A stretch of 64,000 bases of DNA from Comamonas kerstersii (GTDB lineage: Bacteria; Pseudomonadota; Gammaproteobacteria; Burkholderiales; Burkholderiaceae_C): assembly GCF_008801935.1 (NCBI RefSeq), contig NZ_VZOT01000011.1, positions 1-64,000 of the forward strand. The letters are read 5' to 3'. The position numbers and the translations under genes were made by a program. This document shows positions 1-64,000 of this stretch, in pieces (position 1 is the first letter of the stretch; the number at the start of each line of letters is the position of its first letter). The notes below the pieces were generated by a model, which ran no database searches, was not told the origin of the DNA, and worked only from the letters and a program-made list of their open reading frames with translations.

Positions 1-125
1 GCGATAACGTCTCCATCACTGTGAAGCTGATCGCTCCTATCGCTATGGAAGAAGGTCTGCGTTTCGCTATCCGCGAAGGTGGTCGTACTGTTGGCGCCGG
101 CGTGGTTGCTAAGATCATTGCCTAA
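1..125 (+). CDS. tuf: Elongation factor Tu, C-terminal end (partial)
   Basis: Only the last 40 or so codons are in the window; the reading frame enters at base 3 and stops with TAA at 123-125. The residues ([20 protein letters not shown], then [10 protein letters not shown]) are the highly conserved end of EF-Tu domain 3, the GTPase that delivers aminoacyl-tRNA to the ribosome. The position upstream of tRNA-Trp, secE and nusG is the usual place of the tufB-type copy in beta- and gammaproteobacteria. The 5' part lies outside the window. Confidence 0.97.
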
Positions 126-138
126 TTGATTCGGGTTT

Positions 139-214
139 AGGGGTATAGCTCAATTGGCAGAGCGTCGGTCTCCAAAACCGAAGGTTGTAGGTTCGATTCC
201 TACTGCCCCTGCCA
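139..214 (+). tRNA. trpT: tRNA-Trp (anticodon CCA)
   Basis: A 76-nt cloverleaf. The acceptor stem AGGGGTA (139-145) pairs with TGCCCCT (204-210), and the encoded GCCA end is 211-214. The anticodon stem TCGGT/ACCGA encloses the loop CTCCAAA with anticodon CCA at 172-174. The T-loop GTTCGATTC is present. It closely resembles E. coli tRNA-Trp and sits between tuf and secE, a common arrangement. Confidence 0.98.
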
Positions 215-232
215 CCATGTAGTGGTAACACC

Positions 233-257
233 AAGCCCGCCAGGAACTGGCGGGCTT
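233..257 (+). terminator. Perfect 11-bp hairpin between trpT and secE
   Basis: AAGCCCGCCAG (233-243) pairs perfectly with CTGGCGGGCTT (247-257) around a GAA loop. No T-tract follows, so this may be a partial terminator or an RNA-processing structure separating the tRNA from the secE-nusG message, rather than a classical intrinsic terminator. Confidence 0.6.
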
Positions 258-302
258 CAGTGTCTTGTGCTGCAAGATCATTTGCAGCAAGAAAAGTGAG
301 AT

Positions 303-686
303 ATGGCCACATCACAAGTTGAGACAGTTAGCACCGGTGCAGACAAAGCCAAGCTGATCGCAGCATTGGTTTTGGTGATTGCTGCTGTGGCTGGCTTTTA
401 TCTGTTGTCGCAGCATGGACCTGTTGCGCAGTGGGGCGTCTTGGTTGTCGGGTTGCTCGCTGCGGCCGCGACATTTTTTGTCTCCGAGTCCGGCAAGCAG
501 TTGCTCGCTTTCGGAAAAGACTCGTGGAAAGAAGTCAAGAAGGTAGTGTGGCCAACTCGCAAGGAAACCTTGCAGATGACCGCCTACGTTTTTGGTTTTG
601 TAGTGGTCATGGCACTGTTTCTGTGGCTGACGGATAAAACGCTTGGATGGGTTCTGTACGATCTCATTTTGGGCTGGAGAAGCTAA
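303..686 (+). CDS. secE: Preprotein translocase subunit SecE
   Basis: Inner-membrane subunit of the SecYEG channel that exports unfolded proteins. The 127-residue product has two N-terminal hydrophobic segments (about residues 17-36 and 43-62), a conserved amphipathic stretch containing [16 protein letters not shown] (about 75-90), and a C-terminal membrane helix (about 93-117). This matches the three-helix SecE of E. coli length. The TAA stop (684-686) overlaps the nusG ATG, so the two genes are translationally coupled, the standard secE-nusG pair. Confidence 0.97.
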
Positions 687-1276
687 TGACTGATGCGATC
701 GAACCTTTGTCGGGTGAGGCAGCTGCGTCTGTTCCTGTCAATCCTGATCTGCGCTGGTATATCGTCCATGCTTACTCGGGCATGGAGAAGGCTGTAGAGC
801 GCAATATTACCGAGCGCATTAATCGCGCTGGTATGCAAGATAAGTTTGGTCGTATCTTGGTTCCCACCGAAGAAGTGGTGGAAATGAAGAACGGTCAACG
901 CAAGACCACCGAGCGTCGCCTGTTTCCAGGCTATGTCTTCGTCGAGATGGTCATGGATGACGATACTTGGCACCTGGTCAAGCACACCAGCAAGGTTACT
1001 GGCTTTGTGGGTGGGGCCAAGAACCGTCCCGCTCCCATTTCTGAGGCTGAAGTCCAGAAGATTGTGAGCCAGATGGAAGAAGGCTCTGAAAAGCCTCGCC
1101 ACAAGATTGAATTCATGGTGGGTGAGCTGGTGCGTGTTAAGGAAGGTCCATTCACGGACTTCAACGGCACTGTCGAGGAAGTGAACTACGAAAAGAGCCG
1201 TCTGCGCGTATCCGTAGCAATCTTTGGACGTTCTACACCCGTTGAACTCGAGTTCTCTCAGGTCGAAAAAACCTGA
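686..1276 (+). CDS. nusG: Transcription termination/antitermination factor NusG
   Basis: Binds RNA polymerase and Rho, and couples transcription to ribosomes. The product is 196 residues. The N-terminal NGN domain starts [19 protein letters not shown], includes [10 protein letters not shown], and is followed by a KOW domain with [19 protein letters not shown] (about residues 145-165). An in-frame ATG at 647 lies inside secE; the ATG at 686, overlapping the secE stop, gives the normal NusG N-terminus and is preferred. Confidence 0.97.
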
Positions 1277-1371
1277 GGTACGTTTTTGGCCCCGCGTATT
1301 GAAATATTGGGGCTTTAACCCCGGGGAGCCGGGTCGTTTGACCTGGCGTTATTACCCGTAAGGAGCTAAAC

Positions 1372-1803
1372 ATGGCGAAGAAGATCGTCGGCTTCATCAA
1401 GCTGCAAGTGCCAGCTGGTAAGGCCAACCCATCCCCTCCAATCGGTCCTGCGCTGGGTCAGCGTGGCCTGAACATCATGGAGTTCTGTAAGGCATTCAAT
1501 GCGCAGACTCAAGGTGTTGAGCCCGGTCTGCCTCTGCCCGTGGTGATTACTGCCTATGCTGACAAGAGCTTCACTTTTGTCATCAAGACTCCTCCCGCAA
1601 CTGTGCTGATCAAGAAGGCCATCAAGCTGGACAAGGGTTCTTCGAACGCTCTGAAGGCAAAGGTTGGCAAGATCACCCGCGAACAGCTGGAAGAAATTGC
1701 CAAGACCAAGCTGAAGGACATGAACGCTGCTGACGTGGACGCTGCTGTGCGTACGCTGGCTGGTTCTGCCCGTTCGATGGGCGTGATCGTGGAGGGTTTG
1801 TAA
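1372..1803 (+). CDS. rplK: 50S ribosomal protein L11
   Basis: The 143-residue L11 binds the GTPase-associated region of 23S rRNA and takes part in factor binding and the stringent response. The N-terminal [19 protein letters not shown] and the C-terminal rRNA-binding part ([14 protein letters not shown]) are clear. A strong ribosome-binding site (AAGGAG) precedes the ATG. It is separated from rplA by a single base, the conserved L11 operon layout. The 95-base gap after nusG shows a GC-rich imperfect palindrome but no clear terminator. Confidence 0.98.
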
Positions 1804-1804
1804 A

Positions 1805-2500
1805 ATGGCCAAGTTGACCAAGAAGCAAAAAGCCCTGCAGGGTAAGGTAGACACCACCAAGCTGTATTCGTTCGCTGAAGCTATTGCTCTGGTGAAGGAA
1901 GCCGCTACTGCCAAGTTCGATGAGTCTATCGACGTGGCTGTTCAGCTGGGCGTGGATGCCAAGAAGTCTGACCAAGTGGTGCGTGGCGCTGTGGTGCTGC
2001 CTCACGGTACTGGTAAGACCACCCGTGTTGCTGTGTTTGCACAAGGTGCCAAGGCTGAAGAAGCCAAGGCTGCTGGTGCTGACGTGGTGGGTATGGACGA
2101 CCTGGCTGCACAAGTCAAGGCTGGTGACATGCCTTTCGACATCGTGATCGCTGCACCTGACGCCATGCGCGTGGTGGGTCAGCTGGGCCAGATTCTGGGC
2201 CCACGTGGTCTGATGCCTAACCCCAAGGTTGGTACTGTGACTCCTGACGTGGCTACGGCTGTGAAGAACGCCAAGGCTGGTCAAGTGCAGTTCCGCGTGG
2301 ACAAGGCCGGTATCATTCACTCGACCATTGGTCGTCGTTCGTTCGACAGCGAAAAGCTGCAGGGCAACCTGGCTGCACTGATCGAAGCGCTGAACAAGGC
2401 TAAGCCTGCAACCAGCAAGGGTCTGTACCTGCGCAAGGTGGCGGTTTCCTCCACCATGGGTGTGGGTGTTCGCGTCGACACACAATCCATCGCAGCTTAA
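1805..2500 (+). CDS. rplA: 50S ribosomal protein L1
   Basis: 231-residue L1, the L1-stalk protein of the large subunit that moves deacylated tRNA through the E site. In gammaproteobacteria it also represses its own rplKA mRNA. Signature stretches are [21 protein letters not shown], the L1 signature [16 protein letters not shown], and [15 protein letters not shown]. The start follows the rplK stop immediately, so translation is coupled. The length equals the usual family length. Confidence 0.98.
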
Positions 2501-2514
2501 TTGCTAAAATATTT

Positions 2515-2733
2515 GGCTTGCCTGTAAAAAGGCGAGCCGATGTGGTGGGCTACGCAGCTTGAAAAAGCCGCGTAGGTCATCCAAGACCGCTGGTGTGGCT
2601 TGCCACTTAATGATAGCGCCAGCGCAGATGGCGATCCCGCTGCAGATGGATGAATGTCCCTCTAACAGTTGGTCGCTGCAACAAGAGCGCGCATGCCGAG
2701 GTAACTGGGTATGCGCATTTGAAGGAGTAGACC
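2515..2733 (+). promoter_or_regulatory. L10 leader (autoregulatory mRNA site) before rplJ
   Basis: This untranslated stretch carries several helices. GGCTTGCC (2515-2522) pairs with GGCGAGCC (2531-2538). A hairpin around 2550-2575 has the form CTACGC...GCGTAG. The segment CCAAGACCGCTGGTGTGGC (2581-2599) can pair through CGCTGG with CCAGCG (2619-2624). The AAGACCGCTGGTGT motif and its position match the Rfam-type L10 leader, which is bound by L10(L12)4 to repress rplJL translation in E. coli. The rplJ ribosome-binding site AAGGAG is at 2722-2727. Regulation by this RNA is inferred from homology of position and motif. Confidence 0.75.
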
Positions 2734-3246
2734 TTGAGTCTGAATCGCAGTGAGAAAGAAGCGGTCATCAATGAAGTGACCAGCCTCGCCGCTAAAGCTC
2801 AAACGCTTGTGATCGCGGAATACCGCGGCATCACGGTCGCCGACATGACCAAACTGCGTGCTGATGCTCGCAGCAAGGGCGTGAGCCTGAGTGTTCTGAA
2901 GAACACACTGGCCCGTCGTGCTGTGTCCGGCAGCCAGTTTGAAGTGGTGGCTGACCAGATGACTGGTCCTCTGATCTATGGCTTCTCTGAAGACGCAATT
3001 GCCGCTGCCAAGGTAGTGGCTGACTTCGCGAAGACCAACGACAAGTTGGTGATTCGTGCAGGCGCGTTTGCAGGCAAGGCCCTGGACGTGGACGGCGTTA
3101 AGCAGCTGGCTAGCATCCCCTCTAAGGAAGTATTGCTCGCACAACTGTGCGGCTTGCTCATGTCGCCTATCTCGCGTACAGCCGTTGTGCTGGGCGCTCT
3201 GGCGGCCAAGAAGGGCGAAGGCGCCGAAGAAACTGCTGCTGCTTAA
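2734..3246 (+). CDS. rplJ: 50S ribosomal protein L10
   Basis: 170-residue L10, which anchors L7/L12 dimers to the ribosomal stalk. The product begins (M)[18 protein letters not shown] and includes [20 protein letters not shown], typical of beta- and gammaproteobacterial L10. The start is TTG at 2734, chosen because AAGGAG lies at ideal spacing upstream and the encoded N-terminus matches the family; no ATG fits. Expression is probably repressed by its own product through the leader upstream. The alanine- and glutamate-rich tail is normal. Confidence 0.97.
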
Positions 3247-3286
3247 TTGAGCGCGGCATCAACACACTAATTGTTAGGAAATCAAA

Positions 3287-3664
3287 ATGGCATTCGATAA
3301 AGACGCATTCTTGACCGCCCTGGACAGCATGACTGTTCTGGAACTGAACGAGCTGGTTAAGGCTATTGAAGAGAAGTTTGGCGTGAGCGCTGCTGCTATG
3401 GCCGCTCCTGCTGCTGGTGGCGCTGCTGGCGGTGCTGCTGCTGCTGAAGAAAAGACCGACTTCAACCTGGTGCTGGCTGACGCTGGTTCCAACAAGGTGT
3501 CCGTGATTAAGGTGGTTCGCGAAATCACTGGTCTGGGCCTGAAGGAAGCCAAGGACATGGTCGACGGCGCTCCTAAGGTTCTGAAGGAAGGCATGCCCAA
3601 GGCCGACGCTGAAGCAGCTGCTAAGAAGCTGACCGAAGCTGGTGCTAAGGCTGAGCTGAAGTAA
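3287..3664 (+). CDS. rplL: 50S ribosomal protein L7/L12
   Basis: 125-residue stalk protein that recruits translation factors. It has an N-terminal dimerisation domain ([20 protein letters not shown]), an alanine/glycine-rich hinge (about residues 38-53) and the conserved C-terminal domain ([10 protein letters not shown]-like segment [20 protein letters not shown], then [11 protein letters not shown]). It follows rplJ by 40 bases in the standard order. The attenuator-type hairpin downstream probably sets the excess of L7/L12 over RNA polymerase. Confidence 0.98.
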
Positions 3665-3682
3665 TTCAGTGAATTCCTGAGG

Positions 3683-3713
3683 CTGGAGTGTCCGAAAGGG
3701 CACTCCAGCTTTT
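3683..3713 (+). terminator. Attenuator-type hairpin between rplL and rpoB
   Basis: CTGGAGTGTCC (3683-3693) pairs with GGGCACTCCAG (3698-3708), with one G-U pair and a GAAA tetraloop, followed by CTTTT. The position corresponds to the partial terminator between rplL and rpoB in E. coli that reduces rpoBC transcription relative to ribosomal proteins. The remainder of the 290-base gap to rpoB shows no other feature I can support. Confidence 0.75.
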
Positions 3714-3955
3714 GGCGCTTGTGGGTATGCTATTTTTTCCAGAGTGCACCAGAAAGCCAGAGTAGTCACGGTTTTCTAGTGTCTTCTGACATCTCGACAG
3801 CAGAAGATGCCTTGGTTCGGGCGATGTGCAACGCATCGTCGTCAGCCATGGTTGGTAGTGGCCAACCGCCAAGCCAGTAACGCAGCGTGCGTGCGCTGTA
3901 CGTGCTGGACCGTGTCGTCGCAGACCCAGGACTCAAGTCTTTGCCCGGAGATCTC

Positions 3956-8068
<4,113 letters not shown>

Positions 8069-8084
8069 GGCCTTAAAGAAAGTG

Positions 8085-8168
8085 AGCGCCTAGCGCTTGT
8101 TTATAAAGGATTTGCAAGGGTTTTCATATTGAAACCCTTGTCCTGCAAGCGATAGCAGCTATAAATTT
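8085..8168 (+). repeat. Dispersed palindromic repeat copy between rpoB and rpoC
   Basis: Outer arms CTAGCGCTTGTTTATAAAG (from 8090) and GCAAGCGATAGCAGCTATAA (from 8145) flank an inner hairpin, CAAGGGTTT (8115-8123) with AAACCCTTG (8132-8140). The same outer-arm words occur at 18402, 27836, 37837, 46249, 48745 and 62759. It fills nearly all of the 121-base rpoB-rpoC gap; the rpoC ribosome-binding site (AAAGGGAAAGAG) lies after it. Confidence 0.8.
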
Positions 8169-8189
8169 TGTGAAAAGGGAAAGAGTTAC

Positions 8190-12395
<4,206 letters not shown>

Positions 12396-12425
12396 TCGCC
12401 ACGCTGTGCCGCGTTAGGCGCATTG

Positions 12426-12464
12426 CGCTCCCTACTTGCCTCGCGGCGGGTAGGGAGCGTTTTT
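12426..12464 (+). terminator. Rho-independent terminator of the rplKAJL-rpoBC operon
   Basis: CGCTCCCTAC (12426-12435) pairs perfectly with GTAGGGAGCG (12450-12459). The 14-base loop can partly pair through TTGCC/GGCGG. Five T residues follow. Confidence 0.9.
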
Positions 12465-12492
12465 ATTGGTACCTCTGGGTCGGGCTGGAACG

Positions 12493-13080
12493 ATGTGGAT
12501 ACTTTCATTGGAGTTGCTGCTGCTTGCCGTGCTGGTGTTCTGGTGCATTGGTGCGTTCAAGCGCATCAAGCGGCTGAAAAACCATTGCACACAGGCATTT
12601 GCACCTGTGCAGGAGCAGTTTGTGCAGATTGTGGAAATGATGCGTAACTGCGCACGCATGCAACTGCTCAAGGAACAGGTGGCAGGTGTGTTCGTGCCCC
12701 ATGCACCGCAGGCGCTGCTGTCCAGCGCTGATGTGCTGGAATCTGCCGTTGAGCAGCCGGGCAAGCGCTCCATTCGCCCCGAGTCTGTGGCTGCGCTGGA
12801 CGTGGCATGGCAAAGTGCACAGGTCGCATGGCAGGCCTATGTGCAGCAGTGTGCAGACAAGTCGGAGATGCACGCTGAGCATGTGCAGGAATGGTCACAG
12901 CGCTGGCAGCAGCTGCATACGCTGCAGATGCACAGCCTTGCGCAGTTCAATGACGCCATGGCCCATTACAACCAGTCGATTGCACAGGCTCCTACCTGTG
13001 TGGTTGCACGGCTGAGTGGCTATCGCCCCGGTCGTAGTTTTCAGAAAGATGCTGCATTGCTGATGCAGCCTACCGCATGA
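12493..13080 (+). CDS. LemA-like membrane-anchored protein
   Basis: 195-residue protein with one N-terminal membrane helix (WILSLELLLLAVLVFWCIGA) followed by a helical, probably periplasmic or cytoplasmic, domain. The C-terminal part FNDAMAHYNQSIAQAPTCVV and the nearby GYRPGRSF resemble the LemA-family end (FNxAVxxYNxxIxxFP...GF...F), and KRIKRLKNHCTQAFAPVQEQ fits the family's first helix. The function of LemA proteins is unsettled. The start was set at ATG 12493; a TTG at 12466 would begin directly on the terminator. The stop overlaps the rsmB ATG (ATGA), so it is probably co-expressed with rsmB. The match is divergent; it could be an unrelated helical membrane protein. Confidence 0.6.
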   Translation: MWILSLELLLLAVLVFWCIGAFKRIKRLKNHCTQAFAPVQEQFVQIVEMMRNCARMQLLKEQVAGVFVPHAPQALLSSADVLESAVEQPGKRSIRPESVAALDVAWQSAQVAWQAYVQQCADKSEMHAEHVQEWSQRWQQLHTLQMHSLAQFNDAMAHYNQSIAQAPTCVVARLSGYRPGRSFQKDAALLMQPTA

Positions 13081-14459
13081 CGCGAAAGATTTTTCCCTCC
13101 TCTGCAGCGCCTTCGGGCACTGCAGCACCGATTGCCCTGTGGCAGCAGCTGGCTGCCGTGGCCCAGGGCTTGCAGATGATTCTGGATGGCCAGTCTGGCA
13201 ATGCAGCGCTGGCATCCGTGTCGCCCCGCCTGCGCCCTGGCGTGCAGGCATTGCTGTTTCAGGTCTTGCGCCAGCTGGGCCGTGCCCAGGCCCTGCGCAA
13301 GCAACTGGCCCCCAAGGCCCCACCGGCCAAGGTGGATGCCTTGCTGTGTACGGCCCTCGCACTGGCCTGGGACCCTGAGCAGGCCCCCTATGAGCCATTC
13401 ACGCTGGTGAACCAGGCGGTGGAGGCAGCCAAGCGTGGCGGCCTGATGCGCCAGTCCGGCTTTGTGAACGCCTGCCTGCGCCGCTTCCTGCGCGAACGTG
13501 ATGCCCTGGTGGCGCAGACGGACAGCGATCCGCTGGCACGCTGGAACCATCCGCAGTGGTGGCTGGAGCGCCTGCAAAAAGACTATCCGCAGGACTGGGA
13601 GCGCATTCTGCAGGCCAATAACACCCAGGCCCCCATGAGCCTGAGAGTTAATAAGCAAAAAACGACTCCCGCACAGTACCAGCAAGCGCTGAAAGCTATC
13701 AATATTGATGCATCTGTGTTTGGTGAAGCCGGTGTGCAGCTGGACAAGGCGCAGCCCGTACATGCTTTGCCAGGCTTTGAGCAGGGCATGGTGTCGGTAC
13801 AGGATGGTGCCGCGCAGCTGGCTGCGCCCTTGTTGCTGAAGGGCATGGATCTGAGCCAGCCTTTGCAGCTGCTCGATGCCTGCGCCGCACCGGGCGGCAA
13901 GACGGCGCATTTGCTGGAATACGCCGGTGCGGCTTCACCCGTGCGTGTGACGGCGCTGGAAGTCGATGCCGAGCGCAGCGAACGCATTCACGATACCTTG
14001 CAGCGTCTGCAGCTGCAGGATCGCGCCAAGGTGCTGGTGGCTGATGCCGGTCAGACTGCGCAGTGGTGGCAGGCTGCCAATGGTGGTGCGCAGTTTGATG
14101 CCATCTTGCTGGACGCTCCCTGTTCCGCTTCGGGCATTGTGCGCCGCCACCCTGATGTGCGCTGGCTGCGCCGTGCCAGCGATATTGACCAGCTGGCTGC
14201 GATCCAGTCCCAGCTGCTGGATGCCCTGTGGCCTTTGCTCCGAACAGGTGGGCGCATACTGTATTGCACCTGTTCCGTGTTCAAGGCAGAGGGCGAGGCG
14301 CAAATCCAAGCGTTTCTTGCACGCAACACCCGGGCACAGTTATTACCGTCCCCCGGACATTTAATTCCGGGAAATGACGCGGCAGCTGCACCGGTCACAG
14401 ACAATGCTGCAGGTGACCACGACGGATTCTTCTACGCCCTGCTGCAAAAAAACGGCTGA
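13077..14459 (+). CDS. rsmB: 16S rRNA (cytosine-967-C5)-methyltransferase RsmB (Sun/Fmu)
   Basis: 460-residue SAM-dependent enzyme. The N-terminal NusB-like RNA-binding domain (about residues 10-155; FTLVNQAVEAAKRGG, GFVNACLRRFLRERD) is followed by the methyltransferase domain. That domain has LDACAAPGGKTAHLLE (SAM motif I, about 264-279), the proline-cysteine catalytic motif DAPCSASGIVRRHPD and the second catalytic cysteine in ILYCTCSVFK. It overlaps the upstream LemA-like gene by four bases. Bases 13681-13699 match 19 nt of an intergenic repeat copy at 37897-37915 (see findings). Confidence 0.95.
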   Translation: MTRKIFPSSAAPSGTAAPIALWQQLAAVAQGLQMILDGQSGNAALASVSPRLRPGVQALLFQVLRQLGRAQALRKQLAPKAPPAKVDALLCTALALAWDPEQAPYEPFTLVNQAVEAAKRGGLMRQSGFVNACLRRFLRERDALVAQTDSDPLARWNHPQWWLERLQKDYPQDWERILQANNTQAPMSLRVNKQKTTPAQYQQALKAINIDASVFGEAGVQLDKAQPVHALPGFEQGMVSVQDGAAQLAAPLLLKGMDLSQPLQLLDACAAPGGKTAHLLEYAGAASPVRVTALEVDAERSERIHDTLQRLQLQDRAKVLVADAGQTAQWWQAANGGAQFDAILLDAPCSASGIVRRHPDVRWLRRASDIDQLAAIQSQLLDALWPLLRTGGRILYCTCSVFKAEGEAQIQAFLARNTRAQLLPSPGHLIPGNDAAAAPVTDNAAGDHDGFFYALLQKNG

Positions 14460-15156
14460 TGCTGCGCTGCCCCCCCATGGGCAGCAGCGTCGTGCAGCTG
14501 CTGCATGGGTGCTGGCAATCGGGGCATCGGCGTTGCGGACGGCCCAAGGTACGCATGCGCAGGAAGCTACGTCTTTGCCGCCACTGCAAGAGGGGGGTGC
14601 AGAGCCGTCTCCAGAGTCTGCTTCGGCGGATAAAAGCCTGGACTGGGAGAACCTGCGTCTGCAGCGCGATGGTGAGTCCCTGCTGCTGAGTGCGCGCTTT
14701 CAGTGGTCATTGCCTGATCTGGTGCTGGATGCCTTGCTCAAGGGCATTCCCGTGCACTTCATCGCTGAAGCACAAATGTTGCGCGAGCGCTGGTACTGGA
14801 GTGACCAGCAGCTGCTCAGCGCAGTGCGCTACATGCGGCTGAGCTACCAGCCGCTCATCCGTCGCTGGCGCCTGTATGACGGCAGCCAGCCCTTTGAGGG
14901 TCAGGGCCTGAAGCTGGCGCTGTCCAGCACGTTTGAATCACTGGCGGATGCGGTGCAGGCCATGCAGCGGATTGTGCGCTGGCGCATTGGCAGCATGGCC
15001 GAGCTGCCATCGGATGGCACGGCGCTGCTGCAGCTGCGCTTTCGTATTGATTTATCCCGTTTCCCCCGCCCCCTGCAGATTGGTGCACTGGGACGCTCAG
15101 ACTGGAACCTGCTGGTCACACGCCGGGAAACTGTGGATCTGGAAGCTTTGCAATGA
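14404..15156 (+). CDS. DUF4390 domain protein, probably exported
   Basis: About 250 residues. After an N-terminal stretch QQRRAAAAWVLAIGASAL that looks like a signal sequence, the product has a beta-rich domain with LQRDGESLLLSARFQWSLPD, LKGIPVHFIAEAQMLRERWY and YQPLIRRWRLYDGSQPF, which I recognise as DUF4390 (function unknown). It regularly sits between rsmB and the ntrYX pair in this lineage. The start is uncertain: ATG 14404 overlaps rsmB by 56 bases, ATG 14374 is also open, and a GTG inside the signal region (about 14511) would avoid the overlap. Its stop overlaps the kinase ATG (ATGA), suggesting one operon. Confidence 0.75.
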   Translation: MLQVTTTDSSTPCCKKTADAALPPHGQQRRAAAAWVLAIGASALRTAQGTHAQEATSLPPLQEGGAEPSPESASADKSLDWENLRLQRDGESLLLSARFQWSLPDLVLDALLKGIPVHFIAEAQMLRERWYWSDQQLLSAVRYMRLSYQPLIRRWRLYDGSQPFEGQGLKLALSSTFESLADAVQAMQRIVRWRIGSMAELPSDGTALLQLRFRIDLSRFPRPLQIGALGRSDWNLLVTRRETVDLEALQ

Positions 15157-17441
15157 GTGCGCCAAGTTCGCGTAAATCCATGCGCTGGGTGCTGGGCGTA
15201 TTGGGTACGGTCATGTGTGCCATTGGCCTGGTGCTGCTTTTTCTGCTCATGCAGGCCACGAACAACCGGGAGCTGTATGAACAGCACTACGCATGGTTGT
15301 TTGGCCTGAATGTGCTGGTGGCATCTGCACTGCTGCTGGTGCTGCTGTGGATGGCCATACGCCTGGCGGTGCGCTGGCGCCAGCGCAAGTTTGGCAGCCG
15401 CCTGCTGCTCAAACTGGCGGCCATTTTTGGTCTGGTCGGTGTGGTGCCGGGGCTGCTGATCTATGTCGTGTCCTACCAGTTTGTCTCGCGCTCGATTGAA
15501 AGCTGGTTTGACGTCAAGGTCGAGGGGGCGCTGAGCGCTGGCGTGAATCTGGCCAGCGTCACGCTGGAGACTGTGGCCAATGACATGGCGAACAACACGC
15601 GGGCTGCCAGCCAGCAGCTGGCCCAGGTGCCGGATGCGGCCGCGGGCGTGGTGCTGGAGCGCATCCGAGAACAGCTGGGCGCTACCGATGTGATCCTGTG
15701 GAATGAAGCGGGTGTGGCCGTGGCCAGTGTGGGCATGTCCATGTTCGACCTCAACCCTGAACGCCCCAGCAACCAGCAGCTGCGCAGTCTGCGCACTGGC
15801 CTGCGGCCGCTGGCCAGCATCGAAGGGCTGGATGAAGTGGGGGCTTGGGGTGCAGGTGAAGAAGGCGAACATGCCTATGTGAAAACCCTGGCACTGGTGA
15901 GTGACCCGCGGTTGATGCTGGTGAGCAAGCCCCGCTTCCTGCAGGCCATCATCCCGCTGCCCAGTGCGCTGGTGACGAATGCACTGGCCGTGCAGGATGC
16001 CAACCGTGAATACCAGGAGCGCGCTCTGGCGCGCCAGGGGCTGCAGCGCATGTACATAGGTACGCTGACGCTGAGTCTGTTTCTGGCGGTGTTTGGTGCG
16101 GTCCTGCTGGCGGTCTTGCTGGGCAATCACCTTGCGCGCCCATTGCTGGTGCTGGCGCAGGGCGTGCGCGATGTGGCGCGTGGAGACCTGACGCCCAAGA
16201 TGGCGCTGCAAAGCCAGGACGAACTGGGCGGGTTGACGCGCTCCTTTGCGCTGATGACGCAGCAGCTGCTGGATGCCCGCACGGCAGTGGACAAGAGCAT
16301 GGCAGAGGTGAAGGCTGCGCGCACCAATCTGCAGACGATTCTGGACAATCTGACCTCGGGTGTGCTGGTGCTCGACGACCGCTGGCATGTGCTGTCTATC
16401 AACCCTGGTGCCACACGCATTCTGCGCATGCCCATGGCGATCTACATTGGGCGCAAGCTGGAAGAGGTGCCGGGTCTGGCTGGTATGGCACAGCTGGTGC
16501 AGGAGCAGTTCGAGATTTTCCTCGGCGAGCAGGGTGCGGATGCAGGGCGTGATCGCTGGCAGCAGGTGCTGGAGTTGTCGCTGGAGCATCCGGAGCAGCA
16601 AGCTGACAGCGGCGTGGTCACCCAGAACAAGACCACGCTGGTGGTGCGCGGTGCAGAGCTGCCGCAGTCGAGGCGCCTGATTGTGTTTGACGATATCTCG
16701 GAGATTGTTTCTGCGCAGCGTTCCAAGGCGTGGGCCGAGGTAGCACGCCGTGTGGCGCATGAAATCAAGAATCCGCTGACACCGATTCAGCTGTCTGCCG
16801 AGCGTCTTTCCATCAAGCTGGCAGACAAGCTGGAGCCGCCAGAACAGGCACTGCTGAACCGATCGGTGAAAACAATTGTTGATCAAGTAGCAGCAATGCT
16901 ACGTTTGGTGAATGAGTTTCGCGACTATGCACGCTTGCCTGCCGCAGAATTGCAGCCGCTGGATTTGAACGCGCTGGTGATGGAGCTGATGCAGCTGTAC
17001 GGTGAAGAAAATGCCCAGGTGCCTGTGCGAGCCAAGCTCGACCCATCCGCTCCACGCATTGCGGGAGATGCACAGCAATTGCGCCAGGTCATCCATAACC
17101 TGGTGCAAAACGCACAAGATGCGACCTTGCAGCAGGCTGAATCACTGGGTGTGACGCCGCCTGCTGTTGAAATCACCATTCAGTGGGTAGAGAGCAGCAA
17201 GCGTGTGCGACTGACCGTCAGTGACAGTGGCGCAGGTTTTGCGGCACACATTCTGCAGCGTGCTTTTGAGCCTTATGTCACGACCAAGGTCCGGGGAACC
17301 GGGCTGGGTCTGGCCGTGGTGAAAAAGATTGCTGACGAGCACGGCGCACGCATTGATCTGGCAAATCGCATGGATAACGGCATGGTACAAGGTGCACAAG
17401 TGTCGCTATCATTTGTCCCCGTAAGCACCGAAACACCGTGA
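15153..17441 (+). CDS. ntrY: NtrY-type membrane sensor histidine kinase
   Basis: 762 residues. Three N-terminal membrane helices (about 10-30, 42-63, 77-99) precede a periplasmic sensor region (about 100-300), a further helix (about 303-323) and a HAMP linker (ARPLLVLAQGVRDVARGDLT). A PAS segment follows (about 385-500; NLTSGVLVLDDRWHVLSINP). The dimerisation/phosphoacceptor helix has RRVAHEIKNPLTPIQLSAER with His at about 536, and the ATP-binding domain has NLVQNAQDA, DSGAGF and GTGLGLAVVKK. This is the NtrY architecture (nitrogen or redox signalling in other bacteria). It is immediately followed by its likely partner regulator. The signal sensed here is unknown. Confidence 0.88.
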   Translation: MSAPSSRKSMRWVLGVLGTVMCAIGLVLLFLLMQATNNRELYEQHYAWLFGLNVLVASALLLVLLWMAIRLAVRWRQRKFGSRLLLKLAAIFGLVGVVPGLLIYVVSYQFVSRSIESWFDVKVEGALSAGVNLASVTLETVANDMANNTRAASQQLAQVPDAAAGVVLERIREQLGATDVILWNEAGVAVASVGMSMFDLNPERPSNQQLRSLRTGLRPLASIEGLDEVGAWGAGEEGEHAYVKTLALVSDPRLMLVSKPRFLQAIIPLPSALVTNALAVQDANREYQERALARQGLQRMYIGTLTLSLFLAVFGAVLLAVLLGNHLARPLLVLAQGVRDVARGDLTPKMALQSQDELGGLTRSFALMTQQLLDARTAVDKSMAEVKAARTNLQTILDNLTSGVLVLDDRWHVLSINPGATRILRMPMAIYIGRKLEEVPGLAGMAQLVQEQFEIFLGEQGADAGRDRWQQVLELSLEHPEQQADSGVVTQNKTTLVVRGAELPQSRRLIVFDDISEIVSAQRSKAWAEVARRVAHEIKNPLTPIQLSAERLSIKLADKLEPPEQALLNRSVKTIVDQVAAMLRLVNEFRDYARLPAAELQPLDLNALVMELMQLYGEENAQVPVRAKLDPSAPRIAGDAQQLRQVIHNLVQNAQDATLQQAESLGVTPPAVEITIQWVESSKRVRLTVSDSGAGFAAHILQRAFEPYVTTKVRGTGLGLAVVKKIADEHGARIDLANRMDNGMVQGAQVSLSFVPVSTETP

Positions 17442-17485
17442 GGGCGGTGAACCTGATACCTGAAGTACATAGGCTTTCGAATCTC

Positions 17486-18199
17486 ATGGCAAACATACTG
17501 GTAGTAGATGATGAGTTGGGCATCAGGGATCTTCTGTCGGAGATCCTCAACGACGAAGGTCACAGCGTTGAGTTAGCGGCCAATGCCACAGAAGCCCGTG
17601 TCGCTCGTAATTCAGGCAACTTTGATCTGGTGTTGCTCGATATCTGGATGCCTGATACCGATGGCGTGTCCCTGCTCAAGGAGTGGGCCACTTCGGGTCA
17701 GCTCACCATGCCTGTCATCATGATGAGTGGTCATGCCACGATTGAGACGGCGGTAGAGGCTACGCGCATTGGCGCACTGTCTTTCCTGGAAAAACCCATC
17801 ACCATGCAAAAGCTGCTCAAGGCCGTGGAGCAGGGGCTGGCCAAGAGCGCAAGCACGCCGCCAGCAAAAGCTCCGGGCGCAATGATTGGCGCGGCCCCTG
17901 CGGGCGCAGCGCCCGTGGCAGAGCGCATGACTTACAGCACCGATGCTGCCGTGGTGCGACCTGTGGCGAATGCCTGCCAGGCTGCAGACAGCGTGCCCAG
18001 TGCCCACCAGGGCTTTGATCTGGACCGCCCTCTGCGTGAAGCACGCGATGGTTTTGAGAAGGCCTATTTCGAGTTTCATCTGGCCCGCGAAGGCGGGTCC
18101 ATGACACGCGTGGCAGAAAAAACCGGGCTGGAGCGCACCCACCTGTATCGCAAGCTGCGCCAGCTGGGTGTTGATCTGGGACGCAGTCGCCGCGGTTAA
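17486..18199 (+). CDS. NtrX-like response regulator lacking the AAA+ domain (REC + Fis-type HTH)
   Basis: 237 residues. The receiver domain (1-120) has the acidic pair DD at 8-9, phosphoacceptor Asp52 in LLDIWMPDTDG, and the conserved SGHATIETAVEA and LSFLEKPI lysine motif. An Ala/Pro-rich linker (about 121-180) follows, then a C-terminal Fis-type helix-turn-helix with EFHLAREGGSMTRVAEKTGL and ERTHLYRKLRQLGVD. Classical NtrX (about 450 residues) has a sigma-54-interacting AAA+ ATPase between these parts. Here it is absent, with no frameshift remnant visible. The start was set at ATG 17486, which gives a normal receiver N-terminus. It probably acts with the kinase upstream, but not as a sigma-54 activator. 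Confidence 0.85.
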   Translation: MANILVVDDELGIRDLLSEILNDEGHSVELAANATEARVARNSGNFDLVLLDIWMPDTDGVSLLKEWATSGQLTMPVIMMSGHATIETAVEATRIGALSFLEKPITMQKLLKAVEQGLAKSASTPPAKAPGAMIGAAPAGAAPVAERMTYSTDAAVVRPVANACQAADSVPSAHQGFDLDRPLREARDGFEKAYFEFHLAREGGSMTRVAEKTGLERTHLYRKLRQLGVDLGRSRRG

Positions 18200-18253
18200 A
18201 AATATTTTTGCCAGGCTGCTCTGGTTTGATATACAATCGCGTTTTCTACAAAC

Positions 18254-18329
18254 GGCCCGGTAGCTCAGTTGGTAGAGCAGCGGATTGAAAATCCGCGTGT
18301 CGGCGGTTCGATCCCGTCCCAGGCCACCA
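18254..18329 (+). tRNA. tRNA-Phe (anticodon GAA)
   Basis: 76-nt cloverleaf with D-stem GCTC/GAGC, anticodon stem GCGGA/TCCGC, loop TTGAAAA with anticodon GAA at 18287-18289, T-arm GGCGG-TTCGATC-CCGTC and encoded CCA end (18327-18329). Acceptor arms GGCCCGG (18254-18260) and CCAGGCC (18319-18325) pair except for one C-A mismatch at the fifth pair; the T-stem also has one G-U pair. Apart from that mismatch it looks functional. Confidence 0.95.
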
Positions 18330-18336
18330 GAATTCA

Positions 18337-18368
18337 AAGCCCTTGATCAGCAATGATCAAGGGCTTTT
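18337..18368 (+). terminator. Terminator after tRNA-Phe
   Basis: AAGCCCTTGATCA (18337-18349) pairs perfectly with TGATCAAGGGCTT (18354-18366) around a GCAA tetraloop, and the run continues TTTT. This is a strong intrinsic terminator for the tRNA transcript. Confidence 0.92.
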
Positions 18369-18401
18369 CTGCTTTCTGCGCCTTTGCTTCATGCATGCTG
18401 C

Positions 18402-18500
18402 AATAAAAATGAAAGCGCTTTGCGCTTTTCAGATAAGGATTTGCAAGTTCAATAAGTTTGAAATCCTTTCTTGGTAAGCACTGGCAGCTCTGATTTTTGA
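18402..18500. repeat. Dispersed palindromic repeat copy before recC
   Basis: Contains GAAAGCGCTTTGCGCTTTTC at the left and GCACTGGCAGCTCTGATTTTT at the right. The inner part GATAAGGATTTGCAAGTT...TTTGAAATCCTTTCTTGG resembles the rpoB-rpoC copy (TATAAAGGATTTGCAAGGG). It is more degenerate than the copies at 8085 and 48745. Together with the tRNA terminator it fills the 250-base gap to recC. No clear promoter was recognised. Confidence 0.6.
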
Positions 18501-18579
18501 AGCTTGCTGTGCTTGTGCAGCTATCGCAGGCATGGCAAGCTAGCCGCTTTTCTGACAACCCCTACACGGAGAGGCTCGC

Positions 18580-21500
18580 TTGGCTGCTTCCATGTCCACA
18601 GGGCTGGTGGCCCTGCACGGTAATTGCACCGAAACACTGGCCGATACGCTGATGGCGTGGATGCGCACCCACCCGCTGCAGCCACTCGAAACCGAAGTCG
18701 TGCTTGTGCAAAGCAATGGCACGGCCGAGTGGTTCAAGATGCGCATGGCCGAGCAGCTGGGCGTGTGCGCGGCGGCCAAGGTGGAGCTGCCCGCGCGCTT
18801 TATCTGGCGCACCTACCGGCAGATTCTGGGCAAACATGCCGTGCCGCCTGCTTCGCCGCTGGAAAAAGTGCCGCTGACCTGGCGACTCATGCGCCTGTTG
18901 CCGGGCCTGTTGCACGAGCCCGCATTTGCACCCATTGAAAGCTTTCTGCGCCCTGGCGAGCCCGAGCGCCTGCTGCAGCTGGCCGAGCGTCTGGCCGACC
19001 TGTTTGACCAGTACCAGGTCTACCGTGGAGATTGGCTCAAGGCCTGGGAGGAGGGCCGTGATGTGCTGACGCATCCGGGAAAACCGGAGGAGCCTCTGCC
19101 CGAGAGCCAGCGCTGGCAGGCGCAGCTGTGGCGTGCGGTGCTGGCGGATCTGCAGGCGCATGAAATGGCCGCGACGCGTACGGCCTTGCGCGAGCTGGTC
19201 ATGCAGCGCCTGCGCGAGGCCGAGCCCGGCAGCCTGCCTGTGCCGCGCCGTGTGGTGCTGTTTGGCCTGAGCCATGTGCCGCTGGCCATGCTGGGTTTTC
19301 TGGATGCCATGGCGCGCCACACTCAGGTGGTGCTGGCCGTACCCAACCCCTGCCGCTATCACTGGGCCGATGCCATTGACGGGCGCGCGCTGCTGCGCAT
19401 GCAGCGCCGCCGCCAGCCGCTGCGCAACGGCCAGGACCTGGCCGCCATTCCGCTGGAGGCCATGCATGCCCATGCCCACCCACTGCTGGCCGCATGGGGC
19501 CGTCAGAGCCGCGACTATGTGCGCCTGCTCGACGAGTACGACAACACCTTGCAGACCGCCGACCGTGCACATTGGCCACGCGTAGATCTGTTTGATGATG
19601 CGCCGGCTGATGCAGGCAGTCTGCTGCAGCAGGCGCAGCGCAGCATCCGAGACATGCTGCCGCTGGCTGAGCACCCCAAAGCCATGCAGCCTGAGCACTA
19701 TATTGCTGCACAGGACCAGTCCATCGTCTTTCACAGTGCGCACAGTCTGGTGCGTGAGCTGGAAGTGCTGCACGACCAGCTGCTGCAGCTGCTGGCCCAG
19801 CCGCCCGCCCCGGGGCAGGTGCCGCTGCAGCCGCGCGATGTGATCGTCATGCTGCCGGATATTCAGGCTGCGGCCCCATCGATCCGCGCCGTGTTTGGTC
19901 AGTACAGCCGGCATGACCCGCGCTACATCCCCTTTGATATTGCAGACCTAAGTGCGCGTGCTGCCAGTCCCATGGTGGTGGCGCTGCAATGGCTGCTCAA
20001 GTTACCCCAGCAGCGCTGCCGCCTGAGCGAGCTGTGTGATCTGCTGGATGTCCCCGCCGTGGCCGCACGCTTTGGCCTGTCGGCCACCGATGTGCCGCAG
20101 CTCACGCATTGGATGGCGGGTGCAGGTATCCGCTGGGGACTGAATGCCGAGCAGCGCGCCACGCTGGGCTTGCAGGCCTGTGGTGAGCACAACAGCGCCT
20201 GGTTTGGTCTGCGCCGCATGCTGTTGGGCTATGCCAGCGGCAGCCGCAGTGTGCAGGGAGCGCATGGCTGGCAGAGTGCCGCTGCCTGGGGCGAGATTGA
20301 GCCCTATGACGAAGTCGGCGGGCTGGGTGCCGAACTGGCGGGCATTCTGGCCGCGGTGCTCGAGCGCCTGATGCGCTGGTGGGAGGAAGCATTGCTGGAT
20401 GCCACGCCCGATGTCTGGGCGCAGCGCCTGCGCCAGCTGGCGCAGGACATGTTTGAGCCGCAGGATGATGTAGAGCGTGCCCTGCTCGATGGGCTGGAAA
20501 AAGCGCTCACACGCTGGCAGGAAGCCTGTGACCAGGCCGGTTTTGTGCAGCAGATTCCGCTGGCTGTGGCGCAGGAAGCTTGGCTGCAGGCGCTGGAGCA
20601 GCCTTCGCTGGAGCAGCGTTTCCGGGCCGGTGGCGTGACCTTTGCCACGCCCATGCCCATGCGGGCGATTCCGTTTGAAGTCGTCTGCCTGCTGGGCATG
20701 AACGATGGCGACTACCCGCGCCGCGCCACACGCAATGACTTTGACTTGATGCAGCAGCCCGGCCAGTACCGTCCGGGTGACCGCGCGCGCCGTGACCATG
20801 ACCGCCAGCTGATGCTGGAGGCCGTGCTGTCTGCACGCCGCGTGCTCTACATCAGCTGGGCCGGGCACCATGTGCGCGACAACAGCGAGCAGCCGCCTTC
20901 CGTGCTGGTGTCGCAGCTGCGTGAATATCTGGCCGCTGGCTGGCGAGGGGAGCGCAAAGACTTGCTGGCGGAGCGCACCTGGCACCACCCCTTGCAGCCT
21001 TTTAGCCGCCGCTACTTTGAGCAGAACACGGATTTGCTGACCTATGCCCGTGAATGGCGTGATGCGCATGCGCAGCAGGATGCGGCCGTGGTGCAGGACA
21101 TGCCAGCACTGGACCTGGATGCACTGGAGCCCTTGAGCATGGACAGACTGACGCGCTTTGTGCGCCACCCGGCCAAGGCGTTTTTTCAGCAGCGTCTGGG
21201 GGTGTACTTTGAAGCGGATGAGGACACGGTTGAAGACGACGAGCTGTTCCAGCTCAATGGTCTGCAGGCCTACCAGCTGGTCGAGCAATTGCAGCAGCAG
21301 TTTGTGGCGGACTGGGAGCAAAGCCGCCATGCGGCATTGGATGGCGACAGAGCTGCACCGCTGCTGCAGGCACGCCTGCAGAGTCTGCAGCGCGCCGGTC
21401 GTCTGCCGCTGGCCGGTGTGGGGCAGCGCGAAGCGCAGCAGTTGCAGGCCACGGTGCTGCCCTGCCTGCAGGAATGGGCGGCACGCAGGCAGGCCTTCCC

Positions 21501-22110
21501 ACGCGAAGTCGAACGCCTGCGTGTGCACTTCAGGCATGCGGGCGTGGTGCTGGAAGACTGGCTGGATCAGCTGTGGGCAGCTGACCACGAAGTTGCAGGT
21601 GTGGCCCCCGTGTGGCTGCAGCTGGACGCACGCGATGTGCTGGACAAGGACGGCGAGTTGCGCAGGGACAAGCTGCTGCGCGTGTATTTGCGCAGTCTGG
21701 TGGCTGCCGCCTGTGGTGTGGAGGTGCAGGGTGTGCTGATCGGGCGCGATACGGCCTTGCATGTACAGCCCATGGCGCAGGACGTGGCACAGCAGGCATT
21801 GCAGGATTTGCTGGAACTCTGGCTGCAGGGCCAGCAATCGCCCTTGCTAGTGCCGATGAAGACCGGCATGGCCATGGCCTGGCAAGATGAGGCGGCAGCC
21901 CGCACTGCCTATGAGGGCGGCTTTGTGGGGAATGGTGAAGCTGAAGACATGTACTGGCAGCGCCTGTATCCGGACTTCCAGATACTGAACGCAGATGGGC
22001 GTTTGCACGATCTGGCGCTGGCTATCTATGGGCCGATGGAAGTCTGGCTGCAGCAGTGTGTAGAAAACGTGGGCTGGATACACCACACAGAGCAGGGAGG
22101 GCATGCATGA
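18580..22110 (+). CDS. recC: Exodeoxyribonuclease V gamma subunit RecC
   Basis: 1176 residues. RecC is the non-catalytic subunit of RecBCD that splits the duplex and recognises Chi. Recognisable parts are the N-terminal helicase-like fold (VLVQSNGTAEWFKMRMAEQL, then CAAAKVELPARFIW), DVIVMLPDIQAAAPSIRAVF, the MRAIPFEVVCLLGMNDGDYPR segment (RecC's inactive helicase motif) and RRDHDRQLMLEAVLSARRVL. The TTG at 18580 has the better-spaced ribosome-binding site (ACGGAGAG, 18566-18573); the ATG at 18592 is an alternative start. The stop overlaps the recB ATG. Confidence 0.95.
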   Translation: MAASMSTGLVALHGNCTETLADTLMAWMRTHPLQPLETEVVLVQSNGTAEWFKMRMAEQLGVCAAAKVELPARFIWRTYRQILGKHAVPPASPLEKVPLTWRLMRLLPGLLHEPAFAPIESFLRPGEPERLLQLAERLADLFDQYQVYRGDWLKAWEEGRDVLTHPGKPEEPLPESQRWQAQLWRAVLADLQAHEMAATRTALRELVMQRLREAEPGSLPVPRRVVLFGLSHVPLAMLGFLDAMARHTQVVLAVPNPCRYHWADAIDGRALLRMQRRRQPLRNGQDLAAIPLEAMHAHAHPLLAAWGRQSRDYVRLLDEYDNTLQTADRAHWPRVDLFDDAPADAGSLLQQAQRSIRDMLPLAEHPKAMQPEHYIAAQDQSIVFHSAHSLVRELEVLHDQLLQLLAQPPAPGQVPLQPRDVIVMLPDIQAAAPSIRAVFGQYSRHDPRYIPFDIADLSARAASPMVVALQWLLKLPQQRCRLSELCDLLDVPAVAARFGLSATDVPQLTHWMAGAGIRWGLNAEQRATLGLQACGEHNSAWFGLRRMLLGYASGSRSVQGAHGWQSAAAWGEIEPYDEVGGLGAELAGILAAVLERLMRWWEEALLDATPDVWAQRLRQLAQDMFEPQDDVERALLDGLEKALTRWQEACDQAGFVQQIPLAVAQEAWLQALEQPSLEQRFRAGGVTFATPMPMRAIPFEVVCLLGMNDGDYPRRATRNDFDLMQQPGQYRPGDRARRDHDRQLMLEAVLSARRVLYISWAGHHVRDNSEQPPSVLVSQLREYLAAGWRGERKDLLAERTWHHPLQPFSRRYFEQNTDLLTYAREWRDAHAQQDAAVVQDMPALDLDALEPLSMDRLTRFVRHPAKAFFQQRLGVYFEADEDTVEDDELFQLNGLQAYQLVEQLQQQFVADWEQSRHAALDGDRAAPLLQARLQSLQRAGRLPLAGVGQREAQQLQATVLPCLQEWAARRQAFPREVERLRVHFRHAGVVLEDWLDQLWAADHEVAGVAPVWLQLDARDVLDKDGELRRDKLLRVYLRSLVAAACGVEVQGVLIGRDTALHVQPMAQDVAQQALQDLLELWLQGQQSPLLVPMKTGMAMAWQDEAAARTAYEGGFVGNGEAEDMYWQRLYPDFQILNADGRLHDLALAIYGPMEVWLQQCVENVGWIHHTEQGGHA

Positions 22111-25100
22111 CGCAGCGCCACGTATTGGATGCACGCAGCTTTCCGCTGCATGGCAGCCGTTTGATTGAAGCCAGTGCGGGCACGGGCAAGACCTGGACGA
22201 TTGCTGCGCTCTATGTGCGACTGGTGCTGGGGCACGGCGGTGAACGCGCCTTTGGCAAGCCGCTGATGCCTGCAGACATTCTGGTCATGACTTTCACGCG
22301 CGCGGCCACGCGCGAGCTCTCAGACCGTATCCGCGCACGTCTGGTGCAGGCCGCCGCGTATTTCCGTGGACAGGTGCCAGAGCAGGAGAAGCCTGATCCG
22401 TTTTTGCTGGACTTGATGGCGGCTTACCCTGAAGGGCCGCCGCGCGAGCGAGCTGCCTGGCAGCTGGCCATGGCGGCGGAGTCCATGGACGATGCGGCCA
22501 TTTTCACCATTGATGCCTGGTGCCAGCGCATGCTGCGCGAGCATGCGTTCGACAGCAGCAATCTGTTTGACGAAACGCTGGAAAGTGACGAATCCCAGCG
22601 CCTGGTGGAAGCTGCGCAGGACTACTGGCGCCAGCAGTGCTATCCGCTGCAGGGGCAGGAGCTGGCCATGGTGCTGCAGGTCTGGAAAAGCTTTGCAGAT
22701 TGCTATGAGGCTTTGCGCAGCCTTCGTCCCGAAGACATGGCCAGTTTTGTGCCAGACGGACAGAGCCTGCAACAGCTGGTCCAGCAGGCACAGGCGGCGC
22801 AGCAGGCATTGGTGCAGCCCTGGAAAACGATATTTCCGCGCTTTCGCGACTGGCTGCTGCAACAGGTGGAAGATGCTCCGGAGCACTGGAATAGCAGACG
22901 CTTCAGCGCCAAGCAGGTGCAGGACTGGGTGCAGGCACTGGGCGCATGGGTAGAGGCACCAGAAGTCATGGATTTCTGGCGCCGCAAGGAGTACGCCACC
23001 GCACGCCAGAATCTGCGTGCCAGTGAGATGCCCGCCTGCCGCTTGAAAAGTGCACCACCGCTGGAGGTACCGCCGCAAGCCCATGCTTTTGAGGAGCTGG
23101 CCGAGCAGATGGCGCAGATGCCCGATTTGCGGGTGCAGATGCTGGCACATGCTGCGGCCTATGTGCACCAGCGCATGCAGTGGCTCAAGCAGCAGACGCG
23201 TACCTTTGGCTTTGCGGACATGCTGGAACGCCTGGACCAGGCACTGTCTGGCGAAAACGGCCCAGCCCTGCGCCAGCGCATTCTGGCGCAGTATCCGGTG
23301 GCGCTGATTGACGAGTTTCAGGACACCTCGCCGCTGCAGTACCGCCTGTTTGACCAGATCTACCGCACGGCAGACAACGACCCCGAAAGTGCGCTGCTGC
23401 TGATTGGTGATCCGAAACAGTCCATCTACGGCTTTCGCGGCGCCGACATCTACAGCTATCTGCGCGCACGAGAGGCTACGGAAGGCCGCCACTATGTGCT
23501 CGATGTGAACTACCGCTCCACCGAAGCCGTGGTGCATGCCGTCAACCGCTGGTTCGCACAGGCCGAGGCCCGCGTGGGGGCCGGGGCCTTCATGTTTCGT
23601 GAAGCGCAGCGCAACCCGCTGCCGTTTGACGCTGTGCGTGCCAAGGGCCGTGCGGAGCGGTTTCAGATGGATGGTCAGCCCGTTCCAGCCATGACTGTGG
23701 TGTGGCATGAGGGGCAGGGAGAGCTGGTCAACACGGAAACGATGCTGGAGCATATGTCCCGTGCCTGTGCCGAGCAGATCGTGCGATGGCTCAACGATGT
23801 CAGGGTGGGTTTCGCAGAGGATGGAAAGCCGCTGCAGCGCCTGCGTCCGCGCGATATTGCTGTGCTGGTGCGTACCGGCAAACAGGCTGCAGCCGTACGC
23901 CGTGAACTGCAGCGCCGCCATGTGGCGTCGGTGTATCTGTCAGACCAGGAATCCGTGTTTGCCAGCGCTGAGGCACAGGACGTGCTGGTATGGCTGCGTG
24001 CTGTGGCTGCGCCGCGCGATGCGCGGGCCGTGCGTGCCGGGCTGGCAACGCGCATCATGGGGCTGTCGTTGGAGCAGCTGGCCTGGCTGGCGGCGGATGA
24101 CGAAGCCTTTGATGCCAAAAGCCAGATCGTGGCTGAGCTGCACAGCGTCTGGCAGATGCAGGGCGTGCTGGCCATGTTGCGTCAGACCTTGCACCGCATG
24201 CAGCTGCCTGCGCTGTGGCTGGCTGAAACCGGGGGTGAACGGCGGCTGACCAATTACCTGCATCTGGCGGAACTGCTGCAAAACGCGAGTGCGACGCTGG
24301 AAGGTGAACAGGCACTGATTCGCTGGCTGGCCATGCAGATCGAAGCGCCGGGGCAGGGCAGTGAAGAACAGGTCGTGCGGCTGGAAAGCGATGAAGATCT
24401 GGTCAAGGTTGTCACTGTGCACAAAAGCAAGGGGTTGGAGTATCCCGTGGTGTTTTTGCCATTTGCGGCAGATTTCCGTGAGTATTCCGACAGCCTGGTG
24501 CGTGTCCCCCAGCCTGATGGCCGCCGCAGTGTGGATCTGCAGCCCAGCACGGAGGCCAAGCAGCAGGCAGACAAGGAGCGGCTGCGTGAAGACATTCGTC
24601 TGCTGTATGTGGCGCTGACGCGGCCACGCCATGCGATCTGGGTGGGCATCAGTGCGCTGAGCAAGCACGGCTCAAAAAAATGTGTGAACCACAAGGGTGC
24701 TTGTGGTTATCTGCTCAATGGCGGGCAGGAAGCCTCTGTGCAGGGTTGGCGTGATGCACTGCAGGCACTGGCTGAAGGCTGCAGCGACATACGGGTAGAG
24801 CCTTTGCCAGCGCCTTCTGCACCCACGCTGTACCGTAGCAGCGATGTACCGCCGCCACTGTGCGTTCCGCAGACCTATGATGCCCAGTTTGACACGCAGT
24901 GGAGCATTGCCAGCTTTACCCGCCTGGTGCGTGGCAAAAGCAGTGAGCTGCCGGTGCTGCCTGTGGCGGCCATGCAGCCCGCCGATGACGAGCGTGCGCT
25001 GGATGCGAGCGCAGGGCGCAAGGCGCTGCTGCCCGTGGCCAGCAGCGCCGTGTGGCACCGCTTTATGCGGGGTGAGTTGGTGGGCAACTTTATCCACGAG

Positions 25101-25772
25101 CAGCTGGAGTGGCTGGAGGGTGAAGACTTTGCGCTGGAAGCCGATGGGCAAGGCCGCCTGAGCGAGCAGCTGCTGCGCCGCTGCGAACGCGCGGGCCGCA
25201 CGGAGCAGGCGCAGGACACGCTGCAGTGGTTGCGCCATGTGGTGCACCATCCGCTGCCGCCACTGGGCTGCAGCCTGGCGCAGATCCGCACGCGGCTGCC
25301 GGAAATGGAATTCTGGCTGCCGATTGCGCAGCTGCCCGCGCGTGAAGTCGATGCGCTGTGCCGCCAGTTCATCTTGCCGGAGATGGAGCGTCCCATGCTG
25401 CCAGACCGCAGCCTGCACGGCATGCTGATGGGCTTTGCAGACCTGGTTTTTGTGCATGAAGACCGCTACTGGGTGCTGGACTACAAGACCAACTATCTGG
25501 GCACAGATGGCAGCGCCTACCATGCCGCTGCGCTGCAGCAGGCCATGCTGCAGCACCGCTATGACGTACAGGCTGCGCTGTATCTGCTGGCGCTGCATAG
25601 CCTACTGCAAAGCCGTCTGGGCGATGCCTATGACCCAGCGCAGCAGTTGGGCGGCGCGCTGTATTTCTTTTTGCGCGGCATGGATGGGCCGGCACAGGGT
25701 GTGCATGTGGTGCCCCCCATGCTGGAGCTGCTGGACGCCCTGCAGGCATTGATCAACGAGGTGCAGGCATGA
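22107..25772 (+). CDS. recB: Exodeoxyribonuclease V beta subunit RecB (helicase-nuclease)
   Basis: 1221 residues, SF1A 3'-5' helicase plus nuclease. The Walker A motif IEASAGTGKTWTIAAL is at about 20-35. Further motifs are DEFQDTSPLQYRLF (motif II), LLLIGDPKQSIYGFRGADI (motif III), VVTVHKSKGLEYPVVFLP (motif V) and LLYVALTRPRHAIWVG (motif VI). The C-terminal nuclease site is GFADLVF...VLDYKTN at about 1109-1128. All catalytic motifs are intact. The ATG at 22107 overlaps the recC TGA; an earlier in-frame ATG at 22056 lies inside recC and adds non-homologous sequence. Confidence 0.96.
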   Translation: MTQRHVLDARSFPLHGSRLIEASAGTGKTWTIAALYVRLVLGHGGERAFGKPLMPADILVMTFTRAATRELSDRIRARLVQAAAYFRGQVPEQEKPDPFLLDLMAAYPEGPPRERAAWQLAMAAESMDDAAIFTIDAWCQRMLREHAFDSSNLFDETLESDESQRLVEAAQDYWRQQCYPLQGQELAMVLQVWKSFADCYEALRSLRPEDMASFVPDGQSLQQLVQQAQAAQQALVQPWKTIFPRFRDWLLQQVEDAPEHWNSRRFSAKQVQDWVQALGAWVEAPEVMDFWRRKEYATARQNLRASEMPACRLKSAPPLEVPPQAHAFEELAEQMAQMPDLRVQMLAHAAAYVHQRMQWLKQQTRTFGFADMLERLDQALSGENGPALRQRILAQYPVALIDEFQDTSPLQYRLFDQIYRTADNDPESALLLIGDPKQSIYGFRGADIYSYLRAREATEGRHYVLDVNYRSTEAVVHAVNRWFAQAEARVGAGAFMFREAQRNPLPFDAVRAKGRAERFQMDGQPVPAMTVVWHEGQGELVNTETMLEHMSRACAEQIVRWLNDVRVGFAEDGKPLQRLRPRDIAVLVRTGKQAAAVRRELQRRHVASVYLSDQESVFASAEAQDVLVWLRAVAAPRDARAVRAGLATRIMGLSLEQLAWLAADDEAFDAKSQIVAELHSVWQMQGVLAMLRQTLHRMQLPALWLAETGGERRLTNYLHLAELLQNASATLEGEQALIRWLAMQIEAPGQGSEEQVVRLESDEDLVKVVTVHKSKGLEYPVVFLPFAADFREYSDSLVRVPQPDGRRSVDLQPSTEAKQQADKERLREDIRLLYVALTRPRHAIWVGISALSKHGSKKCVNHKGACGYLLNGGQEASVQGWRDALQALAEGCSDIRVEPLPAPSAPTLYRSSDVPPPLCVPQTYDAQFDTQWSIASFTRLVRGKSSELPVLPVAAMQPADDERALDASAGRKALLPVASSAVWHRFMRGELVGNFIHEQLEWLEGEDFALEADGQGRLSEQLLRRCERAGRTEQAQDTLQWLRHVVHHPLPPLGCSLAQIRTRLPEMEFWLPIAQLPAREVDALCRQFILPEMERPMLPDRSLHGMLMGFADLVFVHEDRYWVLDYKTNYLGTDGSAYHAAALQQAMLQHRYDVQAALYLLALHSLLQSRLGDAYDPAQQLGGALYFFLRGMDGPAQGVHVVPPMLELLDALQALINEVQA

Positions 25773-27835
25773 GCCGCAAACGTCATCTGGATATCCATAC
25801 CCTGGAAATGTTCGCCGCCGAACCTGCAGCACCTGTGACCGCGCATAGTGTGCTGGAGGTGCTGCGCCTGTGGGCCGATGCAGGCATGCTGCGGCGGCTG
25901 GATGTGGCGCTGGCCGTGTGGCTGCATGAACAGGACCCGCAGGTGCAGCCCTGCGTGCTAGTGGCGGCAGCCATGCTGGCACAGATGGAAGGGCGCGGTC
26001 ACAGCTGCTTGCCGCTGGCTGATCTGGTGGCTACGCCCAATGCGGTGCTGGGCTGGGATGCGGAAGACTTGCCCCATCTGCTGGCCCTGTGGGAGCGCCT
26101 GCCGGGTACATGTGCGCAATGGCTGCAGGCACTGCAGGCATGTCCACTGGTGCGTGCAGCCACCGAGGCAGACCGTGCCCAGCCCCTGGTGCTGGCTGCA
26201 GTAGATAGCGCCCACCCCCTGCTGTATCTGCGCCGTTACTGGGACCATGAACGCATGGTGGCCGCACACATCCTGCAACGCAGTACTGCCGCTGGCGTGC
26301 AGCTGCCTGAGCAGGCCGCACGCGAGTGGCTGGATCGCTTTTTTCCCGTGGCTTCGGGGGCTGGCTGCAACTGGCAGAAAGTGGCCTGTGCGGTGGCCCT
26401 GCGTGGGCGTTTTTCGATCATCACCGGCGGCCCCGGCACGGGCAAGACCTATACCGCAGCACGCCTGCTGGCGCTGCTGTTTGCTACGGCGGCGCAACCT
26501 GAGCAGCTGCGTGTGGCACTGTCTGCGCCCACGGGTAAGGCGGCAGCACGGCTGAAGGAATCGATTGAAACCGCGCTCAAGGATTTGCAGCAAGTGGTGG
26601 GAGATGCTCTGGATCTGGAGGCGCTGGTGCAGCGCGTGGGCGCTGCGCGCACGCTGCACTCGCTGCTGGGCGCGCGGCCTGATACGCGGCACTGGGGCTT
26701 TCATGCGGGGCGGCCGCTGGATGTGGATGTGCTCATCGTCGATGAGGCATCCATGGTGCACCTGGAAATGATGTCGGCCCTGCTCGATGCACTGCCGCCC
26801 CATGCGCGCCTGGTGCTGCTGGGGGACAAGGACCAGCTGGCATCTGTCGAGGCCGGCGCTGTGCTGGGCGATCTGTGCCGTGATGCGCAAATGGGGCGCT
26901 ATGACGCAGCAACGGTGGACTATGTGGCCCGTGTGGCGGGTGAGCACATTCCTGCACCATTTCACGCAGATGCCATGGCGCCTGCACTGGCGCAGCAGAC
27001 CGTGATGCTGCGCGAAAGCAGGCGCTTCAGTGGGCCGATTGCCGAGCTGGCGCTGGCCGTCAATGCGGGCGATGTGGCGCGCAGTCAAGCGCTACTGGCC
27101 GAATGTGGCGTCTACGACCCGGTCTTCATGCAAGCCGGTGGCGCTGTGCAGCGCGTACACCAGCTGGCCTGGCAAGGGCGCGGCACCGCCGTGGGCTACC
27201 AGCCTTTTGCACAGGCGCTGCAGCGCTGGGTAGCGATAGAAAAAGCATCGGACATCGCCGTGCAGCATGAGGGCTGGGTGCGCGAAGTCATCACCGCGTT
27301 TGAGCGCTTTCGTCTGCTGTGCGCCGTGCGTGAAGGCGAATGGGGCGTGGCTGGCCTGAACGCCGCCGTGCAACAGCTGCTGGCACGGCTGGGCGTGATC
27401 CCCAAGGAGCCTGGTGAGTGGTACCGCGGCCGACCTGTCATGGTCACACGCAACGATGCAGCGCTGGGCGTGTTCAATGGTGACATCGGCATTGCCCTGC
27501 CCAGTGCAGCGCCGGGGCACCCTTTGCGCGTGTACTTTCTGCAGGGCAATCAACTGCATGCCGTAAGTGTGGCGCGCTTGGTCCATGTGGAAACCGCGTT
27601 TGCCATGACGGTACACAAAAGCCAGGGCTCGGAGTTTGAGCACACGGCACTGGTGCTCTCTGCCAAGGCCGGCTCGGTGCTGGGGCGTGAACTGGTCTAC
27701 ACAGGCATCACGCGGGCGCGCAGTGCTTTTACGCTGATGGCAGAAGACGTCCGTTTGCTGGCCCAGGCCATTGCCGCGCCAACACGCCGGGTCAGTGGCT
27801 TGCTGCGGTTTCTGGAAGGTGAATTGAAAGCTTGA
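25769..27835 (+). CDS. recD: Exodeoxyribonuclease V alpha subunit RecD
   Basis: 688 residues, SF1B 5'-3' helicase. An N-terminal all-alpha domain (1-200) is followed by Walker A ITGGPGTGKTYTAARLLALL (about 218-237), VLIVDEASMVHLEMM, LLGDKDQLASVEAGAVLGDL, and near the C-terminus AMTVHKSQGSEFEHTALVL and YTGITRARSAFTL. The length is a little above E. coli RecD (608). The ATG overlaps the recB TGA by four bases, completing a recC-recB-recD operon without the ptrA gene found inside the E. coli cluster. Confidence 0.96.
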   Translation: MSRKRHLDIHTLEMFAAEPAAPVTAHSVLEVLRLWADAGMLRRLDVALAVWLHEQDPQVQPCVLVAAAMLAQMEGRGHSCLPLADLVATPNAVLGWDAEDLPHLLALWERLPGTCAQWLQALQACPLVRAATEADRAQPLVLAAVDSAHPLLYLRRYWDHERMVAAHILQRSTAAGVQLPEQAAREWLDRFFPVASGAGCNWQKVACAVALRGRFSIITGGPGTGKTYTAARLLALLFATAAQPEQLRVALSAPTGKAAARLKESIETALKDLQQVVGDALDLEALVQRVGAARTLHSLLGARPDTRHWGFHAGRPLDVDVLIVDEASMVHLEMMSALLDALPPHARLVLLGDKDQLASVEAGAVLGDLCRDAQMGRYDAATVDYVARVAGEHIPAPFHADAMAPALAQQTVMLRESRRFSGPIAELALAVNAGDVARSQALLAECGVYDPVFMQAGGAVQRVHQLAWQGRGTAVGYQPFAQALQRWVAIEKASDIAVQHEGWVREVITAFERFRLLCAVREGEWGVAGLNAAVQQLLARLGVIPKEPGEWYRGRPVMVTRNDAALGVFNGDIGIALPSAAPGHPLRVYFLQGNQLHAVSVARLVHVETAFAMTVHKSQGSEFEHTALVLSAKAGSVLGRELVYTGITRARSAFTLMAEDVRLLAQAIAAPTRRVSGLLRFLEGELKA

Positions 27836-27905
27836 AAATATAGCTGTCAGCGCTTGCTGTATAAGCCTTAGAGGCATATTTGGCTTGAAATTTAAGCCGA
27901 TGGCT
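27836..27905. repeat. Dispersed palindromic repeat copy after recD
   Basis: Begins AATATAGCTGTCAGCGCTTGCTGTATAAGCC directly after the recD stop region and continues with an inner palindrome, AAGCCTTAGAGGCATATTTGGCTT. The left arm AGCGCTTGCTG is shared with the copy at 46249. The right arm is degenerate. Confidence 0.6.
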
Positions 27906-27942
27906 TCCGGTCTGCAGCAGTGGGCTCGATAGAATTGCCGAC

Positions 27943-28335
27943 ATGTTGAACCGGCTGATCACCACGCATCTGCGCCGCACCAGCTTGCTGGTGCTGGCAG
28001 CATGGCTGTGCGTGTGCATGGTCAGTATCTGGGCGCCGATGGCACGGGCCCAGATCAGCCAGCAGCATGTGGTGCATCTGTGCTCAGGGGAATTGGCGCC
28101 GCTGGATGCACCCAGCCCGTTGACCGATACTGGGCAGGGTATGGCGCTGCACCATACGCTGGACTGCCCACTGTGCCTGCCGGTGCTTGCACCGCCGCCA
28201 CAGCAGGTGCAAGCAGCCAGCGTACAGGTGCCTGCCGCCCAGCCTCAGGCCTTGCCGCCAGCAGTGCATATTCCGTGCCGCGTAGCTTTGCCTCCCGTGC
28301 GTGCACCACCTTCGAAGACATGGATCCTGTCCTGA
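27943..28335 (+). CDS. DUF2946 family protein, probably copper-related
   Basis: 130 residues with an N-terminal signal anchor (SLLVLAAWLCVCMVSIWAPM, about 14-33). The HHTLDCPLCLP motif (about 69-79) defines the DUF2946 family, small exported Cys-rich proteins often found with copper genes. It lies 57 bases before a PCu(A)C copper chaperone, which supports a copper role by context only; the biochemical function is unknown. The C-terminus is proline-rich. Confidence 0.7.
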   Translation: MLNRLITTHLRRTSLLVLAAWLCVCMVSIWAPMARAQISQQHVVHLCSGELAPLDAPSPLTDTGQGMALHHTLDCPLCLPVLAPPPQQVQAASVQVPAAQPQALPPAVHIPCRVALPPVRAPPSKTWILS

Positions 28336-28392
28336 GTGGCACAGGCCATCTGGCATGTGCCTGGTGTTGAGTTTTTTTACCAAGTGATTCCC

Positions 28393-28914
28393 ATGTCTTT
28401 GCACAACAAAATTTTCTCGGCTGCAGTGCTTGCTGTAGCGCTTACCACGGGTGTGGCCATGGCCCATCCTGATGCCGCCCATGTACAGGCAGAAGGCGCA
28501 TGGGCGCGTGCTTCCGTGCCGGGGCAGCAGGCTACAGGGGGCTTCGTGCGTCTGACGGCGCAGGAGCCGCTCGAGCTGGTCGGCGTTGAAACGCCTGTCG
28601 CCGCGGTGGGCGAAATCCATGAAATGAAGATGGAAGGCGATGTGATGCGCATGCGTGCCATCGACAGCCTGCCGCTGCCTGAGGGCCAGACCGTGGAGCT
28701 CAAGCCCGGTGGCTACCACCTGATGTTCCAGCAGCTCAAGGCCCCGCTGCAGGAAGGCACACAAGTGCCCGTGACGCTGATCTTCAAGGACAGCAAGGGT
28801 GAGGCTTCGCGCCTGCATCTGGAGCTGCCCGTGCACCGCATGGCGCCCAAGGCGGGCAGCCATGGTCACAGCATGCAGCATGGGCATGGCAGTGCGCATC
28901 ACCATGGCCAGTAA
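28393..28914 (+). CDS. Periplasmic copper chaperone, PCu(A)C family
   Basis: 173 residues. A signal peptide (MSLHNKIFSAAVLAVALTTG...AMA) precedes a cupredoxin-like domain carrying the copper site HEMKMEGDVMRM...GGYHLMF, the family's H(M)X10MX21HXM pattern. A His/Met-rich tail (HGHSMQHGHGSAHHHG) gives additional copper-binding capacity. PCu(A)C proteins deliver Cu(I) to the CuA site of cytochrome c oxidase or serve copper homeostasis. The ATG at 28393 gives a normal signal peptide; the upstream GTG at 28336 does not. Likely co-transcribed with the DUF2946 gene. Confidence 0.92.
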   Translation: MSLHNKIFSAAVLAVALTTGVAMAHPDAAHVQAEGAWARASVPGQQATGGFVRLTAQEPLELVGVETPVAAVGEIHEMKMEGDVMRMRAIDSLPLPEGQTVELKPGGYHLMFQQLKAPLQEGTQVPVTLIFKDSKGEASRLHLELPVHRMAPKAGSHGHSMQHGHGSAHHHGQ

Positions 28915-28919
28915 GACCT

Positions 28920-29074
28920 GCTAACGCAACCCTTGATACGTCGTTGCGAAGCCTTGTCGTACTACTCGTACTGTCTACGGCTTCGCGCACCGTCTCAAAC
29001 GCAAACCTGCGGTTTGCTGGGTAGCGTTAGCGGCTTTAAGCCAGGCAGATGCTGTACGCGTGACAGCGTACAGC
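28920..29074 (+). repeat. Array of nested hairpins upstream of phaM
   Basis: A long-range pair GCTAACGC (28920-28927) with GCGTTAGC (29024-29031) encloses two hairpins: GCGAAGCC (28946-28953) with GGCTTCGC (28979-28986), and GCAAACC (29001-29007) with GGTTTGC (29011-29017). It is followed by GGCTTTAAGCC (29032-29042), then GCTGTACGC (29051-29059) with GCGTACAGC (29066-29074). All stems are perfect. Whether it acts as RNA, as a mobile repeat or as a decayed element is unknown. Confidence 0.7.
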
Positions 29075-29102
29075 GGCCGCTGCGTTAAGCTAGCTGGCAG
29101 CC

Positions 29103-29137
29103 AGCCCGGGTACACCGCTGTGCCCGGGCTTTTTTTG
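29103..29137 (+). terminator. Strong intrinsic terminator before phaM
   Basis: AGCCCGGGTACA (29103-29114) pairs with TGTGCCCGGGCT (29119-29130), with one G-U pair and a CCGC tetraloop, followed by seven T residues. It probably ends the copper-gene transcript, and shows that phaM must begin after it. Confidence 0.92.
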
Positions 29138-29161
29138 TATTGCACGCAATGGGTGATGGCT

Positions 29162-30004
29162 ATGAGTGATTCCTCCGCGTTCGGTTTTGGCAAATTCATT
29201 CCGGGGTTTGAGTTTTTGCAGAGCCTGGGCAAGGTCGGGCAGGGCAGTGCGGCACAGCCTCCGTTTGCGAACTGGGTAGCCCCTACGCTGAGCGTTGAAG
29301 AAATCAACAAGCGCATCGAAGAGCTCAAGGCCGTGCAGTTCTGGCTGGAGCAAAACAGCAAGGCACTGGCCGCGACCGTGCAGGCGCTGGAAGTGCAGAA
29401 GATGACGCTCTCTGCCTTGCAGGGCATGCATGTGAATTTGGGGGAAATGACCAAGGGGTTTCCTTTTGCCTCCACGAGCGCAGCAGCAGGACCGGACTTG
29501 TCGGACTGGCCCATGTCTGCGGCGGGCAAGACGCCCACATCTGATGCCGCAGCCCCCCAGCCTGCTGATGAAAGTGCAGCGCAGCAGGCGCAGCAAGATG
29601 CGGCGCAGGAGCAGTCCACACAGGCCGCAGGCATGGCTGCGGCGATGCAGTGGTGGGGTGCGCTGACGCAGCAGTTTCAGCAGATTGCCCAGCAGGCCAT
29701 GCAGGATCCTGCACAGCAGCAGGCGGTATTCCAGGCCACGCAGATGTCCACAGATTTGGCGCGCACGGCTGTCAAGACGGCCAGCGACATGGTGCGCCAG
29801 GCCGTAGCCCAGACACAGGCGGCTGCCAGCTCGGCCAGTACTGCCAAGACGGGTGCCAAAACCACTGCATCGGCCAAGTCCAAGCCAGCAGCGAAGCCTG
29901 CGAACGCAACCCGCGCCACACAACGGACAGCCACGCCCAAGGCTGCGCCAGCGGGCAAGCGCAGCAGCCCGGCGAAAAAGACCAGCGCTCGCAAGTCAAG
30001 CTGA
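29162..30004 (+). CDS. phaM: Polyhydroxyalkanoate granule regulatory protein PhaM
   Basis: 280 residues. The N-terminal part has FGKFIPGFEFLQSLGKVGQG, WVAPTLSVEEINKRIEELKA and VQFWLEQNSKALAATVQALE, the conserved PhaM segment that contacts PHA synthase. A long Ala/Gln-rich phasin-like helical region follows (about 120-215), then a Lys/Ala/Pro-rich tail (about 215-280; AKSKPAAKPANATRATQRTA) of the kind that binds DNA. In Ralstonia PhaM activates PhaC and tethers granules to the nucleoid. Start ATG 29162; ATG 29156 is an alternative, while an upstream in-frame start would cross the terminator. No phaC is nearby. Confidence 0.88.
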   Translation: MSDSSAFGFGKFIPGFEFLQSLGKVGQGSAAQPPFANWVAPTLSVEEINKRIEELKAVQFWLEQNSKALAATVQALEVQKMTLSALQGMHVNLGEMTKGFPFASTSAAAGPDLSDWPMSAAGKTPTSDAAAPQPADESAAQQAQQDAAQEQSTQAAGMAAAMQWWGALTQQFQQIAQQAMQDPAQQQAVFQATQMSTDLARTAVKTASDMVRQAVAQTQAAASSASTAKTGAKTTASAKSKPAAKPANATRATQRTATPKAAPAGKRSSPAKKTSARKSS

Positions 30005-30043
30005 TACCCTGCAGGACGAAGCAAGCGTTCTGACTATTTGCCC

Positions 30044-31402
30044 ATGGCGGCCATGCACCACACACCGTCTTCGCAGTTCGCGCTGCTGCGCCAGCAGCGC
30101 TTTGGCCCCTTCTTTGCTACCCAGCTGCTGGGGGCGGCCAACGACAACCTCTTCAAGTTCGCGCTGACGGTGCTGGTCACCTACCAGCTGCAGGTAGCAT
30201 GGCTGCCAGCATCCATCGCCGGTCTGGTGATAGGTGCCTTGTTCATTCTGCCTTTTGTGCTGCTTTCGGCCACGGCAGGGCAGCTGGCAGACCGCATGGA
30301 CAAGGTCGTGCTCATGCGGCGGGTCAAGGATTGCGAAATTGCCATCATGGCAGTGGCGCTACTGGGTTTCTGGCAGCAGTGGCCTGTGGTGCTGATGCTG
30401 TGTCTGGTGGGTATGGGCGTGCACTCCACCTTTTTTGGCCCTGCCAAGTTTGCCTATCTGCCCCAGGTGCTCAAGCCATCAGAGCTGACGGGGGGCAATG
30501 GCATGGTGAAGATGGGCACCTTTGTGGCCATCCTGCTGGGCAATGTGGTCGGCGGCCTGCTGATTGCTACGCCCGAAGTGGGGCGCTGGCATGTGGCGCT
30601 GACCTGTCTGCTGCTGGCCATGCTGGGGCGCTGGGCGGCACAGGGCATTCCCCGGCAGGCCGTGCCTGCCCATGCAGCGCCGCTGGGCTGGAATTCGTGG
30701 CGCGAAACGGCCGCCAATCTGCGCCTGGCACGCACCGATGGCCGGGTGTTCAGGGCGCTGCTGGGCATCAGCTGGATGTGGTTTTTTGGGGCTGTGTTTC
30801 TGGCGGAATTTCCGGTACTGACCAAGGAGGTGCTGCAGGGCAATGAGCGTGTGGCGGCCTGCCTGCTGGTTGTGTTTTCACTGGGTGTGGGCACAGGCGC
30901 ACTGCTGTGTGAAATCCTGTCGCGTGGACGCATAGAGCCTGGGCTGGTGCCGCTTGGTGCTTTGGGGATGACGCTGTTTGCTGTGGATTTCTGGTGGTCG
31001 CTGGCACATCTGCCACGCGCAGCGCAGATGCTGGACCTCTGGAGCTTTGTGCAGGCACCGCAGCGCTGGCGCGTGCTGCTGGACCTGTTCGGCCTGGCGC
31101 TGTCGGCAGGCATTTACAGCGTCCCGCTGTATGCCCTGATTCAGCAGCGCAGCCCAGTGACGCACCGCGCGCGCATCATTGCTGCCAACAATATTCTCAA
31201 CGCGCTGTTCATGGTGGCATCGGCGCTGATCGCAGCCGGACTGCTGGCTGCAGGCCTGAGTGTGCCGCAGCTGTTTCTGTGCATGGGGCTGGCCAATGCT
31301 GTGGCACTGGTACTGATGTGCTGGCGGGAGCCACTGTATGTTCGTCGCAGTACCTACTGGCTGCTGCGCAGCCTGAGGCGGCGAAATTCCAAGCCGACAT
31401 AA
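30044..31402 (+). CDS. Major facilitator transporter, LplT-like
   Basis: About 452 residues, predicted with 12 membrane helices. The start region FGPFFATQLLGAANDNLFKF and the loop HSTFFGPAKFAYLPQVL, followed by ELTGGNGMVKMGTF, are typical of the LplT-like MFS group. That group includes the lysophospholipid flippase LplT and the MFS half of fused acyltransferase proteins. No acyltransferase (aas/plsC) gene adjoins it here, so the substrate is unproven. The start could be ATG 30044 or 30053. It lies 39 bases after phaM on the same strand. Confidence 0.75.
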   Translation: MAAMHHTPSSQFALLRQQRFGPFFATQLLGAANDNLFKFALTVLVTYQLQVAWLPASIAGLVIGALFILPFVLLSATAGQLADRMDKVVLMRRVKDCEIAIMAVALLGFWQQWPVVLMLCLVGMGVHSTFFGPAKFAYLPQVLKPSELTGGNGMVKMGTFVAILLGNVVGGLLIATPEVGRWHVALTCLLLAMLGRWAAQGIPRQAVPAHAAPLGWNSWRETAANLRLARTDGRVFRALLGISWMWFFGAVFLAEFPVLTKEVLQGNERVAACLLVVFSLGVGTGALLCEILSRGRIEPGLVPLGALGMTLFAVDFWWSLAHLPRAAQMLDLWSFVQAPQRWRVLLDLFGLALSAGIYSVPLYALIQQRSPVTHRARIIAANNILNALFMVASALIAAGLLAAGLSVPQLFLCMGLANAVALVLMCWREPLYVRRSTYWLLRSLRRRNSKPT

Positions 31403-31435
31403 TGGCTACGTTCCATTGAACGAGGGAGTGCGTAC

Positions 31436-32503
31436 ATGAGCAAGTCTTTGCGATGGTCGGAAGTCTGGTTCCGCCGAGGTCTGTGGCTGGTCGCCGTGGT
31501 CTTTGCCAGTTTTCTGATTGGTCTGGGATCTACGGTGGTGGGAGACCTGCCTCAGGTCGAGCATCGGCTGACGCTGGACGACTTCGTCGATGCGCAGCAG
31601 GCGCAGCCCTTGCGTAACGAACTGGCTGCGCTGAACAAGGCGCGTGACGAGGCGATGGATGCCCGTGAGCAGGCGCAGCTGCAGTGGGAAAAAGCACGCG
31701 GTGACACGCAGGTGGCACGTGAGAACTTCATGGCCTGGATTGCGACACGCTCTGCGACGCAGCGCAGCGAGCAGGACCCTGAAGTGATCGCACGCAACCA
31801 GCAGCTGGAGCAGTTGCGCCAGGCAGAGCGTCAAGCACAGCAGGCGCTGCACGAACAGGAGCAGACCTTGCTGAATCTGCGCCAGCAGCAAGCGCGCACG
31901 AATCAGGCACTGAACGCGCTGGAGAACGATGCACGAGAGGCTTTGCACAGCGCCTGGCGTGCACAGGAGCTCAGGGTGTTCTTCTATCGCCTGGCCTTGA
32001 CGTTGCCATTGCTGCTGCTGGCGGGCTGGCTGTTTGTCAAAAAGCGCAAGAGCACCTGGTGGCCCTTTGTCTGGGGCTTTATCTTTTTTGCGCTGTTTGC
32101 CTTCTTTGTGGAGCTCGTGCCCTACCTGCCCAGCTACGGTGGCTATGTGCGCTATGCCGTGGGCATTGCCATTACGGTACTGGTGGGGCGCTGGGCCATT
32201 GTGGCGCTGCAGCGCTATCTGGAGCGGCAAAAGCAGGCCGAGGCCCTGCCTGCCAGCGAACGCCGCGTGAGTAAGACGTATGACGCCGTGCTGGCGCATC
32301 TGGCCAAAAGTGTGTGCCCGGGCTGTGAGCGCCCTGTGGACCTCAAAGATGGCGTGACGGATTTCTGCCCCCACTGTGGGCTGAACCTGTTCCAGGCCTG
32401 CCATGCCTGCGGCACGCGCAAGAGCGCTTTCTCCAAGTTCTGTTTTCACTGCGGCACGCATACGCATAACCACAGTCTGCCGGGCGAAGACAGGCAGGCG
32501 TAA
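31436..32503 (+). CDS. Membrane protein with coiled coil and C-terminal zinc ribbons, function unknown
   Basis: 355 residues. An N-terminal membrane helix (LWLVAVVFASFLIGLGSTVV, about 15-35) is followed by a long Gln/Glu/Arg-rich coiled coil (about 55-175). Next come two or three membrane segments (about 182-250), then a cytoplasmic tail with two Cys4 sites: CPGC...CPHCG (about 301-320) and CHAC...CFHCG (about 325-345). I do not recognise a named family. The layout suggests a periplasmic coiled coil linked to a cytosolic zinc-ribbon pair, perhaps a scaffold or sensor; this is inference only. Same strand as the MFS gene, 33 bases downstream. Confidence 0.8.
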   Translation: MSKSLRWSEVWFRRGLWLVAVVFASFLIGLGSTVVGDLPQVEHRLTLDDFVDAQQAQPLRNELAALNKARDEAMDAREQAQLQWEKARGDTQVARENFMAWIATRSATQRSEQDPEVIARNQQLEQLRQAERQAQQALHEQEQTLLNLRQQQARTNQALNALENDAREALHSAWRAQELRVFFYRLALTLPLLLLAGWLFVKKRKSTWWPFVWGFIFFALFAFFVELVPYLPSYGGYVRYAVGIAITVLVGRWAIVALQRYLERQKQAEALPASERRVSKTYDAVLAHLAKSVCPGCERPVDLKDGVTDFCPHCGLNLFQACHACGTRKSAFSKFCFHCGTHTHNHSLPGEDRQA

Positions 32504-32534
32504 ACCAGCTCTGCAGCCTGCTGCTGCAGGCCAG

Positions 32535-32573
32535 AAAAAAGCCGCTGTGTGCATAGACTGTGCACACAGCGGC
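32535..32573 (-). terminator. Intrinsic terminator serving gltS (minus strand)
   Basis: GCCGCTGTGTGCA (32541-32553) pairs perfectly with TGCACACAGCGGC (32561-32573). The A-tract AAAAAA at 32535-32540 becomes the U-tract when read on the minus strand, so it ends transcription arriving from gltS. It can also form on the plus strand, without a U-tract. Confidence 0.88.
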
Positions 32574-32694
32574 TGGGTATTGGCGTGGACCAAGGCTGGG
32601 TATCCGTGAAGCGGCTGAGCCCTGCTTCACACCAATTTCTTCATCGGCCCACAGACGTGTATGGTGCGTATGCCTTGTGACAGGCGTATGACGT

Positions 32695-33969
32695 TCAGAG
32701 CAGCATCTGAATGATCAGGGCGTTCACAATGTCCACAAAGAAACCACACACCAGTGGTACGACGATGAATGCCCGGTGCGCTGCGCCATGTCGGTGGGCC
32801 ACGGCGGTCATGTTGGCCACCGCAGTGGCGGTAGAGCCCAGGGCAATGCCACCAAAACCAGCGCTGATGACGGCAGCCTCATAGTCTCTGCCCATGCAGC
32901 GAAAGACCACAAACAGCGCGAAGCAGATGGTCATGAGCACCTGCAGCACCAGCACGGTCAAAACAAAGCCCATGACGCCCTGCAGTGCCCATAGCTGCAG
33001 GCCCATGAGTGCCATGGTCAGGAACATGCCAAGGCTGATGTCGGAAATCATGCTCAGGCCCTGGCGCATGCTGTTCCAGTGGAACAGCCCCAGCTTGCGG
33101 CGCTTGCGCGAGAGCATCCATTGCCCCAGCGTGTTACGCAGCAAAATGCCGCCCATCAGACATCCCACAAACATGGGCAGCTGCAGGCCCACCTTGTGAA
33201 ACAGTGGGGTGATGATGCCGCCGATCATGAGTGCCATGTTCAGCCACAGCCAAGCGCGCAGCACGCCAAAGTAGTCCAGCGGCACGGTCAGTTGCTGTGC
33301 GGGAACACCCACGTCCAGCGGGCGTGCGCCGCTGCCATGGATGGCGTGCCGTCGCATCAGGTAGCTGGCAATCGGCCCGCCGATTGCACAGGCGGCGATC
33401 ATGCCGACCATGTTGCTGGCCATGCCCAGTTCCACGGCGTTGTGGATACCGAGTTTTTCCACAAAGGTGGGTCCCCAGGCCAGGGTAGTGCCCACACCGC
33501 CGGTCAGTGAGATGGAGCCCGTCATCAGTCCAGCGCGGCTATCCAGGCCGAACAGCTCGGCCACGCCCACGCCCAGCAGGTTCTGCAGCAGGATAAAGCC
33601 GGTGGCCAGCGCCAGCAGAATCAACAGTGGCTTGCCGCCTTGCTTGAGGGTGAGCAGGTCAGAGCGCAGACCAATGGCCGCAAAGAAGTACAGCAGCAGG
33701 GAGTCGCGCACATTCAGATCGAACTCGATCTTGCTGCCGGTGGTGTAGTAGATCAGGCCGACGACCAGGGCGCAGGCAAAGCCGCCCACCACGGGCTCGG
33801 GAATGCTGTAGCGGCGTATAACGCCCCAATACTCGGCAATTTTCTGCCCTGCAAAAAACAGCAAAATAGCCAAGGTAAAGCTCTGGAAAGCAGGAATGCT
33901 GATGGTCTCTGGCAAGGTCACGGCGTACGGTATAAGTTGTAACGGGAAGCAAAGCCCGCGATTGTGCAT
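32695..33969 (-). CDS. gltS: Sodium/glutamate symporter GltS
   Basis: 424 residues, about 10-12 membrane helices. The segments RYSIPEPVVGGFACALVVGL, MTGSISLTGGVGTTLAWGPT and MASNMVGMIAACAIGGPIAS are the GltS re-entrant-loop signatures (GGVGT and GGxxG types). In E. coli GltS imports glutamate with sodium across the inner membrane. The ATG at 33969 has no good ribosome-binding site; a GTG at 33921 would give a shorter, more typical N-terminus (VTLPETISIPAFQSFTLA). Divergent from hemE with a 184-base gap. Confidence 0.92.
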   Translation of the reverse strand: MHNRGLCFPLQLIPYAVTLPETISIPAFQSFTLAILLFFAGQKIAEYWGVIRRYSIPEPVVGGFACALVVGLIYYTTGSKIEFDLNVRDSLLLYFFAAIGLRSDLLTLKQGGKPLLILLALATGFILLQNLLGVGVAELFGLDSRAGLMTGSISLTGGVGTTLAWGPTFVEKLGIHNAVELGMASNMVGMIAACAIGGPIASYLMRRHAIHGSGARPLDVGVPAQQLTVPLDYFGVLRAWLWLNMALMIGGIITPLFHKVGLQLPMFVGCLMGGILLRNTLGQWMLSRKRRKLGLFHWNSMRQGLSMISDISLGMFLTMALMGLQLWALQGVMGFVLTVLVLQVLMTICFALFVVFRCMGRDYEAAVISAGFGGIALGSTATAVANMTAVAHRHGAAHRAFIVVPLVCGFFVDIVNALIIQMLL

Positions 33970-34153
33970 GAGCGCAGTTGCAAGGCTTGTGCTGTATCAG
34001 TAGACGTGCACCCTCTTCGCAGCGGGAGGCCTTAGAAGCCAGGTGTTGCAGGCCCATCCGTTAAACTGGCCGTTTCCCAAGAACCCAAGAACATGTAGGA
34101 GGTGCTTTCGTGAGGATTGGCACCTTCAGGTCTTTTCTCTGTGTGAGCGCTTC

Positions 34154-35269
34154 ATGTCTTTTGCCCCCCTTCTGAACGACACCTTCCTGCGCGCCTGCCG
34201 TCGTCAGGCGACCGACTACACCCCGCTGTGGCTGATGCGTCAGGCTGGCCGTTATCTGCCGGAGTACAAGGCCACACGCGCCAAGGCGGGCAGCTTCATG
34301 GGGCTGGCTACCAATGTGGACTACGCCACGGAAGTGACGCTGCAGCCGCTGGAGCGCTTTCCGCTGGATGCTGCGATTCTGTTCAGCGACATCCTCACCG
34401 TGCCTGATGCCATGGGGCTGGGCCTGTCGTTTGCGGAAGGCGAAGGCCCGCGTTTTGCCAAGGTGGTGCGCGATGAAGCCGCTGTGGCCGAGCTGGCTGT
34501 GCCGGATATGGACAAGCTGCGCTATGTGTTTGACGCAGTGACCAGCATTCGCAAGGCGCTGGGCGGTCGTGTGCCGCTGATTGGCTTTTCCGGCAGCCCC
34601 TGGACGCTGGCTTGCTACATGGTGGAAGGCAAGGGCAGTGATGACTACCGCCAAGTCAAGAGCCTGATGTACAGCCGTCCTGATCTGATGCACAAGATCC
34701 TGTCCGTCAATGCAGACAGCGTTGCTACCTACCTGAATGCCCAGATTGACGCTGGTGCACAGGCCGTGATGATTTTTGACAGCTGGGGCGGCGTACTGGC
34801 CGATGGCATGTTCCAGCAGTTCAGCCTGGCTTATACCGAACGCGTGCTGGCGCAACTCAAGCGCACCGGCGTCGATGGCACCGACGTGCCGCGCATCGTG
34901 TTTACCAAAGGTGGTGGCATCTGGCTCGATGACATGAAAGGCATTGACTGCGAGGTGCTGGGCCTGGACTGGACGGCCAACCTGGGCAAGGCACGTGCCA
35001 TCGTGGGTGGTGAAGTGGGCGGCCTCGGCAAGGCCCTGCAGGGCAATATCGACCCCAATGTGCTGTTTGCCCCACCTGAGCAGATCGCTGTGCAGGCGCG
35101 CGCCGTGCTCGACAGCTTTGGCAAGCCCCATACGGACCGGGCGACCACAGGCCCTTCCCATATCTTTAATCTGGGTCACGGCATCAGCCAGCACACACCG
35201 CCAGAGCATGTAGCTGCTCTGGTTGAGACTGTGCATAACTACTCCCGTCAACTGCGTCTGTCGGCTTGA
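34154..35269 (+). CDS. hemE: Uroporphyrinogen decarboxylase
   Basis: 371 residues. Catalyses decarboxylation of the four acetate side chains of uroporphyrinogen III to coproporphyrinogen III in cytosolic haem synthesis. The signature [15 protein letters not shown] (about 24-38), [36 protein letters not shown] and [16 protein letters not shown] are present. The active-site Asp in FSDIL is intact and the length is standard. The ATG at 34154 gives the usual [18 protein letters not shown] start; an upstream GTG at 34043 adds unrelated sequence. Confidence 0.97.
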
Positions 35270-35288
35270 CGAACGGTGTTCAGCGTGT

Positions 35289-35324
35289 GCCATGAAGCGT
35301 AGGTGCGTACCTACGCTTCATGGC
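35289..35324 (+). terminator. Perfect 15-bp hairpin after hemE
   Basis: GCCATGAAGCGTAGG (35289-35303) pairs perfectly with CCTACGCTTCATGGC (35310-35324) around TGCGTA. There is no T-tract downstream, so it may be an mRNA-stabilising 3' end or a weak terminator for hemE. Confidence 0.65.
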
Positions 35325-35664
35325 CGCAATGGCGCTTCAAAATCCGTGCAAAAGCAGTCAAAAAGTTGCAAATTGACGTCTATCTACGGGATTTTACTTA
35401 TCGATGACGGCCTTGCTTCTGTGCATTGGAGTGCCACTTATGCACAACTTTGAGCAAGCGGGAGGCTGATTGGACGGCAATGAAGCTGATAGCGCTGAAC
35501 GAACTATTTTCGTAATAAGTATCTGTTTTTATTGAGAAATTTTCTTCATGAGAATGTCATGAAGAAAACGCGATGTTTTTGAGCTTGCTTAAAGGTGTGG
35601 GGGTGATTGACAATCCCCACAAAGTTATCCACAGAAACTGGGGTTTCCCACACACAATCTCCCG
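35325..35664. promoter_or_regulatory. A/T-rich hemE-priA intergenic region with two DnaA-box-like sites
   Basis: This 340-base gap is clearly A/T-richer than its surroundings, especially 35500-35580. It contains TTATGCACA at 35438-35446 (fits TTATNCACA) and TTATCCACA at 35625-35633 (perfect E. coli DnaA box), 32 bases before the priA ATG. A third site, TGTGGATAA (reverse box), lies at 36105-36113 inside priA. No gene or clear sigma-70 promoter was recognised. Possible DnaA-dependent control of priA is inference. Confidence 0.5.
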
Positions 35665-37836
35665 ATGCAGGTTCTGTCTGACATTTCGGCGGCATCCCAT
35701 GTGATAAGTGTCGCGCTCCACACGCCGATTCACAGCGGTGTCGGACATCTGCTGAGTTATCTGCACAGCCAGCCTTTGCCCGCAGGGACGCTGGTGCGCG
35801 TACCGCTGGGGGCACGGCATCTGCTGGGGGTGGTCTGGGATGACCGTCAGCAGCAGCCTTTGCCTGAGCACGCCACGCTGCGGCCGATTGATGCGGTGAT
35901 GGAAGGGCTGCAGCCCCTGGATACCCACTGGCAGCGTCTGGTGGGCTTTGCAGCGCATTACTACCAGCGCAGCATTGGGGAGATTGCCATGATGGGGCTG
36001 CCATCGGCACTGCGGGACATGACAGCAGAGCAGCTGGCCAAGCGCTTGCAGCCTCCCAAGCCCCGGAAGTTGTCGAAAAAAGCAGCAGCTGCGAATGCGA
36101 ATCCTGTGGATAACTCTGATCGAGCCGCGCTCTTTGTGCAAAACCTGATAGCACTCAGCGCAGAGCAGCAAAGCGTCTATGGGCAAATCGAGCAAAATTG
36201 CGGCCCCTTCCTGCTGTACGGCAGCACGGGCAGTGGCAAGACCGAGGTCTATATGCGCGTGGTGCAGCAGGCGCTGGAGGCCGATCCGCAGGCACAGGCG
36301 CTGGTCATGGTGCCGGAGATCAATCTCACGCCACAGCTGCAGCAACGCTTTGAACAGCGCTTTGTGCCCATGTTTGGGCCGCAGGCCGTAGTCAGCATGC
36401 ACAGCGGCATGACGGATGTGCAGCGGCTCAAGAGCTGGCTGGCCGCGCATACCGGTCAGGCGCGCATTGTGCTGGGCACGCGCATGTCGGTCTTTGCCAG
36501 CCTGCCGGGGCTCAAGGTCATTGTGGTCGATGAAGAGCATGACCCCAGCTACAAGCAGCAGGAAGGCGCACGCTATTCCGCACGCGATCTGGCCATCTGG
36601 CGTGGGCACCACTGCGGGGCCAAGGTGATTCTGGGCAGTGCGACCCCTTCGCTGGAGAGCTGGCATACCAGTGAGCCCGCCATCGGGCGCTACCAGCGTC
36701 TGCACATGCCCAGCCGTATTGGTGCGGGAGAGCTGCCCCGTGTCCGCATGGTGGATATGACGCAGCAGCCCAGGAAAACCGTGTTTTCGCAGCCACTGCT
36801 GGCCGCTATGACCGAGCGCATTGAGCGTGGTGAGCAAAGCCTGATTCTGCTGAACCGCAGGGGCTTTGCGCCCGTGCTGTTCTGTGCAGACTGCAACTGG
36901 AAAAGTGACTGCCCGCATTGCAGTGCCCACCAGGTGTTTCACAAGGGCGACCGCACGCTGCGTTGCCACCACTGCGGCGATACGCGCCGTGTGCCGCATG
37001 CCTGCCCTGAGTGCGGCAATCCGGACATCCTGCCCATGGGCAAGGGGACGGAGCAACTGGAAGAAGAGCTGGAGCGCTTGCTGCGTAATGTGCAGCGGCC
37101 CGATGGCCGTCCGGCACGCGTGGCACGCATTGATGCCGACACCACCAAGCTCAAGGGGGCGCTCGAAGCACAACTTGCCCTGGTGCACAGCGGTGAGGTT
37201 GATGTGCTAGTGGGTACGCAGATGATTGCCAAGGGTCACGACTTTCGTCGTATCACGCTGGTGGCCGCAGTGCAGCCTGATGGCGCGCTGTTTTCCAGCG
37301 ACTTTCGTGCGGCGGAGCGCCTGTTCTGTCTGCTCATGCAGGCCGCAGGCCGTGCCGGGCGCGATGCCGACTATGTGCGTGCCCATGACAGCCAGCCAGA
37401 GATGTGGGTGCAGAGCTTTGAGCCACAGCACAGCGTGTATGCGGCGCTGCGCAAGTATGACTATCCAGCCTTTGCCGCCCTGCAGCTGCGCGAGCGGCAG
37501 GAAGCGGGCATGCCGCCCTTTGCTTTTCAGGCGCTGGTGCGTGCCGATGCCAAGACACAGGAAGAGGCGCAGGCCTTTCTGCGCGCGGCCACAGAGGCTG
37601 CGCACCAGGGGCAGCTGCCGCATCTGGAAGATGTGTTCATCTATCCGCCCATCCCCATGGCCGTGCAGCGTGTCGCCAATGTGGAGCGTGCACAGATGCT
37701 GATCGAGGCCAGCGACCGCCGTGCGCTGCAAAGGTTTTTGCATGCCTGGCAGCCCTGGCTGCACTGGGTACGCAGTCAGCCTGCCCACAAGCGGCTGGTG
37801 CGCTGGCTGGTGGATGTGGACCCGCTGTCGCTGTGA
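35665..37836 (+). CDS. priA: Primosomal replication restart helicase PriA
   Basis: 723 residues. The N-terminal DNA-binding domain (VALHTPIHSGVGHLLSYLHS; RVPLGARHLLGVVW) precedes Walker A LLYGSTGSGKTEVYM (about 184-198) and the DEAH-type DEEHDPSYKQQEGARYSARD. The zinc region is CADCNWKSDCPHC...CHHCGDTRRVPHACPECG (about 410-450, eight Cys). Helicase motifs V and VI are GTQMIAKGHDFRRITLV and QAAGRAGRD. PriA reloads the replisome at stalled forks. All catalytic motifs are intact. The linker at about 130-155 (KKAAAANANPVDNSDRAA) is low-complexity and contains the reverse DnaA box. No strong ribosome-binding site precedes the ATG. Confidence 0.96.
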   Translation: MQVLSDISAASHVISVALHTPIHSGVGHLLSYLHSQPLPAGTLVRVPLGARHLLGVVWDDRQQQPLPEHATLRPIDAVMEGLQPLDTHWQRLVGFAAHYYQRSIGEIAMMGLPSALRDMTAEQLAKRLQPPKPRKLSKKAAAANANPVDNSDRAALFVQNLIALSAEQQSVYGQIEQNCGPFLLYGSTGSGKTEVYMRVVQQALEADPQAQALVMVPEINLTPQLQQRFEQRFVPMFGPQAVVSMHSGMTDVQRLKSWLAAHTGQARIVLGTRMSVFASLPGLKVIVVDEEHDPSYKQQEGARYSARDLAIWRGHHCGAKVILGSATPSLESWHTSEPAIGRYQRLHMPSRIGAGELPRVRMVDMTQQPRKTVFSQPLLAAMTERIERGEQSLILLNRRGFAPVLFCADCNWKSDCPHCSAHQVFHKGDRTLRCHHCGDTRRVPHACPECGNPDILPMGKGTEQLEEELERLLRNVQRPDGRPARVARIDADTTKLKGALEAQLALVHSGEVDVLVGTQMIAKGHDFRRITLVAAVQPDGALFSSDFRAAERLFCLLMQAAGRAGRDADYVRAHDSQPEMWVQSFEPQHSVYAALRKYDYPAFAALQLRERQEAGMPPFAFQALVRADAKTQEEAQAFLRAATEAAHQGQLPHLEDVFIYPPIPMAVQRVANVERAQMLIEASDRRALQRFLHAWQPWLHWVRSQPAHKRLVRWLVDVDPLSL

Positions 37837-37926
37837 AAAATACTTTTCAGCGCCCAGCCCGAAGAATAAGCATGAAAATGCGTCCAGGGCTTATGCAGCA
37901 AGCGCTGAAAGCTATGGTTTTAGATT
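37837..37926. repeat. Dispersed palindromic repeat copy between priA and the deacetylase gene
   Basis: The left arm ACTTTTCAGCGC pairs with the right arm GCGCTGAAAGCTAT (from 37902); inside are ATAAGC and GCTTAT words. It separates two convergent genes and may act as a bidirectional terminator. The right arm AGCAAGCGCTGAAAGCTAT (37897-37915) is identical to 13681-13699 inside rsmB. The stop codon of the minus-strand gene (37920-37922) falls on its edge. Confidence 0.7.
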
Positions 37927-38750
37927 TTTAGAAGCGGCTTGAGCGGCCCTTGCTGGATATGGCACTGGTGCTGCTCCAGCAGCGCTCCAAAGGCTTCGGA
38001 GTGCAGATAGTCAAACTCCACAGGGCGCTGTGCGCCAATGGCATCGCCCACAACTTCGGTGGTAGCGGGGTGGCACATAAGCAGGCTGCCAGGCTGCAAC
38101 TGCGCCAGCCACTGCGCCATCTGCGCGCCATAGGCGTCGGGGGTGGGTGCGTCAAAACCATAGACGCCGCCAAAACCATGGTTGACCAGCACGCCTGCCT
38201 TGCGCAGCGCACGCGTGGTCTGCCAGCCGCCCAGTAGCGCAATGATGCTGGCTTTGGGGCTGAGCCACAGCGTGCCCACTGGGGCGGTAGAGCGCACCCA
38301 GGGCATTTGCTGCGGGGTGTAGCGCTTGAGCATGACGTCCAGCATGGCCTGGCACATGCCGGGCAGCTGGTGCACGTGCTGATGGCCGTCGATGAAGTCT
38401 GGTGGTGTGCCCAGCGCTGTCTCAAAGGCATCGAGTTGCTGCTCCCACATGGCGCGCATCTGTGGGGCGCTCCAGTGGCCCGTATAGGCCTGGCGGATGA
38501 CTGTGCCCAGTGGCTGAGCAGGCACAGAGCCGCCATAGCTTTCGGTCAGGTTGAAGTGCAGCCCTACGGACAGGCGCGGGCGCAAGTCCTTCAGGCGCGG
38601 TGCTGCTTGCTGCCAGCGCGGGGCATTGGTCATGCAGCTGGTGGCTGACAGGCGACCTGCCAGGCACAGCTGCTCTACGGCCTCATCGACAGCCGGGTGC
38701 AGGCCAAAGTCGTCAGCACACAGAATAAAGGCGCGGATAGAGGTGGTCAT
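37920..38750 (-). CDS. ChbG/YdjC-family carbohydrate deacetylase, possibly NaxD-like
   Basis: 276 residues. The YdjC fold is marked by LCADDFGLHPAVDEA (catalytic/metal Asp pair, about 11-25), SVGLHFNLTES and FIDGHQHVHQLPGM (metal His residues, about 117-130), and a C-terminal LMCHPATTE. Family members deacetylate N-acetyl sugars; ChbG acts on chitobiose and NaxD (Francisella, Bordetella) on undecaprenyl-phosphate GalNAc for lipid A modification. The location 4 bases after gtrA in an operon with GT2 and ArnT-like GT39 genes favours the NaxD role over chitobiose use. The substrate is inferred from context. Confidence 0.82.
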   Translation of the reverse strand: MTTSIRAFILCADDFGLHPAVDEAVEQLCLAGRLSATSCMTNAPRWQQAAPRLKDLRPRLSVGLHFNLTESYGGSVPAQPLGTVIRQAYTGHWSAPQMRAMWEQQLDAFETALGTPPDFIDGHQHVHQLPGMCQAMLDVMLKRYTPQQMPWVRSTAPVGTLWLSPKASIIALLGGWQTTRALRKAGVLVNHGFGGVYGFDAPTPDAYGAQMAQWLAQLQPGSLLMCHPATTEVVGDAIGAQRPVEFDYLHSEAFGALLEQHQCHIQQGPLKPLLKI

Positions 38751-38754
38751 GGCA

Positions 38755-39162
38755 TCAGCGAGCCGCCTTGAAGGCCCAGAACTTGCTCAGAACAAAAGTG
38801 CCTGCAGCCACCAGCACCAGTACCAGCGCAAGACTGGCCAGGTAGTTCCAGGGCAGCCAGCGCAGCGCGGCGGCGTACAGCAGCTCATTGGCCACAAAGG
38901 AGCCACAGGCGACGGCAAAAAAGCGGGCCACCGTGGCCCAGCCGCGTGCCTGCTCCTGTGAAAAGGTCAGGGCTGCATGGCCGTTGTAGCTCACGATAAA
39001 AGCCACCAGAAAGCCCAGTACATTGGCCCACAGCGGTGGCAGGCCTGTGAGTGCAACCACGATGGCAACCACCAGCAGGTGGGTGGCGGCAGCGCTGCCG
39101 CCGACCAGGCCAAACTGCACCAGCTGCGGCAGCTGCCGCAGACGCATCAGCAAAGTGCTCAT
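38755..39162 (-). CDS. GtrA-family small membrane protein (putative polyprenyl-phosphate-sugar flippase)
   Basis: 135 residues with four predicted membrane helices: QFGLVGGSAAATHLLVVAIV, the segment around LWANVLGFLVAFIVSYNGHA, a third around FFAVACGSFVANELLYAAAL, and LASLALVLVLVAAGTFVLSK. The GtrA/DPMS3 motif FLVAFIVSYNGHAALTF is present. GtrA proteins are thought to flip polyprenyl-phosphate sugars to the periplasm. It overlaps the GT2 gene by four bases (ATGA), so the two probably work together, as GtrA-GtrB pairs do. Confidence 0.85.
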   Translation of the reverse strand: MSTLLMRLRQLPQLVQFGLVGGSAAATHLLVVAIVVALTGLPPLWANVLGFLVAFIVSYNGHAALTFSQEQARGWATVARFFAVACGSFVANELLYAAALRWLPWNYLASLALVLVLVAAGTFVLSKFWAFKAAR

Positions 39163-40175
39163 GGCTGCTCTCGCAGAGGACTGGCGTCTTCGTCGCGTGC
39201 AATCAGATAGGTGGGGCGCTGCTTGACTTCGTCATAGATGCGGCCAATGTATTCACCCAGAATACCGATGGACATCAGCTGCACGCCGGAGAACAGCATG
39301 ATGCCGGCAGCCAGCGTGGGCCAGCCTGCCAGGTCTGCGCCAAAGAGCAGGGTATCCAGCGTGATCCACAGACCATAGGCCAGCGCCAGCAAGGCCACGG
39401 CACCACCAATCACGCTCCACACGCGCAGTGGCAGCGTGGTGAAGGAGGTCAGCCCCAGCAGGGCGAGCGCCCCGAGGCGTTTGAGATTGAAGCTGGACTG
39501 CCCCGCTGCACGGTCCTTGGGCACAAACGGCAGTGCTGCAGTCTTGAAGCCGACCCAGGCGTACAGGCCTTTCATGAAGCGGTTGCGCTCGGGCAGGGCT
39601 CTGAGGGCATCGACCACCTTGCGGTCCATCCAGCGGAAGTCGCCGGCATTGGGCGGCACTTTGACGCCGTTGCCGGAGTTCATCAGCGTGTAGAACAGGT
39701 TGGTTCCCAGGCGTTTGGCACCGCTTTCTGCGCCGCGGTCGGCGATCACGCCATAAATCATTTCATAGCCGCCCTGCCACAGGGCATGCATTTCGGGGAG
39801 CATTTCCAGTGGGTGCTGGAAGTCTGCATCGATCAGCAGTACGGCATTGCCGCGCGCGTGGTCGATGCCAGCAGACAGCGCCGCTTCCTTGCCAAAGTTG
39901 CGTGACAGCGCCAGATAGCGCACGGGCAGCCCCTGTGTGACGAGCTGCATGGCCACATCGTGTGTGGCGTCACGGCTGCCATCGTTGACGATGATGATTT
40001 CAAAATCGCTGGTCAGAGCCTGCACGGCAGGGATCAAGGCATTGATGAAATCGCGCAGGTTGTCCTGTTCGTTGTAGGCCGGGACCACGCAGCTCAGCTG
40101 CAGGGCCGGGCGAGGCACTGCAGCGAAGGGGGCTGCAGGGGCAAATTCAGCATCCATGCTGGGCGTGGAGGTCAT
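39159..40175 (-). CDS. Glycosyltransferase family 2, GtrB/ArnC/FlmF-like polyprenyl-phosphate sugar synthase
   Basis: 338 residues. The GT2 domain begins LSCVVPAYNEQDNLRDFINA (about 27-46), with EIIIVNDGSRDAT (nucleotide-binding Asp), LLIDADFQHPLEM (DXD-like motif) and RFMKGLYAWVGFK. Two C-terminal membrane helices (about 240-310) resemble GtrB, DPM1 and ArnC. The expected reaction is NDP-sugar + undecaprenyl phosphate to Und-P-sugar on the cytosolic face. The sugar cannot be told from the sequence; with the deacetylase neighbour, GalNAc is one possibility. It overlaps both neighbours by four bases. Confidence 0.88.
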   Translation of the reverse strand: MTSTPSMDAEFAPAAPFAAVPRPALQLSCVVPAYNEQDNLRDFINALIPAVQALTSDFEIIIVNDGSRDATHDVAMQLVTQGLPVRYLALSRNFGKEAALSAGIDHARGNAVLLIDADFQHPLEMLPEMHALWQGGYEMIYGVIADRGAESGAKRLGTNLFYTLMNSGNGVKVPPNAGDFRWMDRKVVDALRALPERNRFMKGLYAWVGFKTAALPFVPKDRAAGQSSFNLKRLGALALLGLTSFTTLPLRVWSVIGGAVALLALAYGLWITLDTLLFGADLAGWPTLAAGIMLFSGVQLMSIGILGEYIGRIYDEVKQRPTYLIARDEDASPLREQP

Positions 40176-41782
40176 TGCACTTCCTTGGATGCAGTAGAGG
40201 CAGCAGGTACGTCAAACACGGCATAGCGGAAAGGCACGGGCTTGGGAAAGCGCCAGCCGCTGCGTTCCACGGTCAGCACTTGGGGCGCAGCAGTGAGTCC
40301 CTGTGCGGCCAGCCACTGTGTGGCTTCCTGCATGCAGGCAGTGTCAGGAATGTCTGGATTGTTGGCTACAGGGCCCAGCGGACACAGCAGCAAGCCGTTT
40401 TTGCTGCGCCAGTCGCCCAGACCCGCGAGCTGCGCGGGGAAGCTGTCCGGCATGTAGGGCACGGTTTGCAGGCCAGGCATGGCATAGAAAGCGATCATGG
40501 CGTTTTCTGCCCAGTCCCCTCCCACCCAGGCCAGCTGCTGCTGGGGGTTGCGTTCCTGCCACTGTTTCAGAATTTGCTGGGCAGCATCTTCAGTGGGGCG
40601 GTAGTAACCCTTGTCACTTTTCTGTGCGTTGACGATGGCCACCACAAGGCCCAGCACGGCCACCAGTGCCACGACAGGCCACCATGCTCTGCGCAGCTTG
40701 GTAAGCACCTGCGCCGTCACAGAGGGTGCCAGCGTATGCAGATTGCGCAGCCACAGCAGCGCAAAAGCATAGCCAATAGGGATGGCCCATGGGGTAGACA
40801 GCTCCGCTACGCCGAACATGCCGCACAGCAGGGTCAGCAGCCAGGGTGTGAGCGCCAGCCAGTACAGCACGTCGTCCCAGCCGTGGGGCATCCAGCTACG
40901 CCACAGGTAACTGCCAAAGGTGCGCAGGCAGCTTTGCTGCTGCATGCGGGCAGACAGGCAGGCATACACCGCGCAGACTGCCAGCCAGGCAGGCAGCCAG
41001 TAAAACAGCGGAGAAAGCGTAAAACGCAGCACATAGCGCCAGACCACATCACCGCCGCCCTGATCCATGGCATAGCCAATTGGCGCCCAGTCATGGCCTG
41101 CCATCCACGCCACATGGGGGCTGAGTGCCAGTGCAAATACCAGCAGGGCCAGATAGGGGCGGGGCGTCAGCAGCCACTGGCGGCCATCACGGTGCAGAAA
41201 GATGGGCAGCAGAAAGCCTGCCAGAAACACACCGCTGTAGTACTTGCTCAGCATGCAGGCTGCGGCCACGATGCCCAGCCAGGTGCTGAACCACACGCCA
41301 CGCCAGCCTTTTTCCTGCCAGCTGGCCAGCAGCAGGGCCGCAGCCCAGGGCCACAGTGACAGCAGCTGGCTGTTGGCATTGAATTTGCCGGCCAGCGAGG
41401 TATAGGGAAAGCTCCACAGCAGCAGCAATGCCCCCCAGTGGGCCAGACCACCCAGACCCAGTCTGCGGCCCAGACTGACTACGCCCCATAGGCCCACGGC
41501 GACATTGGTATAGGACAGCAGCCGGTAGGCCCAGTCCGTATTGGGAAAGACCGTAAACCATGTGCCCACTACCCATGCAAAAAACGGTGGATGCTTGTGA
41601 GTCCCCCAGAGAAAGGGCTGCGACCATGCATAGTTCTCCAGCATGTCGTTGTAGCTGTCGAGATTGCCTCCCGAGATCCATGACGAGCATGCCCAGACCA
41701 GGCAGGCCATGGCAATCAGCCATGCAGTCTGTCGACCACTGGGTGGTGGAAATGTGCTGGTGGTGGGGGAGGGTGTCTGCAT
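40172..41782 (-). CDS. ArnT/PMT-like membrane glycosyltransferase (GT39/GT83 type)
   Basis: 536 residues with roughly 11-13 membrane helices. The first periplasmic loop has GGNLDSYNDMLENYAWSQPF and THKHPPFFAWVVGTWFTVFP. The acidic residues before a conserved HPP are the PMT_2/ArnT catalytic loop pattern. A soluble C-terminal periplasmic domain follows (about 385-536; YYRPTEDAAQQILKQWQERN). ArnT-type enzymes move sugars from undecaprenyl phosphate to lipid A. It is the first gene of a four-gene overlapping operon with GT2, gtrA and the deacetylase, which suggests lipid A or envelope decoration. Confidence 0.85.
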   Translation of the reverse strand: MQTPSPTTSTFPPPSGRQTAWLIAMACLVWACSSWISGGNLDSYNDMLENYAWSQPFLWGTHKHPPFFAWVVGTWFTVFPNTDWAYRLLSYTNVAVGLWGVVSLGRRLGLGGLAHWGALLLLWSFPYTSLAGKFNANSQLLSLWPWAAALLLASWQEKGWRGVWFSTWLGIVAAACMLSKYYSGVFLAGFLLPIFLHRDGRQWLLTPRPYLALLVFALALSPHVAWMAGHDWAPIGYAMDQGGGDVVWRYVLRFTLSPLFYWLPAWLAVCAVYACLSARMQQQSCLRTFGSYLWRSWMPHGWDDVLYWLALTPWLLTLLCGMFGVAELSTPWAIPIGYAFALLWLRNLHTLAPSVTAQVLTKLRRAWWPVVALVAVLGLVVAIVNAQKSDKGYYRPTEDAAQQILKQWQERNPQQQLAWVGGDWAENAMIAFYAMPGLQTVPYMPDSFPAQLAGLGDWRSKNGLLLCPLGPVANNPDIPDTACMQEATQWLAAQGLTAAPQVLTVERSGWRFPKPVPFRYAVFDVPAASTASKEVQ

Positions 41783-41838
41783 GTCAATCCTGTGCGGAGG
41801 GATTGACTATTGTAAAGATCGGTGCTGTACCTCGCTGT

Positions 41839-42786
41839 TTAGGCGACAAGGCTGACAGCGGCAGAAAATGTCACAAAGGCCAGCGCTGTGCTCACCAGAA
41901 TAATGCGTGCCACCCGACCGCCATGGGCACCAAAACGCTCGGTCAGCAAGGACACATTGCTGGCACTGGGCAGTGCTGCGACCAGCACGAGTACGGTGAT
42001 GGTCATGGAGCTCAGCGGCAGTCCCAGCCACACCGCGCTCTGGCAGGCCAGCCACATCAGCGCAGGGTGCAGCAGCAGCTTGGCCAGCGCGATAGGTACA
42101 TAGTGGCGCGCAGCAACGTATTCATGCTGATTCATCTGTGAACGCGCCAGAACCGCTCCAATGGTGAACAGTGCCACGGGTGAGGCAGCGCCTGCTAGCA
42201 TGGCGACGGTTTTTTCGAGCGGTGCGGGCAGCTCCCACGCCATGGCCGAGGCACAGGCGCCCAGGATGATGGACCAGGGCATGGGGTTGGAAAACACACC
42301 CTTGAGCGCATTGCGCAGCGCCTGCAGGACGCCGGCTTCACCTAGCCCGATGCGCGATAGCGCAATGCACAGCGAACTGGTGATCACCATGTCGATGGCC
42401 ATGGTCAGAATGACCGGGCCTGCGCTGGCATCACCCAGCAGTGTCACCAGCAGCGGCACGCCCATGAAGCCGGAATTGGGAAAGGCGGCCACCAAGGCCC
42501 CAAAGGCAGCGTCATTCCAGCCCCAACGTGTGTGGCTCAAGGCCATGGTGCCCCCCACGATCAGCAGGCCGCACAGCAAATACACGCCAGCAGCCACCGG
42601 GTCGATCAGCTGCGTAATCGGCGTCTGTGCGCCGAAGCGGTACAGCATGCAAGGCAGCGCAAAGTACAGCACAAAGGTGTTGAGCCCGGGAATGGCCGCC
42701 AATGGCAGTACGCCCCGGCGCGTGGCGACAAAGCCGCACAGCACCAGGGCAAAAAAGGGAAAAGTGACCGCAAGAATGGATAGCAC
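41839..42786 (-). CDS. AEC-family transporter (auxin efflux carrier-like permease)
   Basis: 315 residues, ten predicted membrane helices in two five-helix halves. Characteristic pieces are FPFFALVLCGFVATRRGVLP, LNTFVLYFALPCMLYRF, AAFPNSGFMGVPLLVTLLGD and the late LPSASNVSLLTERFG. AEC transporters move organic acids or related small molecules across the inner membrane; the substrate is unknown. It is transcribed divergently from rep, with a 199-base gap in which I see no definite promoter. Same strand as the upstream glycan operon but separate from it by 56 bases. Confidence 0.88.
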   Translation of the reverse strand: MLSILAVTFPFFALVLCGFVATRRGVLPLAAIPGLNTFVLYFALPCMLYRFGAQTPITQLIDPVAAGVYLLCGLLIVGGTMALSHTRWGWNDAAFGALVAAFPNSGFMGVPLLVTLLGDASAGPVILTMAIDMVITSSLCIALSRIGLGEAGVLQALRNALKGVFSNPMPWSIILGACASAMAWELPAPLEKTVAMLAGAASPVALFTIGAVLARSQMNQHEYVAARHYVPIALAKLLLHPALMWLACQSAVWLGLPLSSMTITVLVLVAALPSASNVSLLTERFGAHGGRVARIILVSTALAFVTFSAAVSLVA

Positions 42787-42985
42787 AGGGCGCGATTGTG
42801 TCAGCCCTGTACTGCAGCAGGTGCAGGGGATTTCGCGCAGGTGACAGCTGTTGTGCCCGGCACACTTGCCATTGACACGGGCATGTGGACACGCAGGGGC
42901 ATGGGGCAGAGGGCTTGCGTATGATTGCCCCGCGCCTGAGGTTGCAGGCGCTTGTTTTTCCCTGTCTGCTCAGAACACTACGTCC

Positions 42986-45052
42986 ATGTCCGCTGGTTTG
43001 AATCTCGCCCAACTCCAAGCTGTCCACTACACCGAAGGCCCCTGCCTGGTGCTGGCAGGCGCAGGCTCGGGCAAGACCCGCGTGATCACGCACAAGATTG
43101 CCCGCCTGATTGAAAACGGCCTGGCCCCCAGGCGCATTGCGGCCATTACCTTCACGAACAAAGCGGCTGCTGAAATGCGCGAGCGCGCTTCCGGTCTGAT
43201 TGGCCGCGCTGCCAAGGACGTCATGATCTGCACCTTCCACTCGCTGGGCGTGCGCATGGTGCGCGAAGATGGCCATGTGCTGGGTCTGAAGCCCAACTTC
43301 AGCATTCTGGATGCCGACGATGTGACGGGCATCCTCAAGGACTGTGCCGGCGGCACCACGGACGCGGCCACCGCGCGGCAGTGGCAGTGGACGATTTCCA
43401 ACTGGAAGAACGCAGGCTGGGACAGCCGCAAGGCCCTGGCCATGGCGCAGGACGACCATGAGCGCAGCATTGCCCTCATCATGCAGCGCTATGAAGAACG
43501 CCTGACGGCCTACCAGAGCGTGGACTTTGATGACCTGATCGGCATGCCCATGCGCTTGCTGAAAAACCACCCCGAAGTGCGTGAGAAATGGCAGCGCCTG
43601 CTGGGCCATGTGTTGGTGGACGAATACCAGGACACCAATGCCACGCAGTACGAGCTGCTCAAACTCCTGGTGGGCGAGCGCGGCCATTTCACGGCCGTGG
43701 GTGATGACGACCAGTCCATCTACGGCTGGCGCGGTGCGACGCTGGACAACCTGAAGAAGCTCCCCCAGGACTATCCACAGCTCAAGATCATCAAGCTGGA
43801 GCAGAACTACCGCTCCACCTCCGCCATCCTGCGCGCGGCCAACAATGTGATTGGCCCCAACCCCAAGCTGTTTCCCAAGACGCTGTTCTCGGAACTGGGT
43901 GAGGGCGAGCCCGTGCGCATTGTTGATTGCGACACCGAAGAGCATGAAGCCGAGCGCGCTGCCATGCGTATTGCCAGCTTGCGTGCCAATATGAATCCGC
44001 AGCCTGCGTGGAAGGACTTTGCCATCCTGTACCGCGCGAACCACCAGGCCAAGCCGTTTGAAAAGGCGCTGCGCAAGCTCAATATCCCGTACAAGGTCTC
44101 GGGTGGTACCTCCTTCTTTGACCGTGCGGAAATCAAGGACCTGTGTGCGTGGTTCCGTTTGTGGATCAACAACGACGATGACCCTGCGTTTTTGCGCGCC
44201 ATCACTACACCGCGCCGCGGTATTGGCCACACCACGCTGGGCAAGCTGGGCGAGTTTTCAGCGCAGCACAAGCTGAGCATGTTCGGTGCCTTGTTCTCCA
44301 GCATGCTTGAAGCGGTACTGCCCAAGAAAGCGCACGAAGGCCTGCTGGAATTTGGGCGCTACATCAATGATCTGGAATACCGCGCACGCCACACGCTGGG
44401 GGCAGAAGCCTCGCGCAGCTTCATGCTCGATTGGCTCAAGGAAATTGGCTATGAGCAGTATCTGTACGACAGCGAAGACAGTGAAACCGTGGCCGCCGCA
44501 CGCTGGACCAATGTGCTGGAGTTCTGCGACTGGATGAGCCAGCGCGCAGGCGGCCAGATTGAAGATGCAGCAGGCACGACCACGCAGACCGAAGTCAAAA
44601 GCCTGCTGGATGTGGCGCAGAACATTGCGCTGCTGTCCACCATCTCTGAGCGTGAGAAAGAGCAGGACATGGTGATTCTGTCTACGCTGCACGCATCCAA
44701 GGGCCTGGAGTGGCCGCATGTGATGCTGGTGGGTGTGACCGAGGGCATGCTGCCCTTCAAGCTCGATGATGACGACGGCAAGCAGCAAAAAGTCAGCGAC
44801 GATATTGCAGCCCGCCTGCAGGAAGAGCGCCGCCTGATGTATGTGGGTATTACCCGTGCCCAGCGCACGCTGGTCGTGAGCTGGACCAAGCGCCGCAAAA
44901 AGGGGCGCGAGATGGTGCAGTGCCAGCCCAGCCGCTTTATCAAGGAAATGAATCTGGATGCCAGCACAGCCCGTGAAGATCCCCGCGAAAAGCTGCGCCA
45001 GCTGCGCGAACAGCTGGCCCGCAAGGCTGCAGCTGCTCCCAAAATTATTTAA
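42986..45052 (+). CDS. rep: ATP-dependent DNA helicase Rep
   Basis: 688 residues, SF1A 3'-5' helicase. Motifs run from the Q-motif region LNLAQLQAVHYTEGPCLVL and Walker A AGAGSGKTRVIT (about 23-34) through AAITFTNKAAAEMRERA, DEYQDTNATQYELLKLL and GDDDQSIYGWRGA to LSTLHASKGLEWPHVMLVGV and RRLMYVGITRAQRTLVVSW. The start, length and NLAQLQAV...GPCLVLAGAGSGKT pattern favour Rep over UvrD (family knowledge). Rep clears proteins ahead of replication forks. The ATG at 42986 was chosen; the longer frame from 42851 adds a non-homologous leader. Confidence 0.92.
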   Translation: MSAGLNLAQLQAVHYTEGPCLVLAGAGSGKTRVITHKIARLIENGLAPRRIAAITFTNKAAAEMRERASGLIGRAAKDVMICTFHSLGVRMVREDGHVLGLKPNFSILDADDVTGILKDCAGGTTDAATARQWQWTISNWKNAGWDSRKALAMAQDDHERSIALIMQRYEERLTAYQSVDFDDLIGMPMRLLKNHPEVREKWQRLLGHVLVDEYQDTNATQYELLKLLVGERGHFTAVGDDDQSIYGWRGATLDNLKKLPQDYPQLKIIKLEQNYRSTSAILRAANNVIGPNPKLFPKTLFSELGEGEPVRIVDCDTEEHEAERAAMRIASLRANMNPQPAWKDFAILYRANHQAKPFEKALRKLNIPYKVSGGTSFFDRAEIKDLCAWFRLWINNDDDPAFLRAITTPRRGIGHTTLGKLGEFSAQHKLSMFGALFSSMLEAVLPKKAHEGLLEFGRYINDLEYRARHTLGAEASRSFMLDWLKEIGYEQYLYDSEDSETVAAARWTNVLEFCDWMSQRAGGQIEDAAGTTTQTEVKSLLDVAQNIALLSTISEREKEQDMVILSTLHASKGLEWPHVMLVGVTEGMLPFKLDDDDGKQQKVSDDIAARLQEERRLMYVGITRAQRTLVVSWTKRRKKGREMVQCQPSRFIKEMNLDASTAREDPREKLRQLREQLARKAAAAPKII

Positions 45053-45079
45053 CCCCTGTTTGTTCTGAGGAAGCCTGGC

Positions 45080-46225
45080 ATGAGAACGCCTCTGATTCGT
45101 CGTCTGGCCTATAGCTGCAGCCTGTATGCCTTGTGGACTGCCACAGCTTCGGCGGCCACACCGAGTGAGCCTGCCACCGGGTGGCAGGCCTGCAGTGCCG
45201 TGCAAGATGGCCAGGAACGCCTGGCCTGTTTTGACCAGTGGGCCGCTGCACAGCATGGCGGTGCAGTGCCTGCATCCAAGGCTGCAGTGCCTGCCGCCAG
45301 TGCGCTGACAGTGCCTGAGAGCCCTTCTGAGCCAGCGCCTGTGGCCGTGGCTGAAGGCGCACCCATGCAGCTGCCAGGCAGTGACTGCTACCGCTCTGGC
45401 GCCAGCACCATGCTGCAGTTCTATGAGCTGCGCCGTGCTACCGACTGCGGTACTTTCAAGCTGCGGGGCTTTCAGCCCCAGTCCGTGTCGGTGACGGCGG
45501 CCAACCATATGAACACCAGCCCCAGTACACTGACCCAGCCTGCGTTCGAGACGGACGACTACCAGACCAAGGAGCTGCGCATTCAGCTGTCGCTGCGTAC
45601 CAAGCTGGCTGCAGGGCTGCTGACGCCTGAAGATTCTGATCGACTCGACTCTCTGTGGGTGGGCTATACCCAGCTGTCGTTCTGGCAGATCTTCAATGCC
45701 GATGCGTCACGCTCCTTCCGTACGACGGACCACCAGCCCGAAATCTTCTACGTCTATCCCACCGAGGCACAGCTGCCGCTGGGCTGGCGTCTGCGCTATA
45801 GCGGCATCGGGCTGGTGCACCACTCCAATGGTCAGAGCGACCCACTCTCGCGCAGCTGGAATCGCGCCTATCTGATGGCGGGTGCGGAGCTCAACAACCG
45901 CTGGCAGCTGCAACTCAAAGCCTGGCACCGCATTTCGGAAAAGCTGGAAAACGATGACAACCCCGGCATTCAGAACTACTGGGGCCGAGGCGAGGCCAAG
46001 CTGTTCTGGCAGCCTGATGCCCGCAACATCTTCGGTCTGACTGCACGCGGCAGCATTGGCAAGGGCTATGGCTCAGGCCGGCTGGAATGGATGTATGCAC
46101 TGGGGGGCGACAACAGCAATTTGCGTCTGCATGTTCAGCTGTTCAGCGGATACGGTGAAAGCCTGATTGATTACAACTACAAGCGCACTTCGCTGTCCGT
46201 GGGGCTGAGCCTGCTGGATTTCTAA
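45080..46225 (+). CDS. pldA: Outer-membrane phospholipase A
   Basis: 381 residues. Signal peptide (about 1-25, ending TASAA), then an N-terminal extension (about 26-130) with a Cys-bearing segment, WQACSAVQDGQERLACFDQW. The OMPLA beta-barrel follows: NHMNTSPSTLTQ, YTQLSFWQIFNADASR, the catalytic segment LVHHSNGQSDPLSRSWNRAY (His-x-Ser and downstream Asn, about 246-265), and a C-terminal strand ending in Phe (LSVGLSLLDF). OMPLA hydrolyses phospholipids in the outer leaflet to restore asymmetry. Catalytic residues are intact. The N-terminal extension is longer than in E. coli PldA (289 residues). Confidence 0.93.
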   Translation: MRTPLIRRLAYSCSLYALWTATASAATPSEPATGWQACSAVQDGQERLACFDQWAAAQHGGAVPASKAAVPAASALTVPESPSEPAPVAVAEGAPMQLPGSDCYRSGASTMLQFYELRRATDCGTFKLRGFQPQSVSVTAANHMNTSPSTLTQPAFETDDYQTKELRIQLSLRTKLAAGLLTPEDSDRLDSLWVGYTQLSFWQIFNADASRSFRTTDHQPEIFYVYPTEAQLPLGWRLRYSGIGLVHHSNGQSDPLSRSWNRAYLMAGAELNNRWQLQLKAWHRISEKLENDDNPGIQNYWGRGEAKLFWQPDARNIFGLTARGSIGKGYGSGRLEWMYALGGDNSNLRLHVQLFSGYGESLIDYNYKRTSLSVGLSLLDF

Positions 46226-46248
46226 ACCCTCACGCTTTATAAAAACAT

Positions 46249-46289
46249 AGCTTCCAGCGCTTGCTGCATCAGCGCTGGAAGCTTTTTTT
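46249..46289 (+). terminator. Terminator after pldA built from the dispersed repeat
   Basis: AGCTTCCAGCGCT (46249-46261) pairs perfectly with AGCGCTGGAAGCT (46271-46283) around TGCTGCATC, followed by T7. The words AGCGCTTGCTG and AGCGCTGGAAGCT match the arms of the dispersed palindromic repeat, so this compact copy appears to serve as an intrinsic terminator. Confidence 0.9.
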
Positions 46290-46429
46290 ATGCTGAAAAG
46301 TTAACAAAAACAAATTGTTCCAAATACCTGCCATCTGGGTGCTTGTGACCCCTGACGCCTTGGCGCAGAATGTGCTTCACCTTTTCAGCCCCGTGTGTCG
46401 CCCTTACCGAAGCACCTTGCACACCCGAG

Positions 46430-46882
46430 ATGACCATGCACCTGCAGTACCAGCTCAAGGCAGGCAGTTACTACCTGTACGACATGCGCGAATCGCCTAG
46501 CGCAGTCACAGGTGAGCGCCGCTTCAAGCTTAAAACAGACCTGCTGGCCATTGCGTTTGACCGCTACACGGGCGAAGTGCACCAGCATGGCACGCCATCG
46601 CGCATCCAGTCATGGGCATTGAATACACGCCGCCGCCTGCGCGCTGCCGGGTTGTGGCAGCAGGCGGATGACATCGTGGTGGTCACAGGCCCCTTCCCCG
46701 TGGAAGAAATCAACAAATGCCTGTCGATCAAGGGCTACTGCCGCCGCCTGCTGCAGCGCCTGGCTAGCTTGCCGCATGGCAAGCTGCATGCTTGGCAGAC
46801 CGCGCAGAAAACCCAGGGCAGCACGCATGGCAGCAGCCACCAGCGCAGTCAGGACAAGCGCTGGCAGCGCAAAGCGGCGTAA
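46430..46882 (+). CDS. Hypothetical protein, basic, function unknown
   Basis: About 150 residues from ATG 46430 (ATG 46436 is also possible). I do not recognise a family. The first part (MHLQYQLKAGSYYLYDMRES, then RRFKLKTDLLAIAFDRYTGE) looks like a small beta-rich domain; the middle (SWALNTRRRLRAAGLWQQAD, then DIVVVTGPFPVEEIN) is mixed alpha/beta; and the tail is strongly basic and Ser/Gln-rich (SSHQRSQDKRWQRKAA), suggestive of nucleic-acid contact or disorder. Codon use resembles the neighbours. Convergent with the universal stress gene. Confidence 0.65.
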   Translation: MTMHLQYQLKAGSYYLYDMRESPSAVTGERRFKLKTDLLAIAFDRYTGEVHQHGTPSRIQSWALNTRRRLRAAGLWQQADDIVVVTGPFPVEEINKCLSIKGYCRRLLQRLASLPHGKLHAWQTAQKTQGSTHGSSHQRSQDKRWQRKAA

Positions 46883-46900
46883 AACCGCAGGTGCTGGCAC

Positions 46901-47377
46901 TTACGCTGCGTCTTCGGCAGCTTCAGCCTCTGCAAGGTCCTCTTCCTCAGGGCTACGTACGACCAGCACCGGCCGACGGCAGTGGGTGATCACCGTCTTG
47001 GACACTGAGCCCACAATCGCGCTTTTGAGCGCGCCCATGCCGCGTGCACCCATGATGACCATGTCGGCATTCAGATCCTCGGCCATTTCCAACAGCATGC
47101 TGCCGGGCTCGCCCAGCACCACTTCCATGGAGTAGCCAACGCCTTCGGCGTCGAGCAGGGCGGCGGCTTCGCTCATGAGGTTTTCGCCGGCCTGCACGGC
47201 AGCAGCGGCAATGGCGTCGGCATCTCTGGTGGCCAGTTCCAGCAAAGAGGCAGGCTCCTGCACGTTCACGAGGGCGATTTCGGTGCGCAGCCCCCGGGCA
47301 ATCAGTTTGAGCGCCTCGCGTACGGCCTGCAGGGATTCACTGGAACCATCGACGGCAATCATGATGTGGGTATACAT
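46901..47377 (-). CDS. Universal stress protein (UspA family)
   Basis: 158 residues, one Usp domain: MYTHIMIAVDGSSESLQAVR at the start, ADMVIMGARGMGALKSAIVG and SVSKTVITHCRRPVLVV near the end. The G-2x-G-9x-G-S/T ATP-binding motif (GARG...GS) is intact, so it belongs to the ATP-binding Usp class. An acidic tail (EEEDLAEAEAAEDAA) follows. ATG 47377 has an AAGGAG ribosome-binding site at proper spacing; a longer in-frame start at 47410 is less likely. Cytosolic; the stress signal is unknown. Confidence 0.93.
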   Translation of the reverse strand: MYTHIMIAVDGSSESLQAVREALKLIARGLRTEIALVNVQEPASLLELATRDADAIAAAAVQAGENLMSEAAALLDAEGVGYSMEVVLGEPGSMLLEMAEDLNADMVIMGARGMGALKSAIVGSVSKTVITHCRRPVLVVRSPEEEDLAEAEAAEDAA

Positions 47378-47425
47378 GGCGTGCTCCTTGTCATCGTTGT
47401 GGGTGTGCAAGAGATTCCACTATAG

Positions 47426-48661
<1,236 letters not shown>

Positions 48662-48684
48662 GCCTGCCAAACTGCATCCACAGC

Positions 48685-48706
48685 AACCTCCTTCGGGAGG
48701 TTTTTT
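48685..48706 (+). terminator. Intrinsic terminator after tgt
   Basis: AACCTCC (48685-48691), TTCG loop, GGAGGTT (48696-48702), then TTTT. A short but classical UUCG-capped terminator. Confidence 0.88.
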
Positions 48707-48744
48707 GCTGTTTGCAGGCGCGGCAGCCAAGGCTGCTGGCCCTC

Positions 48745-48836
48745 AAAAAATAGAGCTGCTAGCGCTTGTTTTTAAAGTATTTCAGGCATAAATCATACTG
48801 AAATCTTTGTTTTTCAAGCGCTGGCAGCTATTTTTA
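48745..48836. repeat. Dispersed palindromic repeat copy between tgt and the dsbD-like gene
   Basis: The left arm TAGAGCTGCTAGCGCTTG pairs with CAAGCGCTGGCAGCTA at the right; an inner arm TATTTCAG (48779-48786) meets CTGAAATC. A/T tracts lie at both ends (AAAAAATAG and CTATTTTTA), so the element can form a terminator-like structure on both strands between two convergent genes. This is the clearest full-length copy in the window. Confidence 0.85.
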
Positions 48837-51077
48837 TCAGAGCGTTGCCAGTGCGTCATGCACTTCCTGGCGGGTGAGTAGCTCGGTCATGACGATGGGC
48901 GCCTTGCCTGGTGCCAGTAGCACATACACGGGCACACCATTGCGGCCAAGGGCCGCCAGCGCGGCGGTGATGGTGGGCTCGCGCCGCGTCCAGTCTGCGC
49001 GCAGCAGGGCCACGCCATGAGCCGCAAAGTCGGCCAGTACCTTGGCGTCCGACAGCGTAGTGCGCTTGTTGTACTGGCAGGTCACACACCATGCGGCGGT
49101 GTAGTCCACAAACACGGGGCGGCCCTGTGCCAGCAGCTGCTCCTGCGCGGCGGGGGACCACGCCTGCCAGCTGCTGCTGCTCTGGCTGGCCTGCGCGACA
49201 GGCTCGGTGATGGAGCGGCCCATGCCCTGCACCAGCCATGCCGAAAATGCCAGTACCAGCACACCCAGCAGCACGCGTGTGCGGCCCTGCAGCGTCAGCA
49301 CCCACACGAGGGCGGCCAGACACAGCAGCAGCGCCAGCAGGGCGGCTGCCCCGTCAATCCCGCTTTGCTGGCCCAGCACCCAGACCAGCCACACGACGGT
49401 GGCAAACATGGGGAAGGCCATGGCGCGGCGGAAGGTGTTCATCCATGCACCGGGACGTGGCAGCCAACGCAGCAGGGCAGGCACAAAACTCACCAGCACA
49501 TAGGGCAGGGCCATGCCAATGCCCAGCGCGGCAAATACGGCCAGCGCCTGCACAGCAGGCATGCCCACGGCAAAGCCCAGCGAAGCACCCATGAAGGGCG
49601 CGGTGCAGGGCGAGGCAATCGCCACCGCCACGACACCGGAGACAAAGGCATCGCCCAGCGGGTGACGCGCATGCAGATTGGCTACGCGGTCGGGCACGAT
49701 ATTGCCCAGCTCAAACACACCGGCCAGGTTCAGGCCGATCAGGGTGAACAGTGCTGCCAGCGCGGCGACCACCAAGGGCGATTGCAGCTGAAAGCCCCAG
49801 CCCAGTTGCTCACCCGCTGCACGCAGGGCCAGCAGCAGAGCACCGAGCGCCACAAAGCTCAGAATCACCCCGGCTGCATAGGCCAGACCACCGTGGCGCT
49901 GCGCGCGCTGGTCACCGCCATGGCGTGCAAAACCCATGAGCTTGATGGCCAGCACCGGAAAGACGCAGGGCATGAGGTTGAGCAGCAGGCCACCCAGCAG
50001 GCCACCGACCAGTGCCATGGCCCAGCTGCTGGCGCTGGGGACATCGCTGATGGGCTGTGCTGCAGCCTGATTGGCCGCCAGTGCAGCCGCCAGTGCAGGG
50101 GACACCTGAGCCAGCTCTGCCGCTTTCCACTGGCCTTGTACGGCTGCTGTCAGCTGCCAGGCCTGTGAGGGGGGCGCATGGGCTACATCGCCTGTGGCAC
50201 CGGGCAGACCCAGCACAAAGTCCAGCATGGCCGGCGTGTCGCCACGCATGGTGGACAGCGGCAGCTCGGCACTCCAGACATTGCCATCCCAGCGCTGGGC
50301 GATGGGTGCTGCATGCTGAAAGGTATCTGCCGTTTGCGGGTAAAACGCCAGGGTCTGTCCCTGCGCCAGAGCAGGCAGGCCTTGCACGCGCAGCTGTACG
50401 CGGTCGCTATCAGGCTGGGCACTGAGGCTGGCTTGCGCTTCAGGTAGAGCCTGCGGCACCTGGGCCAGCGCCTGTGCAAATTCGGTGGCCCACTGGGTGT
50501 CGCTCACATCGGTGGGCAGGCGCAGCAGGAATTCGCCTTCTTCCGGAATGCACTCCACACGGCACACCAGCCAGGAAGCATGCAGGCGCAGCTCGGTGCT
50601 GTGGTCGGTACCGGGCTGAAATGCACTGCCAACGGTGACGGGCACAGGCAGTAGTACCGTGCCTTCATAACCGTAGTTGAGCATGTCGCCCACACGAATC
50701 TGCTGGGGGACGGGCCAGTCGATATCACCAGCCTGCATGCCCGCAGGCAGTGTCCAGCTCAGCTGCGTGGGCAGGCCGGAATCACCAGGGTTCTGCCAGT
50801 AGGTATGCCAGTCTGGCTGGTGCTGGATGCGCAGCCCCAGCGTCAAAGGCTTGCCAGCTGCCACACCTTCCGGAGCCAGAGCTACCAGCTGTGCCTGCAC
50901 ATGCGGGGTGGTGATGGTGTCTGCAGGGCCTGCGGCAGCAGCGCTGCCCAGATTCAGCCGCAGCTGGGCATGGGCAACCATGGGCAGCAGGACGGCACAG
51001 AACAGCCATGCCACAACACCCAGGGTCAGCGCTTGTGCATGGAAACGGCGGAAAGAAAAGAAACGGCGAGTTGGCAT
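48837..51077 (-). CDS. Thiol:disulfide interchange protein, DsbD/ScsB family
   Basis: 746 residues. Signal sequence, then a periplasmic N-terminal domain (about 40-300) with WHTYWQNPGDSGLPTQLSW, and a Cys pair in SWLVCRVECIPEEGEFLL. The membrane domain (about 350-600; LNLMPCVFPVLAIKLMGFAR, ASPCTAPFMGASLGFAVGMP) carries the CcdA-type Cys residues. A C-terminal thioredoxin domain has TAAWCVTCQYNKRTTL (CxxC about 664-667). It passes electrons from cytosolic thioredoxin to periplasmic partners. The N-terminal domain is nearer the ScsB type than E. coli DsbD (inference by eye). The gene lies beside a MITE at its 5' side. Confidence 0.88.
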   Translation of the reverse strand: MPTRRFFSFRRFHAQALTLGVVAWLFCAVLLPMVAHAQLRLNLGSAAAAGPADTITTPHVQAQLVALAPEGVAAGKPLTLGLRIQHQPDWHTYWQNPGDSGLPTQLSWTLPAGMQAGDIDWPVPQQIRVGDMLNYGYEGTVLLPVPVTVGSAFQPGTDHSTELRLHASWLVCRVECIPEEGEFLLRLPTDVSDTQWATEFAQALAQVPQALPEAQASLSAQPDSDRVQLRVQGLPALAQGQTLAFYPQTADTFQHAAPIAQRWDGNVWSAELPLSTMRGDTPAMLDFVLGLPGATGDVAHAPPSQAWQLTAAVQGQWKAAELAQVSPALAAALAANQAAAQPISDVPSASSWAMALVGGLLGGLLLNLMPCVFPVLAIKLMGFARHGGDQRAQRHGGLAYAAGVILSFVALGALLLALRAAGEQLGWGFQLQSPLVVAALAALFTLIGLNLAGVFELGNIVPDRVANLHARHPLGDAFVSGVVAVAIASPCTAPFMGASLGFAVGMPAVQALAVFAALGIGMALPYVLVSFVPALLRWLPRPGAWMNTFRRAMAFPMFATVVWLVWVLGQQSGIDGAAALLALLLCLAALVWVLTLQGRTRVLLGVLVLAFSAWLVQGMGRSITEPVAQASQSSSSWQAWSPAAQEQLLAQGRPVFVDYTAAWCVTCQYNKRTTLSDAKVLADFAAHGVALLRADWTRREPTITAALAALGRNGVPVYVLLAPGKAPIVMTELLTRQEVHDALATL

Positions 51078-51160
51078 GGCAAAGCTTGGAGGCAGAAACC
51101 GTATTGTGGTTCCCCGCGCACCCGGTGTGCAGCTTTTTCTGCCTGCGCTGCGGGGTCAGC

Positions 51161-51350
51161 TAGGGCGTGTTCACATCAACATTGGGTTCGCTGCCCCTGA
51201 TTATGGAGATCACAAATGGGGTTGAAGGCTTGGGGCGGTCTGCGTTGTTGCGGCGGCTTGCAAGGCGCCCGGCATTGCTGCGCCACCGCGCCTAGCATCC
51301 CATCCCCAAGCCTTCAACGCGAATCTCAAGCTTTATGTGAACACGCCCTA
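51161..51350. mobile_element. MITE-like non-coding element, about 190 bp, with 16-bp perfect terminal inverted repeats
   Basis: TAGGGCGTGTTCACAT (51161-51176) is the exact inverse of ATGTGAACACGCCCTA (51335-51350). A second perfect 15-bp inverted pair lies inside: GTTGAAGGCTTGGGG (51221-51235) with CCCCAAGCCTTCAAC (51304-51318). The ends are bounded by CTAG on both sides (51160-51163 and 51348-51351), consistent with a 4-bp CTAG (or TA) target duplication. No transposase frame fits inside, so it would need to be mobilised in trans. Its right end overlaps the C-terminal codons of the MATE gene. Confidence 0.85.
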
Positions 51351-52828
51351 GGGCGTGATGACGGGGCGTCGGGCTGGTGCAGGCGCCGCAAGGCGCAGAC
51401 AGGGGCTGGGGGCTGACCGCCAATTTCGGCGGGTGTGGCCACGGTCTCTTCATCGGCAGTGGGCAGCATGTGTGCCTCGCGCCAGCGGCCCCAGCGGTAG
51501 TAGGCCAGACTCATGAGCATGGCGCAGATGGAGCTTGCGGGAAAGCTCCACCAGATGGCATCTGCACCCAGCCAGGGCTGCAGCCATTTGGCCAGCGGCA
51601 GGCGTATGCCCCACAGCGAAATGGCCAGAATGACCAGCGGTGGAATCACGGCGCCGGTAGAGCGCACCACACCGGAGATGACAAAGGTCACGCCAAAGAA
51701 CACAAACGAGCCAATGGCAATGTGGTTGAGGTGGCGCGCTGCCTCAAGCGCGGCGCTGCCTGCGGGGAGAAACAGGCCCAGTACATGGCGATCCAGCAGC
51801 ACCAGCGGAATGATCAGCAGACCGGTCATCCAGATGTTGCACCAGATGCCTGCAGTGGCGGTGCCATCCACGCGCTGCCAGAGCTTGGCGCCCACATTCT
51901 GTGCCGCCATGGTGGAGCAGGCCGCGCCGATGGCCATGGCCGGCATTTGCACATAGGTCCACAGCTGCAGCGCCGCGCCGTAGGCGGACGAGGTGTCAAT
52001 GCCATAGCTGTTGACCATGCTCATCATCATGAGCATGGCCAGCGAAATCATCACCATCTGTGCGCCCATGGGCAGGCCTTTGACCACCAGCGCACGCAGG
52101 ATGGCCGCATGGGGCAGGAAGTAGTGCAGCTGCCTGCGCCCAATCCACAAGGGGTGTCTGCGGTGGTAGAGCCACAGCAGCATGGCGACAAAGCTGATGG
52201 CGTTGGACACCAGTGTGGCGGTGGCCGCGCCGGTGATGCCCATGGCCGGGAATGGCCCCCAGCCAAAAATCAGTACCGGGTTGAGAATGACGTCCAGCAC
52301 CACCACCAGCAGCAGGAACAGAAACGGGGTGCGGGTATCGCCTGCACCGCGCAAAATGGCCGAGACAAAGGCAAACAGGTACAGCAGCGGAATGGCCAGA
52401 AAGATGACGCGCAGATAGCTTTCAGCCAGCGGCAAGGCTGCGTCTGGCGTGCCCATCCAGTTCAGAATGTGGCGTGACAGCGGGTAGCCCAGTGCCGCAA
52501 TGCCTATCGATGCAAGACCAAAAAACGTGGCGCTGGTGCCCATGACACGGCGGGCCTGCTGCAAATCTTTGGCCCCCATGCTTTGCGCGACGAGGATGGT
52601 GGCAGCCATGCCCACGCCAAACACCAGCCCAATCAGCAGGAACATGATGTTGTTGGCATTCGCCGTGGCGGTGATGGCGGCTTCACCCAGGTAGTGACCG
52701 ATCCACATGGCGTTGACAGAGCCATTGAGGGACTGCAGCACATTGCCCGCCAGAATGGGCAGGGCAAACACCACCAGGGTGCGGGCAATAGGGCCTTGGG
52801 TCAGGTCTCGGGTAGGGCTGGAGGGCAT
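51326..52828 (-). CDS. MATE-family multidrug/sodium efflux protein
   Basis: 500 residues, twelve membrane helices in two halves. Early segments are LTQGPIARTLVVFALPILAG, NANNIMFLLIGLVFGVGMAA and VAQSMGAKDLQQARRVMGTS; the second half has GAACSTMAAQNVGAKLWQRV. Such proteins export drugs or metabolites by Na+ or H+ antiport across the inner membrane. The last seven codons and stop (RACSHKA*) come from the terminal repeat of the adjoining MITE; the pre-insertion end is predicted to be SSRPS* (see findings). The core is intact, so function is probably retained. Confidence 0.9.
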   Translation of the reverse strand: MPSSPTRDLTQGPIARTLVVFALPILAGNVLQSLNGSVNAMWIGHYLGEAAITATANANNIMFLLIGLVFGVGMAATILVAQSMGAKDLQQARRVMGTSATFFGLASIGIAALGYPLSRHILNWMGTPDAALPLAESYLRVIFLAIPLLYLFAFVSAILRGAGDTRTPFLFLLLVVVLDVILNPVLIFGWGPFPAMGITGAATATLVSNAISFVAMLLWLYHRRHPLWIGRRQLHYFLPHAAILRALVVKGLPMGAQMVMISLAMLMMMSMVNSYGIDTSSAYGAALQLWTYVQMPAMAIGAACSTMAAQNVGAKLWQRVDGTATAGIWCNIWMTGLLIIPLVLLDRHVLGLFLPAGSAALEAARHLNHIAIGSFVFFGVTFVISGVVRSTGAVIPPLVILAISLWGIRLPLAKWLQPWLGADAIWWSFPASSICAMLMSLAYYRWGRWREAHMLPTADEETVATPAEIGGQPPAPVCALRRLHQPDAPSSRPRACSHKA

Positions 52829-52886
52829 AGAGGGATTGTGGGTCTATCGTGCGCCCAGTCTGCCGGACAGCGCCTAAGATTGCAGC

Positions 52887-53777
52887 ATGTGCCAAAACAC
52901 CACCTCTTTTTCTTCTGACATGGCAGATGCTGCTGCATTGCAGGCTTGGCCTTCCAGGCGCTGGGCCGATGTGTCCGCACGTGACTTTGCGCTTGCCCAG
53001 CGCAGCGGCCTGGCGGCGCAGACGGTGGCCATCCTGCCGGTGGGCGCGGTGGAGCAGCATGGCCCACACCTGCCGCTCAAGGTCGATACGGCGCTGGTCG
53101 AAGGCGTTGTGGACGCGGCCCTGCCACTGATGGCTGCCGATGTGCCGGTGCTGGTGCTGCCTACGCAGGCTATTGGCTTGAGTCTGGAGCACCAGGACTA
53201 CGCGGGCACGCTGAGCCTGTCTCCAGCCACCTTGCTGGCCCTCTGGACGGAGCTGGGGGTCTGCGTGGCACGTGCCGGGGTGAAGAAGCTGCTGATCTTT
53301 AATGCCCACGGCGGCAATGTGAGCAGCATGGACATCGTGGCGCGCCAGCTGCGCATGCAGTGCGGGCTGCTGGTCTACCACAGCAGCTGGTTCAACCTGC
53401 CGCAGCCAGCAGGTGTGAACGAAGCCTTCAGCGCCCATGAACACCGCTTTGGTGTGCATGGTGGCGAGACCGAGACTTCCATGATGCTGCATCTGGCACC
53501 TGAGCTGGTGCGCATGGAGCATGCGCGCAACTTTGCCAGCAGTTCCGAAGTGCGAGCCCGGCAGTTTCCCATTCTGGGCAATGGCAAAAGCGCCAAGCTA
53601 GGCTGGGCCATGCAGGACTACAACCCTCAGGGCGCAGCGGGCAATGCCGCTGCCGCAGATGCTCAGCGCGGGCAAGCACTGGTGCAGGGGGCTGCTGCCA
53701 GTCTGGCGCAGCTGTGCGCAGAAATTCATGCCCTGCCTGAGGGCACGGTAGGTGGGCAGCCTCAGCCGCTGGGTTGA
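52887..53777 (+). CDS. Creatininase-family metal-dependent amidohydrolase
   Basis: 296 residues. Family metal-site segments: LPVGAVEQHGPHLPLKVD (Glu and His, about 50-67), QAIGLSLEHQDYAGTLSLSP, LIFNAHGGNVSSMDIVARQL (His), and HGGETETSMMLHLAPELVRM (Glu). Members include creatininase, the riboflavin/F420 enzyme ArfB and mycofactocin MftE, so the substrate cannot be assigned. No cofactor-synthesis genes adjoin it. The start is ATG 52887 or ATG 52920. The 3' end overlaps the convergent hypothetical gene by 16 bases. Confidence 0.88.
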   Translation: MCQNTTSFSSDMADAAALQAWPSRRWADVSARDFALAQRSGLAAQTVAILPVGAVEQHGPHLPLKVDTALVEGVVDAALPLMAADVPVLVLPTQAIGLSLEHQDYAGTLSLSPATLLALWTELGVCVARAGVKKLLIFNAHGGNVSSMDIVARQLRMQCGLLVYHSSWFNLPQPAGVNEAFSAHEHRFGVHGGETETSMMLHLAPELVRMEHARNFASSSEVRARQFPILGNGKSAKLGWAMQDYNPQGAAGNAAAADAQRGQALVQGAAASLAQLCAEIHALPEGTVGGQPQPLG

Positions 53778-54334
53778 TCGTCCAGCAGCACGGACTCCAG
53801 CTGCCAGTGGTGCAGCACTTCACGCAGTATGAGCAGGGCTGCTGCGGCCTGCGGGGTCTGCGGCACATCGTGGATGGGCACCTGCGGGTGCATGGCTTGC
53901 ATGACCAGCAGATTGAACAGTGTTTCCACCGCCTCGCGGCGCACGCTGTGGGTGTGTGCCTGGGCACGGCCCAGTGCACTGCGACCCACGGCATGCAGCA
54001 GCCGGTCATTGAGCAGCAGCATGCTGTGCGCTGGAATCTGGGTGGCCACAGGCATGATGGTGTCTTCGACCAGCATGATGCCGTGTTCCAGCTGGGCCTC
54101 GTTCGGCATGCGGTTGCCAAACACCTGCTGCGCCAGCAGGTCCAGCCCCAGAGGCAGTTGCAGGGCCACAGGCGCGTCGGACCCGTGCGGCTGTGCGTAG
54201 ATCAGCACCTGGCTGCTGTGTGCGAACAGGTGCAGGCACACCAGCGCCTGATCGCCACACAGGCGCTGCCAGCGCTGGAGCGTAGCAGCAGGTGGTCGCG
54301 GTGCATGCGTGTCAAGGCTGACGGAAGAAGACAT
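53762..54334 (-). CDS. Hypothetical protein, function unknown
   Basis: 190 residues from ATG 54334 (MSSSVSLDTHAPRPPAATLQ), which follows an AGGGA ribosome-binding site; a frame from 54424 is open but adds unlike sequence. I recognise no family. The protein is soluble and Leu/Gln/His-rich with no signal peptide or membrane helix; the best-ordered part seems to be LPLGLDLLAQQVFGNRMPNE through DTIMPVATQIPAHSMLLLND. It lies between a creatininase-family and a histidine-phosphatase gene, convergent with the first. Its C-terminal codons overlap the creatininase 3' end. Confidence 0.65.
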   Translation of the reverse strand: MSSSVSLDTHAPRPPAATLQRWQRLCGDQALVCLHLFAHSSQVLIYAQPHGSDAPVALQLPLGLDLLAQQVFGNRMPNEAQLEHGIMLVEDTIMPVATQIPAHSMLLLNDRLLHAVGRSALGRAQAHTHSVRREAVETLFNLLVMQAMHPQVPIHDVPQTPQAAAALLILREVLHHWQLESVLLDDQPSG

Positions 54335-54468
54335 ACTGCATCCCTGAAGGTCGGACTGACCATTGTGCACCGGCCGTGTGACAAATGCTTGCGAATTCTT
54401 GTGCAGACCTGCACTTTGCAGCATGTGCTTACATCGCTGTAGTGCTTTGCCAGCAATTGTCTATGCCT

Positions 54469-55140
54469 TCAGGCAAATGTCTCCCAGCCTCGGGTGTCTG
54501 GCGTATCCAGATGGTTCAGAGTGTTGAAGCTTTGCAGCATCAGACGCTTGGGGCTCATGCTCAGCGCTGTGATGGCAGTATTGCGGATGCGCATGTTGAG
54601 GGCGATCGCCACTTCGGGGGAAGTGCCCAGCACGGAGCTGATAGCGGTGGCAATCGGCCCGCCGCTGCTGACCACCAGCACTTGGCCTGCATGGTGCTGC
54701 TGGCGCATCTGCTCCAGTGAATGGCGCACCCCGTCTGAGAAGGCCTGCCAGCTGGGCATGCCTTCGGGGGAAATGACGCCAGCCATCCATTGCGCCAGCG
54801 CATCGCACAGCAGACGAAAGTGGGCCTTGAAGCCTTCGGGCGTGCAGGCTGGGCCCAGAGGCTCAGCCTGCATACACCGTATCAGTGCATGGCTGTCGTA
54901 CTCATTGAGCGCAGGCAGTGCCGTGGCTTCGGGCAGGCCGGGCAGGCCGTCCTGTATGCCCGCCAGCGTCTGCACATGCCGCTGCAGCGTGCCGGTGTAG
55001 GCCGCATCAAAGCGTATGCCGCGCTCCTGCCAGTAACGCCCCAGCTGCTGCGCCTGCTGCAGGCCCAGTGCGCTGAGCTGGTCATAGTTATCGGCCCCGA
55101 AAGACGCCTGGCCGTGGCGAACAAGGTAGATGGTTCCCAT
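54469..55140 (-). CDS. Histidine phosphatase family protein (phosphoglycerate mutase-like)
   Basis: 223 residues. The catalytic RHG motif is in MGTIYLVRHGQASFGADNYD (His9), followed by LSALGLQQAQQLGRYWQERG, FDAAYTGTLQRHVQT (second phosphate-pocket Arg) and the late VLVVSSGGPIATAISSVLG. In most members the catalytic-pair position there is SHG; here it reads SSGG, as in a recognised subgroup. It could be a small-molecule phosphatase; the substrate is unknown. The start is 145 bases before the divergent iron-regulated TonB receptor gene. Confidence 0.85.
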   Translation of the reverse strand: MGTIYLVRHGQASFGADNYDQLSALGLQQAQQLGRYWQERGIRFDAAYTGTLQRHVQTLAGIQDGLPGLPEATALPALNEYDSHALIRCMQAEPLGPACTPEGFKAHFRLLCDALAQWMAGVISPEGMPSWQAFSDGVRHSLEQMRQQHHAGQVLVVSSGGPIATAISSVLGTSPEVAIALNMRIRNTAITALSMSPKRLMLQSFNTLNHLDTPDTRGWETFA

Positions 55141-55211
55141 GCACAGGGATTCTGATTAAGGCCTTTTGAAGAGGCTGTCTTTTGCGTGACCAAGGTATTT
55201 TTACTGATTAT

Positions 55212-55230
55212 CTAAATGATAACCATTCTT
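55212..55230. promoter_or_regulatory. Fur-box-like operator in front of the TonB receptor gene
   Basis: CTAAATGATAACCATTCTT matches 13 of 19 positions of the Fur consensus GATAATGATAATCATTATC, including the AATGATAA and CATT cores. It sits 56 bases before the receptor ATG and next to a possible -10 (TATAGAAT, 55239-55246), so iron repression is likely. It might also reach the divergent phosphatase gene. Confidence 0.75.
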
Positions 55231-55285
55231 ATTTTTATATAGAATCGCTGATTCTTTAAAGATACAAATGGAGAGGTGAAAAAAC

Positions 55286-57685
55286 ATGGCCACGTGGGAG
55301 AGAGTCATCGCAGTAGCTGCGGCATGCGGGGTAGGAGGTGCTGCGTGGGCAGTAGATGATGAAAGTGGCCACAGTGCAGCAGAAAAAAGCATGCCGACCG
55401 TCCACGTGACAGCACAAAGTTTGGAGGTGCGCGTTTATACACGTGAAGAGATGGATGCAACCCCAGAAGGTAATCGCGATATCTCTTCACTGGTAGCGAA
55501 CCATCCTGCCGTGCGGCAGAACCCCACAGTAAATGGGGCTGGTAATCGCGGCAGCTTAGCACCAGAGTCTTTCTCCATCCATGGACAGAGTCCGTACCAG
55601 AATCAGTTTCAGGTCGATGGCATCAGTGCTACGAATGTCATCAGTCCTCAAAATCAGAACCTGAATTTGCAAGTGGGCAATGTGCCTGGGTTTTCGCAGG
55701 CCTACAACATTGACACAGAACTGCTTGATTCAGTGGAGGTGTATGACAACCGTGTGCCCGTCGAGTTTGGGCGTTTTACGGGTGGTGTGGTCGATGCACA
55801 GATCAAAACGCCTCAGGGCACCAACAAGGTGGAGGTCAAGCGCAGCTTTAACAGCTCAAACTTGACGCAACAGAAAATGCCGCCCCGCGTGACAGAAGCC
55901 TGGGAGGAGGGGGAGCCCGGATATTCGGCACGCTGGAAGAAACACTTTTCGAGCATCAACGCTGATGTAAAACTGTCAGACGAGACTGCCGCATTGCTGG
56001 CTTTTTCCCGGCGTGAGTCGGAGATTCAGCGCACAGGCAAGGTGCTTGACCGTACTTCTGGTATCCCCAATGGCAAAACGACGCGATTGGTCGCGACCGA
56101 CCATAGTGACCAGGTGGACAACGTTTTTGCCAAGTTCCATAGGCGCTGGGGACAGGGGCTAGATACCAATCTGACGTTGAAATACGCCGATCGCCAGGAA
56201 CATCTGGTCGACAATTTTTTTGCCGATACTGCATGGACCAATCAGCAAAAAGCTTATGGCATCGGCCTGGATGCCACACAGGTGCTGGATGTTGGCAAGC
56301 TGAGCCTGAAGTTCGGTCTGGACCAATTGAATGCGCAGCGTAACTCCAGCGGGACGGAGTTCGTCACGCAGCAGTTTGCTGACAAGTCGCTCAGCCAATA
56401 TACCTATGGGGGATTTGGCACAGAAGCCTTGGAGCAGCAACAGGTGACTGCCAAGTTGCGCATGGACTGGAAGACGCTGCAAACAGGAGCGGTGAGTCAC
56501 AAGATTTATGCGGGCGTCGACGCGCAAAGCATTGATGCGCATTTTGACCGCAAGCAAGATGCGTATGCCTATCGCGCCGTACAGCAGTTGGATGGCTCGC
56601 AAAAGTATTTCAATAAAACCCACTATATGGCTGGCAAGGTGAAGGCTGGCTATAACAGCACGTCGCTGTATGTGAGTGACACCATGCAGTGGGGCAACTG
56701 GAGCGCGATACTGGGCGCGCGGGTTGATCGTGACAACTATTTCAAGAATACCAACTTTGCGCCGCGTGGCCGTGTCGATTGGGACGTGCTGGGCAATGGC
56801 AAGACACAGCTGGGGATTGGCTGGTCGCGTTACTTCGGTCTGGACCTGCTGGGCTATGCGCTGAGCCAGGAAAAAAGCAAGCTGCAGCGCCAGCTGATTG
56901 ACTCTAAAGGCAACCCTGTCGATAAGCCTGCCGCAGGCCAAATCCATCTGATCGATGGTGTGAAGACGCCGCGTTCTGATGAATGGGCCTTCGGGGTAAC
57001 GCAGCAGCTGTCTGAATATCTGGAAGCTGGGCTTACCTATGTGCGGCGCACGAGTCGCGACTCGGTGACAAGCGATTCCATTGATGGCCAATACGTATAC
57101 ACGAATGGTGGTTATGGCAAGTCTGAAACGGCTACGTTGAGCCTGCAGACGCTGCGTCCCTGGAATGCGCTGGCTGCCCAATGGCGCGGTCGGGTCGATT
57201 TCAGCTGGCACGATGCTTGGCGCAACCATGATATGGCCGAGGCTTGGGCTGCAGAAGCCAGCCTGCCAGATGACGTGATTATTTATAACGATCAAAAGAT
57301 CCTGCGCAAAGACAAGCCTGCCAGTGATTTCAATCAACCGCGGCGGCTGAGCATTGGCTGGACAGGGGTCTGGCAAAAACAAGGTGTGACCTGGGGGAAT
57401 CGTGTCAATTGGAATAGCAGCAAAAGTGGCATCACATACCTGGGGGTTTCTGCCAAGCCAGAGCAGTTAGAGCGCTATGGCTCTCAGCGACTTGCATCGT
57501 ATTGGACCTGGGACACTTCCATCACCTGGAAGCCGCAGCAGATCAAGGGATTGCTTCTGAATGTCGATGTTCTGAACCTGCTCAACCGCATGGCGCCGAT
57601 TGCAGTGGCAACACCGACTGCTGCGAACAATGTGCGTTATCAGACCGGACGTGAAATTTGGTTGAACGTTGGGTATGAGTTCTGA
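55286..57685 (+). CDS. TonB-dependent outer-membrane receptor
   Basis: 799 residues. Signal sequence (about 1-22, ...GGAAWA). The plug domain (about 35-180) has PTVHVTAQSLEV, FSIHGQSPYQNQFQVDGISA, SVEVYDNRVPVEFGRFTGGV and VDAQIKTPQGTNKVEV. A 22-strand-type barrel follows, ending in an aromatic (REIWLNVGYEF) as needed for outer-membrane insertion. It is energised by TonB-ExbBD. A Fur-like site upstream and haem and imelysin genes downstream point to iron uptake; the ligand is unknown. Base composition looks a little more A/T-rich than the flanking housekeeping genes (visual impression). Confidence 0.92.
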   Translation: MATWERVIAVAAACGVGGAAWAVDDESGHSAAEKSMPTVHVTAQSLEVRVYTREEMDATPEGNRDISSLVANHPAVRQNPTVNGAGNRGSLAPESFSIHGQSPYQNQFQVDGISATNVISPQNQNLNLQVGNVPGFSQAYNIDTELLDSVEVYDNRVPVEFGRFTGGVVDAQIKTPQGTNKVEVKRSFNSSNLTQQKMPPRVTEAWEEGEPGYSARWKKHFSSINADVKLSDETAALLAFSRRESEIQRTGKVLDRTSGIPNGKTTRLVATDHSDQVDNVFAKFHRRWGQGLDTNLTLKYADRQEHLVDNFFADTAWTNQQKAYGIGLDATQVLDVGKLSLKFGLDQLNAQRNSSGTEFVTQQFADKSLSQYTYGGFGTEALEQQQVTAKLRMDWKTLQTGAVSHKIYAGVDAQSIDAHFDRKQDAYAYRAVQQLDGSQKYFNKTHYMAGKVKAGYNSTSLYVSDTMQWGNWSAILGARVDRDNYFKNTNFAPRGRVDWDVLGNGKTQLGIGWSRYFGLDLLGYALSQEKSKLQRQLIDSKGNPVDKPAAGQIHLIDGVKTPRSDEWAFGVTQQLSEYLEAGLTYVRRTSRDSVTSDSIDGQYVYTNGGYGKSETATLSLQTLRPWNALAAQWRGRVDFSWHDAWRNHDMAEAWAAEASLPDDVIIYNDQKILRKDKPASDFNQPRRLSIGWTGVWQKQGVTWGNRVNWNSSKSGITYLGVSAKPEQLERYGSQRLASYWTWDTSITWKPQQIKGLLLNVDVLNLLNRMAPIAVATPTAANNVRYQTGREIWLNVGYEF

Positions 57686-57692
57686 GAATGAG

Positions 57693-57759
57693 TGTCGCTT
57701 GATAAGCTGATTAAAGCGACAGTATTTAAAAGTGCGCAGCTAGGAATGGCTGCGCTTTT
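57693..57759 (+). terminator. Two hairpins between the TonB receptor and di-haem peroxidase genes
   Basis: TGTCGCTT (57693-57700) pairs with AAGCGACA (57714-57721), and GCGCAGC (57734-57740) pairs with GCTGCGC (57749-57755) followed by TTTTAGTTTT. The second could be a weak terminator or attenuator that reduces peroxidase expression relative to the receptor. Confidence 0.6.
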
Positions 57760-57765
57760 AGTTTT

Positions 57766-58992
57766 ATGGCATACACAATGAGACGGAGTCTAAAAAGAAA
57801 TATGCGACGTACTTTCTGGAGTATCGCAGGCGCGGTTGTTTGGCTGACGAGCATGACCACTATGGCTCAAACCATACGCGTGGAGCCTAACGCCACCACC
57901 AAACTCGCCCAAGCCTCTGCTCCCAACACGGCTTTGGCACGCTTGCTCAGTCCCGTGGACAACCAGGCCTTCGAATGTGGAGAGCAAGCAGGCTGGAATA
58001 TCGAGTGCCTGCGCTCTCGCTACCAGGGAACCCCTGGGCATTGGCCCAAGCCGGTGATTGATGAAGGCAAGGCATGGAAGGAAATGGCACCGGTTCCTGC
58101 GGTGCAGCCGCCTGCGGATGCCAAGGCAGAAGCGCAGCGTGCTTTGGGGGCGGTGCTGTTCTTTGACCCGGGTTTGTCGCGCAAGGGCGCGGTCTCTTGC
58201 GCTTCTTGTCATCAAGCCGACAAGGCGTTTACCGATGGGCTGGCGCAGAGTGTGGGTGAGGACAAGCTCATGGGGCGTCGTCGTGCACAGACCTTGTTTG
58301 CTGCGCCATTCTCGGAAAAGCTGTTCTGGGATGGCCGTGCAGGCTCTCTGGAAGAACAGTCCAAGGGCTCCATCCAGAACACCTTTGAGATGAACAACAC
58401 GCTCGACGCTGCGGTGGCCCATGTGAATGCACAGCCCCAATACCAGGCGCTGATACAGACGGCCTACGGCACTCAGAAGGTGGATGAGGATGAAATGGTG
58501 GCGGCCATTGCCAGTTTCGTGCGCACCCTGCGCCCATCGACAACGTTGGCGGATGAAGTGATTGCTGGCGACACAAAGGTCCTGTCTGACCAGCAGCTTC
58601 TGGGCTTGCACCTGTTCCGGACGAAAGCACGCTGCATGAATTGCCACAGTGGTGCGCTGCTGACAGACAACGAGTTCCATGACCTGGGCCTGTCGTTCTA
58701 TGGCCGGCGCAATCAAGATCTGGGCCGCTTTGAATTTACACGTGACAAGGAAGACTTAGGCCGGTTCAAGACGCCGAGCTTGCGCGGTGTCGTGCAAGGA
58801 GGCCCCTGGATGCACAACGGTTTGTTCCCAGACATGCATGGCCTCATGCGTCTGTACAACATTGGTATGGGGGTGGTTGCAGGTGACCCGGCGACAGACC
58901 CCTATATACCGCCGAAGTCTCCACACATGAAGCCGATTAACTTGAATGCCGAAGAGATTGACGCCTTGGTAGAGTGGCTCAGACTTTTATAA
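57766..58992 (+). CDS. Di-haem cytochrome c peroxidase / MauG-family protein
   Basis: 408 residues. Signal sequence, then two covalent haem sites: CASCH (about 145-149) and CMNCH (about 289-293). Also present are LFFDPGLSRKGAVSCASCHQ, DGRAGSLEEQSKGSIQNTFE and PSLRGVVQGGPWMHNGLFPD, the CCP/MauG pattern. These periplasmic enzymes reduce peroxide or carry out high-valent haem oxidation. The start may be ATG 57766, 57778 or 57802. It follows the iron-regulated TonB receptor on the same strand, which suggests a redox role in metal acquisition; this is inference. Confidence 0.88.
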   Translation: MAYTMRRSLKRNMRRTFWSIAGAVVWLTSMTTMAQTIRVEPNATTKLAQASAPNTALARLLSPVDNQAFECGEQAGWNIECLRSRYQGTPGHWPKPVIDEGKAWKEMAPVPAVQPPADAKAEAQRALGAVLFFDPGLSRKGAVSCASCHQADKAFTDGLAQSVGEDKLMGRRRAQTLFAAPFSEKLFWDGRAGSLEEQSKGSIQNTFEMNNTLDAAVAHVNAQPQYQALIQTAYGTQKVDEDEMVAAIASFVRTLRPSTTLADEVIAGDTKVLSDQQLLGLHLFRTKARCMNCHSGALLTDNEFHDLGLSFYGRRNQDLGRFEFTRDKEDLGRFKTPSLRGVVQGGPWMHNGLFPDMHGLMRLYNIGMGVVAGDPATDPYIPPKSPHMKPINLNAEEIDALVEWLRLL

Positions 58993-59028
58993 ACCTGTAG
59001 CAGGCAGAAGCCTTTCTGATGAAAAGCG

Positions 59029-59055
59029 ACGCCAGTTTTGAATCAAAACTGGCGT
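59029..59055. terminator. Bidirectional terminator between convergent iron-island operons
   Basis: ACGCCAGTTTT (59029-59039) pairs perfectly with AAAACTGGCGT (59045-59055) around GAATC. T-rich sequence follows on the plus strand (TGCTGTTT) and AAAAG precedes it, giving a U-tract on the minus strand. It separates the peroxidase gene from the DUF1513 gene. Confidence 0.8.
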
Positions 59056-59077
59056 TGCTGTTTAGGCGTAGATTTTT

Positions 59078-60241
59078 TCAGATCTGCACCCAGTGGTTAT
59101 CCAGCGCCAGTGGTACTGCTGCAGCAATGGTCTGGCCTTGAGGCCATTGCAGTACCTGATGGCTGCCTCCAGACCACAGCATGGCGCTACGTGCTTTCAG
59201 AGAGTGGGTCACCACGCTGTCGTTGCTGATGCAGTACACGCCTTGCTGCGTGTTCTGTTGCACGCACTGGGCGGTGCCGTCTGACGCTTCAGGAGGAAGC
59301 CACCACGTCAGTGTGTTGGCGCGTGGGCAGCTGACAGCAAAGTGTGTGCCGTCGCTGCTGATGTCGCCGCCATAACCTTGCCATTGCGCGCCTGCAGGCA
59401 AGGGCACGGCATGCAGGTGCTGGCCGTCCAGCAGGGCCAGTACCGGGGCGGACTGCTTGTGCTCGGGGTGGTCATGCTCGGCCTGCAAGGCAATGCCCAG
59501 CCAGCGCTGCTGTGGTTCCCATGCGACCGCTGGCCCCCAGGCCAGGTGGCGCAAACTCAGGCGACGATCTGGCAAACGCCATTGGCCAGCAATGCTTCCA
59601 GCATCTTGCGGGCTCAGTCTGACAATGGAGGAGTCCATGTGCGTCAGCTTGAGCTTGCGCCTCCCGGTCTCGGGCTGAGTGGGAATGCCACCATTGGCCA
59701 CCATGATGCTTCCGTCCTTGTCCAGCAGCAGCTGGTGAGGGTCCATGCCGCCTGTATGCCATTCGGCAATTTTTTCCAGGGTGTGTACATCGCGCACGCC
59801 AATCAGCCCCTGGCTGTCGGCCAGATCGGTTTCCGTGGTGTACAGGTGCTGGCCATCCAGGCTGGCAATTACATGGCCGTTGAAGGCCCGGTCAGGCTCA
59901 ATCCACAGCCATTGCTCTTGTCCGCTCGGCGCAATGTGCAGCAACCAGTCGCCGGGGCGGCGGCTGGCAAACAGCAAGCTGCCATCTGCCAGCTGTGTCA
60001 TGCCATGGGCTCGGGTCGGAATGCTGTGTGCTTGCACGATGTGCAGTGGCTGCTCAGGCGCACTGGGGGCGGCCAGTACACCCACAAACAGGTCTGAACC
60101 TTGTGCCCATGCAGCAGCAAAGCGCACGTGCTGGCTGTTGGCTCTGTTTTGGCCCCATGTATGCAGGGGCAGCATGGCTAGCACAGCCATGCTTTGCAGC
60201 CATTGTCTGCGAGTCGTTGGCATGGGAGTCTTAGTCGCCAT
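59078..60241 (-). CDS. DUF1513 family exported protein (iron-cluster beta-propeller-like)
   Basis: 387 residues from ATG 60241. The N-terminus TTRRQWLQSMAVLAMLPLHT looks like a Tat signal (RR motif). The mature protein has repeated propeller-like blades: GSLLFASRRPGDWLLHIAPS, FNGHVIASLDGQHLYTTETD, GGMDPHQLLLDKDGSIMVAN and YGGDISSDGTHFAVSCPRAN. It is recognised as DUF1513, which accompanies imelysin and DUF1111 genes in Pseudomonas-type iron clusters. It is the last gene of the minus-strand operon; its ATG overlaps the preceding imelysin stop by 11 bases (ATG 60223 avoids the overlap). The biochemical role is unknown. Confidence 0.82.
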   Translation of the reverse strand: MATKTPMPTTRRQWLQSMAVLAMLPLHTWGQNRANSQHVRFAAAWAQGSDLFVGVLAAPSAPEQPLHIVQAHSIPTRAHGMTQLADGSLLFASRRPGDWLLHIAPSGQEQWLWIEPDRAFNGHVIASLDGQHLYTTETDLADSQGLIGVRDVHTLEKIAEWHTGGMDPHQLLLDKDGSIMVANGGIPTQPETGRRKLKLTHMDSSIVRLSPQDAGSIAGQWRLPDRRLSLRHLAWGPAVAWEPQQRWLGIALQAEHDHPEHKQSAPVLALLDGQHLHAVPLPAGAQWQGYGGDISSDGTHFAVSCPRANTLTWWLPPEASDGTAQCVQQNTQQGVYCISNDSVVTHSLKARSAMLWSGGSHQVLQWPQGQTIAAAVPLALDNHWVQI

Positions 60242-61250
60242 CGGCGTCAGAAAAGCCAATGCTGATGTCCAGGGCCATGGCCACATCGGTTTCTACCAAA
60301 TGCTTCAGCTGGCGGAGCGCTTCGCTGGCAGGTGCGATAGCCTGTAGATCGGGTGCTGTGACTGCACGCATCGCCGCATCTGCTTGCTGGGTTGCGGTGC
60401 GTAATGCTTGTGCCAGGTGACTCCATCCCCTGGCTTCTACCAGCGCAGTAATGCTGACATGGTGGGGCTGCTGGGGCATGCCAATCGCCAGCTGTTGAAG
60501 TGCTGTCCACTGTGCTTGCCAGCTTTGCAGCGTGCCCTGGCTGGCGGCGCGGGTCAGCGGTGCGGGTTTACTGGCTGTGGCACTGCGCAAGGGCTTTTCC
60601 ATAGACTGCCAGCGCAAGCGCTCCAGACCACCAATCCATTGGTTCAAGAATTCTGCATTGCTCTCAAAGTCCAGTGGACTATCTTGGGCAGCAGCCTGGT
60701 TGGCCTGATACAAGGCCAGCAGCTCTTGGGCAATATCGGCAGTCACCAAGGTGGCGTAGTGGCACTGTGGCGTGTGTGGCTGAGCTACCTCGGGCCACAG
60801 CAAATACTCTGCGGCAGGCAGTCCTTTGGCTGGTGCGCCAATGGTTTCCATGGCAGCCAAATCTTTGGGTGCTTTACGCAGGGCGGATTTGAGCAGCGGC
60901 ATGCGCATGGGCTGAAAGTCCACCATGCGTGCTGTGCGGCGTTCAATTTGTGGTCCCATCGCAAGGGTAGATAGGCGATCCCACTGCTGGCTGGTTTGCA
61001 CAAATTGCGTACGCACTGCGGTGATGTCTGCTTTGCCAGCGCAGTAGTTGTGCATGCGTTGCTGTAACTGGTTTGCGGCGGCACTGGTCTGCGCTGACTG
61101 CGGCACAAACCATTGGCTGTACAAGGCTTGAGCAGCAGCGCCTGAGGTCAGAGGCGCTGCAGAGCGAACAGGCGTCTCGGTGGTGGTCGTGCAGGCGCTG
61201 AGGAGACATATAGAGAACGCGGCAGGGATAGCGAGAGAGAAGTTGCGCAT
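60231..61250 (-). CDS. Imelysin-family lipoprotein (second copy, lacks the HxxE histidine)
   Basis: 339 residues. Lipoprotein signal with lipobox LLSAC (Cys19). All-helical imelysin domain with FVQTSQQWDRLSTLAMGP and, at the place where iron-binding imelysins carry GxHxxE, GLPAAEYLLWPE (PxxE instead of HxxE). Imelysins are the EfeO/IrpA-type periplasmic iron proteins. Loss of the His suggests an altered metal site or a structural partner role; some family members share this form. Its ATG overlaps the DUF1111 stop by one base, so it is translationally coupled. Confidence 0.85.
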   Translation of the reverse strand: MRNFSLAIPAAFSICLLSACTTTTETPVRSAAPLTSGAAAQALYSQWFVPQSAQTSAAANQLQQRMHNYCAGKADITAVRTQFVQTSQQWDRLSTLAMGPQIERRTARMVDFQPMRMPLLKSALRKAPKDLAAMETIGAPAKGLPAAEYLLWPEVAQPHTPQCHYATLVTADIAQELLALYQANQAAAQDSPLDFESNAEFLNQWIGGLERLRWQSMEKPLRSATASKPAPLTRAASQGTLQSWQAQWTALQQLAIGMPQQPHHVSITALVEARGWSHLAQALRTATQQADAAMRAVTAPDLQAIAPASEALRQLKHLVETDVAMALDISIGFSDADGD

Positions 61251-62725
61251 TACAAAGATTCCACAAATTTCACCAAAGCCTCACGGTCTTGGGCGGATAG
61301 ATGGCGGAAGTGTTCCTTGGCTTGTTCCGCCTCACCGCCATGCCACAGGATGGCCTCAGCCACGCCGCGGGCACGGCCGTCGTGCAGCAGTCGATGGTGC
61401 TTGTTCACGGCTGTCAGCAGGCCGACGCCCCACAGAGGCGGTGTGCGCCATTGGCGGCCATTGGCGGCAAAGTCAGGGCGGCCGTCAGCCAGTGCCTCTC
61501 CCATGTCGTGCAGCAGCAAATCGGTATAGGGAGTGATGGTCTGGTTGCTGAGTGCCTGGCTGCTCAGGCTGGGGAACAGGGCTTCACCAGTTTGGTAACT
61601 GGGACGGTGGCATTGCGCGCACTGTGCAGCATGGAACAGCGCTTGGCCGCGCAGCACTTGCTCGTCTTTCGGGTTCCTGCGAGCAGGAGGCGCGAGAGTG
61701 GCTTGGTAGAAGATGACGTCATCGAGCACATAGTCTTCAATTTCCACACCATCTTTGCCGGGTGCATTGCCGTTGGGGGCCGCAAGGCAATCGGCTTGTG
61801 CCGCGGTGCATGTTTGCTGCGGGAAATGCTTTGAGGTAATGCCAATGTCGCCGTGGAAGGCAGCCGCTGTTTGGTGCGCCAGGCTGGCGACGTTGGCTTT
61901 CCATCCAAAACGGCCCAGCATCATGCGCTGCCCGTAGGCATCCCAGACGTAGTTAGCCTGGCCTTTGATGGGGCCGGCAGTGGCGGCTTGGGCTGCGGCA
62001 TTGGCCAGAATTTCCGATTCAGGAATGGCTTCTAGCAAACCCAGTCCGATGACTTGCGGCGCAATGCGTGGGCTGAACATGAAGTCTGCCGCCATGGGGC
62101 CGTAGCCCAATTCTTCAAAATGGTAGATGGGCTTTTCCAGCGTGTAGGCTGTGCCATCGGCATAGTGGCCATGGACGGTTTCGTAGCTGATTTTGAGCTG
62201 CCCTTCTCCTTTGACACCATTGATACCCATGGTGTTGAACTGGTCGCCATAAACGGGCTCATGCTTAGGGCCGCCGTGTGTATCCGTGCCGGGTACAGAC
62301 AGACGAATCAGCAAGCCCGCAAAAGGCTGGGGCGTGAGAGGGTTATGAAAATCAGGCGGCTGCGCACGGCCATCCTGCACGTGGCAGCCACCGCAAGAGC
62401 GTGCCAGGAAGTGGGGCCCCAGACCGTCGCGCGCCGTGGTGGAAGCGGGGGCCTGTACCCAGTTGCGCTTGAAGAAAGAGTTGCCAACGGCAAAGCGCGT
62501 GCGCTCGGCATCGTTCAGGTTGGCTGCAGGCAAAGAAAACGCATTGCGCCCGTTGGAGTACACCGTAGTGTTGCCCCCAGGTAAAGCATTGGCATCAGGC
62601 GGTGCAAACAGTTGCGAAGGTGTGCTGCTGCTGTTGGAGTTGGAGTCGCTAGACTGTTGTGCAGAACACCCCGCCAAAATCAAGGCAGAGGCCAGTAGCG
62701 TCATGTGAACGGGGAGGTGCTTCAT
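61250..62725 (-). CDS. Di-haem oxidoreductase, DUF1111 (putative peroxidase) lipoprotein
   Basis: 491 residues from ATG 62725. Lipobox LILAGC (Cys21) and a Ser/Asn-rich linker. The two haem sites are CGGCH (in ARSCGGCHVQDGRAQPPDFH, about 108-112) and CAQCH (in FHAAQCAQCHRPSYQTGEAL, about 368-372). This is the DUF1111 family linked with imelysins in iron-regulated clusters. It probably works in the periplasm, perhaps oxidising or reducing iron for the imelysins, comparable in role to EfeB (inference). It is preceded by a repeat element separating it from the first imelysin gene. Confidence 0.87.
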   Translation of the reverse strand: MKHLPVHMTLLASALILAGCSAQQSSDSNSNSSSTPSQLFAPPDANALPGGNTTVYSNGRNAFSLPAANLNDAERTRFAVGNSFFKRNWVQAPASTTARDGLGPHFLARSCGGCHVQDGRAQPPDFHNPLTPQPFAGLLIRLSVPGTDTHGGPKHEPVYGDQFNTMGINGVKGEGQLKISYETVHGHYADGTAYTLEKPIYHFEELGYGPMAADFMFSPRIAPQVIGLGLLEAIPESEILANAAAQAATAGPIKGQANYVWDAYGQRMMLGRFGWKANVASLAHQTAAAFHGDIGITSKHFPQQTCTAAQADCLAAPNGNAPGKDGVEIEDYVLDDVIFYQATLAPPARRNPKDEQVLRGQALFHAAQCAQCHRPSYQTGEALFPSLSSQALSNQTITPYTDLLLHDMGEALADGRPDFAANGRQWRTPPLWGVGLLTAVNKHHRLLHDGRARGVAEAILWHGGEAEQAKEHFRHLSAQDREALVKFVESL

Positions 62726-62758
62726 TGCGTAGATTCCAGCAATAGACAAAGTCTAAAT

Positions 62759-62862
62759 TTGATAGCTATAAAAACTGAAGCTGCTAGCGCTTGTTTTGAC
62801 TGAATTTCAAAGAGATAAAGCTTTGAAATTCAGCTGTACCAAGCGATAGCAGCTCTTCTTTT
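62759..62862. repeat. Dispersed palindromic repeat copy within the imelysin operon
   Basis: The left arm GATAGCTATAAAAACTGAAG is followed by CTGCTAGCGCTTGTTTTGAC, and the right arm is AAGCGATAGCAGCTCTTCTT. An inner perfect pair is TGAATTTCAAAG (62800-62811) with CTTTGAAATTCA (62821-62832). It lies between two co-directional genes that are probably one operon, so it may partly terminate or process the transcript. Confidence 0.85.
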
Positions 62863-62877
62863 TAATCAACGCAAGGT

Positions 62878-64000
62878 TTAGGGTTCGACCAGATTCAGCT
62901 GTTCAAAGCCAACAGCCTTGGCGGCTTCTACCAAGTCCTTGCTTTGCTGGGTCAGTGCATCAATGGTGGTTTGAATCTTGGCACGTGCAGTACTGTCGCG
63001 TGCCCCTTGGATGGCTTGGTCAAATGGTGCGGGAATGGCATTGGCTGCAGCCACAGACTTTGCAATCTGCAAGGTGGTTTTTTCTGCAACCGCCTTATCA
63101 TGGGCCGCCACCCAGTCACGCAGGCCGGGGCCCTTGAGTTCGGAACCGTCCAGGCGCTTGTAGCTGCCCAGCCAGACGTTTTGAATGCCCTGGGCATTGG
63201 CGACGGCATCACGGTGGGTGTTGTCCGAGAAGCAGGAGTGCTCATCTTCCTGGTCACGGCTGGCCATGGCTACTTCCAGACGCTCTCCTGCCAGCTCTCC
63301 GCGGGACAGGGAGCCCAGGCCCACAAAAATCTTGCGCAAAGATGCTTCGCCACCTTTTTCAAATTCCGCGCGGAAGTTGTCCTTGACGCCGGGCTTCCAT
63401 TGATCCGCTACGGACTGCAGATCCTCCAGCAGCAGTTCTGTGACCACCTGCAGATATTGACGGCGGCGGTCTGCATTGGGGGCTTTGCCATCGATAAAGT
63501 CTGTAAAGGGGCGTGCGCCGGGGCCGTTGTCATTCAGGTCCTGTCCCCAGAGCATGAACTCAATGGCATGCCAGCCGGTGGAGATGTTTTCTTCACCATC
63601 GTGCTCGTTCAACTCAGCCAGACGCTCTTTGGTGATGGCTTCGCTGCGGTTATTGATGAGGCCAGCTTTTTCATCGCCCACAACATAGTCCACATAGGAC
63701 TCGTCCATGGGCCAGGCATTGATCTGGCCTTCGGGGCCATCTTCGTTGTCAATCGGACCGTCGTAGAAGCGGAAGGCTTCGGTCTGCCCGTAGAACTCGC
63801 GCGCATTCAACCACGCTTTGCGCGCTGCATCCTGGGTAGCCTGGCTGGGGTTGGCGATGAAGGCATCAATCGCTTGCTGCATCTGCTTGGCTGCCGCAAT
63901 GCTGTCGCTGTAGTTGGCATATACCAGGCTGCTGTAGTGCTGCAGCACATCCTGTGCCTGAATTTGGCTGGTAGCGGCAGCTGCCGGTGTAGTTGCAAAA
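62878..64000 (-). CDS. Imelysin/IrpA-family periplasmic iron-regulated protein (5' end outside window)
   Basis: At least 374 residues; the frame is open through the window edge, so the signal peptide is missing. The start-like GTG at 63948 is internal, because upstream codons (ATTPAAAATSQIQAQD) still fit an exported protein. The metal-site motif GxHxxE is present in NISTGWHAIEFMLWGQDLND, with the conserved GPIDNEDGPEGQINAWPMDE and EDEHSCFSDNTHRD segments typical of IrpA/ICMP imelysins. It probably binds iron in the periplasm or at the outer membrane. First gene of the minus-strand iron operon; its promoter is outside the window. Confidence 0.92.
   Translation of the reverse strand, partial: FATTPAAAATSQIQAQDVLQHYSSLVYANYSDSIAAAKQMQQAIDAFIANPSQATQDAARKAWLNAREFYGQTEAFRFYDGPIDNEDGPEGQINAWPMDESYVDYVVGDEKAGLINNRSEAITKERLAELNEHDGEENISTGWHAIEFMLWGQDLNDNGPGARPFTDFIDGKAPNADRRRQYLQVVTELLLEDLQSVADQWKPGVKDNFRAEFEKGGEASLRKIFVGLGSLSRGELAGERLEVAMASRDQEDEHSCFSDNTHRDAVANAQGIQNVWLGSYKRLDGSELKGPGLRDWVAAHDKAVAEKTTLQIAKSVAAANAIPAPFDQAIQGARDSTARAKIQTTIDALTQQSKDLVEAAKAVGFEQLNLVEP

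Follow-up and report, generated by a model that had tools for sequence, protein, structure and literature searches.

The window, a stretch of 64,000 nucleotides from Comamonas kerstersii, includes a gene for a MATE family efflux transporter and, downstream of it on the same strand, a dsbD-like gene. A short mobile element of the MITE kind lies at the junction of the two genes, and the end of the MATE gene runs into it. The features of the locus are as follows:

48837–51077, minus strand: dsbD-like gene downstream of MATE
51156–51158, minus strand: former MATE stop codon (TGA) of the empty site, deduced from the flanks
51161–51162, no strand: target-site duplication, left TA (in CTAG), recognized by TA on both sides of all 13 genomic copies with variable outer bases
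51163–51348, no strand: the MITE itself (186 bp, duplicated TA excluded), delimited by comparison of the 13 copies
51163–51176, plus strand: left terminal inverted repeat, GGGCGTGTTCACAT, identical to the ends of an insertion sequence (IS) in the congeneric genome G011
51221–51235, plus strand: left arm (15 bp) of the internal inverted pair, which forms the hairpin stem
51232–51306, plus strand: internal hairpin module
51304–51318, plus strand: right arm (15 bp) of the internal inverted pair
51326–51328, minus strand: TGA stop codon in present use, inside the MITE
51326–52828, minus strand: MATE family efflux transporter gene (TIGR00797, 251.8 bits; PF01554), its last bases (51326–51348) being element DNA
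51335–51348, minus strand: right terminal inverted repeat, GGGCGTGTTCACAT, likewise identical to the ends of the G011 IS
51349–51350, no strand: target-site duplication, right TA (in CTAG), recognized as the left one

The architecture given in a preliminary description of this DNA was recovered in full. CTAG is present at both borders (51160–51163 and 51348–51351), the perfect 16-bp terminal repeat TAGGGCGTGTTCACAT (51161–51176) is the exact reverse complement of 51335–51350 (14 bp without the TA), and the 15-bp arms of the internal pair are 100% complementary. The wider arms (51160–51184 and 51327–51351) are 88% complementary. No open reading frame (ORF) of at least 60 amino acids lies entirely within the element, and all three reading frames, entered from either side, are stopped in it within 21 codons. 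The element is a MITE by its properties: it is short, has inverted ends, carries no transposase gene, occurs in multiple copies with TA duplication and has its ends in common with the G011 IS.

The MATE frame, as had been proposed, reads into the right end of the MITE and ends in APSSRPRACSHKA (RACSHKA before the stop), and the stop codon in use is supplied by the element. When the element is removed together with one TA (which leaves the same string as the removal of one CTAG, the operation suggested earlier), TGA becomes the second codon after CCT; the protein therefore probably ended in SSRPS before the insertion. The empty site is reconstructed from the flanks, the nearest relatives being only about 82% identical in MATE and thus too distant for base-by-base proof. 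The last residue, S, is replaced by RACSHKA, with seven codons read into the junction and the element before the TGA. The gap between the MATE stop and dsbD, probably 78 bp before the insertion, is 248 bp now and contains the MITE hairpin.

A MATE match was obtained in 49 of the 53 genomes of the genus. Comparison of the MATE ends covered 26 loci, namely 19 of 20 from one kept set (the remaining one being the window's own) and 7 of 80 from another; among them, L059 and L193 represent one locus, and L070 says little because its frame is cut short by an early stop. A RACSHKA-like end was present in none of the 26, which agrees with the proposal that this end came with the element. The nearest relatives (G012, 82%; G024, 82%; C. 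avium, 81%) have different ends.

Other copies of the element, expected if it is mobile, were found in the genome (3.51 Mb, 37 contigs): there are 12 more, and this multicopy MITE is thus represented by 13 in total. Six copies are 186–187 bp long, five are 283 bp, one is 271 bp and one 84 bp. Identity over aligned columns is 77–99% among the 13 and 93.5–98.9% among the six short ones. The long copies possess an additional nested palindrome. Since similar long forms are seen by eye in other species (L031, L039, L041), the short form probably arose by deletion and spread afterwards. As seen by eye, one long copy (L018:1501–1789; G000:C1:650290–650578) carries the core of its extra palindrome module in the opposite orientation to the rest, flanked by inverted arms of about 18 bp. 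The 12-mer GGGCGTGTTCAC occurs 25 times in the genome, whereas the reversed pattern does not occur at all; 22 of the 25 occurrences are ends of MITE copies, and three (L178–L180) lie elsewhere without a partner end.

TA is present at all 26 borders of the 13 copies. The target tetramers are CTAG in nine copies, CTAA in two, TTAA in one and TTAG in one, which corresponds to YTAR. Duplication of the whole CTAG is ruled out, because four of the 13 sites have unequal tetramers and equal TA; the duplication is therefore TA and the target YTAR. The short element had no match in a plasmid collection and a long copy none in a phage collection, the end pattern matched one IMG/VR contig, where no element is discernible by eye, and among 399 genomes of the family (a draw with five of the genus, neither G011 nor G024 being among them) it was found in the C. 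kerstersii genome only.

A transposon with the ends of the MITE does exist. Six genomes were searched for the end pattern, with matches in five, and G011 carries IS5-family elements of 827–829 bp with the border CTAGGGCGTGTTCACAT, whose 17 bases are identical to those of the MITE at both ends. They span 833–835 bp when bounded by CTAGGGCGTGTTCACATTA and are present as three full-length copies and one interrupted copy. Their transposase is encoded in two ORFs matching PF13340 (E = 2.2e-20) and PF01609 (3.1e-9). Against NF033580 (transpos_IS5_3) the ORFs cover model positions 4–111 (94.4 bits, which alone falls below the cut-off of 110) and 112–255 (110.9 bits), together 4–255 of 258. From this two-ORF layout we take the element to be IS427-like. 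Like the MITE, it sits at TA in CTAG; the transposase is found in the IS and not in the MITE, and the ends alone are shared. In G024 an end of the G011 type is present at contig edges, as expected if assembly broke up an IS present in several copies. In G035 there is a full-length relative (74%) with the ends GGGCCTGTTCACGTTA, and the G011 IS gave five partial matches (64.8–78.2%) to plasmids.

The full-length parent sought in the C. kerstersii genome was not found there. The 29 matches of the end pattern in this genome comprise 26 MITE ends and three weak ones, with no IS among them, and the G011 IS had no match in the 9 of 45 candidates scored. DUF4096 (IS4/5) matches occur in 43 of the 53 genomes of the genus and at six places in this one, in five stretches (L169–L173). 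The ends of the MITE were seen on none of these elements, and they were rejected as its parents. One of them (L170:951–1802, G000:C1) is an 848-bp IS5-like element whose ends, GAGCGTGTTTGCGATC and GAACGTGTTTACGATC, resemble the repeat ends of other species; for L169 and L171–L173, no convincing ends emerged when a scan was anchored on TA. Thus, the IS was either lost from this genome or the transposase came from elsewhere, and its source can be named only as a probable one.

The preliminary description had offered two origins, an IS5-type transposase if CTAG is duplicated and an IS630-type one if TA is. The duplication of TA was upheld, whereas neither the CTAG duplication nor the step from TA to IS630 was, since the matching IS belongs to the IS5 family. 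IS630 itself prefers TA in CTAG, so that mobilization by an IS630/Tc1-mariner transposase could explain both the TA duplication and the CTAG preference of the MITE. We nevertheless consider it very unlikely: nothing in the genome matches DDE_3 (PF13358), the one IS630 model compared, the full IS with the ends of the MITE encodes an IS5-family transposase, and another DUF4096 element of the genus (L149), with the ends GGGCGTGTCATC, also adjoins CTAG. A TA duplication, here paired with an IS5-type partner, does not by itself identify IS630, because the IS5-type elements seen also sit at TA in CTAG.

It could also be supposed that the repeat is a structured one (REP-like or an RNA gene), spread in some other way and kept at gene ends, for example for termination. 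The copies do lie at gene ends, and the fold of the window MITE as a single strand is very stable (−102.9 kcal/mol, z −8.5, as low in none of 200 shuffles). The internal hairpin module has matches in 31 further genomes of the genus and is 72–87% identical in 29 loci; in an alignment (A1) of 27 sequences (4 from this genome and 23 from others) its loops are near-invariant and its stems covary, with changes on both sides in 7 of the 20 predicted pairs. Against this stand the TA flanking every copy on both sides and the ends common to an IS; moreover, a consensus scan detected neither a sigma-70-type promoter nor a terminator inside the MITE, and the elements of six loci tested had no match to known RNA families (Rfam). 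Such an origin is therefore highly improbable for the element as a whole, while its internal module may serve a separate function, perhaps as cargo. Equally, the new C-terminus of MATE could be adaptive and alter the function or targeting of the exporter, for which nothing speaks beyond the change itself. The TIGR00797 match ends at residue 426 of 500 and the furthest weaker model at 459, so the tail lies past the MATE models, and tails vary widely in the 26 related loci (for example, PATAADST and TPTTTSDTR before the stop). An adaptive tail is hardly credible on these grounds; as the tail is past the conserved domain and variable among relatives, its rewriting was probably neutral, with little functional effect.

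The internal module is also combined with other ends. In 11 of the 29 loci it is enclosed by TNA-type ends unlike those of the window MITE, for example GAACGTGTTCACGATC with a TNA duplication. In G009 (L166:1260–2300) an IS5-like element with the ends GAACGTGTTCAAAGTCT directly adjoins a related repeat; the two have one border in common, and a further repeat end is located on the opposite side of the element. In G016 (L037:1634–1748) a TPP riboswitch-like match of 51.4 bits (gathering score 54.3) adjoins a related repeat.

Six of the 13 copies lie exactly in stop codons, those of eight genes, and all eight proteins have a Pfam match. The junction stop codon in each of these copies is TAG, formed from TA plus the G with which the element begins:

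Copy C13a: stop of a hybrid sensor kinase (its ORF is truncated at the edge of the stretch examined)
Copy C5b: stop of an SDR protein and stop of a convergent LrgB protein
Copy C19L: stop of an EamA transporter
Copy C1aL: stop of an EamA transporter
Copy C1cL: stop of an IclR regulator
Copy C1bL: stop of an acyl-CoA dehydrogenase and stop of a convergent M78 peptidase

Another six copies (C9, C4a, C4b, C5aL, C2L and C13b) have no junction-spanning stop and lie between recognized genes; candidate ORFs of 87–192 codons run into C4b, C5aL and C2L. Because six copies rebuild stops and six lie between genes, rewriting is the exception, and the window copy alone rewrites a gene end. Two plus-strand candidate ORFs to the left of C1aL (L024), 179 and 94 codons long, also terminate inside the element.

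The LrgB protein ends at the same residue in all seven readable relatives (VFF, LFF or IFF before the stop), four further relatives being unreadable, and the nearest relative (84%) has CTAA at its stop. SDR is not adjacent to LrgB in 11 relatives, so the whole empty site of C5b is not seen there. No description of this stop-codon-sparing pattern was found in the literature on stop-codon landing and CTAG targets, which does not establish its absence in print.

The frequency of such landings was compared with a background sample of 464 kb (the window and 20 stretches) annotated by a codon-usage gene caller. Stop codons are located at 14 of 203 CTAG and 92 of 838 YTAR sites of the sample, or at 14 of 141 and 92 of 582 when non-coding plus stop sites are counted; a cruder gene caller gave a similar result for the latter (12/123 and 83/507). 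When the window copy is left out because it lies in coding sequence, stops are occupied by four of the eight CTAG copies and six of all 12 (P = 0.005 and 0.006). ORF listing and Pfam served to class the copies and the caller to class the sample, and the test was chosen after the data were seen. Since the caller misses genes (0.85 per kb), the true stop-site background is higher; if it is raised to 0.20, the two tests give P = 0.056 and 0.019.

Among related TA-type elements with both ends found (five in G046, two in G042 and one in G002; the single-ended L243–L245, L247 and L248 were left out), a junction stop occurs in four of eight, each with at least one Pfam-matched gene. Pooled, 10 of 20 elements are at stops, with P = 0.0004, 0.0026 and 0.014 at backgrounds of 0.158, 0.20 and 0.25, all referring to a background from one genome. 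The G011 IS copies speak to the contrary: three of four have no junction stop, and the fourth has only that of a 152-codon ORF without a Pfam match. A script assigned TNA-type ends to 11, TA-type ends to six and none to 12 of the 29 loci with the internal module, having missed at least one known pair (L032); two of these loci, L031 and L041, had entered the preceding counts. A junction at which an ORF of 60 codons or more stops is present in 6/11 TNA-type and 3/6 TA-type loci, as counted without Pfam filter or background.

Selection against insertions in genes surely makes part of this pattern. We can propose only tentatively, and consider it rather doubtful, that IS5-type MITEs of Comamonas use the stop codon as a safe harbour, in which the YTAR target with a starting G (or the TNA duplication) would rebuild or keep the stop, even for two convergent genes, and stops would be used above other non-coding targets. 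The TNA duplication of the related repeats, which reads as a stop on one of the two strands, would be part of the same doubtful proposal. The stop-codon-sparing property itself looks general enough for a genome-wide count.

Taken together, the data make it very probable that a TA-duplicating IS5-type MITE re-ended the MATE gene, with a transposase acting in trans, a neutral tail as the result, and stop-codon landings elsewhere that spare the proteins. A non-autonomous element would have inserted at the TA of a CTAG overlapping the last two sense codons of MATE, in a frame where TAG goes unread, with duplication of TA, as comparison of the 13 copies shows. The MATE frame now continues for seven codons to the TGA of the element; the tail was rewritten because this CTAG is out of frame. 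The transposase was probably provided by an IS5-family element with the same ends, known from congeners rather than from this genome. The MITE starts with G on both strands, so TA and G give TAG from either end, and a copy landing in a stop codon rebuilds it and leaves the protein as before, as seen in six of the 13 copies.

Both the element and the event, a gene given a new end by a MITE, are of a known kind. According to PMC2759123, enterobacterial RU-1 repeats, which are MITE-like, are fused to the 3′ ends of genes, for example that of the amidase ECA3499. Like the window MITE, RU-1 is a mobile repeat without coding capacity, flanked by TA duplications and placed at a gene end, where the normal stop is lost, the stop of the repeat is used and the tail extends past the conserved domain; the element and the host are different, and about 35 residues are added instead of seven. 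The pneumococcal RUP, whose mobilization by IS630-Spn1 is proposed in PMC2229807, is likewise a MITE tied to an IS through the similarity of their ends and through TA as target, its partner being of the IS630 and not the IS5 type. The transposase stop codon of the IS481-family ISLxc2 lies within its NCTAGN target, according to PMC2516522. Its stop is drawn from a CTAG target, as with the MITE, but serves the element's own gene, whereas the stop of the MITE serves host genes on either side.

For annotation this means that part of the stop codon with which a gene ends may come from an element. The 13 copies yield the rule that a TA-duplicating, G-starting element inserting in YTAR can enter a TAG or TAA stop from either side and leave the protein unchanged, and this rule could help to explain the multiplication of such repeats in gene-dense genomes.
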